Both the position numbers and the translations under genes were made by a program. The notes under the pieces are model-generated. The model was not told the origin of the DNA. It worked only from the letters and a program-made list of their open reading frames with translations, and did no database searches. Positions 1-55,656 of a stretch of 55,656 bases of DNA are shown in pieces (position 1 is the stretch's first letter; every line of letters begins with the position of its first letter). Origin of the DNA: Candidatus Omnitrophota bacterium (lineage in GTDB: Bacteria; Omnitrophota; Gorgyraeia; Zapsychrales; Fredricksoniimonadaceae); the NCBI GenBank assembly GCA_015232565.1, contig JADFZK010000015.1:1-55656 (forward strand). The letters are read 5' to 3'.

Positions 1-25
1 GAATGGCTGGCCGAAGTTCACCGGA

Positions 26-3000
26 ATGACCGGACGAAGTTATCGGAATCCGCATATAAGGCATTATATCTGGCGCAGGTTAATTGCTTATATTGCATTA
101 TTGGCTTTTATTTTTGATTGTCTGGCGATCCCGCTTCAGCATGCTTATGCCCAGGAAGCGCTTATTCTTTCCGAGCCTGGCGTCCGTATTGGTTTTAGTC
201 CGCCGTTTGCACCTCCGGTTTTAAAAGGCGTTAAGGTTTATTCAAAGGAGCCCTTCCGGTTCGATTTCATTCTTGATAAAGGTGATTCTGTTGGAACAGA
301 AGATTCTTTAAAACTTGAATCGGCCCGGATGATCAGATATTTTCTGGCTTCGTTGACGGTTCCCGAGAAAGATCTGTGGGTAAATTTAAGCCCCTTTGAG
401 AAAGAGCGTATTGTTCCAGCGGCCTTTGGCCAGACCGAGATGGGCCGCGATCTTTTGGCAGAAGATTATTTGCTCAAGCAGTTAACGGCATCGGTAATTT
501 ATCCGGAGACAGATATAGGGAAGAAGTTTTGGGCCAGGATCTATCAGGACGCTTTCGCCCGGTATGGCACTACGGATGTTCCGGTGGATTCATTTAACAA
601 AGTGTGGATCACGCCGCAAAAGGCGGTGGTTTACGAGAATGCCAAGGCGGGAACTGCGTATGTAGTGGAAAGCCGCCTGAAAGTAATGCTGGAAAAAGAC
701 TATTTGGCAGCCGCCACCAACGCAATGCCAACCACTCAACCACCAAAGGTTCAAGCTACCCAGGTCGCAACCCCAACGCCAAACGATTCAAACAACATTG
801 CCCAGGACGTCCTGCGTGAGATCGTGATCCCCGTTCTTGAGAAAGAAGTTAATGAAGGGGCGAACTTTGCTCATTTGCGGCAGGTCTACAATGCTCTTAT
901 TCTGGCTACCTGGTATAAGCAAAAGATCAAGGACAGCGTTTTAGCACAGGTTTACACTGACCGTAATAAAATTGCCGGGGTGAATATTGACGATCCCCAG
1001 GAGAAAGAAAAGATCTATCAGCGTTATCTGGAGGCGTTCCGGAAGGGCGTTTATAGCTACATAAAGGAAGAGCAAGACCCTTATACCAATGACATCCTGC
1101 CCCGAAAGTACTTCTCCGGTGGTGTGGTGCTTGGTCTTGGAGACGCGGCGGGTGGGGCGGCTCTGCAATTCAGGTCGGATGTTTCCGGGGTGGCTCTTAT
1201 TAGTAATGATAAAGCCCGGATCGTGGTTTCCCGGATCGACCGGTCGCAGGACACAGAGCCTGAGGATGACGAAGAAATCCAACATACTATGAATGTTGAG
1301 AATTGGATGCCAGCAACGTCATTCGGAACAGCTAAGCCTTTGGGAATATATTTTGAAGATGGGGGCCTTCTTGATGTGAACATAATGGAGAGGTGGTGGA
1401 TAAGCGATGTTTTTAGTGGCAAGTCGCTTAAGGACGGTGATAGGGTTAACTCAATGGGTATGCCCGACGAGAGAATGCCAGATTCTTTTGATATGAGGTT
1501 TGTGGTAGTGCGGGGGGTGGGGTTTTTTATTCCATGGTCTTTCGATCGGGATCTGTTTATCTCCGCGGTTATCCCTCTGGTGCAAGCCAAGGTGCTCAGA
1601 AAAGGGAAACCGTATGTTTTTGCTTTGTCTCAAGAGATCAGTGATGGACAAAGGCAGTATTTTTCAGCCGCATTCCCTGAACAAGATGCGCTGTTTATTA
1701 CGGAATCTTTCATTAAACGTCTTAATGAAATTGAAGACGAAGATTACAAAGCCTACGCGATTATGGCCATAATAGCCAGTCAATTTGCACCGGTCAATCA
1801 ACTGAGCAATATGCTAATAGATGAATTGGGTTCCGGGATGGAAGACTTTCTGGCAGAGATGGAGAGGGTCGGATTGTTCTCTCCGGAATTGATTCAGCAT
1901 ATTAAGGAGCCAAACTTTGTATTTGATATAAAGGCAGAGGTTGTAATGATAAATGATGTGTTAGAAGATAGCGAGGAGGACTTAATTGAATGGCTTAATG
2001 AGTCTATGTTGAGCAGGTCGGATTCAAGTCCACGGATTTCCTTATCTTTCCTGAGAAAATATTGTGGGCGTAAATCTGCTGAAAAGCATTTGAAGTTATG
2101 GAGGTCTATCGCTAGGAATTTCGATGCAAATGGAGATGCGTTTAGTGATCTTAGGGATATTTATCTAAGTTGGGATAAAGATATTACTAAGACGGGCGAA
2201 CAGCCTGAATGGGATCAAGTAGAGGCGAGAAGGGATTTGAAGAGTGCGTATCGGCGGTTTTTGGATATGCCGGGCCGGGTACAAAAGATCGTTTTGCAGG
2301 TGATCCGCGTGAGTGGCCGGCTGGCCTGGGAGGATCTTGAGGTAATGATTGAGGCTTCCGATAATCCGGATGATTTTCCTGATATGCCAGATGATAAAAG
2401 GCAAAAGATTCTTGCGGCACGTGCGGAATTCCCGATTACTGCAGAAGATTATCGTGAACAGGATGAAAGTTTGCAGGTCAATATTGGGCAATATATCGAG
2501 AGCGTTCTTAACGAAGAGGTTCTAGGTCCAAGCTTTGGAGAAAGCATTGTAGATTATGATTTTCCAAGCATGGATCCTCAAGACGATGGGGGAGCTGAAT
2601 TGGATGCTCTTGTGGAGAATATCATTGAAGACCAACAGCGGGGCGCAGCGCTGGAAGCAGCACAGTTCGGGAATAGTATTACAGATTCAGCGATTCGAAG
2701 TGCAAGTGTCGAGCTATTGGCAGAAATCCTGGAGTCGGCGAGCAAAGATATTGTGGATGAAAGATCATATGTCGCTCTGGGAATTCGCGAGCTGGCGGTG
2801 ATCTTTAATGCAATGTTGAAATTGGATCTCAAGGTTGTTGATTCCTCCCCGGGTGTAGATCGATTAATAAAGGTCATGGTGAATATTTTTGCTACAAGTC
2901 AGCGTCTGGGGTATCCGATAGCGGATATAAGTTCACTGACTACTATTGTAAATGCCTCGCATAATGATATTCGCCGGCTGGCTGTTATTGGCGGAGCTAT

Positions 3001-6000
3001 GGAGAGTTTCGATCCCGGCATCCGGGCGGCTCTGGCAAATGTGCTGGTGGAGGCGCTGGTCAATATGCCAATAGGTTTGATGTTTGAAGGCGCATATAAG
3101 AGCGGCATAAAATTGCGTACCTGGGTATTGCCATTATTGGATTATACCAATATCTCTGCGACGGATCGGAGCATATTGATCAAAAAGATAGAGCTTTGTG
3201 AGGAGTTGATCGATGATATTTTGGGCCGGTTTTCTAAACCGGATGACCAACAGTTTTATGTAAACAAGTTTGCAGCGGCTTTTCAGGTGTACGATCCGGT
3301 CTTCAAAAAGAATGATCCCGTTGCCGAGATCGATGCCATAGCCAGATTATCGCACACTATATATTTGAATTTGTCTTTGGCGTTGACGGCGTTGGGAGCG
3401 GCGGGGGTTTCGGTGTCTGAAATGGCGGATCTTATAACATATCTAGATCAGAACAATGCCTTGACCAAGATCTTGAGCATGTTGGGGGAAGAAGGTTCAT
3501 TGGGCGGGCATAAAGAGGTTGTGACCAGTTTGGTAGCGTTTGGTCAGTTTGGGAACTTCAAGAGTTTATTGATGATGCTGGTCAAGCGTTGGTGGGTTCA
3601 GTCTCCGCAGGTTATCGACGGAGTGCTGATCCTTCTGGAACAAATGAGCATGAATGAACTCAAGAAATTGAGTCCGGCCTACTGGCAGGCGTTTGGTGAT
3701 AATATTAATGAATATTTTAGGCAAGGCTTTAAGATCTTTGACCCCCAGTTGTTCGAGTATTTTATGAATAATCGCGGCAAGCCCGAGATAATCGCCGAGT
3801 TTCGAACGGAGGTCCTGAATGAAACGCAAAACATTGCTTACGGTGATTTTAATGGTTTTAGCCAGCGGTTCATGGGGAAATACGATATTAAGCCGAATGC
3901 GGTGGTGGCTCTTATCGGGCGCTATATTCCGATAAAGAATCAGACCGCCAGAGAATATAGTGGAATGTACGTAAAGCTGGCGGCGGCATTAAAGAAAAGG
4001 GTGGGTTGGCGTGAAGAGGTGGATCCATTGATGAGAGAGCAGTTTGATTTCAGGCCGGTCAGGGTAGTTAAGTCATACATGGCCGCGACCAAGGTGAATA
4101 GCGATCTTTACCGGTCCCTGAATGCGTTGGCGGGTAAGGCCGAAATGTCGTTTGAGGAATTCCTGGCGGTTCTGACCACTAATCCTGATGAATTCTACCG
4201 GATAAAGGATGGAGTCGGGGGACATGCTTTCTTACAATATCTATTTCAGGTCGCCCAGGTTGAAACTGCCGGTTATGGCGCAGAAGTCCTGTCTAAAAGT
4301 GATAACGACAAGTTCGACTTCCTTTCGCAATGGGCTTCCTTTTTGAATGATGCCAAGCTGGAGCATAAGCCGGTGCTGGAATCCAGGCTGAGGGAGATAG
4401 TGGCCGGGATGGCTCCGGAAGTGGTGGCCAAACTTAAGGTGCGGCACGGCCTGGCAAATTTCCGTTTTTTTGAATTTGAAGCTAAGAAATTATTGCCAAA
4501 GGTGGAAGACTTAATGGAGACGCTGGGCTTGCCGGAGAGTGAGGCGGTCCAGAAACTGGCCAAACATTTTGGCGCTCGTTTAAGCCAGTTCCCGTCCCTG
4601 TCTTTGCGGGATGAGGGGCGCATGGCGGCGTTACGAGAAGAGTGCGTTGCCTTGGTTGGAACTGCTATTCAACGGCGTCCTGAATTGCAAGGGACAGAAG
4701 GCGCGGCGCGCAAGGCCCTGGAGGCCGCATTTGCGTTAGCCCGTTCCCGGGTTTTGGCCGAGACCGGCGACAGGACCGACGAGGATCGCATACGCACGAT
4801 GTTGGCCGACAGGATCTCCTCCGAATTGATCACCCTTCTTAAAACCAATATCCGTTCTGTTGAAGATGAGTTAAAGAAGTTCCAGAGCAGAGAGGTGCCG
4901 GCGGAAGGAGAAAGCCTGAAAGTCGGATTCTTTGATGATCTTTTGCACTTAATGAGTTTTATGGCTTCCGGTGTTTGTACCTGGGTAGCTCGTGACAGGC
5001 AGGTTCTTGACCCCAGGACGCATTTTGGCAAGATCGCGATCAAAGATGATCTGGGGCGTGTATTAGGTGTAAGCCAGGTCCAGTTATCGAGGACCAAGAT
5101 CAAGGGTTTGCCAGCGGCCAGATCAGAGCGGGGGTGGTCGGTGTTGGCGATGCCGGGCATTAATCTGTTCCATGAACAGCTGCAAGGCAACCAGTCCACC
5201 AGTCAGCTTGTTTTGGCTATTCTCAAGACGGCACAGCTTTATGCCAAAGAAGCTGGAATGCAGGGGGCGTTCATTCCCAACAATCCGGCTATATACACCA
5301 ATCATAATCAGGAACGAAAAGTCATTGAAGAGCTGGTGCAATTGGGCTGGCTTAAGCCGGTTGAATTAGAGGATGATGTGCAATTGTCGGTCAGTCCGGC
5401 ACCTAATTATTCGTATCTGCATGGATTTTTAGTTTGTATTCCGGTCGAAAATACTGCGGTTGTTTTAAGAAAGAGCAGTGTCCCTGTTGAGAAAATAGAA
5501 GATCGCCGGGTAAAGCGTTTGGGCATGAGCCGGACGCACGATTCTGCGGATGAACTTGTGTTGATCCCTAAAGAGCGGGAGGTTTTACTGCAGGGGGATT
5601 TAAGGTCAACGGTTGAGAGGGTATTGCAGGGTATGCCGAGCGCCGCGTTAACTGCTGCGCGTTCCAATGTGGCCTCGGAGGAAGCCATTGTGGAGTTGCG
5701 TGTTAACCGGTTGGCAGTAGAAAGCTCGGTGATCGCTACGGCCAATGGGTTTATGCTTGAACTGGGAAGTAAAGTTCTGGCAGATGGGTCGCCGGAGGCC
5801 ACGGAACTCGGCAAAGCCATGGCCGACCTGGTATCGGCGGTGGTCCTGGGGCGTAAGGAATGGGTGGAGCTGAAGACCGCGGCCATCAAGAATGAAAATG
5901 CGTATTTTAAGCTTGGGTTGATACGGGGATTGCTTTTGTACAAGAGTGGTTCTGCCAGATTGCAGGAAGTTGGTGAGTACATCAAGGGCGTTGAGCATAT

Positions 6001-6985
6001 TGCGCAGTGGAATGTGTTCCTGAATGTTATGGATGGCGCGGATCCGGATATTCTGATCAATAATTATGTTGCTATGCTTTGGCGTGACCGGAAAGCTTCG
6101 GATCGCACCATTTCCCGGTTGTTTCTGGATCTGGTGGATACCGAAGTGCTGGAGCGTGTTTCTTTAGCCCGGATGCGGGAGGTTTTCAGGGCGTTTATTT
6201 TGTCCAGCCAGGCCAGGCTTATGGTCGGCGACAAGATTCAGCCGGTGGAACAGTTTAAGCAATTTGATCAACAAGAGGATCTGTTAAGGCTTAATCAGCA
6301 GGTATTGGGAGCGGCAACGCAGAATGATTTTTATTCTTCATTAAAGACAGTGCTTGAAGTGTTCCTGCCTTCAGCCAAGGTGAATACCGAGCTTGGACGA
6401 TTACTCAACAATGATCTTTACAAGAATCCCGACCGGCCCCAGGCGGTTAGAGCGGCTTTGCAGGAGATATGTGTGCGGTACTATGGCCAGCGCTCGTTTG
6501 ATGCGTTAAACAAACATTTGACTGCTTCCCGGGGCAGTGAAACGATCCCATATATTCGCTATAAAGATCTTGATCTGAACGTTGGGGATGACCTTGATCA
6601 GTATGAATTTCTGGAGTTCGTATCTGTCGACCAGGATCATGTGAATTATGATCTGCTTTCTGAAAAGCCAGGTCAAGAGCCCGAAAGTATGAGCGGCGCT
6701 GACTGGGTGCGGTCATTGTTTAAAATGAGCGCGGACAGCGCAATGGCTGACCCGGCGGCTGTGGCTTCAGAGCAGGATAGCGCTGAGAAAAAAGGTGGTA
6801 TTGATCTAACGGCGGATAAGGTCAAGTTGGCTACGTATGGAGATAGCGGTAATGGCCTAACTTTCAAGATCGATCCTGCCATGCTCCAGCAATTGCAGAA
6901 TGCCCCGGGCTTCAGGCCGGTAAGTATTTCCCTTCAGCCCGTAACAACCTCGGTGTCGTTATTTCTTGGCATGCCAGATAATTAG
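26..6985 (+). CDS. Giant secreted protein, paralogue 1 (RKYFSGG family), 2319 aa
   Basis: A very large exported protein of unknown function. A hydrophobic segment ending in HAYAQ at about residue 43 looks like a signal peptide, although its n-region (about 20 residues) is long. The frame is open back to base 1, so the true start may lie outside the window. Residues 45-367 form a domain shared with the genes at 8956 and 32939: FDFILDKGDS, WVNLSPFEKERI, TEMGRDLLAEDYLLKQ, EKEVNEG and the terminal RKYFSGG. The middle is mostly helical and alpha-solenoid-like. Residues about 1635-1812 form a distinct compact unit that could be acetyltransferase-like (weak inference). The last 65 residues, from GGIDL, resemble the C-termini of the two paralogues. 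No catalytic motif is secure. Confidence 0.85.
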   Translation: MTGRSYRNPHIRHYIWRRLIAYIALLAFIFDCLAIPLQHAYAQEALILSEPGVRIGFSPPFAPPVLKGVKVYSKEPFRFDFILDKGDSVGTEDSLKLESARMIRYFLASLTVPEKDLWVNLSPFEKERIVPAAFGQTEMGRDLLAEDYLLKQLTASVIYPETDIGKKFWARIYQDAFARYGTTDVPVDSFNKVWITPQKAVVYENAKAGTAYVVESRLKVMLEKDYLAAATNAMPTTQPPKVQATQVATPTPNDSNNIAQDVLREIVIPVLEKEVNEGANFAHLRQVYNALILATWYKQKIKDSVLAQVYTDRNKIAGVNIDDPQEKEKIYQRYLEAFRKGVYSYIKEEQDPYTNDILPRKYFSGGVVLGLGDAAGGAALQFRSDVSGVALISNDKARIVVSRIDRSQDTEPEDDEEIQHTMNVENWMPATSFGTAKPLGIYFEDGGLLDVNIMERWWISDVFSGKSLKDGDRVNSMGMPDERMPDSFDMRFVVVRGVGFFIPWSFDRDLFISAVIPLVQAKVLRKGKPYVFALSQEISDGQRQYFSAAFPEQDALFITESFIKRLNEIEDEDYKAYAIMAIIASQFAPVNQLSNMLIDELGSGMEDFLAEMERVGLFSPELIQHIKEPNFVFDIKAEVVMINDVLEDSEEDLIEWLNESMLSRSDSSPRISLSFLRKYCGRKSAEKHLKLWRSIARNFDANGDAFSDLRDIYLSWDKDITKTGEQPEWDQVEARRDLKSAYRRFLDMPGRVQKIVLQVIRVSGRLAWEDLEVMIEASDNPDDFPDMPDDKRQKILAARAEFPITAEDYREQDESLQVNIGQYIESVLNEEVLGPSFGESIVDYDFPSMDPQDDGGAELDALVENIIEDQQRGAALEAAQFGNSITDSAIRSASVELLAEILESASKDIVDERSYVALGIRELAVIFNAMLKLDLKVVDSSPGVDRLIKVMVNIFATSQRLGYPIADISSLTTIVNASHNDIRRLAVIGGAMESFDPGIRAALANVLVEALVNMPIGLMFEGAYKSGIKLRTWVLPLLDYTNISATDRSILIKKIELCEELIDDILGRFSKPDDQQFYVNKFAAAFQVYDPVFKKNDPVAEIDAIARLSHTIYLNLSLALTALGAAGVSVSEMADLITYLDQNNALTKILSMLGEEGSLGGHKEVVTSLVAFGQFGNFKSLLMMLVKRWWVQSPQVIDGVLILLEQMSMNELKKLSPAYWQAFGDNINEYFRQGFKIFDPQLFEYFMNNRGKPEIIAEFRTEVLNETQNIAYGDFNGFSQRFMGKYDIKPNAVVALIGRYIPIKNQTAREYSGMYVKLAAALKKRVGWREEVDPLMREQFDFRPVRVVKSYMAATKVNSDLYRSLNALAGKAEMSFEEFLAVLTTNPDEFYRIKDGVGGHAFLQYLFQVAQVETAGYGAEVLSKSDNDKFDFLSQWASFLNDAKLEHKPVLESRLREIVAGMAPEVVAKLKVRHGLANFRFFEFEAKKLLPKVEDLMETLGLPESEAVQKLAKHFGARLSQFPSLSLRDEGRMAALREECVALVGTAIQRRPELQGTEGAARKALEAAFALARSRVLAETGDRTDEDRIRTMLADRISSELITLLKTNIRSVEDELKKFQSREVPAEGESLKVGFFDDLLHLMSFMASGVCTWVARDRQVLDPRTHFGKIAIKDDLGRVLGVSQVQLSRTKIKGLPAARSERGWSVLAMPGINLFHEQLQGNQSTSQLVLAILKTAQLYAKEAGMQGAFIPNNPAIYTNHNQERKVIEELVQLGWLKPVELEDDVQLSVSPAPNYSYLHGFLVCIPVENTAVVLRKSSVPVEKIEDRRVKRLGMSRTHDSADELVLIPKEREVLLQGDLRSTVERVLQGMPSAALTAARSNVASEEAIVELRVNRLAVESSVIATANGFMLELGSKVLADGSPEATELGKAMADLVSAVVLGRKEWVELKTAAIKNENAYFKLGLIRGLLLYKSGSARLQEVGEYIKGVEHIAQWNVFLNVMDGADPDILINNYVAMLWRDRKASDRTISRLFLDLVDTEVLERVSLARMREVFRAFILSSQARLMVGDKIQPVEQFKQFDQQEDLLRLNQQVLGAATQNDFYSSLKTVLEVFLPSAKVNTELGRLLNNDLYKNPDRPQAVRAALQEICVRYYGQRSFDALNKHLTASRGSETIPYIRYKDLDLNVGDDLDQYEFLEFVSVDQDHVNYDLLSEKPGQEPESMSGADWVRSLFKMSADSAMADPAAVASEQDSAEKKGGIDLTADKVKLATYGDSGNGLTFKIDPAMLQQLQNAPGFRPVSISLQPVTTSVSLFLGMPDN

Positions 6986-7073
6986 GAAAAAGCCAGCGGG
7001 CGCAATTATTATCCATTAAATACCCGGCTGAGATCGTTGTGGCGGATGCTCTTGCATTCGTCTGACTTATAGA

Positions 7074-7109
7074 TTTATAGGCAAGTTTATAGGCAAGTTT
7101 ATATAGCGG
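7074..7109. repeat. Short AT-rich iterons upstream of the AlbA_2 regulator
   Basis: The 12-mer tttataggcaag occurs twice head to tail (7074-7085, 7086-7097), followed by a diverged third unit, tttatatagcgg. A further aagtttatat-agcgg match lies at 7167-7182 across the start codon of the next gene. A possible promoter, TTGCAT (7052-7057) followed 16-17 nt later by TTTATA/TTATAG, overlaps the first unit. The arrangement would suit an operator bound by the downstream regulator itself, but that is inference. Confidence 0.45.
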
Positions 7110-7174
7110 GGCGGAAATCTTTCTATTATAATTACTGACATGCGTATGGAGCGATGACTACCAGGTAAGTTTAT

Positions 7175-8620
7175 ATGAGCGGTGTGATAACAATAGATGA
7201 AATGATCGGAATCATTCTGGGGCAAAAAGAGTCTCAGTTCTTCGACTGCAAGCGGGCAAGGATCGATCCGGCCAAGGCGCTTGAGACGGTCGTTGCGTTT
7301 GCAAACGCTGAAGGCGGGACATTTGTGTTTGGGCTAGAAGATCCCGAAAAGGCCCAGGGTAAGGCCAGGCTGATCGGCGTGTCCGAGAAATCTCAGAATA
7401 TTGATGACTTGATCAATTTAATCCCCAAGGAAATAGTTCCGCTGCTTGCTGATATCAAGCAAGAGGAAATCCCTATTAAGAATGTCCGCGGCGATGACGA
7501 TAGGCTGATGGTTTTGAAGATTGAGCGGAGTTCTGAGGTCCATTCTTTGCGTCGTGGCGATACGTTCCTCCGGCGGGGTGCATCTACTCGGAAGTTAACC
7601 GCGCAGGAGATCATCCGGCTTAAATACGCCAAGGGATCGGTTCACTTTGAAAGTGAGCCCGTTGATGTGTCGTGGGATGATTTGGATAGTGATCTTGTGG
7701 CCAGATTTCAGCAGGCCAACAAAAGCACTAATGTCGACAAGATGCAGTTCTTCAAGGATAACGGACTGGCTGTTGTTCACGACGGCAAAGTGACCATGAA
7801 TAAGGCCGCGGTGTTGTTGTTCGGGAAGAACCCATCGATTTCGTTGAGATTCAAATGCGGCATCAAGGTTTCACACTATCTGGGGACAGAACCAAACTTC
7901 TCCGGGGAGCCGAATTTCCTGAGAAGGCCGTTTACCATTGAAGGACCTCTGATCCGGCAGATTCAGGAGGCGTTGAAATATCTTGAGACCTGGCTTGTTA
8001 ATCCGCCGAAGTTAAAGGGGGCCTCGTTTAAGAACTCTGTAAAATACCCGAGCTGGGTGATGCAAGAGGCGGTTACAAACGCCGTTATTCACCGAGACTT
8101 CAGCATCCAGAACGATATTCAGATCAGGATCTTTGATAACCGCATTGAAGTCGAGAGCCCTGGTATTTTACCGGGACAGGTCACGGTCACAAACATCCGG
8201 CACGAACGCTTCGCGCGGAATCCGATCATATTGAGGACGTTGAACCGTTTTGGTGAAGATGCTCCGAATCTGGATATCGGCGAAGGCGTTGATCGCATGT
8301 TCAACATGATGAAGGGCGCCAACCTTTATGACCCGGTGTACTGGTCCGATGATCTGTCGGAGAACGCGGTAAAGGTCATTTTGTTTAATTTCGAGCGTGT
8401 CAGCTATTGGGACGCGGTCAGTCGATACCTGGATGAACATCTGCGCATCACCAATGGCGAGGTCCGCAAGATCACCGGGATCAAGGATACGCTCAAGGCT
8501 TCGAGGCTGCTCAAGCAATGGACGAAGCAGAAGATGCTGGAAGAGGCCCAGGGTGTTGCCAAGAAGTCGAAGTATTATCACAAGCCGGGCGTTAAGCCGG
8601 AAGCGCGTTTATTTTCATAG
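7175..8620 (+). CDS. AlbA_2 (Schlafen-type) / HATPase domain transcriptional regulator
   Basis: A putative DNA- or RNA-binding regulator of 481 aa. The N-terminal part (residues about 10-150) has the AlbA_2/Schlafen AAA_4 signature: ESQFFDCKRA, then FANAEGGTFVFGLED. The centre (about 285-410) matches the HATPase_c_4 region of the RecG-like helicase-related family (COG2865): QEAVTNAVIHRDF, then NRIEVESPG and a GEGVDRM box. The last 70 residues look like a winged helix. It is the only non-giant gene between two giant paralogues and has no clear Shine-Dalgarno sequence; iterated AT-rich motifs lie just upstream. Such proteins often sit in accessory or defence-like loci, but their target cannot be told from sequence. 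Confidence 0.85.
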   Translation: MSGVITIDEMIGIILGQKESQFFDCKRARIDPAKALETVVAFANAEGGTFVFGLEDPEKAQGKARLIGVSEKSQNIDDLINLIPKEIVPLLADIKQEEIPIKNVRGDDDRLMVLKIERSSEVHSLRRGDTFLRRGASTRKLTAQEIIRLKYAKGSVHFESEPVDVSWDDLDSDLVARFQQANKSTNVDKMQFFKDNGLAVVHDGKVTMNKAAVLLFGKNPSISLRFKCGIKVSHYLGTEPNFSGEPNFLRRPFTIEGPLIRQIQEALKYLETWLVNPPKLKGASFKNSVKYPSWVMQEAVTNAVIHRDFSIQNDIQIRIFDNRIEVESPGILPGQVTVTNIRHERFARNPIILRTLNRFGEDAPNLDIGEGVDRMFNMMKGANLYDPVYWSDDLSENAVKVILFNFERVSYWDAVSRYLDEHLRITNGEVRKITGIKDTLKASRLLKQWTKQKMLEEAQGVAKKSKYYHKPGVKPEARLFS

Positions 8621-8698
8621 GGGTGTGATAATAAAATGAATCCAGCCGTCATTCTATTCGCAACTCGTTGATATCGTTGGTATTGCGTGTCTTCTTAG

Positions 8699-8797
8699 GA
8701 GCGGGTTTATTTTCATTTGTTGAAATCGGGCATTCGGCAGGTTGCGGAAGCCACGAGCGGTGGGGCTGTTAATAATGCGCTAAAATTAATTAAATAA
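8699..8797 (+). pseudogene. Possible 3' remnant of a small helix-turn-helix gene
   Basis: A 32-codon open stretch ending in TAA reads ERVYFHLLKSGIRQVAEA followed by TSGGAVNNALKLIK, which resembles a helical C-terminus. It has no start codon and is preceded by an in-frame stop. Its first 16 bases (8701-8716) repeat the last bases of the preceding gene (8603-8618) with one mismatch, suggesting a small duplication or recombination scar. The rest of 8621-8955 (about 335 bp) shows only a possible promoter. This call is weak. Confidence 0.2.
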
Positions 8798-8868
8798 GTT
8801 TCCCTTCGTTATTTCATTCAGTATTCTTCCGCAATTGTTTTCCGGTAGGCAGGATTTTCGCGATTTCT

Positions 8869-8897
8869 TTGCATTCTTAGCGTAAATATGCTATCTT
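8869..8897 (+). promoter_or_regulatory. Putative sigma-70 promoter for giant paralogue 2
   Basis: TTGCAT (8869-8874), a 17-nt spacer, then TATCTT (8892-8897). It lies about 60 bp upstream of the ATG at 8956, which has GGGAGG at 8945-8950. Confidence 0.4.
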
Positions 8898-8955
8898 TCA
8901 TCACATCTGGTTGGTATTAATTCAATATTCTAATCAAAATTCACGGGAGGATGAA

Positions 8956-11900
8956 ATGGCTTCTTTTGTGCGGTCGGTTTTATCTGTTGCTTTGGCGGTT
9001 TTGATTGCTTTTGGCCCGGTTCAGGTTTATGCCCAGGACATGATGGTCGCCGGTTTGCCTTTGCCGGGCGCCATGGTGGGCCCTTCGGCGGCGTATGTTC
9101 CCGTTACTTTGCGGGGGCTGATAATTAATCCTGACCAGCCGCTCAATTTTGATTTTATAGTCGACCAGGGGGATTCCCGGGCAACGACCGCCGGTGTGCA
9201 GGAAGAGGCCGGACGGCTGGTAAAATATTTTTTAGCCGCGGTCACGGTGCCCGAGAGTGATATGTGGGTAAACTTGTCGCCGTATGAGCAGGATCGGATC
9301 ATGCCCACGCAATTCGGCCACACCGAACTGGGCCGCGATATGCTGGCCCAGGATTATGTGCTTAAGCAGGTTACCGCTTCAATGTTGCACCCTTCCACGG
9401 ATACCGGTAAAGAATTCTGGTCCCGGGTTTACGCCGCCGCGTACCAGGCCTATGGTTCCGCCGGGGAGGAGATCCCGGTGGATACTTTGAGCAAGGTGTG
9501 GATCATGCCGTCCGAGGCGGAGGTTTTCGAGAAAAACAATTCGGTCTATGTTACCGCGGCCCGCCTGAAGGTTTTAACCCAGGCCGATTATTCTGCGGCC
9601 AGAGGTGAAAGCCCGGCGCCCGACCATTCGCAAGATGTTTTGCGCGAGGTCATTATTCCCGTCCTGGAGAAAGAAGTTAACGAGGGCGCCAATTTTGCGC
9701 CTTTACGCCAGATCTATTATGCTTCCATTTTGGCCAAATGGTACCGTGAGTCGATCCAGGGCACTTTGCTGGCCCAGGCTTATGCGGGCACCAACAAGGT
9801 GGTCGGCGTGGATGTGGAGAACAAGAACGTTAAAGAAGAAATTTATCAGCGCTATATTTCCGCCTATAAGACCGGAGTGTTTAATTTCATCAAGGAAGAG
9901 CCCACACCGGAAGGCGACCTGGTGCCGCGTAAATACTTTTCTGGCGGGATATCGGGTTTGTCCGGGGGTACTTTGAAAAGGGTGTTCTCAGTGGGCGCTG
10001 TTGCTACTGCTCTTTTTTTAATGGGCACGGAACTGGCAGGAGCGGCCAGTGAACCGGTTGGCGCGGCGGTGGCCCAAATTGATATGGAGTTAATAAAAAC
10101 AGATTTTACGCTTATAGAGCTTAACCCATGGTCAGCGGTTATCGCGGCTTTTGCGGTGGGAATGGTGGGCACGCTTGGCACTTTAGTACAGCAATGGTGG
10201 AAGCGCTCCACTATTCCAGGGTTGATGTACGTTGTTTTGCATGGGGACGAGCCGCAACAACGTGAGGCAGCCATCGCCAGCCTGGCTAAACGTGGAGGAG
10301 ATGCCGTTCGGGATGCTTTGCTAAGCAGGTTTGCTGAATTGCGGGCAACCGATCGTCCGGCTGTGGCGCGCGCTTTGGTGGCAATGGGCGCGGGGGAAGA
10401 GCTGGCGGAGTTATACTTGAATATCCTTGGAAAAGGCGTGGCTTTCGATGATGCTTTTCAATTCTTCGCCGGTCGGTTTAACACCAAGGGTAAGGAGACT
10501 TTGCGGTATGGCAATGCCGAGCAAGTTATTGCTGTGCTGACCGGGCAAGGAGTCAGCGTTAAGGGGGAAAAGCGCACTAATTTCCTTGATTCTGTGAACC
10601 CACAGCAAGTGAATCTGGTAATGGAGGCGCTGAATTTTTATGGCCTGCCGGTTGAGAAATTTGCCCGGGTTTACCTGAACAGTTTTCGGGAAAGGGTTAG
10701 CAAGATGATCGGGGAGCTTCCCCAGAGCTTGTCCTATGATGTGAACAATATTAACTCAGTGGAAGTTGAGGGTCGTGCGCTAAGCATGGTTACGTCTGCC
10801 TATGGGGACGTGCAGGCGGTGGTAAAGAATGCAGTTTCAGCTTCTGCGGCTACGCGTTGGCAGGCAAATGCTGAGCTGGTGGCGTCGGCAGTCGCGGATA
10901 TCCGGGCGGCGGTAAAGAAATTAAAGAATCCCAAATTTCATTCTTATGAGGCTGATGATCAGAGGCGCGAAGCCGCCGTCGCGGATCTTGAAGCGAAGCT
11001 TGGTCGGTTAACGGAACTCTCCCGGGTCGCTCTGAAGTTGGCAAACATCGCAGAAATAAAAGCGGTGGTAGTGGAAATTGATACGGCTGTTAACGGTTTG
11101 ATCAAGGATTCTATTTTGGAGAATCAGACAGGCTTTAAGAATTTGGTCGATGGCGCTCCTTCCGAGCTGCAGTTGGCTTTGTTGAAGATCCTTGTTACTA
11201 AAGAAGGCGATCCCCGGCTGGCAGGTAAATTGAGCGCATTACCCGCCCGGGATATTCAAGTGGCCATTAAGCGGTTAAATCAATTTTTCTCTTGGGCGCC
11301 TGACGAGACTGGTCGCGTTGACCGGGAGCGGGCCGGGGAATTTCAGCAGAAAATTGATGATTTGATCCGGACTTATGATTTTAAACGTCAAGAAGCGATG
11401 AGTCAAGCGCTGGAGTCTGCCTTGGCGGTACTGCAGTCGATGGTGGATAAATTGGCCGCTTCTCCCGAGGTAGCTACTAAAGAGATCGATGAAAGGGTTG
11501 TTCAAGCGACTGTTGATATTGTCCAGGCGGCGGGTATGAATTTATACAGGTACCTGGCTTTTAGCTCTGATGATGAGTATGAGCCAGCTTGGCATCTTAT
11601 GAGTATGGCCTGCGATAATCGCAGGCCGGGAGACAAGGTGGCGATATTACATGGTTTGCGTTTCTTTGGGGCAATTCCAATAATAGCAACAGAGCTCGGG
11701 CTGGGATTGGTTGAGTCCGAGACAACGCCCTTTGAGGTGCGTGAAGCGGCGTTGGTCTTGCTGGAAGGAGCTCTGGCCGATCATCCTCAGTCTTTCGTAA
11801 ATCCGGAAAGCGCCAGATTATCGTTGCGGTCGGTGCGTGACAGGATCAATAGTGGCGCTTTGGCGGGTGCCTCAAAATCGAAAAAGAAAGCCCAGGCTGC

Positions 11901-12192
11901 AGCGGCCCCCGCGGCTCCGGTTGCTACCGTTCCAGGTGCGCCGGCTTCTGCTCCAGGCACATTGCCTGCGGCGGCTCCTGGTGCGCCAATACAAGATTCA
12001 GCGCAAAACGATGTCTTCGGTGGTATCGATATCCAGGAAATCATGATCCGCCGTAGTGGGAGCGGCGCTCCGGTGCAGTTTAATGCCCAGGCGGTTTCCC
12101 AGGTTTTGGCGGATGGTTTTGCCGGCTTTAGCCCCCGGGTGCTTACGTTCGAGCCTCTGTCAAATGCTGTTTACGGAATATTTACCAGATAG
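8956..12192 (+). CDS. Giant secreted protein, paralogue 2 (RKYFSGG family), 1078 aa
   Basis: Start chosen at 8956 because GGGAGG precedes it by 5 nt and the protein then opens with a normal signal peptide (MASFVRSVLS to VYAQ). The shared N-terminal domain runs to RKYFSGG at about residue 325: WVNLSPYEQDRIM, TELGRDMLAQDYVLKQ, EKEVNEGANFAPLRQ. It is followed by two hydrophobic segments (about 344-365 and 390-413) absent from the other paralogues, so the rest may be membrane-anchored. A HEAT-like stretch (about 430-480) and long helical or coiled-coil regions follow, then an Ala/Pro-rich linker and a C-terminal GGIDI segment resembling the paralogues. Function unknown. Confidence 0.88.
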   Translation: MASFVRSVLSVALAVLIAFGPVQVYAQDMMVAGLPLPGAMVGPSAAYVPVTLRGLIINPDQPLNFDFIVDQGDSRATTAGVQEEAGRLVKYFLAAVTVPESDMWVNLSPYEQDRIMPTQFGHTELGRDMLAQDYVLKQVTASMLHPSTDTGKEFWSRVYAAAYQAYGSAGEEIPVDTLSKVWIMPSEAEVFEKNNSVYVTAARLKVLTQADYSAARGESPAPDHSQDVLREVIIPVLEKEVNEGANFAPLRQIYYASILAKWYRESIQGTLLAQAYAGTNKVVGVDVENKNVKEEIYQRYISAYKTGVFNFIKEEPTPEGDLVPRKYFSGGISGLSGGTLKRVFSVGAVATALFLMGTELAGAASEPVGAAVAQIDMELIKTDFTLIELNPWSAVIAAFAVGMVGTLGTLVQQWWKRSTIPGLMYVVLHGDEPQQREAAIASLAKRGGDAVRDALLSRFAELRATDRPAVARALVAMGAGEELAELYLNILGKGVAFDDAFQFFAGRFNTKGKETLRYGNAEQVIAVLTGQGVSVKGEKRTNFLDSVNPQQVNLVMEALNFYGLPVEKFARVYLNSFRERVSKMIGELPQSLSYDVNNINSVEVEGRALSMVTSAYGDVQAVVKNAVSASAATRWQANAELVASAVADIRAAVKKLKNPKFHSYEADDQRREAAVADLEAKLGRLTELSRVALKLANIAEIKAVVVEIDTAVNGLIKDSILENQTGFKNLVDGAPSELQLALLKILVTKEGDPRLAGKLSALPARDIQVAIKRLNQFFSWAPDETGRVDRERAGEFQQKIDDLIRTYDFKRQEAMSQALESALAVLQSMVDKLAASPEVATKEIDERVVQATVDIVQAAGMNLYRYLAFSSDDEYEPAWHLMSMACDNRRPGDKVAILHGLRFFGAIPIIATELGLGLVESETTPFEVREAALVLLEGALADHPQSFVNPESARLSLRSVRDRINSGALAGASKSKKKAQAAAAPAAPVATVPGAPASAPGTLPAAAPGAPIQDSAQNDVFGGIDIQEIMIRRSGSGAPVQFNAQAVSQVLADGFAGFSPRVLTFEPLSNAVYGIFTR

Positions 12193-12204
12193 CGCTTCTT
12201 TTTA

Positions 12205-12234
12205 TTGGCACAATGAAAAGTCGTATGTTATACT
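12205..12234 (+). promoter_or_regulatory. Promoter of the cvpA-dnaG-rpoD operon
   Basis: TTGGCA (12205-12210), an 18-nt spacer and TATACT (12229-12234). Transcription would begin near 12241, about 60 nt before the first gene. Confidence 0.6.
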
Positions 12235-12301
12235 TTGGCAATTCAATAAGGGGCGTGTTCTATAAACCATTGAAAACAGAGCTTTTTCGAGCGAGAAGAT
12301 C

Positions 12302-12865
12302 ATGGAAATGCTAAAAAGTATTAACTGGGTAGATGTAATGGTTATGGTCATTGCGATCAGGATCATCTACATTAGTGCGCAAACCGGTTTTGTAGTGGAG
12401 TTCCTGAAAACCCTGGCGGCGCTTACGGCCTTGTTTGTGTCTTTTCATTTTTTCTCGCTGGTTGGCGGCGCAGTGCCAAAAATTAATTTCTCACCCGAGA
12501 TCCTGGCGGCCACGGCTTTCCTGGTTTTGTGGATGGTTACCCTGCTCTTGTGCAAGTTTTGCCGGGACGGTTTTATGATGCTTTTCTCGGTCAAGGCCGA
12601 GAACGCGGTCGATAAATGGGGCGCGGTGGTAATTGCTGTTGGGCGGGTGGTGGTAACGGCCAGTATGGCGCTGTTCCTGCTTTTATTGTCGGGGCAGAAG
12701 TATTTGCAGAACATGACTTTATCGTCATTATCCGGCCGGCATGTTTTGCTGGTCGCGCCGGTCATTTACCGGGAAGGCTGTGACCGGGTTATTACCCGTC
12801 TTTTCCCGGACCAGAAGAAGAATCCGGCGGTCGGGCATGTTTTAATGAATGTGGTCAAGAAATAA
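12302..12865 (+). CDS. CvpA family membrane protein
   Basis: A 187-aa protein with about four hydrophobic segments and the CvpA/colicin V production family layout: a short NWVDVMV start, a first helix with RIIYISAQTGFVVEFLKT, and a last helix ending in GQKYLQ. Family members are inner-membrane proteins of poorly defined role, often near replication or recombination genes. It is 18 bp upstream of dnaG and probably the first gene of the dnaG-rpoD operon. The assignment rests on overall pattern, not on catalytic residues. Confidence 0.7.
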   Translation: MEMLKSINWVDVMVMVIAIRIIYISAQTGFVVEFLKTLAALTALFVSFHFFSLVGGAVPKINFSPEILAATAFLVLWMVTLLLCKFCRDGFMMLFSVKAENAVDKWGAVVIAVGRVVVTASMALFLLLLSGQKYLQNMTLSSLSGRHVLLVAPVIYREGCDRVITRLFPDQKKNPAVGHVLMNVVKK

Positions 12866-12883
12866 CTTTGAGGCAGACAGCAC

Positions 12884-14683
12884 GTGGGGTTGATACCGGA
12901 AGATGTTATACAGCAGGTCATCGACCGGACGAATATCGTCGAGTTGATCGCCAGCTATATCCCGCTTAAGAAAACGGGCGGTAATTACAAAGCTCTTTGT
13001 CCGTTCCATAACGAGAAAACGCCGTCGTTCGTAGTAACGCCGCACAAGCAGATATTCCATTGCTTCGGCTGTCACGAGGGTGGTAACGCCCTGGGTTTTG
13101 TGATGAAACACGAACGCCTGGGTTTTGCCGAAGCGGTGCGTTTGCTGGCGGGCCGGGCGGGGGTTATGATCCCCGAAAGCGATCCGGCGGTCCGGGTTAA
13201 AGACGACCTGCGCCAAAGGATATTTCAGGCCAATGAAGCGGTGGTGGAATATTATCACCGCAATCTGGTGGCCGGGAAAGAACCGGAAGTAAAGCTGGCG
13301 CGGGATTATTTAAAGTCGCGTTCCATCGACCTGGATTGTGTAAAGCGTTTCCGGATCGGTTATGCTTACGATGCCTGGGACGGGGCGGCGGCGGAGTTAA
13401 GGCAAAAAGGTTTTTCGGCCGAAGAGATCTTGAAGTCCGGTTTGGTGGTGCCCCGGGAGAAGTCCCAGGGTTATTACGACCGGTTTCGCGGCCGGGTGAT
13501 CTTTCCGATCTTTGATTATCGTGACCGCGCGCTGGCTTTTGGCGCCCGGGCATTAAAGAAAGACGACAAGGCGAAATACATCAATTCGCCCGAAACCGTT
13601 CTTTACACCAAAGGCCAGCATCTTTACGGCCTTAACTGGGCCAAGGATGCGATCGTTCGCGAGGACGCGGTCATAGTGGTGGAAGGTTATATGGACTTGA
13701 TCCGCCCGGTCCTGGCCGGGATAGGGAATGTGGTGGCCTCGCTGGGCACCGCGCTCACAGTGGATCATGTGCGTTTGATCCGGCGCTACACGCGCAATAT
13801 TATTATGCTCTTTGATATGGACACCGCCGGTCAGGCGGCGACCCTGCGCAGTCTCGATACCCTCCTGGAGGAGGATATGAACGTGCGCGTGGCCGCCCTT
13901 GCCGACGATGAAGACCCGGATTCATTCATCCTCAAGGATGGGGCGGAAGCATTTCGCGGCCGGATCAAGCAAGCTATCAGCCTTTTCGATTTTAAATTGA
14001 GCCGTTTAACGGCCGCGCATAATGCGCACACAATCGAAGGCCGGGCTGTGATCTGTCAGGAAATGCTTCCTACTATCGACAAAATTCCCAGCGAAGTGGT
14101 GCGGGATGGATATGTTCGGGAGTTAGCCTCCCGGTTGCATATCCCTGAGGATGCTGTAGCGAAAGAACGGCGCCGTTTGGGGGGCATGGCAGTGGCGGCG
14201 AGGCCCAGGGTGGAACAGGATCATTTAAATTCCGGCCGGGCTGTGCATCAGCAGGTATCCGGGCGCAAAGAGCTTTCCCCGGAGGAGAGTTTGTTGTTAA
14301 AGCTCATGCTGGCCGAACCCAAGTGGGTGGCGGAGGCGCGGGCGGTCATTCTTCCGGAAGATCTGAGGGATGATGTAATAAGGCGCATTGTGGCCAAAGT
14401 TTACGAGGTGTTTGATAAGGAAAAGCAGGTAGGCGTGGCGGCGCTGGTGAATTTGTTCGATGACGGCGCCGTGCGGTCGATCATAACGCGCCTGGCGCAG
14501 GACGACCTGGTGCTTAATGACCAGAAGCGGATGTTCGCGGATTGCGTTAGGAGTATCAAAGGTTTTTCCCGGAAGGCCGAACGCCAGCGTTTGCGGGATG
14601 CCATGAGTGCAGCGGAAAAAGCCGGGGACTGGGACGCGGTGCGCGGGTTCCAGGAGCAGTTCAACAGGATCATAAAAGGCTGA
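12884..14683 (+). CDS. dnaG: DNA primase DnaG
   Basis: Synthesises RNA primers for DNA replication. The 599-aa protein has the three expected parts. The N-terminal CHC2 zinc finger (residues about 40-64) carries CPFHNEKTPSF and HCFGC. The TOPRIM core has VVEGYMDLI near residue 268 and an LFDMDTAGQAA metal-binding segment. The C-terminal helical domain would bind the replicative helicase DnaB. The start shown is GTG; the in-frame TTG at 12890 would give MIPEDVIQ, which fits the family equally well. It lies between cvpA and rpoD, the classic primase-sigma factor linkage. Confidence 0.95.
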   Translation: MGLIPEDVIQQVIDRTNIVELIASYIPLKKTGGNYKALCPFHNEKTPSFVVTPHKQIFHCFGCHEGGNALGFVMKHERLGFAEAVRLLAGRAGVMIPESDPAVRVKDDLRQRIFQANEAVVEYYHRNLVAGKEPEVKLARDYLKSRSIDLDCVKRFRIGYAYDAWDGAAAELRQKGFSAEEILKSGLVVPREKSQGYYDRFRGRVIFPIFDYRDRALAFGARALKKDDKAKYINSPETVLYTKGQHLYGLNWAKDAIVREDAVIVVEGYMDLIRPVLAGIGNVVASLGTALTVDHVRLIRRYTRNIIMLFDMDTAGQAATLRSLDTLLEEDMNVRVAALADDEDPDSFILKDGAEAFRGRIKQAISLFDFKLSRLTAAHNAHTIEGRAVICQEMLPTIDKIPSEVVRDGYVRELASRLHIPEDAVAKERRRLGGMAVAARPRVEQDHLNSGRAVHQQVSGRKELSPEESLLLKLMLAEPKWVAEARAVILPEDLRDDVIRRIVAKVYEVFDKEKQVGVAALVNLFDDGAVRSIITRLAQDDLVLNDQKRMFADCVRSIKGFSRKAERQRLRDAMSAAEKAGDWDAVRGFQEQFNRIIKG

Positions 14684-14705
14684 AACATAAGCGGAGTTGA
14701 GTCTA

Positions 14706-16325
14706 ATGAAAGAAAACGTTAAAGAAAAAGATAAAGTGGATTTCCAGCAGGATCTCGACAAGCTGATCGAGTCCGGAAAGAAAAAGGGCGGTGTGCTGAC
14801 CTATGACGAGGTCAACGAAACCCTCTCCGGCTCGATTGATTCGTCCCAGGAGATCGACCATGTCTTCGAGATCCTCGACGGCAAAGGTATCCGCGTGGTG
14901 GATTCCGATGACGACGAGAAAGAGAAGCCGGTGGCCGAAGAAGGCTCCTCCGAAGCGGAAGAGACCCGCGAACAGCAGGTGCGCCGGGTGCGTGAGGAAA
15001 GCCGCGAGGACGATGTCTACGCCGACAAATTCATTCCGCTTGACGATCCGGTGAAGATGTACCTTAAGCAGATGGGTTCTATCCCGCTTTTGACGCGCGA
15101 CGAGGAGATCTCCCTGGCCAAGCGTATCGAAGAGGCCGAGAAGCGTTTCTCGGAGTCCCTGTTCGTTAACGGCTATGCGCGCAAGGAAGCGATGGGTATC
15201 ATCGAGAAAACCTTGAAGCAGGAGATCAATGTTGAGGATGTGGTAAAGGACGAACTTGAACGCCGCCCCATGCTCCTTAAGGACCTGGCGCGTATTCTGG
15301 ATAAGGTCAAGCGGGCCAAGGGCGGTACGCCGCAGAGCGCGCGGATGGTTTCGGAGTTTAAACTGACGGCCTCGGTGAATGAACAGATCATCGGCCGGGT
15401 CAATCAGATCATGGATGGTATCCAGTATGCCGACCGCCAGCTGGCCATGAAAAAGCCGCCGGTGCCGCGCAAGGAGATCGAAGACCGCCGCGCCAAGCTG
15501 GTGAAGGACCTGGGCGAGCCGCTGGGCAAGGTGCGCGAGCAGTTGCGGGTCATCAAGATCCGCCAGTCGCAATTTAACAAGGCCAAGAAGCTTTTGGTCG
15601 AGGCTAACCTGCGTTTGGTGGTGTCTATAGCCAAGAAATACATTAATCGCGGTTTGTCGTTCCTGGACCTTATTCAGGAAGGCAATATGGGGCTTATTCG
15701 CGCGGTGGAAAAGTTTGAATACCAGCGCGGGTACAAGTTTTCGACGTATGCCACCTGGTGGATCCGCCAGGCCATTACCCGTTCTATTGCCGACCAGGCG
15801 CGGACCATCCGTATCCCGGTGCATATGACCGAGACGATCAACAAGATCATCCGTATTTCGCGCCTGTTCGTGCAGGAATATGGCCGCGAACCTTCTTCGC
15901 CCGAGATCGCCAAGCAGATGCGGATCCCGATCGCGAAGGTTAAAGAGATCATGAAGATCTCCCAGGTGCCGATCTCGCTCCAAACGCCCATTGGCGATGA
16001 AGGCGATACGCATTTCGGGGATTTCATTGAGGATAAAAAGGCAGTTTCTCCGGCGACGGCTACTTTGCATTCCATGCTGAAAGACGAGATCGGCGGAGTG
16101 CTGGAGACTCTCGACGAGCGCGAACGCAAGATCCTGGAACTGCGGTTTGGCATCGTAGACGGCACCAGCCGCACTCTTGAGGAGGTAGGTTCGGAGTTCA
16201 ATGTTACGCGAGAACGCGTGCGCCAGATCGAGTCAAAGGCCCTGCGGAAGCTGCGTCACCCGACCCGTTCCCGGAAGCTAAAAATGTTCCTGGACATGTC
16301 GGCGAAGGATGATTATGTGATCTGA
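14706..16325 (+). CDS. rpoD: Primary sigma factor RpoD (sigma-70)
   Basis: Housekeeping sigma factor of 539 aa. The ATG at 14706 is preceded by GCGGAG at 14691-14696. Region 1.1 (about 15-65), region 1.2 ([12 protein letters not shown]), region 2 ([40 protein letters not shown]), region 3 and region 4 ([20 protein letters not shown]) are all present. A non-conserved insert separates 1.2 and 2, as in many group 1 sigma factors. The stop codon lies inside the 5' arm of a perfect palindrome (16319-16347), the first of three hairpin modules in its 3' UTR. Confidence 0.97.
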
Positions 16326-16394
16326 AAAGCCTACGGCTTTTCAGATCATCCATCAAGCCACCTGAGGCCTAAAAGGCCTCGGGGCTTGAGGGAT
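16319..16394 (+). repeat. Hairpin module A (RCCTG/CGG family)
   Basis: First part: perfect palindrome gatctgaaaagcc-tac-ggcttttcagatc (16319-16347), overlapping the rpoD stop codon. Second part: two-tier hairpin with a 12-bp outer stem (16348-16359 with 16383-16394, one A.G mismatch at position 5), then ACCTG (16360-16364), a 6-bp inner stem AGGCCT around an AAA loop, and CGG (16380-16382). The 75 bp at 16325-16399 recur exactly at 16474-16548. Confidence 0.85.
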
Positions 16395-16400
16395 CGAATT

Positions 16401-16468
16401 AAGCCTACGGCTTTTCAGATCACTCCTCACCCCGCCTGGGCCCCAACAGGGCCCGGGGGGTGAGGAGT
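16401..16468 (+). repeat. Hairpin module B (RCCTG/CGG family)
   Basis: The palindrome is a partial copy of that in module A: the 3' arm is kept and the 5' arm shortened. The two-tier hairpin has a perfect 12-bp outer stem (16422-16433 with 16457-16468) unrelated in sequence to module A, then GCCTG (16434-16438), inner stem GGCCC (16439-16443 with 16449-16453) and CGG (16454-16456). Confidence 0.8.
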
Positions 16469-16473
16469 CTTAT

Positions 16474-16543
16474 AAAAGCCTACGGCTTTTCAGATCATCC
16501 ATCAAGCCACCTGAGGCCTAAAAGGCCTCGGGGCTTGAGGGAT
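16474..16543 (+). repeat. Hairpin module C, near-copy of module A
   Basis: Bases 16474-16548 equal 16325-16399 without a mismatch. The 5' arm of the palindrome is shortened because the upstream bases derive from module B rather than rpoD. The hairpin occupies 16497-16543 with ACCTG at 16509-16513 and CGG at 16529-16531. Confidence 0.85.
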
Positions 16544-16550
16544 CGAATAC

Positions 16551-16589
16551 GGCCTCGAGACCTGAAAGATTTCGAGGCTGTTTTCTTTT
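16551..16589 (+). terminator. Rho-independent terminator of the rpoD operon
   Basis: Stem GCCTCGA (16552-16558) with TCGAGGC (16572-16578), followed by TGTTTTCTTTT. It lies beyond all three hairpin modules, so the modules would be transcribed as rpoD 3' UTR. Confidence 0.7.
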
Positions 16590-16615
16590 GCAATGTGTTC
16601 GGGTTCTGGTATTCT
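16588..16615 (+). promoter_or_regulatory. Putative promoter for the exported protein at 16692
   Basis: TTGCAA (16588-16593), a 16-nt spacer and TATTCT (16610-16615). It overlaps the tail of the rpoD terminator and would leave a leader of about 70 nt. Confidence 0.45.
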
Positions 16616-16691
16616 TGAAAGGGTCGGGCAAATTATCTGGGAGTAAAGTAAGGTGGGAATGTGTGGTGTTGATTTTACTGAGGGTTGTTAA

Positions 16692-17189
16692 ATGAAAACA
16701 ATTTGTTTCTTTGTTAGTATTCTTTTTGTGTTTGGATGTTTCAATACATTGTCTTTTGCCCAGCAGGTGCTTTCGGATGTCGCTTCGATATCGGCTGAAT
16801 CGACTGTTTCGGAGGTCGGCAAGCCGGTTTTTCCATTGGAGCTGGTTATTAAAGCTGATGCTAATTATGGCGATCAGGTATCTTCAACGTATCGGATCGG
16901 TGAAAAGATCGCTTTCGAGTTGCGCTTGACCAATGTAGGCAAAGGGGCTTTAAAAGTATTCAGGTTTGATGGCAAGTCGATCTTTTGTGATATTAACGGA
17001 CAGAACTGGGGCTCAAAAGAGCCCTCCGGTGATCCGGTGGTTATTTTAATGCCGGGTGAAGTTATGCTGAAGAAATTCAAGATCAGTGGAGCGGAAGAAC
17101 CGGGGGATTTTAAGGTCAGTTGTACTTATGGGATGGGTGTTAATGGTGTGCGTCCCCATGCCGAAAAGACCTTTCAGATCGTGCGTTAG
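16692..17189 (+). CDS. Small exported protein, BsuPI-like beta-sandwich (tentative)
   Basis: A 165-aa protein with a signal peptide (MKTICFFVSILFVFGC to LSFAQ). The mature part reads as beta-strands: KIAFELRLTNVGKGALKVFRF, PVVILMPGEVMLKKFKI and GDFKVSCTYGM. Such patterns are seen in BsuPI-like and similar immunoglobulin-like domains that fit an 'effective strength of other components' type of extracellular scaffold, but no family is certain. The Cys in VFGCFN is not a convincing lipobox, because FAQ downstream gives a better cleavage site. It has its own promoter and terminator. Confidence 0.65.
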   Translation: MKTICFFVSILFVFGCFNTLSFAQQVLSDVASISAESTVSEVGKPVFPLELVIKADANYGDQVSSTYRIGEKIAFELRLTNVGKGALKVFRFDGKSIFCDINGQNWGSKEPSGDPVVILMPGEVMLKKFKISGAEEPGDFKVSCTYGMGVNGVRPHAEKTFQIVR

Positions 17190-17213
17190 AATGGTGTCGT
17201 TAATTTTTTCCGG

Positions 17214-17286
17214 AACCGGAGAAAATCGGCTTTGGCTGTTCCGCACACAGGCGGATAGCTGCCGATCCATTCCGGTTTTCTTTTCG
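17214..17286 (+). terminator. Terminator-like inverted repeat after the exported protein gene
   Basis: Stem AACCGGA (17214-17220) with TCCGGTT (17271-17277), an inner stem ATCGGC (17225-17230) with GCCGAT (17261-17266), and a T-rich tail TTTTCTTTT ending at 17284. It immediately precedes the tRNA promoter. Confidence 0.55.
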
Positions 17287-17315
17287 TTGAAAATATAAAG
17301 TCCCTGTGATATGCT
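17287..17315 (+). promoter_or_regulatory. Promoter of the tRNA cluster
   Basis: TTGAAA (17287-17292), a 17-nt spacer and TATGCT (17310-17315). It lies about 110 bp before the first mature tRNA because a partial tRNA duplication separates them. Confidence 0.6.
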
Positions 17316-17329
17316 TCTAGGACATTTTT

Positions 17330-17433
17330 GGACTGAAATTTTGGGCCTATAGGTTGAGTCCCGCGAAGCGGGACGAAACCCCCGAAGGGGGTCAGTCGCT
17401 GGAAGTACATGGACTTAAATTTTGGGCCTATAG
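17330..17433 (+). repeat. Direct repeat duplicating the tRNA 5' end, with a hairpin insert
   Basis: The 23 nt at 17330-17352 recur at 17411-17433 with one mismatch; the second copy includes the first 10 nt of the tRNA (GGGCCTATAG). The 58 bp between them hold two hairpins, gtcccgcgaagcgggac (17358-17374) and cccccgaaggggg (17380-17392). This looks like an insertion with target duplication, or a local duplication. Confidence 0.75.
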
Positions 17434-17497
17434 CTCAGTCGGTTAGAGCAGGAGACTCATAATCTCTTGGTCCCAGGTTCGAGTCCTGGTGGGCCCA
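17424..17497 (+). tRNA. tRNA with CAT anticodon (tRNA-Ile2 more likely than Met)
   Basis: A complete cloverleaf: acceptor GGGCCTA (17424-17430) with TGGGCCC (17490-17496), D-loop AGCTCAGTCGGTTAGAGC, anticodon loop CTCATAA with CAT at 17458-17460, T-arm GGTTCGAGTCC, and discriminator A at 17497. CCA is not encoded. The anticodon stem-loop context (GAGACTCATAATCTC, then TTGGTC) resembles the lysidine-modified tRNA-Ile2 more than elongator or initiator tRNA-Met. Confidence 0.93.
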
Positions 17498-17571
17498 GAT
17501 TGAAAAGGATTCTTTTCAATCTGTCCATAAGGCCGCCTGGCGAGCGAACAGCTCGCCGGGGCCTTAGGGGC
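17497..17571 (+). repeat. Hairpin module D (RCCTG/CGG family), abutting the tRNA 3' end
   Basis: Palindrome agattgaaaag-gatt-cttttcaatct (17497-17522), starting at the tRNA discriminator base. Then a 12-bp outer stem (17523-17534 with 17560-17571, one A.G mismatch at position 5), GCCTG (17535-17539), inner stem GCGAGC (17540-17545 with 17551-17556) and CGG (17557-17559). Total length 75 nt. Confidence 0.87.
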
Positions 17572-17588
17572 AGGAAACATTGAATTAG

Positions 17589-17663
17589 GCTCCCGCCGCT
17601 CCGAGGCTCTGATGGAGCCTCAGGCAGCGGCGGGAGCAAATTTGAAAGAATTCTTTCAAATTT
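17589..17663 (-). repeat. Hairpin module E (RCCTG/CGG family), abutting the tRNA-Val 5' end
   Basis: The same 75-nt layout on the minus strand. Palindrome aaatttgaaag-aatt-ctttcaaattt (17638-17663) ends exactly at the base before tRNA-Val. A perfect 12-bp outer stem (17626-17637 with 17589-17600), GCCTG read on the minus strand (CAGGC at 17621-17625), inner stem (17604-17609 with 17615-17620) and CGG (CCG at 17601-17603) follow. Only 17 nt separate it from module D. Confidence 0.87.
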
Positions 17664-17738
17664 GGACACATAGCTCAGTTTGGTTAGAGCGTTGCCCTCA
17701 CATGGCAGAGGTCGAAGGTTCAAGTCCTTCTGTGTCCA
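17664..17738 (+). tRNA. tRNA-Val (CAC)
   Basis: Acceptor GGACACA (17664-17670) with TGTGTCC (17731-17737), D-arm AGCTCAGTTTGGTTAGAGC, anticodon loop CTCACAT with CAC at 17699-17701, T-arm GGTTCAAGTCC, and discriminator A at 17738. CCA is encoded at 17739-17741, unlike in the neighbouring CAT tRNA. Confidence 0.95.
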
Positions 17739-17815
17739 CCATTTTTCTTCCACTAGCGGTAAATTTCTTTCCCTTAGGGAGAAATTTACCGCAATATGAG
17801 AAAAGAAAAATGGTG
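17737..17815 (+). other. Long two-part stem-loop from the tRNA-Val 3' end
   Basis: Outer arms of 13 bp: CACCATTTTTCTT (17737-17749) with AAGAAAAATGGTG (17803-17815). Inner arms of 13 bp: GCGGTAAATTTCT (17756-17768) with AGAAATTTACCGC (17780-17792). The 5' arm begins in the tRNA CCA region, so pairing would compete with or guide 3'-end maturation. The T5 run could instead act as a terminator. Confidence 0.65.
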
Positions 17816-18250
17816 TCCTGTGAGGGCGTCCGTCCCGAACAGGACACTTGTATTAGGATTCATTAATGTTTTATTCGATCTCAAGATCGCTTATTGGAAA
17901 TGAAGAGAAACGGTGTTCGGTGAGGGCTCCGTCCCGAACAGGACACTTGTATTAGGATTCATTAATATTTTATTCGATCTCAAGATCGCTTATTGGAAGT
18001 GAAGAAGAACGGGGTTCGGTGGGGGCGTCCGTTCCGAACAGGACACTTGTATTAGGATTCATTAATATTTTATTCGATCTCAAGATTGCTCATTGGAAAG
18101 AAGAAAAGTGGCGTCGGTGAGGGCGTCCGTCCGAACAGGACACTTGTATTAGGATTCATTAATGTTTTAATCGATCTCAAGATCGCTCATTGGAAAGAAG
18201 AATAGTTTTATCCGGTTAGGGCTTAGTCCCTAACGGACACTTGTAGTGCA
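17806..18250 (+). repeat. Tandem repeat, about 97-100 bp unit, about 4.5 copies
   Basis: The motif ggacacttgtattaggattc begins at 17842, 17941, 18041 and 18138; a shorter fifth copy (ggacacttgta) begins at 18235. Each full unit holds a hairpin just upstream (a gttcgg...ccgaac type stem) and the palindrome cgatct-ca-agatcg. In the fifth copy the hairpin has changed to gttaggg/ccctaac with pairing kept. The stretch 17816-18309 contains no credible gene. Confidence 0.85.
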
Positions 18251-18309
18251 AGAAAGATATTTTTGAGAAAATTAATTTTGATGGGTTTGTTCATCCGAAA
18301 GGTAGCTAC

Positions 18310-19035
18310 GTGGTCGCTCAGAATGTGAAGGAAGTTATTCGTAAGCTTGTGGCAATGCAGAAGATCGACGAGGAGTTATTCGCTTTCCGCCGTGAGATCC
18401 GCCAGAAACCTGAAGAACTCGCCCAGATCAAGGCGCGTTTTGATAATAAAAAAGATCTGCTGCACAAACTGGAAGCGCATGCCAAAGAGCTGGACCTGGC
18501 GCGCAAGGCCAAAGAACTTGACCTTAAGTCCAAAGAGCAGGACATGATCAAGGCGGATGTCTCTTTGATGCAGCTTAAGAACAACAAAGAGTACCAGGCC
18601 CGTTTGTTTGAGATCGAGAACATGAAGGTCGATAAGGCGGCGATCGAGGAAGATATCCTTAAGTTCATGGAGGAGTCCGAGAAAGTTGCCAAGCAGATCG
18701 AGGCGGAGAAAGCCGTGGTCGCGGTTGAGGAAAAGAAGTATCTGGCCGAGAAAGACAAAGTGGATGCTGCGGTTCAGAAGTTGACCGAAGATTCCAGCGG
18801 CCTAGAGTCCCGGCGTCGGGAAGTGATGATAGCGATCGATAAGGAGCCCCTGGCGCTTTACGAGCGGATCGTCGAGAACCGCGACGGAGTGGCTATGGTG
18901 CCGGTGGTCAATAACGCCTGCGGCGGTTGTTTCATGCATTTACCCGCCCAGGTTATAAACAAGATCAAGAAATACGACGGCCTGGTGCGCTGTGAGATCT
19001 GTTCGCGCCTGCAATATCTTCAGGAAGACCTGTAA
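18310..19035 (+). CDS. Zinc-ribbon coiled-coil protein (COG1579 / CT398-like)
   Basis: A 241-aa protein with a long central coiled coil (residues about 20-170, rich in K, E, D and L). A C-terminal four-cysteine zinc ribbon has CGGCFMHL near residue 203 and CEIC near residue 229. This is the layout of the conserved COG1579 family, whose cellular role is not settled; nucleic acid or secretion-linked roles have been suggested. Start is GTG at 18310, with a poor ribosome-binding site. It is one base upstream of the RNase H gene, so the two are co-transcribed; the same pairing is common in bacteria. Confidence 0.88.
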   Translation: MVAQNVKEVIRKLVAMQKIDEELFAFRREIRQKPEELAQIKARFDNKKDLLHKLEAHAKELDLARKAKELDLKSKEQDMIKADVSLMQLKNNKEYQARLFEIENMKVDKAAIEEDILKFMEESEKVAKQIEAEKAVVAVEEKKYLAEKDKVDAAVQKLTEDSSGLESRRREVMIAIDKEPLALYERIVENRDGVAMVPVVNNACGGCFMHLPAQVINKIKKYDGLVRCEICSRLQYLQEDL

Positions 19036-19036
19036 T

Positions 19037-19447
19037 ATGCCGGTCTACGAGATCTTTACGGACGGTGCTTGCAGCGGCAATCCCGGACCGGCGGGGATCG
19101 GGGTTTATATAATGAAAGACGGCGTGGTGGTCCGCGAGGTTTCCGAAGCGATCGGGCCGGCCACGAATAATATCGCTGAGTATCGGGCTTTTATCCGCGG
19201 TCTGGAAGAAGCCGGGTTGCTGGGTGCGGAACATGTGCAATTACGCACGGACAGTCAGCTTTTGTATTTTCAGTTAAAGGGTGATTACAAAGTCAAGCAT
19301 CCGAATATGAAGCCTCTGCATGCCGAGGCTCTGCGTTTGTTGAAAGGGTTTAAAAAGGTTGAATGTAAAGTGGTGCCGCGCGAGGAGAATACTCACGCTG
19401 ACCGCCTGGCAACCTCGGCGTTGAAGCCGCAGTGTTCTTTTTTATAA
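19037..19447 (+). CDS. rnhA: Ribonuclease HI family protein
   Basis: A 136-aa enzyme expected to cleave RNA in RNA-DNA hybrids. Catalytic acidic residues are visible in FTDGACSGNPGPAG (Asp about 8), NNIAEYRA (Glu), LRTDSQLL (Asp) and THADRLA (Asp). It lacks the basic protrusion typical of E. coli RNase HI and resembles the shorter YpdQ-like subgroup. Start at 19037, one base after the previous stop. Its stop codon is followed directly by hairpin module F and then rnpB. Confidence 0.9.
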   Translation: MPVYEIFTDGACSGNPGPAGIGVYIMKDGVVVREVSEAIGPATNNIAEYRAFIRGLEEAGLLGAEHVQLRTDSQLLYFQLKGDYKVKHPNMKPLHAEALRLLKGFKKVECKVVPREENTHADRLATSALKPQCSFL

Positions 19448-19521
19448 GTCCAGATAACCCCGATGGCCAGTTGGCCATCAGGTGGTTCTCTGGATGCTTT
19501 TAAAAGAATCCTTTTAAAAGC
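19448..19521 (-). repeat. Hairpin module F (RCCTG/CGG family), filling the rnhA-rnpB gap
   Basis: Minus-strand module of 74 nt. Palindrome gcttttaaaag-aatc-cttttaaaagc (19496-19521), outer stem 19484-19495 with 19448-19459 (10 of 12 pairs), ACCTG (CAGGT at 19479-19483), inner stem ATGGCC (19463-19468 with 19473-19478) and CGG (CCG at 19460-19462). It begins right after the rnhA stop codon and ends one base before the RNase P RNA. Confidence 0.82.
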
Positions 19522-19930
19522 ATCAATCCATAGACGGTCGCCCTGATGTTTTTTCATTGGGGAGGAAAGTCCGAGCTCCACAGGGTAATGCATCCCGCTA
19601 ATACGGGACCATTGGCGGAGAGTTTTGTGAGAACAGAACTGCCGCCTTCGGGATCAGAGCCACAGAGACGAGCCTTTGGTGTCGGGGGGATTTCTTCCCG
19701 GTAAAGCGCCGCGCAAGCGGCACGCATTGAAGGGGTGAAACGAGGCAATCTCTGCATGGAGCAAGGCCAAACAGGGGGCAATGAGGTTACCCGCCTCGCG
19801 CTTCCGGGTAGGCCGCAAGAGTCCCGCGGGCAACCGGGGGAGTTAGTCAGATGGCCGTCCACCTGCGGCGCAAGTTCACGCAAGTGCCTTGTGCTTTTGG
19901 GGGAACAGAACTCGGCTTATGTGGATTGAT
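19522..19930 (+). ncRNA. rnpB: RNase P RNA, bacterial class A
   Basis: The catalytic RNA that trims tRNA 5' leaders. The diagnostic conserved segment GAGGAAAGTCCGAGCTCC is at 19561-19578 and the late conserved ACAGAACTCGGCTTATG at 19906-19922. Helix P1 is visible as ATCAATCCA (19522-19530) with TGGATTGAT (19922-19930), which sets the ends. Its 5' end abuts hairpin module F. Several short antisense or sense open frames across it are chance. Confidence 0.93.
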
Positions 19931-20003
19931 ACTTTATTTGGGGTAATATCCCGACAACGGGCAAATTTTGGTTTTTTATAAATAGTAAAACGGAGGCAGT
20001 ACA

Positions 20004-20753
20004 ATGTCAGGTCATTCAAAGTGGGCCAAGATCAAACATAAAAAGGCGATCACCGATTCCAAGCGCGGCGCCATGTTCACCAAGGTGGCACGCGAGATCA
20101 CCACGGCGGCCAAAGAAGGCGGCGGCGATCCGGATACGAACCCGCGTTTGCGCATGGCGATGACCCGCGCGCGTGGTATCGGTATGCCCGGCTCCAACGT
20201 TGAGAACGCTATTAAAAAAGGCGTGGGCGGCGGTGAGGGCGTGGTTTACGAATCTTTCACTTTCGACGCTTACGCCCCGGGCGGAGTAGCTTTGTTCATT
20301 GAAGGCCTGACTGATAACAAGAACCGTACTACCGCCGAGATCCGTACCGCGCTGACGCGCAAGAACGGCGCTTTGGCGACGCCCGGTTCGGTGGCGTTCC
20401 TTTTTAACAAAAAGGGTTTGATCACTGTTGAGACCAAGCTTATTGAAGAAGGCGCTTTAATGGACCTGGTGCTCGAGGCGGGTGCCGAGGACATGAAGAT
20501 CGAGGGTGATGCTTACGAAGTTACTACCGAGCCGATCGCTTTTGAAGGCGTGCGTTCCGCGCTGGAGAAAAAAGGCGTGGTTATGAAGTCGGCCGAAGTC
20601 ACTATGATCCCGACCATGTTAAAAGAGGTTAAGGGTTCCGAGGCCAAGAACATACTGGCGCTGGTGGAGGTCCTTGAAGAGAACGAGGACGTGCAGAACG
20701 TTTACGCCAATTTCGACATCTCCGATGAAGAGATGGCGGCGTTGGGCGAATAA
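20004..20753 (+). CDS. yebC: YebC/PmpR family protein (TACO1-like)
   Basis: A 249-aa protein with the family opening SGHSKWAKIKHKK and the GNAKWAKI-like/GVGGGEG and NKNRTTAEIR segments. Members are cytosolic; some were described as transcription regulators and more recently some as translation factors easing ribosome stalling at proline stretches. CGGAGG at 19991-19996 precedes the ATG. It is followed by ruvC after 2 bp, as in many bacteria. Confidence 0.95.
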   Translation: MSGHSKWAKIKHKKAITDSKRGAMFTKVAREITTAAKEGGGDPDTNPRLRMAMTRARGIGMPGSNVENAIKKGVGGGEGVVYESFTFDAYAPGGVALFIEGLTDNKNRTTAEIRTALTRKNGALATPGSVAFLFNKKGLITVETKLIEEGALMDLVLEAGAEDMKIEGDAYEVTTEPIAFEGVRSALEKKGVVMKSAEVTMIPTMLKEVKGSEAKNILALVEVLEENEDVQNVYANFDISDEEMAALGE

Positions 20754-20755
20754 TA

Positions 20756-21238
20756 ATGCGGGTCATGGGCGTTGATCCGGGCCTGAAGGCCACGGGCTAC
20801 GGAGTGCTGGATGTGCTGGGTGGCCGGCCCAAAGCGGTGGATGTAGGGATGATCACTCCTAACCCCAAAGATATCCTGGCCCAGAAGCTCTTTAAGATAC
20901 ACCGGCATTTAACTGATATTGTCCAGGCTTGCCGGCCGGATGTGCTGGTATTGGAAAAGCTTTATGCGCATCATGCGCATCCGGTTACGGCTTCGGTCAT
21001 GGGCCATACCCGCGGAGTGATCTGCCTGATATGCGCCGAGCAGAATATTGAGCTGGTGGAACTTAGTGTCAAGCGCGTGCGCAAAGCGGTGGTGGGTAAC
21101 GGGAATGCCACCAAACTGCAAACTCAGCGCGTGGTGGCAGGTTTTTTAAATATTGATCCCGCACGCCTTACGCTGGACGCGTCCGATGCGCTGGCGCTCG
21201 CGATGGGGCATGCGTCAATGAGCCGAGTGTTAAAATGA
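20756..21238 (+). CDS. ruvC: Holliday junction resolvase RuvC
   Basis: A 160-aa endonuclease that resolves four-way junctions with RuvAB. The RNase H-like fold shows GVDPGLKATGYGV (catalytic Asp7), LEKLYAHHAHP with the catalytic Glu, and DASDALALAMGH with the last acidic pair. It overlaps ruvA by 4 nt (ATGA). ruvB is not in the window. Confidence 0.95.
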   Translation: MRVMGVDPGLKATGYGVLDVLGGRPKAVDVGMITPNPKDILAQKLFKIHRHLTDIVQACRPDVLVLEKLYAHHAHPVTASVMGHTRGVICLICAEQNIELVELSVKRVRKAVVGNGNATKLQTQRVVAGFLNIDPARLTLDASDALALAMGHASMSRVLK

Positions 21239-21861
21239 TCGCCCGCATTAAAGGCAAAGTCGCCGAACTTAAAGATCTCGCCGTTGTCCTGGATACCGGC
21301 GGGATTTTTTATGAAGTCATTATCCCTGCATCGGTGGCCCAGCGGCTGAGCGCGCATAAAGCCGCGGACGGCACTATCACCCTGGTAACGCATCACTATT
21401 ATCAAATGACTCCTTCCAGCGCCACTCCGGTGCTGGTGGGTTTTTTCAACGACCTGGAGAAAGATTTTTTCCTGCAGTTCATCTCGGTTTCCGGTATCGG
21501 GCCCCGGGCCGCGGTTAAAGCGCTGGACCGTTCTATCAACGAGATAGCGGCGGCTATTGATAAAGGCGACAGCGCTTATTTAAAAACACTACCCGGTATC
21601 GGCCAGCAGAAGGCGCGCGATATTATTGCTAAATTGCAGGGCAAGGTGAGCCGTTTCGGCCTTATTCCGGATACCGGAGTGAAAAGAGAACTGTCGAGCG
21701 CTCCGGCTTTTAAGGATGAGGCGGTGGAGGTGTTATTGCAGTTGCAGTATAAGAAAGCCGAGGCTGAGGTTATGATAGCCAAGGCGCTGGAACGTAACAG
21801 CGCTATTAACTCGACCGAGGAATTGTTGAACGCAATTTATTCACAAAAGGCGGCACGCTAA
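21235..21861 (+). CDS. ruvA: Holliday junction branch migration protein RuvA
   Basis: A 208-aa junction-binding subunit. It has an N-terminal OB-fold (MIARIKGKVAEL), then two helix-hairpin-helix motifs (ISVSGIGPRAAVKAL and LKTLPGIGQQKARDII), and a C-terminal domain that would contact RuvB. It overlaps ruvC and shares one base with scpB (TAATG type junction), so all are translationally coupled. Confidence 0.95.
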   Translation: MIARIKGKVAELKDLAVVLDTGGIFYEVIIPASVAQRLSAHKAADGTITLVTHHYYQMTPSSATPVLVGFFNDLEKDFFLQFISVSGIGPRAAVKALDRSINEIAAAIDKGDSAYLKTLPGIGQQKARDIIAKLQGKVSRFGLIPDTGVKRELSSAPAFKDEAVEVLLQLQYKKAEAEVMIAKALERNSAINSTEELLNAIYSQKAAR

Positions 21862-22664
21862 TGGACGGGATCCAGCTGGAGCATCTTAAGGGCGCGGTGG
21901 AGGCATTGTTGTTCGTGAGCGAGAAACCGGTCACGGTCGATCAGTTTAAGGATGCCATCCCGGGTTCACAGGGCGCTGATCTGAAAGAAGCGGTCAAGGC
22001 TTTGCAGGTTGATTATTCCGGCGCTGGCCGCGGGATCGTTATCTGCGAGATCGCCAATGGCTATCAAATGTTGTCCTCCCAGGTTTATTCCGGGTATATC
22101 CGGGAATTTTATAAGACGCGCCATAAAGAAAAACTTTCCCGTCCGGCTTTGGAATCGCTGGCTATTATTGCGTATAAACAGCCGGTCTCCCGTACCGACG
22201 TAGAGATCATCCGAGGCGTTAACTCTGACGGCGTGGTAATGCATTTGCTTAACAAGGGGCTTATCAAGATCGCCGGCCGTAAGGAAGTGCCGGGCCGGCC
22301 TTATGTATATGGCACCACTACGCAGTTCCTGGAATATTTTGGTTTGCGTTCCCTGGAAGACCTGCCGAAACTGGAAGAGTTTCCGGCTTTGATGGCCAGG
22401 GATAATGCGGTGGCGGCTACACCGGTGGCGGAAGCGCCGGCCAGCCCTCCTTCGGTCGAGACTGAGCGGCAATTGCAGGAAGAGCTGGCCAGGGTGCGTA
22501 CCAAGCTTGACATTGAACAGCTGGAAAAAGAAACGCGCGGCCTGCCGGAGCTTTCGGATCCCGCGGGGACCGGTTTGGAACAGACGGGTGAATCCAGCGG
22601 CCAGTCCAGGCTGATGGGCGAGAACGGGGAGGATGTCCATGGACCTGACACATCTGCGCAATAA
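21861..22664 (+). CDS. scpB: Segregation and condensation protein B
   Basis: A 267-aa ScpB homologue, the winged-helix partner of the Smc-ScpA condensin. The signature LESLAIIAYKQPVSRTDVE is at about residues 98-116, followed by IRGVNSDGVVMHLL and GRPYVYGTT. The C-terminal 75 residues are low complexity and poorly conserved. scpA, usually adjacent, is absent here. Its end overlaps the start of pheA by about 26 nt. Confidence 0.92.
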   Translation: MDGIQLEHLKGAVEALLFVSEKPVTVDQFKDAIPGSQGADLKEAVKALQVDYSGAGRGIVICEIANGYQMLSSQVYSGYIREFYKTRHKEKLSRPALESLAIIAYKQPVSRTDVEIIRGVNSDGVVMHLLNKGLIKIAGRKEVPGRPYVYGTTTQFLEYFGLRSLEDLPKLEEFPALMARDNAVAATPVAEAPASPPSVETERQLQEELARVRTKLDIEQLEKETRGLPELSDPAGTGLEQTGESSGQSRLMGENGEDVHGPDTSAQ

Positions 22665-23700
22665 GATCGACGATATCGACAGCGAGATCGTGCGCCTGCT
22701 TAACGACCGGGCCCGGGTTTCGTTGGAAGTTGGGCAGGCCAAGCTTAAAAGCAACAAAAGTATTTATGCGCCGGACCGGGAGCGTCAGGTTTTGGACCGC
22801 ATCAAGGCCCGCAATAAAGGCCCTATGCCGCACTCCGCATTTGAGGCGGTTTATCGTGAGGTGATGTCGGCTTCTATTTCGCTGGAGAAATCCCTGGGCA
22901 TTGCTTATTTGGGTGCGGAAGGTTCCAATTCGCACGCCGCGGCGGTCCATAAGTTCGGTTCCCAGGTTAATTATCGCGGCCAGGCCAGTATTGCGGATGT
23001 GTTCCGGGCGGTTGAGAATGGCGAGTGCGATTACGGTATTGTGCCTATTGAAAATTCGGTGGAAGGTTCGGTAACGCCCACAGCGGACCGGTTGACAGAA
23101 TCCGACCTGCAGATCTGTGCGCAGGTGACCATTAAAGTTTCGCATAATCTGCTGGCTAATGGGCCGCTTAAGGATATAAAGAAGGTTTATTCCAATCCCC
23201 AGGTGCTGGCGCAGTGCCGCAACTGGCTGTTGGCTAATTTGCCGCCGGAGAGAGTCAAGCAGATCAGTGTGGCGGCCACTACCGATGCCGCCCTGGCCGC
23301 CGCCGGAGAAAAGAACGCCGCAGCGCTGGCTTCTTTGGAGTGCGCGCGTATTTACGGGCTTAAAGTGGTGCAGGCCAATATTCAGGATGTGGCGCATAAT
23401 GCCACGCGATTTTATATCATCGGCCATGAGTCGGCCCGCCCTACCGGGCGCGACCGGACTTCGATAGTGTTTTCCATAAAGGATAGTGCGGGTGTGCTCT
23501 ACCGGATGCTGGAACCTTTTGCCCGTAATACCATTAATTTAACGCGCATTGAATCCCGCCCGATCAAGAAAAAGGCCTGGGATTATTATTTCTTCGTGGA
23601 CCTCGAAGGCCATCAGCAGGATCTCAAGGTTAAGAAAGCGCTGGCCAGGCTGGAAGCCATGTGCAAGTTCCTGAAAGTGCTGGGTTCTTATCCGGCTTAA
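22639..23700 (+). CDS. pheA: Bifunctional chorismate mutase / prephenate dehydratase
   Basis: Converts chorismate to prephenate and on to phenylpyruvate. The 353-aa protein has an AroQ-type mutase domain (residues 1-85: LRNKIDDIDSEIVRLLNDRA), a dehydratase domain (about 90-265: YLGAEGSNSHAA, PIENSVEGSV and the catalytic NATRFYII) and a C-terminal ACT domain (ESRPIKKKAWDYYFF) for phenylalanine feedback. The ATG at 22639 is preferred over 22633 because GGGGAGG (22626-22632) would touch the latter. Confidence 0.95.
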   Translation: MDLTHLRNKIDDIDSEIVRLLNDRARVSLEVGQAKLKSNKSIYAPDRERQVLDRIKARNKGPMPHSAFEAVYREVMSASISLEKSLGIAYLGAEGSNSHAAAVHKFGSQVNYRGQASIADVFRAVENGECDYGIVPIENSVEGSVTPTADRLTESDLQICAQVTIKVSHNLLANGPLKDIKKVYSNPQVLAQCRNWLLANLPPERVKQISVAATTDAALAAAGEKNAAALASLECARIYGLKVVQANIQDVAHNATRFYIIGHESARPTGRDRTSIVFSIKDSAGVLYRMLEPFARNTINLTRIESRPIKKKAWDYYFFVDLEGHQQDLKVKKALARLEAMCKFLKVLGSYPA

Positions 23701-23716
23701 TTGAAGGGTGAATCTT

Positions 23717-24802
23717 ATGTTAAGCAGAGCGAACAAGAATATTCTGAAAGTAAAACCGTATGTGCCGGGCAAGCCCATTGACGAGGTGAGGCGCGAATAC
23801 GGTCTTAAGAAGGTGGTTAAGCTGGCTTCGAACGAGAATCCTTATCCGCCTTCGCCCAAGGTCCTCAAGGCTATCAGCCTGGCGGCCAAGAAGGCCAACC
23901 GTTATCCGGATGGCAGTTGTTTCGAACTGCGTCAGGAGCTGGCGCGCCGCCTTAAGCTGGAGCCGGAACAATTTGTGTTTGGCTGCGGTTCGGACGAAGT
24001 TATTGTAATGGCTATCCGCTCTTTTGTTGAGCCGGGGGATGAAGTGGTGATCGCCAAGCCGTCGTTCTTGGTTTATTCCATTGCCTCTGCCGCGGCTGGT
24101 GCGGTGCTGGTGGAAGTGCCGCTGGACGGCTTGCGTTATGACCTGCCGGCCATGAAAGCCGCGGTCAATTCCCGCACCAAGATCGTCTTTATCGGTAATC
24201 CGGATAATCCGTCGGGCTTGTACCCGACCAGCACCGAGATAGCCGAGTTCATGGAGGGCTTTCCGTCGGACGTGCTGGTGTTCTTTGACGAAGCTTATTT
24301 TGAGTTCATCACCGGCCGGGATTATTCCGATACGCTGGCGCTTTTAAAGACGCATAAGAATGTTGTAGTGGCGCGTACTTTCTCCAAAGTGTATGGTCTG
24401 GCGGGTCTGCGGATCGGTTACGGCATGGCGGACCGCGAAGTGGCCGGTTTACTGGACCGCGCGCGCGAGCCCTTTAATGTGAATTCCATCGCCCAGGCCG
24501 CGGCCCTGGCGGCGTTGAATGATGGTGGTTATTACAAGCGTATAATCAGGGAGCAGACCGGCGAGCGTACCCGTTTGTGTGAGGCGCTGGAGAAGATGGA
24601 TATGGAAGTAAGCCGGGGTTGCACGAATTTTATTCAGGTGCGCCTGCCCAGGGACAGCGGGGAAGTGGTGCTGGGGCTTATGAAAAAAGGCGTTATTGTG
24701 CGCGATATGAGTGCCTGGGGTTTGCAGAGGTATATCCGGGTCTCTATTGGCAGGCCGTCGGAGAACAACCGTTTTGTTAAGGCTTTGAAAGAGGTCCTAT
24801 GA
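23717..24802 (+). CDS. hisC: Histidinol-phosphate / aromatic aminotransferase
   Basis: A 361-aa class II PLP-dependent aminotransferase. LASNENPYPPSPKVL opens the fold, NPDNPSGLYP is the phosphate/PLP contact loop, FFDEAYFEF holds the PLP-binding Asp and Tyr, and TFSKVYGLAGLRIGYG contains the Schiff-base lysine. By family it is HisC, but it sits between pheA and aroF and no other histidine gene is near, so it may serve as the phenylalanine/tyrosine transaminase. Start at 23717 has GAAGGG 8 nt upstream. Confidence 0.88.
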   Translation: MLSRANKNILKVKPYVPGKPIDEVRREYGLKKVVKLASNENPYPPSPKVLKAISLAAKKANRYPDGSCFELRQELARRLKLEPEQFVFGCGSDEVIVMAIRSFVEPGDEVVIAKPSFLVYSIASAAAGAVLVEVPLDGLRYDLPAMKAAVNSRTKIVFIGNPDNPSGLYPTSTEIAEFMEGFPSDVLVFFDEAYFEFITGRDYSDTLALLKTHKNVVVARTFSKVYGLAGLRIGYGMADREVAGLLDRAREPFNVNSIAQAAALAALNDGGYYKRIIREQTGERTRLCEALEKMDMEVSRGCTNFIQVRLPRDSGEVVLGLMKKGVIVRDMSAWGLQRYIRVSIGRPSENNRFVKALKEVL

Positions 24803-25827
24803 TCATAGTATTGCAGCCGGGCGCGACAGAAGAGAACATCCGCCATATTCTGGAAAAGACCGAAGCGATGGGCTTGCGGGCGAATGTTTCCCGCGGCGCC
24901 GAACGCACGGTTATCGGGCTGATCGGCCCCGAAGATAAATTACAGGTCGTGCCGCTGGAAGTTTTCCCGGGTGTGGAACGGGTAATGCCGGTGCTGGCGC
25001 CTTACAAGCTGGTTTCCCGGGAGTTCAAGGGGACCGGCTCGGTGGTCAAGGTGGGCAGTGCGGCTTCGGGCCTGGCCGAGGCCGGCGGTAAACGGCTGGT
25101 GGTGATGGCGGGCCCTTGCGCGATCGAAGGCTATGATATGTTGCTGGCGATCGCCAAAAAGGTCAAGGCCGCGGGCGCTAATATGTTGCGGGGCGGGGCT
25201 TTCAAGCCGCGCACTTCGCCTTATGATTTTCAGGGCATGGGCGAGGAGGGTTTAAAGATCCTTCAGGCGGTGGGCAAAGAGGCCGGCATCGCCACGGTCA
25301 CCGAGGTCATGGACCCCCGTGATGTGGAGCTGGTGGCCAGGTACGCGGATATGTTCCAGATCGGCGCGCGCAATATGCAGAACTTCTCTTTATTGAGGGA
25401 AGTGGGTAAGGCGCGCAAGTCGGTCTTGCTCAAGCGCGGCATCAGTTCGACTATTAAGGAATGGCTGATGTCGGCGGAGTATATTCTGGCCCAGGGCAAT
25501 TATGACGTGGTCCTTTGCGAGCGCGGCATACGCACTTTCGAGACGGAAACCCGGAACACGCTGGATATAAATGCGATCCCGGTGGTTAAACAAAAGTCGC
25601 ATTTGCCGATAATAGTCGACCCCAGCCATGGCACGGGCAAGTCGTCTTTGGTAGGCAGTATTGCCAAAGCTGGTGTGGCCGCGGGAGCGGATGGTGTTTT
25701 GATCGAGGTGCACGAGTCGCCCGAGGACGCGTGGTCGGACGGGGCGCAGTGTTTGACCGGCGCCCAGTTCAAGAATTTAATGCAGGAGCTGGCCGCGGTG
25801 GCTAATGCCGTAGGAAGGGAGATCTAA
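24799..25827 (+). CDS. aroF: DAHP synthase, type I-beta (AroF/AroG family)
   Basis: Catalyses the first step of the shikimate pathway from phosphoenolpyruvate and erythrose 4-phosphate. The 342-aa enzyme has the N-terminal ferredoxin-like regulatory domain of T. maritima-type DAHP synthases (residues 1-65). The barrel shows AGPCAIE, RGGAFKPRTSPYDFQG, QIGARNMQNF, CERGIRTFE and IVDPSHGTGK. It overlaps hisC by 4 nt. Confidence 0.95.
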   Translation: MIIVLQPGATEENIRHILEKTEAMGLRANVSRGAERTVIGLIGPEDKLQVVPLEVFPGVERVMPVLAPYKLVSREFKGTGSVVKVGSAASGLAEAGGKRLVVMAGPCAIEGYDMLLAIAKKVKAAGANMLRGGAFKPRTSPYDFQGMGEEGLKILQAVGKEAGIATVTEVMDPRDVELVARYADMFQIGARNMQNFSLLREVGKARKSVLLKRGISSTIKEWLMSAEYILAQGNYDVVLCERGIRTFETETRNTLDINAIPVVKQKSHLPIIVDPSHGTGKSSLVGSIAKAGVAAGADGVLIEVHESPEDAWSDGAQCLTGAQFKNLMQELAAVANAVGREI

Positions 25828-26687
25828 TGGTGTTCCAAAGACATTTATTTCGTAAAGTTACTATTTTGGGTACCGGCCTGCTGGGCGGGTCGATCGGCCT
25901 GGCGCTTAAGAAGAACGGCCTGGCCGAGAAAGTGGTGGGCATGTCCCGCCATGAAGCGTCGGCGCGCGCGGCGGTTGCCATGGGCGCTATAGACATTGCC
26001 GAGACCGACCTGCAAAAGGCTATCGCCGGGGCCGACCTGGTCATATTGGCCGCACCGGTCAAGGTTATCCTGGAGAACATCCGGGATATTGCCCGGCATT
26101 TACGCCGCGACTGCATTGTTACTGATGTGGGCAGTACCAAAAGCTTTGTAGTGGATGCCGCGCAGAAGCATTTTCCGGCGCATGTCCTTTTTGTGGGTTC
26201 GCATCCCATGGCGGGTTCCGAGAAAAGCGGCGTGGCGCACGCCTCGGCGGATCTTTTCAAGGGCGCGTCGGTAATTATGACCCCCACGGCCAAGACCAAC
26301 AAACTGGCCAAGGATAAGGTCAAGCATTTATGGACCAAGCTGGGCGCGGAAGTGCGGATCATGGATCCCGTCAAGCATGATGAAGTGATGGCTTTTGTGA
26401 GCCACCTGCCGCATCTGGCGGCGTTTGCCATGATGCGCGCTATTCCCGACGAGTTCCTGCCTTATGGTTCTACCGGCCTGAAAGACACCACGCGCGTGGC
26501 GGCCTCTTCCTCCAAGATGTGGGGGGATATCTGCCTGTCGAACTACCGCAATGTGTTAAAGAGTATCGACGAAATGGCCAAGTCGCTGGCGGATCTGCGG
26601 AAAGCCATACTGGAACATGATGAGGAAGCCCTGGCCGAGTACCTTAACCAGGCCAAGGGCCGGCGGGAAAGCCTGGACAAGAAATAA
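25827..26687 (+). CDS. tyrA: Prephenate dehydrogenase
   Basis: A 286-aa NAD(P)-dependent enzyme leading to tyrosine. The Rossmann motif VTILGTGLLGGSIGLAL is at about residues 10-26, followed by DVGSTKSFVV, the catalytic-His region GSHPMAGSEKSG and SHLPHLAAFAM. No fused mutase or ACT domain is present; the mutase is supplied by pheA. It shares one base with aroF. aroA, often next in such clusters, is missing; cmk follows instead. Confidence 0.94.
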   Translation: MVFQRHLFRKVTILGTGLLGGSIGLALKKNGLAEKVVGMSRHEASARAAVAMGAIDIAETDLQKAIAGADLVILAAPVKVILENIRDIARHLRRDCIVTDVGSTKSFVVDAAQKHFPAHVLFVGSHPMAGSEKSGVAHASADLFKGASVIMTPTAKTNKLAKDKVKHLWTKLGAEVRIMDPVKHDEVMAFVSHLPHLAAFAMMRAIPDEFLPYGSTGLKDTTRVAASSSKMWGDICLSNYRNVLKSIDEMAKSLADLRKAILEHDEEALAEYLNQAKGRRESLDKK

Positions 26688-26696
26688 CGGAGAGCT

Positions 26697-27359
26697 ATGG
26701 TCATAACGATCGACGGACCCGCTGGCGCGGGCAAAAGCACGGTGGCAAAACTGCTGGCCAAAAAGCTGGGTTTTGCTTTTATGGATACGGGGGCGATGTA
26801 CCGCGCGCTGACGGTCAAGGCCATGCGTTGTCAGGTCAGGCTTGAGGATGCCGAGGCTCTGGTGGCTTTGGCAAAAAAGACCCATATTGACCTGTTAAAT
26901 GAGCCGGGCCAGCCGCTGAAAGTTTTGCTGGACGGTGAGGACGTGTCGGAAGCTATCCGCGCTACCGACGTGACCAATAATACTTTTTATATCGCGCGTA
27001 CGCCCGGCGTGCGCCATGTGATGGTGGAATGGCAGCAGCTTATGGGCCGGCGCCAGTCGATGGTAGGGGACGGACGCGACCTGGGTACCGTGGTTTTCCC
27101 GGAGGCCGAATTCAAATTTTATCTGGATGCCGATTTTGCGGTGCGCTGTCAGCGGCGGATAGACGAGCTTAAAAGCAAAGGCCAGCCGGTCGATCCAAAG
27201 GACCTGGAGCGCGACCTGGCCGAGCGGGACCATCAGGATATTTCGCGCAAAGTCGGCCCGTTAAAACAGGCGGACGACGCTATTCTGGTTGATTCCACCA
27301 GGATGTCGGTTGAAGAAGCGGTGGATTTCATGTTCAGCCGCATTAAATCAAAAATATAA
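26697..27359 (+). CDS. cmk: Cytidylate kinase
   Basis: Phosphorylates CMP/dCMP. The 220-aa protein opens with the P-loop IDGPAGAGKSTVAK, then the substrate-binding DTGAMYRA, GDGRDLGTVVFPEA, and a lid region DLAERDHQDISRKVGPL. It lies 9 bp after tyrA. Confidence 0.96.
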   Translation: MVITIDGPAGAGKSTVAKLLAKKLGFAFMDTGAMYRALTVKAMRCQVRLEDAEALVALAKKTHIDLLNEPGQPLKVLLDGEDVSEAIRATDVTNNTFYIARTPGVRHVMVEWQQLMGRRQSMVGDGRDLGTVVFPEAEFKFYLDADFAVRCQRRIDELKSKGQPVDPKDLERDLAERDHQDISRKVGPLKQADDAILVDSTRMSVEEAVDFMFSRIKSKI

Positions 27360-27404
27360 CAGGATACCGGCCGGGCAGTTTGTCCGGCTTAGTTCGGGAA
27401 GATC

Positions 27405-29195
27405 ATGGACCAGAAGCTTATTCGTAATTTTTCCATCATCGCGCATATCGACCACGGTAAATCCACCCTGGCCGACCGCCTGATGCTTTTCTGCGGGGCT
27501 ATCGACGAGCGCAGTTTCAAGAACCAGTTGCTCGACGATATGGACCTGGAGCGCGAGCGCGGCATTACCATCAAGGCTTCCGCGGTGCGTTTAACCTACC
27601 GGGCGAAAGACGGTCAGGACTATCTTTTTAACCTTATCGATACGCCCGGCCATGTGGATTTTACCTATGAGGTCGAGAAATCCCTCAAGGCCTGCGAAGG
27701 CGCTTTGCTTATAGTGGACGCTACCCAGGGCGTGGAATCCCAGACCGTGGCCAATTATTATCTGGCCATCAACAACAACCTGGAGATCCTGCCGGTAATT
27801 AACAAGATCGATATCGCTTCCATCGACCTTGAAGAGTCGGTGCGCAAGTTCAGCGAGACCCTCAAATTCAAGCCCGAGGATATCCAGAAAGTTTCGGCCA
27901 AGGAAGGCCTGAATATCGACAAGCTTTTCGAGAAGATCGTGGAGTTCATCCCTTCGCCGTATGGCGACGAGAACCGTCCCCTGAAGGCGCTGATGTTCGA
28001 CATGAAATATGATGTTTACAAGGGCATCATCGTGTTCGTCCGGGTGATAGACGGCAAGATAACGGTGGGTTCCCGGGTGCGCATGATGAACATGCAGAAA
28101 GAGTATACTGTCGACGGTATCGGGGTTTATTCCCCGTTCGACGTCAAGGTCAAGGAGCTGGGTTGCGGCGAAGTCGGGTATATCACCTGTAATATCCGCG
28201 ATCCCAAGGAAGTGCGGGTGGGCGATACGGTTACCGACGCGGCCAATCCGTGTGCCGAGCCGCTGGAAGGGTATCGGGTGCTTAAGCCGCTGGTTTTTTG
28301 CGGGGTTTACCCGGTGACCGCGGACCAGTATATGGAGTTGCGCGAAGCCATTGATAAATTGCGCCTGAGCGACCCCAGTTTTACTTTTGAGCCCGAGACT
28401 TCGCAGTCTTTTGGCCATGGTTTTCGCTGTGGGTTCCTGGGCCTTTTGCATATGGAAGTGGTGCAGGAGCGCCTGGAACGCGAATATAACCTGAGCCTGG
28501 TCCTCACTACACCCAACGTCGGGTATCGTTACGAAACCAAGGACGGGGTGATGACGGATATCGAGAATCCTTCCCAACTGCCGAATATGAGCGCGGTGAA
28601 GAGTGTGGAAGAGCCGTACCTGAAGGTTTCGGTGATGACCCCGGTGACCTCGATGGACTCGGTCATGGAGCTGGCCAAACGTAAACGCGGTATTTACGTG
28701 AAGAGTGAATATATGTCGGACCGGATGCGCGTGGTCTACGAGATCCCGCTGTCGGAAGTGATCGTGGATTTTAATGATATGGTTAAGTCCGCCACCCGCG
28801 GTTACGGCTCGATCGATTACGAGTTCTGCGGCTATCGCGCGGCGCCCATCGCCAAGCTCGACATCCTTATTAACGACGAGGAATGCGACGCTTTCTCCTG
28901 CCTGGTGCACAAGGAGCACGCTTATGCCAAGGGTTCCGCCTTGTGCGACAAGTTAAAAGAGCTTATCCCCGCGCAGTTGTTCGATATCCGCATCCAGGCT
29001 TCCTGCGACGGGCGGATCATCGCCTCGTCGCGCATAAAATCCATGGGCAAGAACGTTACCGCCAAGTGTTACGGCGGCGATATCAGCCGCAAGCGCAAGT
29101 TGTGGGAGAAACAAAAAGAAGGCAAGAAGAAGATGAAATCGGTCGGTAGTGTGGAAGTTCCCCAGGCGGCTTTCCTGGCCGCTTTAAAGATCTGA
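27405..29195 (+). CDS. lepA: Elongation factor 4 (LepA)
   Basis: A ribosome-dependent GTPase of 596 aa that acts on stalled or mistranslocated ribosomes. G-domain motifs are IAHIDHGKSTLADRL (P-loop), RGITIKA, DTPGHVDF and NKID. The characteristic LepA C-terminal domain ends in KKMKSVGSVEVPQAAFLAAL. It precedes the signal peptidase gene lepB, the order known from E. coli. Confidence 0.98.
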   Translation: MDQKLIRNFSIIAHIDHGKSTLADRLMLFCGAIDERSFKNQLLDDMDLERERGITIKASAVRLTYRAKDGQDYLFNLIDTPGHVDFTYEVEKSLKACEGALLIVDATQGVESQTVANYYLAINNNLEILPVINKIDIASIDLEESVRKFSETLKFKPEDIQKVSAKEGLNIDKLFEKIVEFIPSPYGDENRPLKALMFDMKYDVYKGIIVFVRVIDGKITVGSRVRMMNMQKEYTVDGIGVYSPFDVKVKELGCGEVGYITCNIRDPKEVRVGDTVTDAANPCAEPLEGYRVLKPLVFCGVYPVTADQYMELREAIDKLRLSDPSFTFEPETSQSFGHGFRCGFLGLLHMEVVQERLEREYNLSLVLTTPNVGYRYETKDGVMTDIENPSQLPNMSAVKSVEEPYLKVSVMTPVTSMDSVMELAKRKRGIYVKSEYMSDRMRVVYEIPLSEVIVDFNDMVKSATRGYGSIDYEFCGYRAAPIAKLDILINDEECDAFSCLVHKEHAYAKGSALCDKLKELIPAQLFDIRIQASCDGRIIASSRIKSMGKNVTAKCYGGDISRKRKLWEKQKEGKKKMKSVGSVEVPQAAFLAALKI

Positions 29196-29233
29196 CCGCC
29201 CGCGGTGCGGGTGTTATCCGTTAAGGAAGTGGC

Positions 29234-29941
29234 ATGTCTACAGTCAAGAGCAGTAATTTTATTGATAATGTGTGGGATGTAATGTCTTTGGTGACTGGTT
29301 ATCCGGTGGTTTTTCTGTTAACGCTTTTGACCACTTTCTCTTTTGTAAAAGCTAAAGAGGCGGTGTCCGGAGAAGCCGGGCGTGTCGCCGGCCGCGAGTG
29401 GGGCGAATCTATAATTATCGCGTTCGTACTGGCGATGGTTATCCGGGCTTTTCTGGTGGAGCCGTTCAAGATACCGTCAGGCTCCATGCGCATGACTTTG
29501 ATCGAGGGCGACCGCTTGTTCGTCCCCAAGGTAGAGTTCGGGCCGATCATCCCGCTAACCAAAATACGTATTCCGGGCTTTGTAAAGCCTAAACGGGGCG
29601 ATGTGATCGTGTTCAAATATCCCGTAACGCGCGACAAGGATTTTATTAAACGCCTTATTGCGGTGGGCGGTGAAACGGTGCAGATCGCCGACGGTAAGGT
29701 GCTGATTAACGGCCAGGTGGTCAAAGACGGCACGATCGCTAGTATCCATTATTACAATATGGGCAGTTACGGCAAGGAAGGCGCCGCTGTTACCGTGCCG
29801 CCAGGGAATTATTTTGTGATGGGCGATAACAGCGCGGCCAGCCATGACAGCCGTTTTTGGGGCTTTGTGCCCGAGGAGCTGGTGGTCGGCAAAGCCGAAT
29901 GTATTTTCTGGCCGCTTAACCGGATCCGCTGGATAAAGTAG
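29234..29941 (+). CDS. lepB: Signal peptidase I
   Basis: Cleaves signal peptides of exported proteins at the outer face of the inner membrane. The 235-aa protein has hydrophobic segments near residues 18-36 and 52-70. The catalytic Ser is at about 84 in IPSGSMRMTL, the Lys at about 139 in DFIKRLIAVGGE, and the box GDNSAASHDSRFWG follows. It would process the giant secreted proteins encoded in the same window. Confidence 0.95.
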   Translation: MSTVKSSNFIDNVWDVMSLVTGYPVVFLLTLLTTFSFVKAKEAVSGEAGRVAGREWGESIIIAFVLAMVIRAFLVEPFKIPSGSMRMTLIEGDRLFVPKVEFGPIIPLTKIRIPGFVKPKRGDVIVFKYPVTRDKDFIKRLIAVGGETVQIADGKVLINGQVVKDGTIASIHYYNMGSYGKEGAAVTVPPGNYFVMGDNSAASHDSRFWGFVPEELVVGKAECIFWPLNRIRWIK

Positions 29942-29964
29942 TGTTCTGCTAATTAAGGCTCGTT

Positions 29965-30315
29965 ATGCGTTTTTGGGTCCCTTCTTTTCTGGTCTTGCTC
30001 TTCCTGGGTGGTTGTGCCGCTCCCTTGGCCAGGCCCTTGGCTTCTGGCCAGCCGGTGGAGACTTCCAGCCAGCAGGCAGCCGCTGCGCAGAAAGTGCTGG
30101 GCGGGATGGCCGGCCGGGAGGTGTCCCGGGAAGACCTGCGCCGGGTAGCGGCGGATGTGCGCGCTAATGCCGAGTCCCGTTCGGCGGTCGAGGAGATCAT
30201 TGGTGCCGGCGGGGCGCCGGTAATTAAATATTCTCCCAGTACGGGTAAGCATTACAGCGCGGACCTCGAGTTCGATCCCGATACCGGAGAAAAGCTTAAA
30301 GTCCTGGCGGAGTAA
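29965..30315 (+). CDS. Small lipoprotein of unknown function
   Basis: 116 aa with a lipoprotein signal peptide (MRFWVPSFLVLLF, then lipobox LGGC with Cys about 17). The mature part has an Ala/Gln-rich helical segment and a short YSPSTGKHYSADLEFDPDTGEK tail. I do not recognise the family. It lies 23 bp after lepB and 3 bp before pgsA, so it is probably part of the same transcript. Confidence 0.7.
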   Translation: MRFWVPSFLVLLFLGGCAAPLARPLASGQPVETSSQQAAAAQKVLGGMAGREVSREDLRRVAADVRANAESRSAVEEIIGAGGAPVIKYSPSTGKHYSADLEFDPDTGEKLKVLAE

Positions 30316-30318
30316 TCC

Positions 30319-30882
30319 ATGGGTTTAACCTTGGCTAACAAGATAACAATCGGGCGTATCGTCCTGATCCCGGTTTTTATTGCGGTGATGTTGTCTTATT
30401 CTCCGGAACGGGCGTATTTGCTTTGGTGGGCGCTGGGTATTTATATCCTCGCCGAGATCACCGATATCATCGACGGTTATATTGCCCGGCGTTATTATCA
30501 AAAGACCAAAGCCGGATCGATCCTTGACCCCCTGGCCGACAAATTCCTGCTTATCAGTGCGTTGATCGTTATGTATGCGCAGGGCGCGCGTTTTGACTGG
30601 GCGGTGCAGTTTCCTTTGTGGCTGGTGGTTACTTTTGTGGCGCGGGATGTGATTTTGATACTGGGCGGCCTTTTGATCGAGCTTAAAAGCCGGCCGATAG
30701 AGATCCGTCCCAATCTGTGGGGCAAGTTGACCGCCTTTTTACAGGTGGTTTGCGTGGTGGCGGTGTTCCTGCAGTTCCATATGGCGTATATTATCTGGTG
30801 GCTGGCAGTGGCGGCGGCGGTCATCTCGGGGCTTATTTATATGAAGGAAGGGATAAAGGTGCTTAACGATGAACATGCTTAA
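30319..30882 (+). CDS. pgsA: CDP-diacylglycerol-glycerol-3-phosphate 3-phosphatidyltransferase
   Basis: An inner-membrane enzyme making phosphatidylglycerol phosphate. The 187-aa protein has the CDP-alcohol phosphatidyltransferase signature in one run: DIIDGYIARR, then G-S-I-L-D-P-L-A-D-K (pattern DxxDGxxAR...GxxxDxxxD). Four to five transmembrane helices are visible. It overlaps plsY by 14 nt, linking two phospholipid synthesis steps. Confidence 0.93.
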   Translation: MGLTLANKITIGRIVLIPVFIAVMLSYSPERAYLLWWALGIYILAEITDIIDGYIARRYYQKTKAGSILDPLADKFLLISALIVMYAQGARFDWAVQFPLWLVVTFVARDVILILGGLLIELKSRPIEIRPNLWGKLTAFLQVVCVVAVFLQFHMAYIIWWLAVAAAVISGLIYMKEGIKVLNDEHA

Positions 30883-31510
30883 CTGGTTCCTGATAGCGGT
30901 GGTGAGTTATCTGCTGGGCTCTATTCCTACCGCGTTCATTTTTGGCAAGGTTATGAAGGGGATCGACATTCGCGAGCATGGCTCGGGGAATATGGGGGCT
31001 ACCAATGCGTTTCGGGTCCTGGGCAAGTTGCCGGGTTCGGCGGTCTTAATACTCGACATGCTCAAAGGCCTGATACCGGTGGTTTTGGTGGCGGGCTGGC
31101 TGTCCCCCGGGGTTGAAGGGCGCATTGTGGCCGCGGTCAGCGTGGTTTGCGGGCATAACTGGACCTGCTTTCTGGGTTTTAAAGGCGGCAAAGGCGTGGC
31201 TACCAGCGCAGGAGTGCTGATCGGCCTGACTATTGCTTTACCGGCAGTTCGTTGGCCGGTGGGTTTGTGCTTGTTAAGCTGGCTGGGGTGCTTTCTGGCT
31301 ACGGCTTATATTTCGGTGTCTTCGATCCTGGCGGCTATCTTACTGCCGGTCTTTATGATCGCTTTCTCTGCGCCTTTTGCGGTTATACTTCTTAGTATAC
31401 TGTTCTGTGTCCTGGTGGTGGTGAGGCATCAACCCAACATTCACCGCCTTCTAAATGGCCAGGAAACAAAGGTCCCGTTACCCTTTCATAAAAAAGTTTC
31501 CCGGCCCTAA
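30869..31510 (+). CDS. plsY: Glycerol-3-phosphate acyltransferase PlsY
   Basis: Transfers acyl groups from acyl-phosphate to glycerol 3-phosphate in the inner membrane. The 213-aa protein shows the three conserved PlsY motifs: LGSIPTAFIFG with EHGSGNMGATNAFR, VCGHNWTCFLGFKGGKGVAT, and the C-terminal VVVRHQPNIHRL. The start overlaps pgsA; ATG at 30875 is an alternative. Confidence 0.95.
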   Translation: MNMLNWFLIAVVSYLLGSIPTAFIFGKVMKGIDIREHGSGNMGATNAFRVLGKLPGSAVLILDMLKGLIPVVLVAGWLSPGVEGRIVAAVSVVCGHNWTCFLGFKGGKGVATSAGVLIGLTIALPAVRWPVGLCLLSWLGCFLATAYISVSSILAAILLPVFMIAFSAPFAVILLSILFCVLVVVRHQPNIHRLLNGQETKVPLPFHKKVSRP

Positions 31511-31613
31511 ACCTCCCACCGTCGGAAGAAAACGTTTTCCGGTTTTTTTTCTCGCCCCCTTGTTTCTTGGTGTTTTAGATGCCATACTTCCTTTGTGGAC
31601 AAGGAGGCGGCAA

Positions 31614-31964
31614 ATGAAGAATGTAAATTACTCTAAAAAGGAACTCAAAGGCGGCCGGGGCAGGGTGGTCCTGGTAAGGGAATCGGTCCCGGAAACGGAT
31701 TGTGACACCTCCATTCGCAAGAGCTTTGTGTACCTGGCGCGCACTGTTGACGAGATTCCAGCCGTAACTCCGGCTCCCGAGATCCGGGTGGTTAAGGCCA
31801 TCAATTCCGATGCTCAGCGGGAAGCTTTTTATATGCGGGTAAAAGGAGTGGTGTATTTCCGCCAGGGGCGGTTCATGCACAAGGTTGATTATTTACATAC
31901 TTTGGCAGTCCAGATGCTTTGGAAGACCCATGTTCTCTCTTCCGGTCCGGCTACGCTTGCCTAG
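31614..31964 (+). CDS. Hypothetical protein, 116 aa
   Basis: Start at 31614 because AAGGAGG (31601-31607) precedes it; the longer open frame back to 31455 only overlaps plsY out of frame. The protein opens with MKNVNYSKKELKGGRGRV, has no signal peptide or membrane segment, and includes YMRVKGVVYFRQGRFMHKVDY. I do not recognise it. It is the last gene before a strong terminator. Confidence 0.6.
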   Translation: MKNVNYSKKELKGGRGRVVLVRESVPETDCDTSIRKSFVYLARTVDEIPAVTPAPEIRVVKAINSDAQREAFYMRVKGVVYFRQGRFMHKVDYLHTLAVQMLWKTHVLSSGPATLA

Positions 31965-32008
31965 AGCTAAAGCTGGATGCAGTTAAAAGAGAGACTCCAA
32001 TAAAAAAC

Positions 32009-32043
32009 CGGCCGGGGTTGAGGAACCCCGGCCGAATTTTTTT
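32009..32043 (+). terminator. Strong rho-independent terminator
   Basis: Perfect 11-bp GC-rich stem CGGCCGGGGTT (32009-32019) with AACCCCGGCCG (32024-32034), then AA and seven T residues (32037-32043). An A-tract precedes the stem, so it may work in both directions. It closes the long operon that starts near yebC. Confidence 0.9.
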
Positions 32044-32110
32044 CGTTGCGTTAATGCTCGCAGGTAAAACCTCATCACGTCGCGGATGATCCTTTCAGCC
32101 GATTTTATAG

Positions 32111-32733
32111 AACATTGCTGGTGTTTGCGTTGAATTAATTCTGGTGCTGAAAATAAATGTAATAGGTTAGAGTTTGGAATCGTTTCGTCGATTCCTTGAC
32201 GATCGCCATGTGTGCTAATCTTACCAAGTTGCTTTGCCTACCATAACGTGTCGCCTTGTTATTCACGGAAAGACCTGCCTGTTCGCGATGATTTTCGTCC
32301 TGCAGCCAGCCCCGCTTCGCGGGTCGGGCAGGATTAAAACCGTGCCTTTCGGTTTAGCGCTCACTCCCGGCCAACACCAACCGACGTGTTGAATTCATCG
32401 GTGAGATTGGAGGAGGCATTGCTGGCGGATACGGCAACCCGGTGGCTCGTGGCCTTCGTTCGCGCTAAATCCTCAGGCACTTTTGCCGAAAATCATCTTA
32501 TTGCTCACAGACAGGTCTTTCCGTGAATCGCTCTAATCAATTGGCGCGGCAAAGCCGCCAAATAAACGAGTGGAGCCTCCAGTTCTGCCGTCAGGCAGGA
32601 GAGTTGGCGGCGATGTGCCAGATCCAGTCAATCTGGCCAAAGCCGCCAAATAAACGAGCGGCGATGTGCTATGGCGTGATTGAATATTACTGATATTTGT
32701 GCTGAATTAATTCCTGTGCTGAAAATAAATTTT
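32111..32733. repeat. 50-bp direct repeats flanking the structured element
   Basis: 32111-32160 and 32684-32733 match at about 41 of 50 positions and share the cores tgaattaatt and gtgctgaaaataaa. A second pair, aaagccgccaaataaacgag, occurs at 32551-32570 and again from 32640. The region between terminator and promoter (32044-32848) holds no credible gene; the open frame starting at 32680 lacks a ribosome-binding site and runs into the next gene in another frame. Confidence 0.7.
32261..32528 (+). ncRNA. Candidate structured RNA or MITE, 268 nt
   Basis: Ends: 22-nt inverted repeat (32261-32282 with 32507-32528), 21 of 22 paired. Inside, in nested order: 32287-32297 with 32487-32497 (11 bp, perfect); a GC-rich hairpin at 32298-32333; GTGCC/GGCAC (32342-32346 with 32476-32480); GGTTTAGCGC with GCGCTAAATCC (32351-32360, 32462-32472); then CTCAC/GTGAG and CAACAC/GTGTTG. 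The nesting of successive helices suggests a folded RNA; the terminal repeats alone would also suit a non-autonomous mobile element. It does not match tmRNA, 6S, SRP or RNase P as I know them. Strand is assumed. Confidence 0.6.
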
Positions 32734-32848
32734 GTCCAATTTTTCTGGTATTTATTGCTGGCACGTAAGTCTTTTATTTACAACACTTTTGTTCCTATTT
32801 CAATCACTTTCTCTCGGAAAACGGTTTCTTCAGAATGGCCGGGCGCCC

Positions 32849-32877
32849 TTGACAAGCGTTGTTTCATGGGCTTTACT
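32849..32877 (+). promoter_or_regulatory. Promoter of giant paralogue 3
   Basis: Consensus TTGACA (32849-32854), a 17-nt spacer and TTTACT (32872-32877). The leader would be about 55 nt, with AAGGAGG at 32926-32932 before the ATG at 32939. Confidence 0.6.
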
Positions 32878-32938
32878 TACTCATGGCGAGGATCATTGTT
32901 TGCGCTATTAACTTCATCTGGCCAAAAGGAGGCCGCTT

Positions 32939-35900
32939 ATGAAAAGAATGATCGCATTTTTAGTACTGTTAATGTTCGTGGCCAGTACGGTTATGCCGCC
33001 ACAGGGCTTTGCCCAAACGCTGAATGCGTTGGGGCTCATGCCTCAGCCCGGCGTGCAGGTGGGGCTGACCCCGGCCTTTACGCCCGCGCATTTACGCGGC
33101 ATGGCCATTCATCCCAATGACCCCTTCAAGTTCGATTTTATAGTGCACCGCGGGGATGAAACCCTTTCCAACGACCAGAAGCAGGTGGAGTACCCCAAGC
33201 TCATAAAATACTTTTTGGCCGCTTTGGCCATTCCCGATGAGAACCAGTGGGTTAACTTGAGCCCTTACGAGAAGGACCGCATTATTCCCGACGATTACGG
33301 CCTCACCGAAATGGGCCGCGATGTTCTGGCTCAGGATTACATGTTAAAGCAGATCTCGGCTTCCCTTACCAGTCCCGACTCCGCGCTGGGCAAAAAGTTC
33401 TGGGATGCGGTTTACGAAAGGTCATTCCAGAAATTCGGTACTACCGATATCCCGACCGACACGTTCAGCAAGGTCTGGATCATGCCCGACAAGGCGGTTA
33501 TATTCGAAAAGGGTAATAACGTAGTGGTGCTCGAACATCATTTAAAGGTCATGCTGGAAAGCGATTATCAGGCCATGAAGCAAAGCCGGCCGGAAAGCGC
33601 GCTGACGGCCGATGACACCGCAGCCGCCCGCATTTCCAAAGAAGTTATGCGCGAAGTGATCCTGCCCGCTATCGAAAAAGAAGTTAATGAAGGCCGGAAC
33701 TTTGCGCCTTTGCGCCAGATCCACAACAGTATGTTGCTGGCCGCCTGGTACAAGCGCGCTTTAAAGGACTCCATTCTAAATAAGGTTTACGGCGACCGCG
33801 CCCGGGTCAAGGGTATCGACCAGGACCCTAAAACGAACCAGGCGATATACGACCAGTATGTTACCGCGCTCAAAAAGGGCGTGTTCAACATGATAAAGGA
33901 AGACGTGGACCGTTTCTCCCAGGAAGTCATCCCGCGCAAGTATTTCTCCGGTGGAGATAATGCGGCAGGTATGGTTTATGATGAACCGGGAACAGTGCAA
34001 ATCTTCAGGAATGCAAACGGCGAAATTGTTCGAGCGGTCGCAAGTATGAGGCCAGACCTCGATTTGCTTAGAACACAGCTTGTGTCGTCCGATTCGCCTG
34101 TCAGGAATATCCCTGTTGATTTTGTAATTGAGGGCACTCCCCAGGCAGTCCCGATAAGGTTAGCGCTTAATAGCTTCATTCCTGCGCCGCGAGCGAGGTT
34201 AGAAGTCAAGCGTCCATTGTTTGTTCCCCAGGTAAATCCGAATCCGAACCCTGGGGTAAGGTTGGAGGGCGATCGTGCCGCGATCAATGTCGCCAGTATA
34301 CAGACTTTCTTCGATAAGAACGTTAATGCCGGCGCACTCAATACAGGAAGAAAGGCTCAGAATGGTTCCAGGGCGAGGTTTGAAATTAGAGAAACTACTG
34401 AAAGTTTAACGGGAAGTGATGCTCGTAATGGCATTGGTTTTAGTGCGAATGTTGCTTCTGTCGATGGAGTGGAGATCTACACGTATACGGTAAATCCTAA
34501 TCAATCCGGTTTTCTGGCCGCGGTCTTCTTAGCATTGGTGGAAGCGGATCTAAAAACAACCCGGAATGCATTCGGCGGCGAGGATCATAATTCATATTTG
34601 GGACCGCGTTGGGCTACTGTGACCAACGAGCAAATGGCGAGAGTCCTCGAGCCTATTGTAGAGAGGCTTTCTGTGGAGCAAGAACGAGAGTCTTTAAGAG
34701 ATACTTATTCGGCATGGGGGCTAAGCATTCGGCCACCAGGCTCGGAATATCAAAGGCCTTTCGATGAGCCTCGTCGCCCTAGATATTATAGAGATTATGC
34801 CGCGGCCATGTCGTCTGCGGAGTTTCGGCAGATGCGGCAAGGCGATCTGCTTACGGCTTTGCTGGCGGCCCAGCATGAAATAAACGCGACCACTATACAA
34901 GCCCTGGCGGTCTTGATTCGCGCCATGGGGGATCTGGGGCCTAATGAATATGCCAACATGGTCTTGAATGGAGATATTGCTCCGGAGACTATTGTTAATG
35001 GAAGGCGGCGGGCTGCGTTGAGCACTGAAAGTCACACTGTGCGTTATATTTACAATGTTGTTTCGACTGAAGGTGCTATCGAGAAAATGTTGCAAGATCC
35101 AATAGCGATGGATGAATTACAGCAAAGGGTCAGGAATCTGATTGGATATATAAGAACGGAACAAAGCAGTCGCATTAAATATGCCCTGGTGCGGAATCTG
35201 GTTATTGTTTTGGGAGATACTAATCCTGTGGTGATGCCGACAGAGCCGTTTCTTAAGCGTATGCTGTTAGCATTAAAGAATAATGCAGGCATTGTTATCT
35301 CGCCGAGCATGGAAGAACTGCATGGTGATGGTACATGGGATATATTAGTTGCACAAATGATCGAGCAGATGAATGCGGAGGCGGCGTATCTGAAGGCGAA
35401 TAATAGACCTATGCCCGGATCGCGTTTCGACCGGATCCTGAATATCCTCGACCCTTGGGTGCGCGCCGAGACTGCGCATCGTGCTGATGTGCATCCCCGC
35501 AAGATCGTGGAGGTTGCAGATGGCGTAGATCCTAAAGGTCTTATGGATCGTTTTGTCGGTTATGTGAATAATGTTGTTGCTAGTCCGAACTTATCCGGAA
35601 AGAGTGTATACGGGTTGAAGATGAGCCGTAAAATGGCCACGGAAGGCGAGTTCGGTCTTAAGTATTTACGAAATGCATTTGCGGGTAATTTTAAAGTTAC
35701 GATCAAGGTGTATGCGAGAACGGAAGACACTATTACGTATAGCATAACCGTGGACCATTCGGCCAGTGTGCCTGGAATGACGATTATTGACGCTTCTGAT
35801 CCTGTTGAACGGGACAAAAGCGTGGATACGTTTGTTGATTCGGTGCGTCAGATCGCTTTAAATGTTGATAGGCGCGGCAAGGAAGAAGTTGGACTAAAGA

Positions 35901-37390
35901 TAAACATTGGTCGGGCTACGGCAAAAACCGAGAAGACTAAGGTTGGGCCAGTTCGATATGATTTTGATGCACGCAAAGCAGCTGTATTGTTCGCTATCAG
36001 GGCAAGATTAAGGGGACTGCCTGATGTGACTATTGATTCTTCTCGGGAGAATCGAGAGACCGGGGAGCTCGTGATCGTGGCAACCGTGGACCATTCGGCC
36101 GAAGTTGAGATGATTGAAGCTATCGATGGCAATTTGAATCCATTTCTGAGCAAAGTTAGGGAGTTGGTTAATACCAGTATATTTGACAGAAAGCAGGATG
36201 TAATTGGTGTCAGGATACATATTAAGCCGGATCTGTTGGATGCCCGGCAGCCTGCGGATATTCTTGCATCAACCAATTTTCAGCAAAGATTACAGCAAGA
36301 GACTAAGTTAGTAGAGAACGCGGTGCTGGATATAGCGCCTAAAGCTGTTTTCTACTATAATGGCATTGATCCAAAGTCGGGTATTGTTAATATCGTTGTA
36401 ATAGTTGACGCTTTCGCTAGTGTAGGTGTTGACTATGTTGTTAACAAGGCAAAGGAAGCTGTGGCAATATTTAAGGGTGAGAGGGCCAAGGCAACAATTG
36501 TCCAAAGAATAATAAAAGAATTAACGGATCACTTTCAGGGTGGGCGAAGAGATATTAATTTTTTGCCGTCCAGGTTGGAAGAATACTTTTCGCAAGAGTT
36601 AGGTGTGAGTATTTTTGGACGGGGCGCTCTTTCTGCTGATGCAGGATTGAAGGCTGAAGGCAAGGTGTTAAAGTGGTTGGGGGTTGAAATCGCAGAGATT
36701 ACAGATAAGGGGATAGTAGTTTTTGATGCGAATATGCCGCTGTTCGTGGACAAGTTGAGAGAACATCTTGAGCAGAGGTTTGGCTTCCAATTAGGGGAAG
36801 CAGCTTTCCCTAGAGGTATCGTCGATGCCGTTAATAAGGCAAAGGAAGCTGTGGCAATATTTAAGGGTGAGAGGGCCAAGGCAACAATTGTCCAAAGAAT
36901 AATAAAAGAATTAACGGATCACTTTCAGGGTGGGCGAAGAGATATTAATTTTTTGCCGTCCAGGTTGGAAGAATACTTTTCGCAAGAGTTAGGTGTGAGT
37001 ATTTTTGGACGGGGCGCTCTTTCTGCTGATGCAGGATTGAAGGCTGAAGGCAAGGTGTTAAAGTGGTTGGGGGTTGAAATCGCAGAGATTACAGATAAGG
37101 GGATAGTAGTTTTTGATGCGAATATGCCGCTGTTCGTGGACAAGTTGAGAGAGCATATTGAGAAGAGGTTCGGTCTTAAACCAGAGCAAGTCGATTATGC
37201 TGCTGGTGATAGTGGTCCTCAACGAGGTGGTATCGATTTTGCCCAATCGTCACTGGACATGCAGATCCGGCGCGATGGAGCGGGGGTGCCTCTGCCGGTC
37301 AGTCAGCAGAACCTGGACGGCATCCGTATCAACGGCCTGGTGCCGGTGATACTCAGCATAACCTCAGCGGAGGGGTTCCTGAAATTCTAA
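32939..37390 (+). CDS. Giant secreted protein, paralogue 3 (RKYFSGG family), 1483 aa
   Basis: Strong AAGGAGG and a clean signal peptide (MKRMIAFLVLLMF to GFAQ). The shared N-terminal domain ends at RKYFSGG, about residue 333: FDFIVHRGDE, WVNLSPYEKDRII, TEMGRDVLAQDYMLKQ, EKEVNEGRNFAPLRQ. The region after about 890 contains diverged repeats of an alpha-beta unit marked by ITVDHSA and ATVDHSA. Near the C-terminus a 130-residue unit is present twice (about 1169-1274 and 1299-1404 identical). The last 60 residues (GGIDFAQSSLDMQIRR) match the C-terminal domain of the paralogues. Probably a periplasmic or cell-surface protein; function unknown. Confidence 0.88.
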   Translation: MKRMIAFLVLLMFVASTVMPPQGFAQTLNALGLMPQPGVQVGLTPAFTPAHLRGMAIHPNDPFKFDFIVHRGDETLSNDQKQVEYPKLIKYFLAALAIPDENQWVNLSPYEKDRIIPDDYGLTEMGRDVLAQDYMLKQISASLTSPDSALGKKFWDAVYERSFQKFGTTDIPTDTFSKVWIMPDKAVIFEKGNNVVVLEHHLKVMLESDYQAMKQSRPESALTADDTAAARISKEVMREVILPAIEKEVNEGRNFAPLRQIHNSMLLAAWYKRALKDSILNKVYGDRARVKGIDQDPKTNQAIYDQYVTALKKGVFNMIKEDVDRFSQEVIPRKYFSGGDNAAGMVYDEPGTVQIFRNANGEIVRAVASMRPDLDLLRTQLVSSDSPVRNIPVDFVIEGTPQAVPIRLALNSFIPAPRARLEVKRPLFVPQVNPNPNPGVRLEGDRAAINVASIQTFFDKNVNAGALNTGRKAQNGSRARFEIRETTESLTGSDARNGIGFSANVASVDGVEIYTYTVNPNQSGFLAAVFLALVEADLKTTRNAFGGEDHNSYLGPRWATVTNEQMARVLEPIVERLSVEQERESLRDTYSAWGLSIRPPGSEYQRPFDEPRRPRYYRDYAAAMSSAEFRQMRQGDLLTALLAAQHEINATTIQALAVLIRAMGDLGPNEYANMVLNGDIAPETIVNGRRRAALSTESHTVRYIYNVVSTEGAIEKMLQDPIAMDELQQRVRNLIGYIRTEQSSRIKYALVRNLVIVLGDTNPVVMPTEPFLKRMLLALKNNAGIVISPSMEELHGDGTWDILVAQMIEQMNAEAAYLKANNRPMPGSRFDRILNILDPWVRAETAHRADVHPRKIVEVADGVDPKGLMDRFVGYVNNVVASPNLSGKSVYGLKMSRKMATEGEFGLKYLRNAFAGNFKVTIKVYARTEDTITYSITVDHSASVPGMTIIDASDPVERDKSVDTFVDSVRQIALNVDRRGKEEVGLKINIGRATAKTEKTKVGPVRYDFDARKAAVLFAIRARLRGLPDVTIDSSRENRETGELVIVATVDHSAEVEMIEAIDGNLNPFLSKVRELVNTSIFDRKQDVIGVRIHIKPDLLDARQPADILASTNFQQRLQQETKLVENAVLDIAPKAVFYYNGIDPKSGIVNIVVIVDAFASVGVDYVVNKAKEAVAIFKGERAKATIVQRIIKELTDHFQGGRRDINFLPSRLEEYFSQELGVSIFGRGALSADAGLKAEGKVLKWLGVEIAEITDKGIVVFDANMPLFVDKLREHLEQRFGFQLGEAAFPRGIVDAVNKAKEAVAIFKGERAKATIVQRIIKELTDHFQGGRRDINFLPSRLEEYFSQELGVSIFGRGALSADAGLKAEGKVLKWLGVEIAEITDKGIVVFDANMPLFVDKLREHIEKRFGLKPEQVDYAAGDSGPQRGGIDFAQSSLDMQIRRDGAGVPLPVSQQNLDGIRINGLVPVILSITSAEGFLKF
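36446..37152 (+). repeat. Perfect 317-bp intragenic duplication, 390-bp period
   Basis: Bases 36446-36762 and 36836-37152 are identical at every position as read here, including third codon positions. The period is 390 bp (130 codons), so the frame is kept. The 24 residues between the copies (HLEQRFG...) are related to those after copy 2 (HIEKRFG...) but have diverged. Confidence 0.95.
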
Positions 37391-37484
37391 CGCGGTGCAA
37401 ACTGTGCCCGGGTAATAATAATTGAAGGTTTGAATGTTGAATAATTTCATTCGAACGAGTAAGGAGCTGTGTTATACTTTCGCT

Positions 37485-37868
37485 ATGGATAACGAGGTCA
37501 AAAACTGGATCGCGATGGCCGAATACGATCTTGTTACGTCCAGGCACATGCTTAAAGCCGGGCGTAATGTGTATGTTGTATTCATGTGTCATATGGCTTT
37601 GGAAAAGACCTTGAAGGCGGTTGTTTGTCTTAAAAGCAAGAAGGCTCCGCCTAAAACACATGATCTTATTTATCTGGCAAGTTTGGCTGGGGTTGCGCTT
37701 GCTCCGGAGCAGAGGGATTTCATAGGGAAGATCAATAATGCCGCAGTGGTCACCCGTTATCCGGAAGATATGAAGAAACTGGTTGCGTCTTATCCTAAAA
37801 TAGTTGTTCAGATGTATTTAAAGAATACCCGGGAGATCGTTAAATGTATCAAGTGTCTGGTACGCTAA
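37485..37868 (+). CDS. HEPN domain protein (putative toxin of a HEPN/MNT pair)
   Basis: 127 aa with the COG2250-type HEPN pattern: WIAMAEYDLVTSRHML, CHMALEKTLKAVV, PKTHDLIYLA and TRYPEDM. A clear RX4-6H ribonuclease motif is not evident, so activity is uncertain. The next gene encodes an MNT nucleotidyltransferase and overlaps it by 25 nt, the standard pairing, in which the transferase neutralises the HEPN protein by nucleotidylation. TATACT (37473-37478) ends 6 nt before this ATG, so the message could be leaderless. The alternative start at 37434 has GAAGG upstream but adds 17 residues foreign to the family. Confidence 0.8.
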   Translation: MDNEVKNWIAMAEYDLVTSRHMLKAGRNVYVVFMCHMALEKTLKAVVCLKSKKAPPKTHDLIYLASLAGVALAPEQRDFIGKINNAAVVTRYPEDMKKLVASYPKIVVQMYLKNTREIVKCIKCLVR

Positions 37869-38167
37869 GATCGGTTTTGCTTGATTATAAGAATATGCTG
37901 GTGTCTTTAGGGGTGCGTCCGGACAAGATCATTTTGTTCGGCTCGCAGGCCGGCGGAGGCGCGCGTCGGGACAGTGATATCGATGTGGTGGTGGTCTCCG
38001 AGGACTTCAAAAGCCTTAATCTTCGCGAACGGCTTGAAGTGCTGGGTGTAGCGGCGGCCCGGTTAATGAAGCCTATTGAGGCCAAGGGGTTTACGGCCGG
38101 TGAGATCGGCAAGATCGCTCCCAACAACTATTTGTGGGATGCTCTTAAGTCCGGGGCATTGCTTTAG
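37844..38167 (+). CDS. MNT-type nucleotidyltransferase (putative antitoxin)
   Basis: 107-aa minimal nucleotidyltransferase with the core motif ILFGSQAGGGARRDSDIDV: the Gly-Ser pair and two catalytic aspartates (DSDID). Such proteins act with HEPN partners. It overlaps the HEPN gene, so translation is coupled. The canonical third acidic residue later in the fold is not obvious. Confidence 0.85.
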   Translation: MYQVSGTLRSVLLDYKNMLVSLGVRPDKIILFGSQAGGGARRDSDIDVVVVSEDFKSLNLRERLEVLGVAAARLMKPIEAKGFTAGEIGKIAPNNYLWDALKSGALL

Positions 38168-38268
38168 TTGATCTTTTCAAATTAATCCTACCCAAGAAAC
38201 ATCCCTTTTGCTAGACTAACTACCATTCAGGAAATTTTTCGTAGAAAAATTTTACAAGGAGGTTGCAG

Positions 38269-38751
38269 GTGAATTTTCGTTTAATGTTGGTTCTTGTTGG
38301 AGTGGTTGGTTTGGCCGGATGTGCGGGTACACAGGCCAAGGTGGCGCCTATTAACCAGGTGCAGAACCAGGTGGTGGACCTGGAACAGCGCATGGAGGAG
38401 CAGGAGAAAGAGATCGTTGATCTTAAATACGAACTTAAAGAAGTCTCCGGCAAGCTGGCTTCCCGGGAAAGCACTATAGTTGAAACCTCCGAGCCTGCGG
38501 TGGCGTCGGTCAAGTCTTCGGCCGCTACTTCGGCCAATGACGTTGAAGGTTTGATCCGCGTGGCGGTGGCTTCTACCGAGATCCAGAAAGCGCTTAAGGG
38601 CGCCGGCCTTTACGAAGGCAAGATCGACGGCAAGATTGGCCCCAAGACCAAGGCCGCGGTCATTGAGTTCCAGAAGAAGCATAACTTGAAAGCCGATGGT
38701 GTTATCGGGCAGAAAACCTGGTCCGAGATGAAGACTTACCTTACCGAATGA
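38269..38751 (+). CDS. Lipoprotein with peptidoglycan-binding domain
   Basis: 160 aa starting at GTG 38269, 6 nt after AAGGAGG (38256-38262). The lipobox LAGC places the lipidated Cys near residue 18. A coiled coil (about 25-65) follows, then a linker, then a PG_binding_1 domain (about 95-158: IQKALKGAGLYEGKIDGKIG, AVIEFQKKHNLKADGVIG). It would tether the outer membrane to the cell wall. A short A/T hairpin (38232-38252) lies right before the ribosome-binding site and may modulate it. Confidence 0.88.
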   Translation: MNFRLMLVLVGVVGLAGCAGTQAKVAPINQVQNQVVDLEQRMEEQEKEIVDLKYELKEVSGKLASRESTIVETSEPAVASVKSSAATSANDVEGLIRVAVASTEIQKALKGAGLYEGKIDGKIGPKTKAAVIEFQKKHNLKADGVIGQKTWSEMKTYLTE

Positions 38752-38781
38752 TCGGTTGTTCGGTATAAAGCGAAATATAAC

Positions 38782-38821
38782 CAGCCTCCACCGGCCCCCA
38801 GGCTTGTGGAGGCTGATTCTT
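38782..38821 (+). terminator. Terminator-like hairpin before the PfkB kinase gene
   Basis: Perfect 10-bp stem CAGCCTCCAC (38782-38791) with GTGGAGGCTG (38806-38815), followed by ATTCTTT. The T-run is short, so it may attenuate rather than fully terminate. Confidence 0.45.
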
Positions 38822-38832
38822 TAGGCGTAAAT

Positions 38833-39702
38833 ATGGTCAAGATACTCACAGTTACTCTTAACCCTTCCAGCGACAAAACCGTTCTGGTCGACAAATTTAC
38901 CCCGGGCGCCGAAATGCGCGTGCGCGTCGTTAGCACGGTGAGCGGCGGCAAGGGGGTAAATACTGCGCGCGCTATAAATGCTCTTCAGGTTCCGGTAACC
39001 GCTTTAACCCTGCAGGATATTCTGCCCGCGGTTGAGGTGCGTGAAAATCTTACCGTGGTCGACACCGCCGGAAATCAAACCCGCTTTCTGGAGCCCGGGC
39101 CGCGTTTGCCCGCCCGGGAATGGTCCGGCATTCAGAAATTTATACTTAAACGCCTGCCGGAGTTTTCTTTTTTGGCCTTATGCGGCAGTCTACCGCCGGG
39201 CGCGCCTGTTGGTCTTTACGCGGGGCTTATTACTGCCGCCCGCGAGCAGGGCCTGGTGACCGCTTTGGATACCAGCGGCCTAACTCTGGCGCATAGTATT
39301 TCGGCCCGGCCGTGGTGTATAAAGCCGAACCGTCAGGAGGCGGAAGAACTGCTGGGAATCACTATCCGCTCCGTGCGGGCGGTCAGGAAGGCTTTGCAAA
39401 TGCTGGCGGGATGTGGTAATACAAGGGTCCTGTTATCGCTGGGAGCCGAAGGCCTGGCTTTTTTTGACGGATCCGATATGCTTATGGCGCGCGGGCCGTT
39501 CCAGGAGGGTTCCACGGTGGGTTGCGGGGACGCTTCCCTGGCCGGTTTTTTGGCCGGATATGCCTCCGGAGCGGATTCTGCCGAGTCGCTGGTCCTGGCC
39601 GCGGCGGCGGGCGCCGCTAATGTTGGCAGCAGTATCCCCGGAGAAATAACCCGGGAGCGGGTCAACGGGTTGAAATGTAAAATTAAAGTTGAGAGGTTGT
39701 AA
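38833..39702 (+). CDS. PfkB family sugar kinase, 1-phosphofructokinase-like
   Basis: 289 aa. The opening VKILTVTLNPSSDKTV and SGGKGVNTARAINAL are typical of the FruK/LacC branch (1-phosphofructokinase or tagatose-6-phosphate kinase). The C-terminal ATP/anion-hole motif is VGCGDASLAGFLAGYA, where the usual GAGD reads GCGD with the catalytic Asp kept. No PTS or aldolase gene is nearby, so the substrate is open. Start at 38833 fits the family; GTG at 38806 would overlap the upstream hairpin. Confidence 0.85.
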   Translation: MVKILTVTLNPSSDKTVLVDKFTPGAEMRVRVVSTVSGGKGVNTARAINALQVPVTALTLQDILPAVEVRENLTVVDTAGNQTRFLEPGPRLPAREWSGIQKFILKRLPEFSFLALCGSLPPGAPVGLYAGLITAAREQGLVTALDTSGLTLAHSISARPWCIKPNRQEAEELLGITIRSVRAVRKALQMLAGCGNTRVLLSLGAEGLAFFDGSDMLMARGPFQEGSTVGCGDASLAGFLAGYASGADSAESLVLAAAAGAANVGSSIPGEITRERVNGLKCKIKVERL

Positions 39703-39703
39703 T

Positions 39704-40357
39704 ATGTCAATTATCGACCAGGAAGAACGGATCAGTAAATTAAAGAAGATGGATAATCCCACCAGCAAGGAACTGCGGGTGCGTGCCGCCGAGGGCACCA
39801 AGAATTTCAAGGCCGCCTGGGTTTCTTTTGCGCAGATCCTGCATTCGATCTGGCAGGGCAAACTTTATGAGTACTGGGGTTATGAGAAATTCGAGCAGTA
39901 TTCCGAGCGCGAGCTGGGTATGAAAAAGCCCCTGGCCCTCAAGCTGGTAAAGACCTATCAGTTCGTGGAACAGCAGGAGCCGGCGTACCTGAAGAGTGAA
40001 TACCTGGAGTCGCACGAACCTTCCAACTTGCCCGAGATGGACGCTATAAATGTCCTGCGCATGGCCCGCAACCGCAAGGAGCTTACCAAGCAGGATTTCC
40101 AGGAATTGCGCAAGCAGGTTTTCGACAAGGGTTGTAACGCCGCAGTGGTGCGCAAGGACCTGACCTCGATGATAAAAGAGCGCAAACAGCTTGACCCCGA
40201 CGAGGAGCGTGAATTGCGCAATATCGCGTCCCTGCGTCGTTTCCTCAACGCTATCCGTTCTTTCAAGAAAGATGCCGAGACCCTCAAGATGGTAAAGGCT
40301 GATGTAATGAAGAAGACCGATGAACTTTTCCGGGACCTGGAGTCCCAGCTGGAATAA
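39704..40357 (+). CDS. Helical protein of unknown function, 217 aa
   Basis: Begins 2 nt after the kinase stop, with GAGAGG at 39691-39696. The protein is hydrophilic and predicted helical throughout, with charged stretches (LKKMDNPTSKELRVRAAEG, FKKDAETLKMVKADVMKKTD) and no signal peptide. The segment KLYEYWGYEKFEQYSERELG looks like a short DNA-binding or scaffold helix pair, reminiscent of phage/plasmid DUF3102-like proteins, but I cannot assign it. It sits directly before a DnaQ-like exonuclease. Confidence 0.7.
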   Translation: MSIIDQEERISKLKKMDNPTSKELRVRAAEGTKNFKAAWVSFAQILHSIWQGKLYEYWGYEKFEQYSERELGMKKPLALKLVKTYQFVEQQEPAYLKSEYLESHEPSNLPEMDAINVLRMARNRKELTKQDFQELRKQVFDKGCNAAVVRKDLTSMIKERKQLDPDEERELRNIASLRRFLNAIRSFKKDAETLKMVKADVMKKTDELFRDLESQLE

Positions 40358-40371
40358 AGAAAGAGGGCCTT

Positions 40372-41166
40372 ATGCGTGTTGCCAAACCATTGATCATCCT
40401 TGATCTGGAGACCACCGGTATCTGGATCGAGAAAGATCGTATCATCGAGATCGCCATGATCAAGCTTTTGCCCTCGGGGCAGAAAGAGACTTATCACAAA
40501 CGGGTCAATCCCCTGATGCCGATCCCTAAAGTGGTGCAGGAGCTTACCGGTATCACCGACGCTGATGTAAAGGACGCCCCGGTCTTTAAGACTATCGCCC
40601 GGGAGGTGGCGGCTTTTATCGGGGAGGCGGATATCGGCGGGTTCAATGTGGACAAGTTTGATGTGCCGTTGCTGGAGCGCGAATTCATTGAAGCGGGCGT
40701 GGTTTTTGCAATGGCCGGGCGCATGGTTTACGATGCCCAGAAAGTTTTTCATCTTAATAACAAGCGAGACCTGAGTTCCGCCTATACATTTTATTGCGGC
40801 AAGCCGCTGGAAGGCGCGCATTCTGCGCTGGCCGACACCGCGGCAACCCTCGAGGTCCTGGAATCCCAGGTCAAGAGCTACGGTGAAGGGGACGACAGTA
40901 TCGGCGTGCTTTCCCGGTTCGTTTATCCCGAGCGCAGTGATTTTTATGACAGCGAGCGCAAGTTCCGCTGGTGGAACGGCGAGCTTTATATGATGTTCGG
41001 CAAATATGCACGCAAGGAAAGCTTGCGCGAGGTGGCCCGCAAAGATCCCGGTTACCTGGAGTGGATGCTGGGCAAAGACTTCAGCGAGGAGGCCAAAGCC
41101 CTGGTCCAGGGCGTGCTCAAAGGGCAGTTCCCGAAATTTGAATCACAGCTTGGTGAAAAGCCTTGA
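40372..41166 (+). CDS. DnaQ-like 3'-5' exonuclease
   Basis: 264-aa DEDD-family exonuclease. Exo I is LIILDLETTGI, Exo II is IGGFNVDKFDVPLLE and Exo III is HSALADTAATLEVL, of the DEDDh type with the catalytic His. It lacks polymerase III-specific regions and has an extra C-terminal 90 residues (FRWWNGELYMMFGKYARKE) found in free-standing exonucleases of unknown role. A promoter for the next operon overlaps its stop codon. Confidence 0.9.
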   Translation: MRVAKPLIILDLETTGIWIEKDRIIEIAMIKLLPSGQKETYHKRVNPLMPIPKVVQELTGITDADVKDAPVFKTIAREVAAFIGEADIGGFNVDKFDVPLLEREFIEAGVVFAMAGRMVYDAQKVFHLNNKRDLSSAYTFYCGKPLEGAHSALADTAATLEVLESQVKSYGEGDDSIGVLSRFVYPERSDFYDSERKFRWWNGELYMMFGKYARKESLREVARKDPGYLEWMLGKDFSEEAKALVQGVLKGQFPKFESQLGEKP

Positions 41167-41191
41167 GCGCTGTTATGTAAAGCGTTATAAT
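41163..41191 (+). promoter_or_regulatory. Promoter of the SPOR-LpoB-COG3014 operon
   Basis: TTGAGC (41163-41168), a 17-nt spacer and consensus TATAAT (41186-41191). The -35 box overlaps the upstream stop codon. The leader is about 50 nt, with AAAGGAGAG before the ATG at 41247. Confidence 0.65.
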
Positions 41192-41246
41192 GAAACAACA
41201 TTCGTTTGATGGCGGGTTGGGTTCACTAATTAAAGGAGAGGCGTTT

Positions 41247-41765
41247 ATGGCGGGCGGAAAAGGCAACGAGATCTGGCTTATTGTGCTGTTGGTCGTGGTG
41301 GCGGCGGTGTTTGGGGTAATGTCGTTCTCGAAAGACAAGGCTCAGCCCGCGAAAGTTTCTGCCCAGGACGTGCTCGCCGACAAGGCAGAGCCGGCGGCAG
41401 TGGTTAAGAAAGATAACGCACCGGTTACGATGTCAGGCATTAAGCCGGCGCATAGTGAAGCCGACCAGGCGGCGGTCGCCGCGGTCAAGCCGGCGTCATC
41501 GGTCGTGATGGCTCCCCGGGTTCTGGCGGCGAAAGAATCTTTTGCGGTCCAGGTTTATTCTTTTAAGGACAAAGCCCGCGCCGATGCGGCTTTGGAAAAG
41601 TTGAAAGCCAAGGGTCATAAAGCCTACATTATGGTGAGCGATCTGGGCGCGCGGGGAGTCTGGTATCGCGTGCGGGTGGGTTCTTTTGGCGCCGAGGATG
41701 AAGCCAAGGCGGCTTTGGAAGCTATTACTGTTGATTTTAAAAGCGGAATCATCGTTACGGAGTGA
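41247..41765 (+). CDS. SPOR domain membrane protein
   Basis: 172 aa: a single N-terminal transmembrane helix (about 8-25), a flexible Ala/Lys/Pro-rich linker, and a C-terminal SPOR domain (about 95-172: FAVQVYSFKDKARADAALEKL, YRVRVGSFGAEDEAKAAL) that binds denuded glycan strands of septal peptidoglycan. It heads an operon with LpoB-like and COG3014-like lipoproteins, suggesting a cell-wall or division role. Confidence 0.9.
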   Translation: MAGGKGNEIWLIVLLVVVAAVFGVMSFSKDKAQPAKVSAQDVLADKAEPAAVVKKDNAPVTMSGIKPAHSEADQAAVAAVKPASSVVMAPRVLAAKESFAVQVYSFKDKARADAALEKLKAKGHKAYIMVSDLGARGVWYRVRVGSFGAEDEAKAALEAITVDFKSGIIVTE

Positions 41766-41769
41766 AAAT

Positions 41770-42366
41770 ATGAGAAAAGTTCTTTTGGCGGTGGTGATTT
41801 TGGCAGGGCTGGGCCTGGCGGGTTGCGCTACCGAAGTTATTCGCAAGGAACCCAAAGAGGTGGTAGACCTTTCGGGCCGCTGGAACGATACCGACGCGCG
41901 CCTGACGGCGGAAGAAATGATCAAAAGTTGCCTGGAGACTGCCTGGCTGGCGAATTTCAATAAGGAAAAAGGGCGCGATCCGGTGGTCATTGTGGGTACG
42001 GTGAATAATCGCAGTCATGAGCATATTAATTCGCTGGTCTTTGTGGAAGACCTGGAACAGACTTTGGTTAATTCCGGCAAGGTGCGGTTTGTGGCATCTT
42101 CACCCGAGCGCGGGGAAGTGCGCGCCGAGCGGGTGGACCAGTTGCAGAACGCCGCTCCCGAGACCCGGGCCGAGATGGTGCGCGAAAAAGGCGCGGATTT
42201 CATGTTGCAGGGGTCGATCAATTCCATTAAAGACGAGATCAAGGGCGAGTACGCGGTCCTCTTTCAGGTCAATCTGGAGCTGGTGGATATGACCACCAAT
42301 GAGAAAGTCTGGATCGGCCAGAAAAAGATCAAGAAGCTGGTCAAGCGTCCGCAATATACAATTTGA
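41770..42366 (+). CDS. LpoB-like penicillin-binding protein activator lipoprotein
   Basis: 198 aa with lipobox LAGC near residue 18. The mature protein follows the LpoB/COG3417 pattern: DLSGRWNDTDARLTAEEMI, DPVVIVGTVNNRSHEHIN, a central GKVRFVASSPERGE and ADFMLQGSINSIKDE. In E. coli LpoB spans the periplasm to activate PBP1b. No penicillin-binding protein is in the window. It overlaps the next gene by 4 nt. Confidence 0.88.
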   Translation: MRKVLLAVVILAGLGLAGCATEVIRKEPKEVVDLSGRWNDTDARLTAEEMIKSCLETAWLANFNKEKGRDPVVIVGTVNNRSHEHINSLVFVEDLEQTLVNSGKVRFVASSPERGEVRAERVDQLQNAAPETRAEMVREKGADFMLQGSINSIKDEIKGEYAVLFQVNLELVDMTTNEKVWIGQKKIKKLVKRPQYTI

Positions 42367-43640
42367 ACGGCCGTTGGATACTCTTATTTGTTTTGTGCTT
42401 CCTGCCTTCCTGTGCGGTGTATAACGGGCCGGCCCTCCAGCCCGAGATCAACAGCCTGGTGGTCGCCGATCGTTTGCAGCTTGCCGCCGAAAGGATCGGT
42501 GCGGAAGAGTCCGATTACGGCCCGGGTAATTATCTGCTGTACTATCTTGACCGCGGCCTGGTGGAATATTACGCCGGGGCCTATCCCAAAAGCCTGCGCA
42601 GTTTTGAAAAAGCCAAACAACGTTTTGCTGAATTGTACACCAGGTCCCTGTCCCGGGAAGCGCTCAGCTGGGTGGCCAATGATTACGCCCTGCCTTACCG
42701 CGGCGCCGATTATGAGTATGTCCTGGTTAATGTTTTTCAGGCTTTGAATTATTTGGCGCTGGGTAATGTGAACGAGGCGCTGGTGGAGGCGCGCGACCTG
42801 GATTCCAAGTACCGCGTGGTTGAACAGCTCGCCCGGGCGGCCAAACGCAGTCGTTTTGAGGATAATGGCTTTGCCCGTATGTTCATGGGTTTTGTGCATG
42901 AAGCGACCAACCGGCCGGAAGACCGGGACAGCGCGCGGCTTTTTTACCAGCAGGCCGCGGAGGTTTACGGCGAGTATTACGGCGGGAAGTATGTGCCGCG
43001 GGTTCTGCAAGAGCGTTTGCGCGACCTTGACAGCGGCGTAGATGAGAGCGGTAAAGCGGTGGTGTACGTGTTCCAGCTGGCCGGTTTTGCCCCTTTAAAA
43101 GTGCCCCAGATAATCCCGATCCCTCTCGACAGCGGTTTGCTCACCCAGGTGGTCTTTCCCAAATTCACCCAGCGGTATTTCGATACGCGCCAGGGACAGG
43201 TTACCGCAGTCAGCTCGGCAGGCGTCAGTGTCCGGGCCGCAACCGAGCTGGGTCTGAACATCGGGGAGCTGGCGGTCAAAGACCTGGAGAGCCGTAAGGC
43301 GCTGGTCTTGACCAAGGCGGTGCTTCGTCCGGCGCTGAAATACCTGGTGGAGCGTAAACAGAAAGAAAACATCCAAAAGCAATTCGGGCGGCCGGCCGCC
43401 GAGATATTCGGGCTTTTCAGCAGTCTTTACAATGTGTATTCCGAGCAGGCCGACCTGCGGAGCTGGCAGGCTTTACCCGCCGAGATCCGCGTAGCGCGCC
43501 TGGTGCTGGACCCCGGGAAGTACCGCTTGCGTTTTGAGCATACCTCGGAGTCGGCCGCTTTGGTAGAGTCCGACGACCTGGGTGAGCAGGAGCTTTTGCC
43601 CGGCCAGACCTGCTTTCTGGTGACCCGAGGCCGTCGTTAG
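42363..43640 (+). CDS. COG3014-like TPR lipoprotein
   Basis: 425 aa starting at TTG, overlapping the LpoB stop. A signal peptide with FLPSC lipobox (Cys about 17) precedes TPR-like helices (about 50-190: LLYYLDRGLVEYYAGAYPKSLRSFEKA, ALNYLALGNVNEALVEARDLD). A beta-rich C-terminal half follows, ending DPGKYRLRFEH. The family is found beside LpoB in other Gram-negative bacteria, supporting a joint role in cell-wall synthesis control. Confidence 0.85.
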   Translation: MNGRWILLFVLCFLPSCAVYNGPALQPEINSLVVADRLQLAAERIGAEESDYGPGNYLLYYLDRGLVEYYAGAYPKSLRSFEKAKQRFAELYTRSLSREALSWVANDYALPYRGADYEYVLVNVFQALNYLALGNVNEALVEARDLDSKYRVVEQLARAAKRSRFEDNGFARMFMGFVHEATNRPEDRDSARLFYQQAAEVYGEYYGGKYVPRVLQERLRDLDSGVDESGKAVVYVFQLAGFAPLKVPQIIPIPLDSGLLTQVVFPKFTQRYFDTRQGQVTAVSSAGVSVRAATELGLNIGELAVKDLESRKALVLTKAVLRPALKYLVERKQKENIQKQFGRPAAEIFGLFSSLYNVYSEQADLRSWQALPAEIRVARLVLDPGKYRLRFEHTSESAALVESDDLGEQELLPGQTCFLVTRGRR

Positions 43641-43776
43641 TGTGGTGATTTACATACCTATTTACATTTTAATCACCACACTGGAGCAATGGAGCAATCG
43701 AGAATAGAGAAATAATAAAACATTTAGGCTCCATTGCGGTCAATTCTCGATTTTCCAATGCTCTTTACATGTAAAG
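43641..43776. repeat. Set of inverted repeats before the glycine-zipper lipoprotein
   Basis: (i) TGTGGTGATT (43641-43650) with AATCACCACA (43671-43680). (ii) 43684-43705 with 43743-43763, an imperfect 21-22 bp stem sharing ATCGAGAAT. (iii) GCAATGGAG (43687-43695) with CTCCATTGC (43720-43728), which competes with (ii). (iv) the palindrome CTTTACATGTAAAG (43763-43776). No gene lies between 43640 and 43891. Confidence 0.7.
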
Positions 43777-43890
43777 AAGTGTTAAGGACACTACGTTAGA
43801 TTGAAAATACAGAAAACTCTTTTCTCCGGAGTGGCCGTTGGCTATACTGTATACAACTTTGTCCAACCAATTTAATGAAAGCGGGGATGT

Positions 43891-44112
43891 ATGAAAAAGT
43901 TAGGATTGGTTTTGTTGCTCTCGATCGTTCTGGCTGGTTGTACGGGTACTCAAAAAGGTGCGACTGTCGGCGGTTTGGCCGGAGCTGGCCTGGGCGCCAT
44001 TATAGGTTATCAAAGCGGCCATATGGGCGAAGGGGCTTTGATCGGCGGTGCGGTTGGTGCGGCGGGCGGCGCCTTGGCCGGGGATGCGATGGAAGAGAAG
44101 AAGGATAAATGA
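43891..44112 (+). CDS. Glycine-zipper small lipoprotein
   Basis: 73 aa with lipobox LAGC (Cys about 16) and a glycine-zipper pair: GGLAGAGLGAIIGYQSG and GGAVGAAGGALAGDAM. It resembles OmpA-like/SlyB-type or YMGG-type small outer-membrane lipoproteins. The stop overlaps the start of a response regulator by 4 nt, an unusual coupling of an envelope lipoprotein to signalling genes. Confidence 0.85.
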   Translation: MKKLGLVLLLSIVLAGCTGTQKGATVGGLAGAGLGAIIGYQSGHMGEGALIGGAVGAAGGALAGDAMEEKKDK

Positions 44113-44504
44113 ACGAAAACGGAATGAAGATCCTTATAGTTGATGATTCCCTGCTTGACCGCAAGCTTTTGTGCAAGACCCTGCAGAATCTGGGGGTCAA
44201 GAACGAGGTCCTGCAGGCCGACCATGGCGAAGCGGCGCTGGGGGTTATTGCGCGGAACCTTAACGGGATCAGCCTGATGTTCTGTGATTATCAGATGCCT
44301 AATATGTCGGGCCTGGAGCTGATGGAAGGGTTGTTGAAGGTGCCCGATACTTCCCGGATACCGATAGTGATGGTCACTGCGTCTTCGGCCGAAGAAAGCC
44401 GCAAGGCCGCTTACGCGGTTAACCCCGCTTTGGCCGGATATGTCATAAAGCCGTATAAGCCCGATGAAGTATTGGCGGTCATAAAGCCGTATGTCAGACT
44501 TTAA
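44109..44504 (+). CDS. Stand-alone response regulator receiver protein (CheY-like)
   Basis: 131 aa consisting of one receiver domain: acidic pair and start MKILIVDDSLLDRKLL, phosphoacceptor Asp in MFCDYQMPNMSG, Thr/Ser switch in IVMVTASSAEE, and Lys in YVIKPYKPDE. No output domain. It overlaps the CheX-like gene by 14 nt. No histidine kinase is nearby. Confidence 0.93.
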   Translation: MNENGMKILIVDDSLLDRKLLCKTLQNLGVKNEVLQADHGEAALGVIARNLNGISLMFCDYQMPNMSGLELMEGLLKVPDTSRIPIVMVTASSAEESRKAAYAVNPALAGYVIKPYKPDEVLAVIKPYVRL

Positions 44505-45090
44505 GCCTCAGCTTTATTTCGACGGAACGAACGAGGAGCTTTACGCTCTTTCGGCCATCCTGGTATCGGCGGTCAAGAAAATGCTCGCCCAGAAGGGCGA
44601 TATCCATCTTTCCAAAGACCCGGAAGTCCGCGAAAAAGAAACCATTCAGTTCGCCCATCGTATGCGGGTGGACGGGCTGGAGAAGTTCAATGGCCGCACA
44701 TTGGTTGCGGCTTTGAACTTTTATGTCGATAAAGAGCGGATGGCCCAGGAGAAAGCCCTGGGCGCGCTTATTGTTTATATTCCGGAAGATTATATTGCGC
44801 GTCTGATGTGGTTGCTGGATTACGGCCGTATCGACGAGGACAATGAGGCAGAAGTATTGGACGCTTGCGGCACGGTAACCAATCTTATCGCCGGTTATTT
44901 TGTAAAGGAACTCTGCGGACACGGGTATATTCATCTGGAAATGGGGCATTTCACCACTTTTATTAATGCGCCTTTGAATGGCATTGATTTTCACTCCCAG
45001 GAAAAGGTCAAGCACGAGATGGCTTTCTTCTTTCGTGAGGAAAAGCGCATGGTGCTGGAGCTTACCATGGGGCCTTTAAAGAGGTATTAA
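44491..45090 (+). CDS. CheX/CheC-like phosphatase-fold protein
   Basis: 199 aa. A region with YIPEDYIARLMWLLDYG and a helix DACGTVTNLIAGYFVKEL resembles the CheX/CheC/FliY phosphatase fold, where an E-x2-N motif (here D-A-C-G-T-V-T-N-L, not a perfect match) removes phosphate from CheY. Being flanked by two receiver proteins fits a dephosphorylation role. Assignment is by pattern and context and is moderate. Confidence 0.65.
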   Translation: MSDFKPQLYFDGTNEELYALSAILVSAVKKMLAQKGDIHLSKDPEVREKETIQFAHRMRVDGLEKFNGRTLVAALNFYVDKERMAQEKALGALIVYIPEDYIARLMWLLDYGRIDEDNEAEVLDACGTVTNLIAGYFVKELCGHGYIHLEMGHFTTFINAPLNGIDFHSQEKVKHEMAFFFREEKRMVLELTMGPLKRY

Positions 45091-45447
45091 ATGGGCAAGA
45101 AGATCCTGGTGGCCGATGACGATCCGGTGTTGACCCGCATCCTGAGCTCTTACCTGGGCGAATACGGCTTTGAGGTGGTGGTAGCGCACGATGGTGATGA
45201 AGCTTTGCGGAAGCTGGAGCAGGAACATCCCGACCTTATTATCCTCGATGTGGTCATGCCCAGGGTTAACGGGTATGCCTTTCTTTTCGCGATGCGCAAG
45301 ATCGAGGGCGTGGTCAAGACCCCCATCATTGTTCTTACCTGTAAGCCCGAGTTGGTCGATATTTTTATGGCCGAAGGGGTCCAGGAATATTTTATTAAGC
45401 CTTTTCCCCAACGGGAGCTCCTGGAGAAGGTAAGAAAATATATTTGA
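45091..45447 (+). CDS. Stand-alone response regulator receiver protein
   Basis: 118 aa, a single receiver domain: KILVADDDPVLTRIL, phosphoacceptor Asp in LIILDVVMPRVNGY, the switch Thr in IIVLTCKPE and Lys in YFIKPFPQREL. It begins right after the CheX-like stop codon. Only distantly similar to the receiver at 44109. Confidence 0.93.
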   Translation: MGKKILVADDDPVLTRILSSYLGEYGFEVVVAHDGDEALRKLEQEHPDLIILDVVMPRVNGYAFLFAMRKIEGVVKTPIIVLTCKPELVDIFMAEGVQEYFIKPFPQRELLEKVRKYI

Positions 45448-45463
45448 TTCTAGGAGACAAGCT

Positions 45464-46087
45464 ATGCGAATATCACGTACGTTATTATCCGTTTTGCTGG
45501 TGCTTTCGGTTATAGGGGGTTTAAGCCTGTACCGGTTCTATTTTCTGAAAACGCCGGCTTCGGTCAAAGTTGACCTCCATCCGCAGGGGCGCAGTAAAGG
45601 GGAGGCCTCGGCGGTGGTCAAGATCGTGGAGTATACCGATTTTGAGTGCCCGGCGTGCGCCACCGCTAATGGCCTGATGGATGAGCTGTTCACCCGTTTT
45701 CCCGGCAAGATCTTTCTTGAGCACAAGCATTTCCCTTTGCCCCGGCATACGCATGCCCGGCGGGCTTCGGTTTATGCCGAGTGCGCCGCCGAACAGGGCA
45801 AATTCTGGCCCATGAAAGACGTGCTCTTTAAAAGCCAGAAAAGCTGGGATAAAATGACGACAGTCGATACCTATTTCTCGGAGCTGGCGGTTTCCCTGGG
45901 GCTTGATGGCACGCGCCTGGCCGCGTGTGTTAACAGTGTGGCGGCGATCGGCAAGGTGAATCGGGACCTGGCGGAAGGCAAGACGCTTACGGTCAATTCA
46001 ACTCCGACGTTCTTTGTTAACGGGCAACGCGTTATCGGCGGTCCGCTTATGGTGCAGGAAGTGGAAAAGATCCTGGGGAAGAAATAA
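45464..46087 (+). CDS. DsbA-like thioredoxin-fold thiol oxidoreductase
   Basis: 207 aa, anchored by an N-terminal hydrophobic helix. The active site is FECPAC (about residues 61-65), followed by a helical insertion and the cis-proline loop NSTPTFFVNG. It is expected to form or isomerise disulfides in exported proteins. Together with the downstream MauE-like protein it may form a small redox module; DsbB is not seen. Confidence 0.9.
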   Translation: MRISRTLLSVLLVLSVIGGLSLYRFYFLKTPASVKVDLHPQGRSKGEASAVVKIVEYTDFECPACATANGLMDELFTRFPGKIFLEHKHFPLPRHTHARRASVYAECAAEQGKFWPMKDVLFKSQKSWDKMTTVDTYFSELAVSLGLDGTRLAACVNSVAAIGKVNRDLAEGKTLTVNSTPTFFVNGQRVIGGPLMVQEVEKILGKK

Positions 46088-46088
46088 T

Positions 46089-46532
46089 ATGTTCCTGACT
46101 ATCCGCATTATCCTGGGGGTGCTCTTCATAGTGTCCGGCGGCGAGAAACTTTTAAGCCCGCTGGCGAACTTTATTTTTGTTATCGACGGTTACCAGGTGG
46201 TGCCGGCGGCCCTTCAGCCGGCGGTGGCCTGGGTGTTCCCGTGGCTGGAATTATTCGCGGGGCTGTTCATCCTGCTGGGGCTTTGGCTCCGGCCGGCGCT
46301 GATGGTCCTGGGCCTGATGTCCTTATCCCTGGCGGGCATAGTGGGCCAGGCGATCCTGCGTAAATTGCCGCTGGAGAATTGCGGTTGTTTTGGCGAGCTG
46401 GTGCATCTTCCGCTGGGCGGAGTTATCCTTATTGACATTTCGGTGGTCGCGCTTACTTTATGGTGTTTGGCCAATATAAAGAAGGCTTCCGTGTTCTCGC
46501 TGGATGAGTGGTATGCGCGGACTGGCGTTTAA
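46089..46532 (+). CDS. MauE/DoxX-like membrane protein
   Basis: 147 aa with four transmembrane helices, starting MFLTIRIILGVLFIVSGGEKLL, typical of the MauE branch of the DoxX fold. A conserved ENCGCFGEL loop carries a Cys pair that could exchange electrons with the DsbA-like neighbour. It starts one base after the DsbA stop and overlaps the next gene by 29 nt. Confidence 0.85.
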   Translation: MFLTIRIILGVLFIVSGGEKLLSPLANFIFVIDGYQVVPAALQPAVAWVFPWLELFAGLFILLGLWLRPALMVLGLMSLSLAGIVGQAILRKLPLENCGCFGELVHLPLGGVILIDISVVALTLWCLANIKKASVFSLDEWYARTGV

Positions 46533-48036
46533 GCTTGGGCTGTGTTTTGCGGGGTTGAGTTTTATGGGTAGTCCTGCTTTTGCCGAGAACAACATTAAGC
46601 CGGCCGCTTTGGCCGGGTCCTGGTATCCGGGTAAAGCGTCCGAACTTTCGGGCCTGGTGGATGGTTTTTTGGCCAGTGCCGGATTGGCCATGAAGACGCT
46701 CGATTATGTTACCGGTGATATAGGGGTGATCGTTTCTCCTCATGCGGGGTTGGTTTTCTCCGCTCCGGTGGCGGCTTATGGTTTTCAAGCGGTTTCTTCC
46801 CGGGATATTTCGACCGTAATTATTCTTGCTCCCAGCCATCACTTTTCTTTTCCCGGCGCGGCGATCTGGGCAGAGGGCGCTTTCGATACTCCACTGGGAA
46901 GGATAGCGGTCGATACTGAACTGGCGGCCAGGATCCTGGCCGCAGATCAGCGTTTTACTTTCCGCAAAGATGTTTTCTTTGGCGCACCGGACCGTTCGGA
47001 GAACTCCGTAGAAACACAATTGCCGTTTATTCAGCGCGTTTTTCCCAAAGCCAGGATCGTGCCGATCATTTTGGGTTATCCGCCGGATCCGGCCGCCATG
47101 CGTTCTTTAGCGGAGGTTCTGGCCAAGGTGGTCGGGGAGCGGCAGGATGTGCTGGTGGACGTAAGTGTGGACCAGTCACATTTTCATACCCGGGACGAAG
47201 CGCAGGCGATCGATGCGCGCGGTTTGCAGGCGATCACGGATTTGAATGTGGATGCTCTCTGGCAGGGCCATCGGGATGGCTCCATGGAAGTGGATGGTTT
47301 TCATGTTGTCATAACTGCAATAATGTATGCGCAAGCCCGGGGTTTTAGCCAGGCCAAAGTCCTTAAGTATGGTTCTTCATTTGACGCTACTGGCGACAAG
47401 GCCCGGGTAGTGGGTTATGCTTCGGCAATCTTTTATAAAGACCCTTTGGGCGTCGCCCGGGAGTCAGCAACCCTGGCCGCAAGCCGATTAGCGCCGGCTC
47501 AGAGGGCGCGGTTGTTGGCCATTGCCCGGGGTACGCTGGAATCGTTTGTGCGGACCGGAAAGGCGGCGGAGGTTGAGGAGAAGGATCCGCGCTTGCAGGC
47601 CGAGGAGGGCGCGTTTGTAACTTTGCATGCCAATGGCCGGTTGCGCGGCTGTATCGGGAATATTATTGGCCAGGGACCGCTTTACCGGACAGTGCGCGAT
47701 ATGAGCGTGGCTGCGGCCGCTCAGGACCCCCGTTTTTCTCCGGTCACGCCTGACGAATTGAAAGGGATCGATATTGAGATCTCGGTCTTGTCCCGGCCGC
47801 GGGTGGTGCAAAGCGCCGATGAGATCAAACTGGGTACGCATGGAGTGATAGTGTCGCGGGGAAATTATAACCGCGGTGTTTTCCTGCCCCAGGTGGCAGT
47901 GGAAACGGGCTGGTCGAAAGAGCGTTTCTTGTCGGAGCTCTGCGAGCAGAAGGCCGGCCTGGCCCCGGATTGCTGGCAGCAGCCGGGGACCACGCTGGAA
48001 GTTTTTACCGCTGAGGTTTTTGGCGAGCGTCAATAG
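46504..48036 (+). CDS. Exported MEMO1-AMMECR1 fusion (AmmeMemoRadiSam proteins B and A)
   Basis: 510 aa. A signal peptide (LAFKLGLCFAGLSFMG to AFA-EN) is followed by a MEMO1/LigB-like domain (about 30-305: GSWYPGKASEL, VSPHAGLVFSAP, LAPSHHFSF, ENSVETQLPF). An AMMECR1 domain follows (about 330-505: GAFVTLHANGRLRGCIGNI, DIEISVLSRPR, VFLPQVAVE with the start-of-motif ETGWSKERFLSELC). These two domains with a radical SAM enzyme make the AmmeMemoRadiSam system of unknown function; the radical SAM partner is not in the window. A signal peptide on this fusion is unexpected. The MEMO motif reads SVDQSHFH where SSDLSHY is common. Confidence 0.88.
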   Translation: MSGMRGLAFKLGLCFAGLSFMGSPAFAENNIKPAALAGSWYPGKASELSGLVDGFLASAGLAMKTLDYVTGDIGVIVSPHAGLVFSAPVAAYGFQAVSSRDISTVIILAPSHHFSFPGAAIWAEGAFDTPLGRIAVDTELAARILAADQRFTFRKDVFFGAPDRSENSVETQLPFIQRVFPKARIVPIILGYPPDPAAMRSLAEVLAKVVGERQDVLVDVSVDQSHFHTRDEAQAIDARGLQAITDLNVDALWQGHRDGSMEVDGFHVVITAIMYAQARGFSQAKVLKYGSSFDATGDKARVVGYASAIFYKDPLGVARESATLAASRLAPAQRARLLAIARGTLESFVRTGKAAEVEEKDPRLQAEEGAFVTLHANGRLRGCIGNIIGQGPLYRTVRDMSVAAAAQDPRFSPVTPDELKGIDIEISVLSRPRVVQSADEIKLGTHGVIVSRGNYNRGVFLPQVAVETGWSKERFLSELCEQKAGLAPDCWQQPGTTLEVFTAEVFGERQ

Positions 48037-48055
48037 TCATCAGAAAGGGATCCCA

Positions 48056-48289
48056 ATGGGAAAGAAGAATAACAGCAAGCAAAAAGATCCGGTTGAGGTT
48101 AAGAAGACTTTGTTATCCGACCGGCAGAAGAAGATCTTCCTGATCGTGATCCTGGCGATGTTCATTTTGATCCCGATCGTGGATAATCTGCGGTGCAAAG
48201 CCGCGTGTTTAAAGCGTGTTAAAACGCCTTACCCCGAGATCGCCTGCAAATATCAGTGCCCCTGGCCGTGGGCCAGGAATGGCAAATGA
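48056..48289 (+). CDS. Small membrane protein, 77 aa
   Basis: Start at 48056 with GAAAGGGA upstream. Lys-rich N-terminus (MGKKNNSKQKDPVEVKK), one transmembrane helix (about 26-43, FLIVILAMFILIPIVD), and a four-Cys C-terminal tail (CKAACLK, then ACKYQCPWPW). The cysteines suggest a periplasmic disulfide-bonded or metal-binding tail. It overlaps rodA by 4 nt. Not recognised. Confidence 0.7.
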   Translation: MGKKNNSKQKDPVEVKKTLLSDRQKKIFLIVILAMFILIPIVDNLRCKAACLKRVKTPYPEIACKYQCPWPWARNGK

Positions 48290-49389
48290 ACAGCGCCGAA
48301 AGCCGCACGATCTGGATCTTTACCGGCCTTATCATTGCGGTCGGCTTGGCAGCGCTCTACAGCGCGACCTTCGAGAATGTGCGGGTAACCCGGCAGGTGT
48401 TTTTTGACCAGCTGGTTTGGTCGCTGGTGGCTTTGGCCGTGATGTTCGTCCTCAGCCGGGTCAACTACCGGTTCTTTTACGATAGTGCTTATGTGTTGTA
48501 TGGCGTTAGTGTGGTATTGTTGCTGGCGGTTCTCTTTTCCGGGCGGTCGGCGCTGGGCGCTACGCGCTGGTTTAGCCTGGGTTCTTTTTCCTTTCAGCCT
48601 TCCGAATTATCCAAGCTGGCGGTGGTCTTTATGCTGGCGCGGTATTTAAGCTCCAGCAATGAACGGCTTTCCTTCGACGTCCGGGGCGCCATGCGCGCCG
48701 CTTACCAGGACCTGCTTTTCCCCTTTATACTGGTGTTGATCAGTTTTGCCTTGATCTTTAAACAACCGGACCTCGGGACGGCGCTTTTGGTGCTGGGCAT
48801 TTTTATTGTTATGGTTTACGCCTCGGGTGAGGAGATGAAGCCTTTCGGTATCTTTATGGGGGCTTGCGCGGCTTTGGTGCCGGTGGGCTGGCATTTTCTC
48901 AAAGATTATCAACGCGATCGGGTGCTGGTATTTATGAATCCGAATGCCGATCCGCTGGGCGCCGGGTATACGATCATTCAGTCCAGGATCGCTGTGGGGT
49001 CCGGGCAAATGTTCGGCAAGGGCTGGCTGGCGGGTACCCAGAACCAGCTTAATTTCCTGCCGGAACGGCATACGGATTTCATTTTCTCGGTCATTGGCGA
49101 AGAGTGGGGTTTTCTCGGTGCGTTGTTTTTATTGGTCTGTTATTTTATGCTGATCTGGACCGGATTACAGATAGCCGAGCGGGTTAAGGACCGTTTTGGG
49201 CATATGCTGGCGGTCGGCATAGTAAGTATCCTGACCCTGCAGGTGGTGATAAACATCAGTATGACAATAGGATTAAGCCCCGTGGTCGGCATTACTCTGC
49301 CGCTTATAAGTTACGGCCGCACTTCGTTCATGGTCTTTGCGGTGCTGATCGGGGTCCTGCTTAACTTAAGTTCCCGCCGGTCTGTATAA
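48286..49389 (+). CDS. rodA: Rod shape-determining protein RodA (SEDS family)
   Basis: 367-aa SEDS glycosyltransferase that polymerises lipid II for cell elongation. About ten transmembrane helices; conserved GATRWFSLGSFSFQPSELSKL and the late loops GKGWLAGTQNQLNFLPERHTDFIF and GLSPVVGITLPLISYG. Start at 48286 gives a 4-nt overlap with the small membrane protein. The PERHTDFIF form favours RodA over FtsW. Confidence 0.94.
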   Translation: MNSAESRTIWIFTGLIIAVGLAALYSATFENVRVTRQVFFDQLVWSLVALAVMFVLSRVNYRFFYDSAYVLYGVSVVLLLAVLFSGRSALGATRWFSLGSFSFQPSELSKLAVVFMLARYLSSSNERLSFDVRGAMRAAYQDLLFPFILVLISFALIFKQPDLGTALLVLGIFIVMVYASGEEMKPFGIFMGACAALVPVGWHFLKDYQRDRVLVFMNPNADPLGAGYTIIQSRIAVGSGQMFGKGWLAGTQNQLNFLPERHTDFIFSVIGEEWGFLGALFLLVCYFMLIWTGLQIAERVKDRFGHMLAVGIVSILTLQVVINISMTIGLSPVVGITLPLISYGRTSFMVFAVLIGVLLNLSSRRSV

Positions 49390-49480
49390 TAAAAATTCAA
49401 ATTCAAATTTGCAGGTTGGATTGACTTATAATAGATTATTAAGTAAAGTATGTTTCAAATAGCGTTTTAACAAGGGGTTT

Positions 49481-49930
49481 ATGCAATACGAACGGTCATC
49501 CAATAAACATTTAGGCGAGCTTTTGGTGGAGCGCGGCCTTATCGCACGCGACCATCTGGAGAAAGCCCTGGAATACCAGCGCTCTCATGCCGGCGTGCTT
49601 TTTGGCGAAGCGCTTATAAAGCTGGGTTTCGCTTCGGAAGAGGATATCGCCCAGGCTTTGACCTGCCAGTATGGTTTTCCATACCTGCCGCTGGCGAACT
49701 ACGAGATCGATGCCGAGGTGGCCCGGGCAGTCCCGGGCAATGTTTGCGAGCAATTCTGTTTGATCCCTATCGACAAGATCGGTAAAAGCCTGACCCTGGC
49801 CATGGCGAATCCGCTTAATATGAAGGCTGTGGAGAACATCGAGCTTTTAACCGGTTGTACCGTCCAGGCTTTTGTCAGCACAGGCACGGATATTCGCAAC
49901 GCTATTAAAAAATATTATAGCGGAGAATAA
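49481..49930 (+). CDS. Stand-alone MshEN (GspE N-terminal) domain protein
   Basis: 149 aa covering only the MshEN module seen at the start of PilB/GspE ATPases: LGELLVERGLIARDHLEKAL, LGEALIKLGFASEEDIAQAL and LTLAMANPLNMKAVENIELLTG. MshEN domains can bind cyclic di-GMP, so it may be a regulator or adaptor. It shares one base with the ATPase gene that follows. Confidence 0.9.
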   Translation: MQYERSSNKHLGELLVERGLIARDHLEKALEYQRSHAGVLFGEALIKLGFASEEDIAQALTCQYGFPYLPLANYEIDAEVARAVPGNVCEQFCLIPIDKIGKSLTLAMANPLNMKAVENIELLTGCTVQAFVSTGTDIRNAIKKYYSGE

Positions 49931-51654
49931 TGCCGACTTTCAAAGAGCGGATCCAGGTGATCTTACTCCGCGACGGGATCCTGAACTCCCAGGACCTGGG
50001 GCGGGCTGTCCAGGAACAGGAATCCACCGGCGGGGAATTAAGCAAGATCCTGGTCCGGCTGGGCCTTATAGACGAGGAACAGCTGGCCTTTTTGCTTAGC
50101 GAGGGCCTGCACCTTCCGGTCATCAATATTGCCCGCCTGAAGATCGATCCGGCGGTAGTGAAAGTCCTGCCTGTCGAGATCCTGAAAAAATATTGTATCC
50201 TGCCGGTGGCGCGGATCGGGGATAACCTGTCCCTGGCCATGGCCGACCCGCTGAACATCTTCGCGATCGATAATGTCAAGGCTTTAACCGGCCTGACGAT
50301 CACCCCTATTATCGGCCGCCCGAAAGACATCCAGGACGCCATCGAGCTGTATACCGCGCCCAAACCCGACGAGTCTTTCGACAAGATCCTGCGCGATATC
50401 AAGGATGCCGAGGAAGTGGAGCTCATCCACGAGGCTACTGATAAATTCGACGCCAAAGAGATCGAGAATATTACCCAGGAAGCGCCCATTATCCGCCTGA
50501 CGAACACCATTGTTCGCCAGGCCGTGGCCGCCAAAGCCAGCGACGTGTTCATTGAACCGCTGGAGAAATGTTTGCGTATCCGTTACCGGGTGGATGGCGT
50601 TCTCCGCGAGATCGACCGGATGTCCAAGGCCTTGCATTTTCCGATAGTGTCGCGGATCAAGGTCGTTTCCAGCCTGGATATTTCCGAGCACCGCTTGCCG
50701 CAGGACGGCCGTTTTCGTTCCGTACTGGAAGGCGGTAAAGAAGTGGATTTCCGGGTGAGCGTTCTGCCCACCGTCTACGGCGAGAAGGTCGTTCTGCGGG
50801 TCCTGGATAAAAATCAGGGCCGGGTGGATATTGAACGGCTGGGCATTGAGCCCGGGCCGCTGGAGCGGCTCAAGGAGGCTTGCGGCCGGCCGCATGGCCT
50901 GATTATGATCTGCGGCCCCACCGGCAGCGGCAAGACCACGACCCTCTATTCAATCCTGCGGCATATCGATACGCCGGGCAAGAACATTGTCACGGTGGAA
51001 GATCCGGTGGAATATCAGATGAAGGGTTTAAACCAGGTTAATATCCGCTATGATGTGGGGCTTACTTTTACGGCCACCCTGCGTTCGATCTTGCGCCAGG
51101 ACCCCGACGTTATTATGATCGGCGAGATCCGTGACTCCGAGACTCTGGATATCGGCATCAAGGCCGCGCTCACCGGACATTTGGTGATCAGTTCCCTGCA
51201 TACAACGACGGCCGCCGGTTCGGTGGTGCGGATGGTCAATATGGGCGTGGAGCCTTTTCTTATTTGTTCGGCGGTGAACTGCCTGGTGGCCCAGCGCCTG
51301 TTGCGCCGTATTTGTCCCAGTTGCAAGGAAGCGGTGGTCATTTCCGAAACACTTTATAACAAGCTGAATATCGGGCAGATCATCCCGGGCAAGGATCTTA
51401 CTTTTTATCACGGGAAAGGCTGCGCGCAGTGCCTGAAGACCGGGTATTCCGGACGGGTGGGTATCCATGAAGTATTGCCGATGTCGCTCGAGGTCAAGAA
51501 GCTGATCCTGGCCCGGTCGGGCGAGATCCAGATCAAGGCCGCGGGCCGGCTGGAGGGTATGCGCACCATGCGCGAGGATGCGCTGGCCAAGGCCGCCCGG
51601 GGGCTTACATCGCTGGAGGAGGTCGTGCGCGTTACCGCGCAGGACGAGAAATAA
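49930..51654 (+). CDS. pilB: Type IV pilus assembly / type II secretion ATPase, copy 1
   Basis: 574-aa PilB/GspE hexameric ATPase. MshEN domain (about 10-150), Walker A CGPTGSGKTTTLYSI (about 325-340), Asp box VTVEDPVEY, Walker B region IMIGEIRDSETLDI, His box HLVISSLHTTTA. A zinc-binding tetracysteine insert has CPSC (about 462) and CAQC (about 498). All catalytic residues are intact. It lies 3 bp before a second ATPase. Confidence 0.94.
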   Translation: MPTFKERIQVILLRDGILNSQDLGRAVQEQESTGGELSKILVRLGLIDEEQLAFLLSEGLHLPVINIARLKIDPAVVKVLPVEILKKYCILPVARIGDNLSLAMADPLNIFAIDNVKALTGLTITPIIGRPKDIQDAIELYTAPKPDESFDKILRDIKDAEEVELIHEATDKFDAKEIENITQEAPIIRLTNTIVRQAVAAKASDVFIEPLEKCLRIRYRVDGVLREIDRMSKALHFPIVSRIKVVSSLDISEHRLPQDGRFRSVLEGGKEVDFRVSVLPTVYGEKVVLRVLDKNQGRVDIERLGIEPGPLERLKEACGRPHGLIMICGPTGSGKTTTLYSILRHIDTPGKNIVTVEDPVEYQMKGLNQVNIRYDVGLTFTATLRSILRQDPDVIMIGEIRDSETLDIGIKAALTGHLVISSLHTTTAAGSVVRMVNMGVEPFLICSAVNCLVAQRLLRRICPSCKEAVVISETLYNKLNIGQIIPGKDLTFYHGKGCAQCLKTGYSGRVGIHEVLPMSLEVKKLILARSGEIQIKAAGRLEGMRTMREDALAKAARGLTSLEEVVRVTAQDEK

Positions 51655-51657
51655 GCT

Positions 51658-53358
51658 ATGGCTAATGTGCGGGAACGGATAATCGACGCTTTATTATTAC
51701 TGCCTGGGATCGACCGCCAGGTAGTGGACGCTGCCTTGACGTTCCAGCGGGAGCGGAATATTTCTTTTTCCGAGGCGGTGGTCCAGAAGGAGCTGATTTC
51801 CGAGAAAGACCTGGTTCTGCTTTTGGTGCGGGAGCTTAAGATCCCCTCGGTCGACCTGCGCCGGTTCAAGCTGGACCCGCGTCTGAAAGAAGAAGTTTCC
51901 GAACGCCTGGCCCGGCAGTATGTGCTGATCCCAATAGCTACGCTCGGGACCAGCCTGACCGTGGCTTTGGGTGATCCGCTGAATGTTTTTGCGCTCGACG
52001 ACCTGCGCGACCTTACCGGCAAGAAGATCGATGTGGTAATGGCGGCGCCGTCCCAGATCCGGGAGGCAATCGACCGTTTTTACGGAGCGGGCGATCAGGG
52101 CTCGGTGTCTGAGCTTAGCAAGAACATCGATGTGGGCGATTTCGAGATCATCACCGAGTCCAAAGACGAAGCCAGCGCCGATATTGATGGCAGTGAACAG
52201 GCGCCGGTCATTCGTATGGTGAACCTGGTGCTCAAGGAAGCCCTGCGTCAGCGGGCTTCGGATGTGCATATGGAGCCGACCGAGGGCAATATGCGTATTC
52301 GCTATCGCGTGGACGGTATTTTAATAGATGTGCTCGAGATCCCGCGGGAGAGCCAGAACGCGGTCCTGGTGCGGATCAAGATCATTTCCCGGATGGACAT
52401 TACCGTTACCCAAATTCCCCAGGACGGGCGTTTTAAAATGCGGATGCTGGGCAAGGAAGTGGATTTTCGCGTGTCAATATTGCCTACCAGCCACGGGTCG
52501 AAGATCGTTATGCGTTTACTGGATAAATCCAACCTTTCGGTCGGCCTGGGTCAATTGGGGCTGTCGGACCATTCGCTTAAACTAATTGAGGAGGGGATAG
52601 CCAAGCCTTTCGGTATGATCCTGGTCACCGGCCCCACCGGCAGCGGCAAATCCACTACGCTTTATTCGATCATCAATAAACTTAACAGCATCGACAAGAA
52701 TATAATTACCGTCGAGGACCCGGTGGAATATCTGGTGGACGGGCTTACCCAGATCGAGGTGCGCGCGGATATCGGGCTGACTTTCGCCGCCGCCCTGCGT
52801 TCCATTTTACGGCAGAGCCCGGATATCGTGATGGTAGGCGAGATCCGCGATAACGAGACTGCGGATATTGCTATTAAGGCGTCTTTAACCGGTCAGCTGG
52901 TATTTTCCACCTTGCATACCAATGATGCCGCCGGAGCATTGACCAGGCTGGTCGATATGGATGTGGAGCCTTTTCTGGTGGCTTCCAGTTTGGTCCTGGT
53001 TTGCGCGCAAAGGCTGGCCCGCAAGATCTGCCCGCATTGCAAGCACGAGATCGAAGTGCCTCCGGAGGTGCTGGCCAGATTTGCCGGTTCGCTGGATCCC
53101 AAGACCCGGTTCTATGCCGGAGCCGGTTGTGACCATTGCCGCCATACTGGTTATCGCGGCCGTTTCGCGGTGACCGAGATCCTGGTGATGGACGATGCGG
53201 TCCGGGAAATGTTATTGCAGGGTAAATCTTCCGATGATATCAAGGACTATGCCCGCGGGCAGAAGACCTTGCGGGTGCTGTGGGACGACGCGCTGGAGCG
53301 CCTGGCCCAGGGGCAGACGACCATCGAAGAGGTCTTGCGTATCGTATCTGATGAATAA
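51658..53358 (+). CDS. pilB: Type IV pilus assembly / type II secretion ATPase, copy 2
   Basis: 566-aa paralogue of the preceding gene with the same order: MshEN region, Walker A VTGPTGSGKSTTLYSI (about 322-337), VTVEDPVEYLVDG, Walker B VMVGEIRDNETADI, LVFSTLHTNDAAG, and cysteines CPHC and CDHC. Catalytic residues are intact and the sequence is clearly diverged from copy 1, so both probably work, perhaps in different assemblies. Confidence 0.93.
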   Translation: MANVRERIIDALLLLPGIDRQVVDAALTFQRERNISFSEAVVQKELISEKDLVLLLVRELKIPSVDLRRFKLDPRLKEEVSERLARQYVLIPIATLGTSLTVALGDPLNVFALDDLRDLTGKKIDVVMAAPSQIREAIDRFYGAGDQGSVSELSKNIDVGDFEIITESKDEASADIDGSEQAPVIRMVNLVLKEALRQRASDVHMEPTEGNMRIRYRVDGILIDVLEIPRESQNAVLVRIKIISRMDITVTQIPQDGRFKMRMLGKEVDFRVSILPTSHGSKIVMRLLDKSNLSVGLGQLGLSDHSLKLIEEGIAKPFGMILVTGPTGSGKSTTLYSIINKLNSIDKNIITVEDPVEYLVDGLTQIEVRADIGLTFAAALRSILRQSPDIVMVGEIRDNETADIAIKASLTGQLVFSTLHTNDAAGALTRLVDMDVEPFLVASSLVLVCAQRLARKICPHCKHEIEVPPEVLARFAGSLDPKTRFYAGAGCDHCRHTGYRGRFAVTEILVMDDAVREMLLQGKSSDDIKDYARGQKTLRVLWDDALERLAQGQTTIEEVLRIVSDE

Positions 53359-53428
53359 CCAAATTTTACCTTTTACCGCGCGGCATCAGGGATATAATGA
53401 ATCATATGCGCGTTGAGGAGCAAGTCAT

Positions 53429-53896
53429 ATGACCAAGAGTTGTCTGGACCGCAAATTGATCGGCGAAATTCTGGTGGAGCGCGGGCTTATAACCCAGCGC
53501 GACCTGGATCTGGCCCTGGAACATCAAAAAACCTGCCCGGGCAGTTTTCTGGGTGAGATCCTGATCCGCCTGGGAGTGCTGTCCGAGATCGATATTGTGA
53601 CTGCGCTGGTAGTCCAGTGCAATCTGCCGTATATTGCGGTCAGCAAACATATTGTGGACGCCGAGGTGGTGCGGCTTATACCCGCGGAGATGGCCCGCCG
53701 CGAAAGGGTGGTGCCGCTGGATCGCATAGGTACCGTGCTGAGTATTGTAATGGCGGGGCCTTTGAACGACGCTTTTCGTCATAAAGTCGAGGAAGTGACC
53801 GGTTGCAAGATCGCGATGTTCATTACCACGCCGACCGAGATCGATAATGCCCTAAACCGTTTTTATCCGGAAAACAACGCGGGGCCGGGGCTTTAG
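53429..53896 (+). CDS. Second stand-alone MshEN domain protein
   Basis: 155 aa, paralogous to the protein at 49481: LIGEILVERGLITQRDLDLAL, LGEILIRLGVLSEIDIVTAL and GTVLSIVMAGPLNDAFRHKVEEVTG. It lies between the second ATPase and pilC. TATAAT (53393-53398) lies about 30 bp upstream, with a weak -35, so it may have its own promoter. Confidence 0.88.
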   Translation: MTKSCLDRKLIGEILVERGLITQRDLDLALEHQKTCPGSFLGEILIRLGVLSEIDIVTALVVQCNLPYIAVSKHIVDAEVVRLIPAEMARRERVVPLDRIGTVLSIVMAGPLNDAFRHKVEEVTGCKIAMFITTPTEIDNALNRFYPENNAGPGL

Positions 53897-53924
53897 TTTT
53901 TTTTGTTTTATCCAGGGTGATCAA

Positions 53925-55133
53925 ATGGCTACATTCCGTTATACCGCAAAAGATTTCGATGCCAAGACTTTTACCGGCAAGATCTCCGCGGCCGACCAGT
54001 CGGCAGTGGTTGATGAATTGCGCAAGCGCAAGCTGATCATTATCAGCATTGAGGAAGAGCGGGCTTCTTCTCTGATGCCCTCCTCGGCTCTCAAGACCGC
54101 TCCGATCAAAAGCGAGGATGTGATCCTGTTTTCCCGCCAGATGGCGACCATGGTCGATGCCGGTATCCCTATTCTGCAAACCGTGGATGCCTTGCATGAA
54201 CAGACCACCAATCCGTCGTTCAAGCGCATACTTGCCACGGTGTGTGAAGATATCCGCCTGGGAAGCAGTCTTTCGGCGGCTTTTGCCAAACACCCGCGGA
54301 TATTCGATGGTTTGTTCATAAATATGATCCGGGTCGGCGAGACCGGCGGTGTGCTTACCACGGTGCTGGAAAGGCTGTCCTCCTACATGGAGAAGACCGA
54401 ACGCCTTAAACGCAAAGTGGGCGGAGCGCTTATTTATCCGATGGTAATTGTTTCGATGTCGATGACCATCACTTTGGCCTTGTTGATCTTCGTGGTGCCC
54501 ACGTTTTCCACTATTTACGCTTCTTTCAACCGGGAATTGCCGGCGATGACCCAGGTGCTGATGAATGTCAGCAATACGCTCAAGAATAATTTTCCTCTCT
54601 TGCTGGTGGCGGCCGGGGCTATTGTAGGGGCGTTCCAGTTATTCAAGCGTACCGAGAGCGGCGCGTATCAGCTGGACGGGCTCAAACTTAAACTTCCGGT
54701 GTTCGGTGACCTGCTTAAGAAAGTGGCAGTCAGCCGTTTTTGCCGTACCTTGTCGGTGCTCTTGCAAAGCGGGGTGCCGATCCTGGAGGGGCTGGACATC
54801 GTGCGCAAGACCATCGGTAACCGGGTGCTGGAGCAGGTCATCGAGGAGGTCATCAGCAGTGTGCGGGAAGGGGAAAGCATTTCGGCGCCGTTGTCCCGGA
54901 GCAAAGTTTTTCCTTCGATGGTGACCAAGATGGTCTCGGTAGGTGAGCAGTCGGGCCAGCTGGATAAAATGCTGGTTAAAGTGGCCGATTTCTTCGACGA
55001 GCAGGTCGACGCGGCGGTCGAGACCCTCACCAGTCTGATCGAACCGTTCATCATCGGTTTTCTGGGTATCGTGATCGGCTTTATCGTGGTGGCTTTGTTT
55101 TTGCCGATCATCAGTATCACGCAAATGCTTTAA
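53925..55133 (+). CDS. pilC: Type IV pilus / type II secretion platform protein (PilC/GspF)
   Basis: 402-aa inner-membrane platform protein. The opening ATFRYTAKDFDAKTFTGKI, two T2SSF domains (about 65-190 and 268-390, the first with FSRQMATMVDAGIPILQTV and the second with FCRTLSVLLQSGVPILEGL) and three transmembrane helices are visible. It would connect the ATPases to pilus assembly. Confidence 0.95.
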   Translation: MATFRYTAKDFDAKTFTGKISAADQSAVVDELRKRKLIIISIEEERASSLMPSSALKTAPIKSEDVILFSRQMATMVDAGIPILQTVDALHEQTTNPSFKRILATVCEDIRLGSSLSAAFAKHPRIFDGLFINMIRVGETGGVLTTVLERLSSYMEKTERLKRKVGGALIYPMVIVSMSMTITLALLIFVVPTFSTIYASFNRELPAMTQVLMNVSNTLKNNFPLLLVAAGAIVGAFQLFKRTESGAYQLDGLKLKLPVFGDLLKKVAVSRFCRTLSVLLQSGVPILEGLDIVRKTIGNRVLEQVIEEVISSVREGESISAPLSRSKVFPSMVTKMVSVGEQSGQLDKMLVKVADFFDEQVDAAVETLTSLIEPFIIGFLGIVIGFIVVALFLPIISITQML

Positions 55134-55162
55134 TTACTTTTAATTTATTTCAAGGAGAGCAA

Positions 55163-55656
55163 ATGGGACGTTACCTCGCTTTATTTCTGCTATGGTTGTT
55201 TTGTGCGGCGGGCGCGCAGGCAGTGGAGCCTGCAGTAGCGGATGTGAAACAAGGTTCGGCCGGTCAGGCCGTTGGGGCTTCTGACAAGCTGGATTATACT
55301 TTGGGTACTTTGAAAGCCAGTGTGGATCGGCTAAGCCAGGAGAACAAGCGGCTGGCGGCTACTAATGATCAGATCCGTTTGCGCTTGCGTTCGCTGAACG
55401 ACCAGCTGGCGGCCGAGCGGGCGCAGGCAGTCAAGTTGGACGGACAGTGGCAGTCTCTGGAGCCGCGGTATCAGGCCCGGCTGGCAGAACGGGTCGCGCT
55501 GGAGAGTCAACTGGGGCTGGCTGGAGGCGACCTGGATAAGCTGAAAGCCGCGCGGACCACGGCTGAGGAAGGGTTGCAGGTTAAAGAAGTTGAGGATACC
55601 GCCTTGAGCGGATTGGTAAACGAGGTCGCCGGCAAATACGACGAATCCCTTGCCGT
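55163..55656 (+). CDS. Exported coiled-coil protein, truncated by the window end
   Basis: Start at 55163, 6 nt after CAAGGAGAG. The first 164 codons are present and the frame runs off the end. A signal peptide (MGRYLALFLLWLFCAAGAQA) is followed by an extended coiled coil rich in Leu, Ala, Arg, Glu and Gln (SVDRLSQENKRLAATNDQIR, then LRSLNDQLAAERAQ). Family unknown; placed in the pilus cluster it may be a periplasmic spacer. Confidence 0.75.
   Translation, partial: MGRYLALFLLWLFCAAGAQAVEPAVADVKQGSAGQAVGASDKLDYTLGTLKASVDRLSQENKRLAATNDQIRLRLRSLNDQLAAERAQAVKLDGQWQSLEPRYQARLAERVALESQLGLAGGDLDKLKAARTTAEEGLQVKEVEDTALSGLVNEVAGKYDESLA

Follow-up and report, generated by a model that had tools for sequence, protein, structure and literature searches.

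Group IIC introns and attC-targeting elements insert beside DNA hairpins, for example terminators and attC sites. REP and REPIN sequences, which occur with RAYT (TnpA-REP), are short, dispersed, extragenic imperfect hairpins presumed to be mobilised in trans in single-stranded form (PMC3116915, PMC8266576). In IS608, a tetranucleotide target is chosen by base pairing (PMC5934647). The repetitive or double hairpin elements of fungal and sponge mitochondria are described as intergenic paired hairpins often lying near tRNA genes, with movement inferred (PMC2800124). Here, a family of short modules from the bacterial phylum Candidatus Omnitrophota is compared with these systems.

The analysed stretch of 55,656 nucleotides (the window) is contig C36 of an assembly (G000) of 80 contigs, 2.64-Mb and 94% completeness, and its rpoD relatives place the source genome in Candidatus Omnitrophota. 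The window was searched with a rule composed of outer stem, RCCTG, inner stem, loop, inner stem, CGG and outer stem. Six modules, A to F, and no others were found in the 55.7 kb:

16318-16348, + strand: palindrome of module A, TGATCTGAAAAGCC-TAC-GGCTTTTCAGATCA, with the rpoD stop codon (16323-16325) inside
16349-16393, + strand: bulged hairpin of module A
16403-16467, + strand: module B, palindrome core and right arm (arm as in A) with a differing hairpin at 16423-16467
16478-16542, + strand: module C, palindrome core and right arm with a hairpin at 16498-16542 identical to that of A
17496-17523, + strand: palindrome of module D, starting on base 72 of tRNA-Met(CAT)
17524-17570, + strand: hairpin of module D
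17590-17636, - strand: hairpin of module E
17637-17664, - strand: palindrome of module E, ending on base 1 of tRNA-Val(CAC)
19449-19494, - strand: hairpin of module F, 2 nt past the rnhA stop codon (which ends at 19447)
19495-19522, - strand: palindrome of module F, adjoining the RNase P RNA (19523-19933, by Rfam)

A preliminary description had placed the modules exactly at the ends of genes and structured RNAs, and the coordinates of A, D, E and F bear this out to within one base. The overlap of module A with the rpoD stop codon was correctly noticed, as was the polarity of the window modules, with the palindrome on the gene side and the hairpin facing outward. Module D was said to begin at the discriminator base of tRNA-Met; it begins close by, one base before A73 (17497). 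Similarly, module E was thought to end just before tRNA-Val and ends on its first base (17664). The position of module F directly before the RNase P RNA holds, while its abutment to the rnhA stop codon is a consequence and not the target, because in the three relatives checked the rnhA reading frame extends into rnpB for about 20 codons (window 19417-19550; L058, L059, L061). From this sequence comparison, module F would have entered at the rnpB edge, replacing or cutting off the rnhA tail.

The unit is about 73-75 nt long and consists of a palindrome directly followed by a bulged hairpin. Across an alignment of 35 modules drawn from several genomes, palindrome length is fixed at 28 nt, made up of an 11-nt arm, a 6-nt core and a second 11-nt arm; the core is mostly GGATTC and also GAATTC or GGATCC. 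The hairpin starts immediately after the palindrome. Its outer stem has 11 bp; next comes a bulged purine (R), then two C-G pairs, another bulged base (N) and one G-C pair, and the inner stem, about 6 bp long, carries a loop of 4-5 nt. Both conserved bulges lie on the 5' strand. Double changes were observed in 12 of 12 palindrome pairs and in 19 of 20 hairpin pairs, values never reached by shuffles, and the outer arm positions of the palindrome vary freely with compensation. The internal loop was modelled as two single bulges 2 bp apart, which leaves 97.6% of cells paired; the alternative of a 2-nt bulge with C-U-G/C-G-G pairs was set aside at 96.2%. Single-stranded DNA folds into this structure with z-scores of about -9 to -10, and strong hairpins form on either strand. 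The palindrome core occurs 29 times in the genome versus 3 times for the reversed control. Arm lengths are bimodal genome-wide, reaching about 11 nt beyond the core in modules and no more than 4 nt at most of the remaining AAGGATTCTT sites. In arrays, the core, right arm and hairpin are repeated and the left arm is present once, on the gene side. The unit contains no gene, and no second (right) end was recognised in it. Two near-identical copies in genome G003 (L148:1501-1575 and L155:120-194) have the 6-nt core inverted (GAATCC versus GGATTC).

Like REPs, the modules are short, dispersed, extragenic, imperfect hairpins (about 29 loci, 44 matches). They differ in having two unlike hairpins and a palindrome which follows the target edge. 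GTAG was absent from the hairpin foot in all 35 aligned modules, and none of the Y1 genes inspected was flanked by module hairpins. The modules are not REP members by the tests made. The ends of IS200/IS605 elements are similar in that a hairpin with extrahelical bases is preceded by a target-pairing sequence, and the modules are likewise fixed in polarity, with no target duplication seen at host repeats. The pairing extends over 11 nt against 4 in IS608, and neither an internal Y1 transposase nor a right-end hairpin was seen. The modules seem to work like a REP/IS200 end with extended target-guide pairing. Unlike group IIC introns, they carry no intron RNA; a group II intron or reverse transcriptase partner was rejected since PF00078 (RVT_1) is absent from the two richest genomes, G000 and G015. 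The rigid 28-nt frame (11+6+11) recalls Xer/dif sites, but no conserved recombinase-arm sequence is present. The mitochondrial double hairpin elements differ in that the modules are bacterial, and neither an exact gene-edge register nor a target-matching arm is described for them in the available part of the source (PMC2800124). Except for tRNA and RNase P, no Rfam family matched above the gathering score, and searches of the literature gave no description of such modules.

A covariance model built from five of the six window modules gave 44 raw matches in the whole genome. By hand these represent about 29 independent loci, counting each array as one and adding one truncated copy recognised by its core. 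A search of 384 genomes showed patchy spread: modules are many in G000 and G015 and scarce or absent across most of the family, and isolated matches come from two further families within that order or class. These copy counts are lower bounds because scoring covered 12 candidates per genome. A pattern scan of IMG/VR with the canonical module gave zero matches. When the region was compared with plasmids by BLAST, the matches listed were confined to its tRNA parts.

The genome possesses 42 tRNA genes, of which 13 directly adjoin a module at one edge (the 3' edge in 8, the 5' edge in 5) and 29 have none. Simple arithmetic (29 loci, 84 tRNA ends, within 2 nt) predicts about 0.005 such cases by chance. 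A fourteenth module adjoins a duplicated 5' fragment of tRNA-Pro. The other 15 loci lie at the 5' edge of rnpB (1), at T-tracts of intrinsic terminators (5), at the stop codons of rpoD, groEL and a SecD/SecF gene (3), at Shine-Dalgarno-like sites on the opposite strand (3, with a clear adjacent gene in two) and within other repeats (2), and one was unplaced. When the frame was fixed by the hairpin alone, 20 of 21 tRNA-adjacent modules from several genomes began at -2 to +1 from the tRNA edge, and in these 20 every tRNA-owned base inside the palindrome was paired by the right arm (31/31). The exception has a 26-nt palindrome, paired in its own frame. At 5' edges the start coincides with base 1 in all six modules with a 28-nt palindrome. 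The module strand is that of the tRNA at 3' edges and the opposite one at 5' edges, with no exception in those examined; module polarity goes with the edge of the gene and not with its transcription. Genome-wide, the modules are thus found at gene edges and not at random distances from them, and the observation is real, non-random and genome-wide.

Evidence of movement came from two host repeats with filled and empty sites. The first is GAGCGGAGC^GAGTTG in G000, compared between contigs C50 and C32, and the second is CGCGNAGGT^TTAGACC in G015, filled five times and elsewhere empty. In both, the entire unit including both arms is extra, the host resumes after the hairpin, no target-site duplication is seen and the left arm did not belong to the site before insertion. 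Both D and E are missing from G001, where the tRNA-Met/tRNA-Val spacer is 22 nt, and module A is absent from the rpoD 3' flank in G001 and G003. Decayed palindromes without hairpin remain at rpoD and tRNA-Met in G002 and at tRNA-Cys and tRNA-Val in G001. These empty and filled sites and decayed copies, together with the patchiness and the tandem arrays, speak for a mobile DNA element that is non-autonomous. Counted against mobility, a similar module with compensated changes is common to G000 and G015, which belong to different genera, at the 5' edge of tRNA-Tyr, and this could reflect long maintenance in place.

The gene-owned edge bases are always complemented by the right arm, which is the arm beside the hairpin. 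The opening eight bases at rpoD, TGATCTGA, are native, being identical in G002 and G019; G001 has TGATTTGA. When modules at the same site in different genomes were compared, left-arm identity was 0.77 against 0.53 for shuffled pairs (p = 5e-5) and outer-stem identity 0.52 against 0.50 (p = 0.34), with tRNA-Pro sites dominating this test. In the rpoD array, the three right arms are identical while hairpin B differs from A and C. By the same-site test and this array, the palindrome is a property of the site, whereas the hairpin is not. The gene-owned bases and the same-site test support copying of the left arm, unlike the two host repeats, which contradict pure left-arm copying at insertion; the non-native left arm there implies that simple target copying does not explain everything. 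The pattern reads as target-guide pairing plus later matching, by template-switch correction or selection. A stronger version is tentative and rather unlikely, namely that the element, on or after insertion, takes up the target edge as an inverted copy (about 11 nt), giving each module a private palindrome derived from its neighbouring gene, and is moved by a putative hairpin-reading enzyme.

It is reasonably probable that the modules represent a short mobile DNA element, non-autonomous and targeted to edges with fixed polarity through arm-target pairing and an enzyme that reads the hairpin. Such an element would enter at a gene or hairpin edge with its palindrome end joined to that edge. The filled and empty sites point to the insertion event itself, and the fixed polarity is seen in many copies. 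A hairpin-reading enzyme acting on single-stranded DNA would recognise the bulged hairpin, and joining would take place where the right arm, just 5' of the hairpin, pairs with the target over 11 nt, like an IS200/IS605 guide. The arm may be matched to gene-owned bases during insertion or afterwards by template-switch correction or selection. Against this explanation, some targets (stop codons, Shine-Dalgarno sites, loops of other repeats) do not clearly represent the foot of a hairpin. The search for a partner enzyme gave no candidate, and the Y1 genes inspected in the lineage have other hairpins next to them.

The preliminary description had offered both RNA processing or end protection and a mobile element targeting gene ends. 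In the former, palindrome and hairpin would act in the transcript, defining or shielding the ends of tRNA, RNase P RNA and mRNA. The abutment to RNA ends is exact, hairpins are strong on both strands, base changes are compensated and some sites follow terminators and stop codons, all as an RNA signal would have it. However, the orientation mirrored between the 5' (antisense) and 3' (sense) edges of tRNAs fits a DNA-level edge rule and not a signal for transcript processing or stability. Moreover, the palindrome cells comprise 417 Watson-Crick pairs, 2 G.U and 1 mismatch (total 420), against 155, 12 and 1 (total 168) in the acceptor stems of 24 tRNAs of these genomes, and this near-absence of G.U intermediates argues against an RNA-processing signal. 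With modules also lying inside other repeats and missing from 29 of 42 tRNA genes in the same genome and from most relatives, the RNA proposal is not supported and we hold it unlikely; a side effect of the modules on RNA ends may occur. The mobile element, the other suggestion, has gained from the dispersed and patchy copies, clean filled and empty sites, arrays, decayed copies and the edge survey. Very improbable in our view is that selection maintains the modules at gene ends as bidirectional terminators or gene insulators. They do sit at gene edges, and some palindromes (GCC-NNC-GGC core, A/T runs) are like short terminators. But five lie directly behind a complete intrinsic terminator, the AAGGATTCTT core has no GC-rich stem, and a fixed 28-nt length with conserved bulges is not typical of terminators.

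The remaining alternatives concern the moving agent, and both appear quite improbable. A REP/REPIN family moved by the RAYT (Y1, HUH) transposase of the lineage would account for dispersed extragenic hairpin repeats, and RAYT-like genes (Y1, REP type) occur in many relatives, with one frame-broken copy in G000 (contig C2; L363:598-1149). The lack of GTAG at the hairpin foot speaks against it, and RAYT presence does not track module number across genomes. Y1_Tnp was rejected as partner since the inspected RAYT-like genes adjoin other hairpins or REPs; the G000 copy has GTAGGGGCGGGTT...AACCCGCCC repeats in and around it. No better placed is a tyrosine-type recombinase site, in which the 28-bp palindrome (11-6-11) would be a dif-like crossover with hairpin cassettes added at its centre. 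The conserved 6-nt core within this frame, arrays repeating from the core outward, the sharing of one palindrome by different hairpins at rpoD (A/C versus B) and at the tRNA-Pro 5' edge, and the inverted core of the L148 and L155 copies agree with such a site, but the arms are nearly free beyond an inner AAG, which suits a sequence-specific recombinase poorly.

If the mobile, edge-targeted element is right, it represents a bacterial repeat with a structural target rule (gene edges, ends of RNA genes) and an 11-nt match between its own sequence and the target, an extended form of IS608-type pairing, in a phylum without laboratory genetics. Some exact tRNA 'end elements' would then be mobile DNA, not RNA signals, and there would be a marked route toward finding the responsible enzyme.

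Several other repeats were observed in these genomes. In G015, the family AACCGCGNAGGTT ... AACCTNCGCGGTT with GCCGAAGGCGGC repeatedly hosts modules at one fixed position (L125, L130, L132, L134, L052). After tRNA-Met, G003 and G010 (L088 past 3307; L095 past 2730) carry a different element of about 130 nt, which ends with a copy of the tRNA 3' part (GAGTCCTGG...). In the window (17343-17436), a direct repeat of the tRNA-Met 5' end TTTTGGGCCTATAG lies about 78 nt upstream, with two small hairpins in the intervening stretch, and in G000 (L004) the tRNA-Pro 5' end is likewise duplicated (from 1572) before the intact tRNA at 1674. These duplications look like another small element duplicating tRNA 5' ends. 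Downstream of tRNA-Val, a 97-100 nt repeat forms four tandem copies (17829-18223), and a 300-nt direct repeat, 98% identical, lies at 36424-37113 inside one large ORF (32939-37390).
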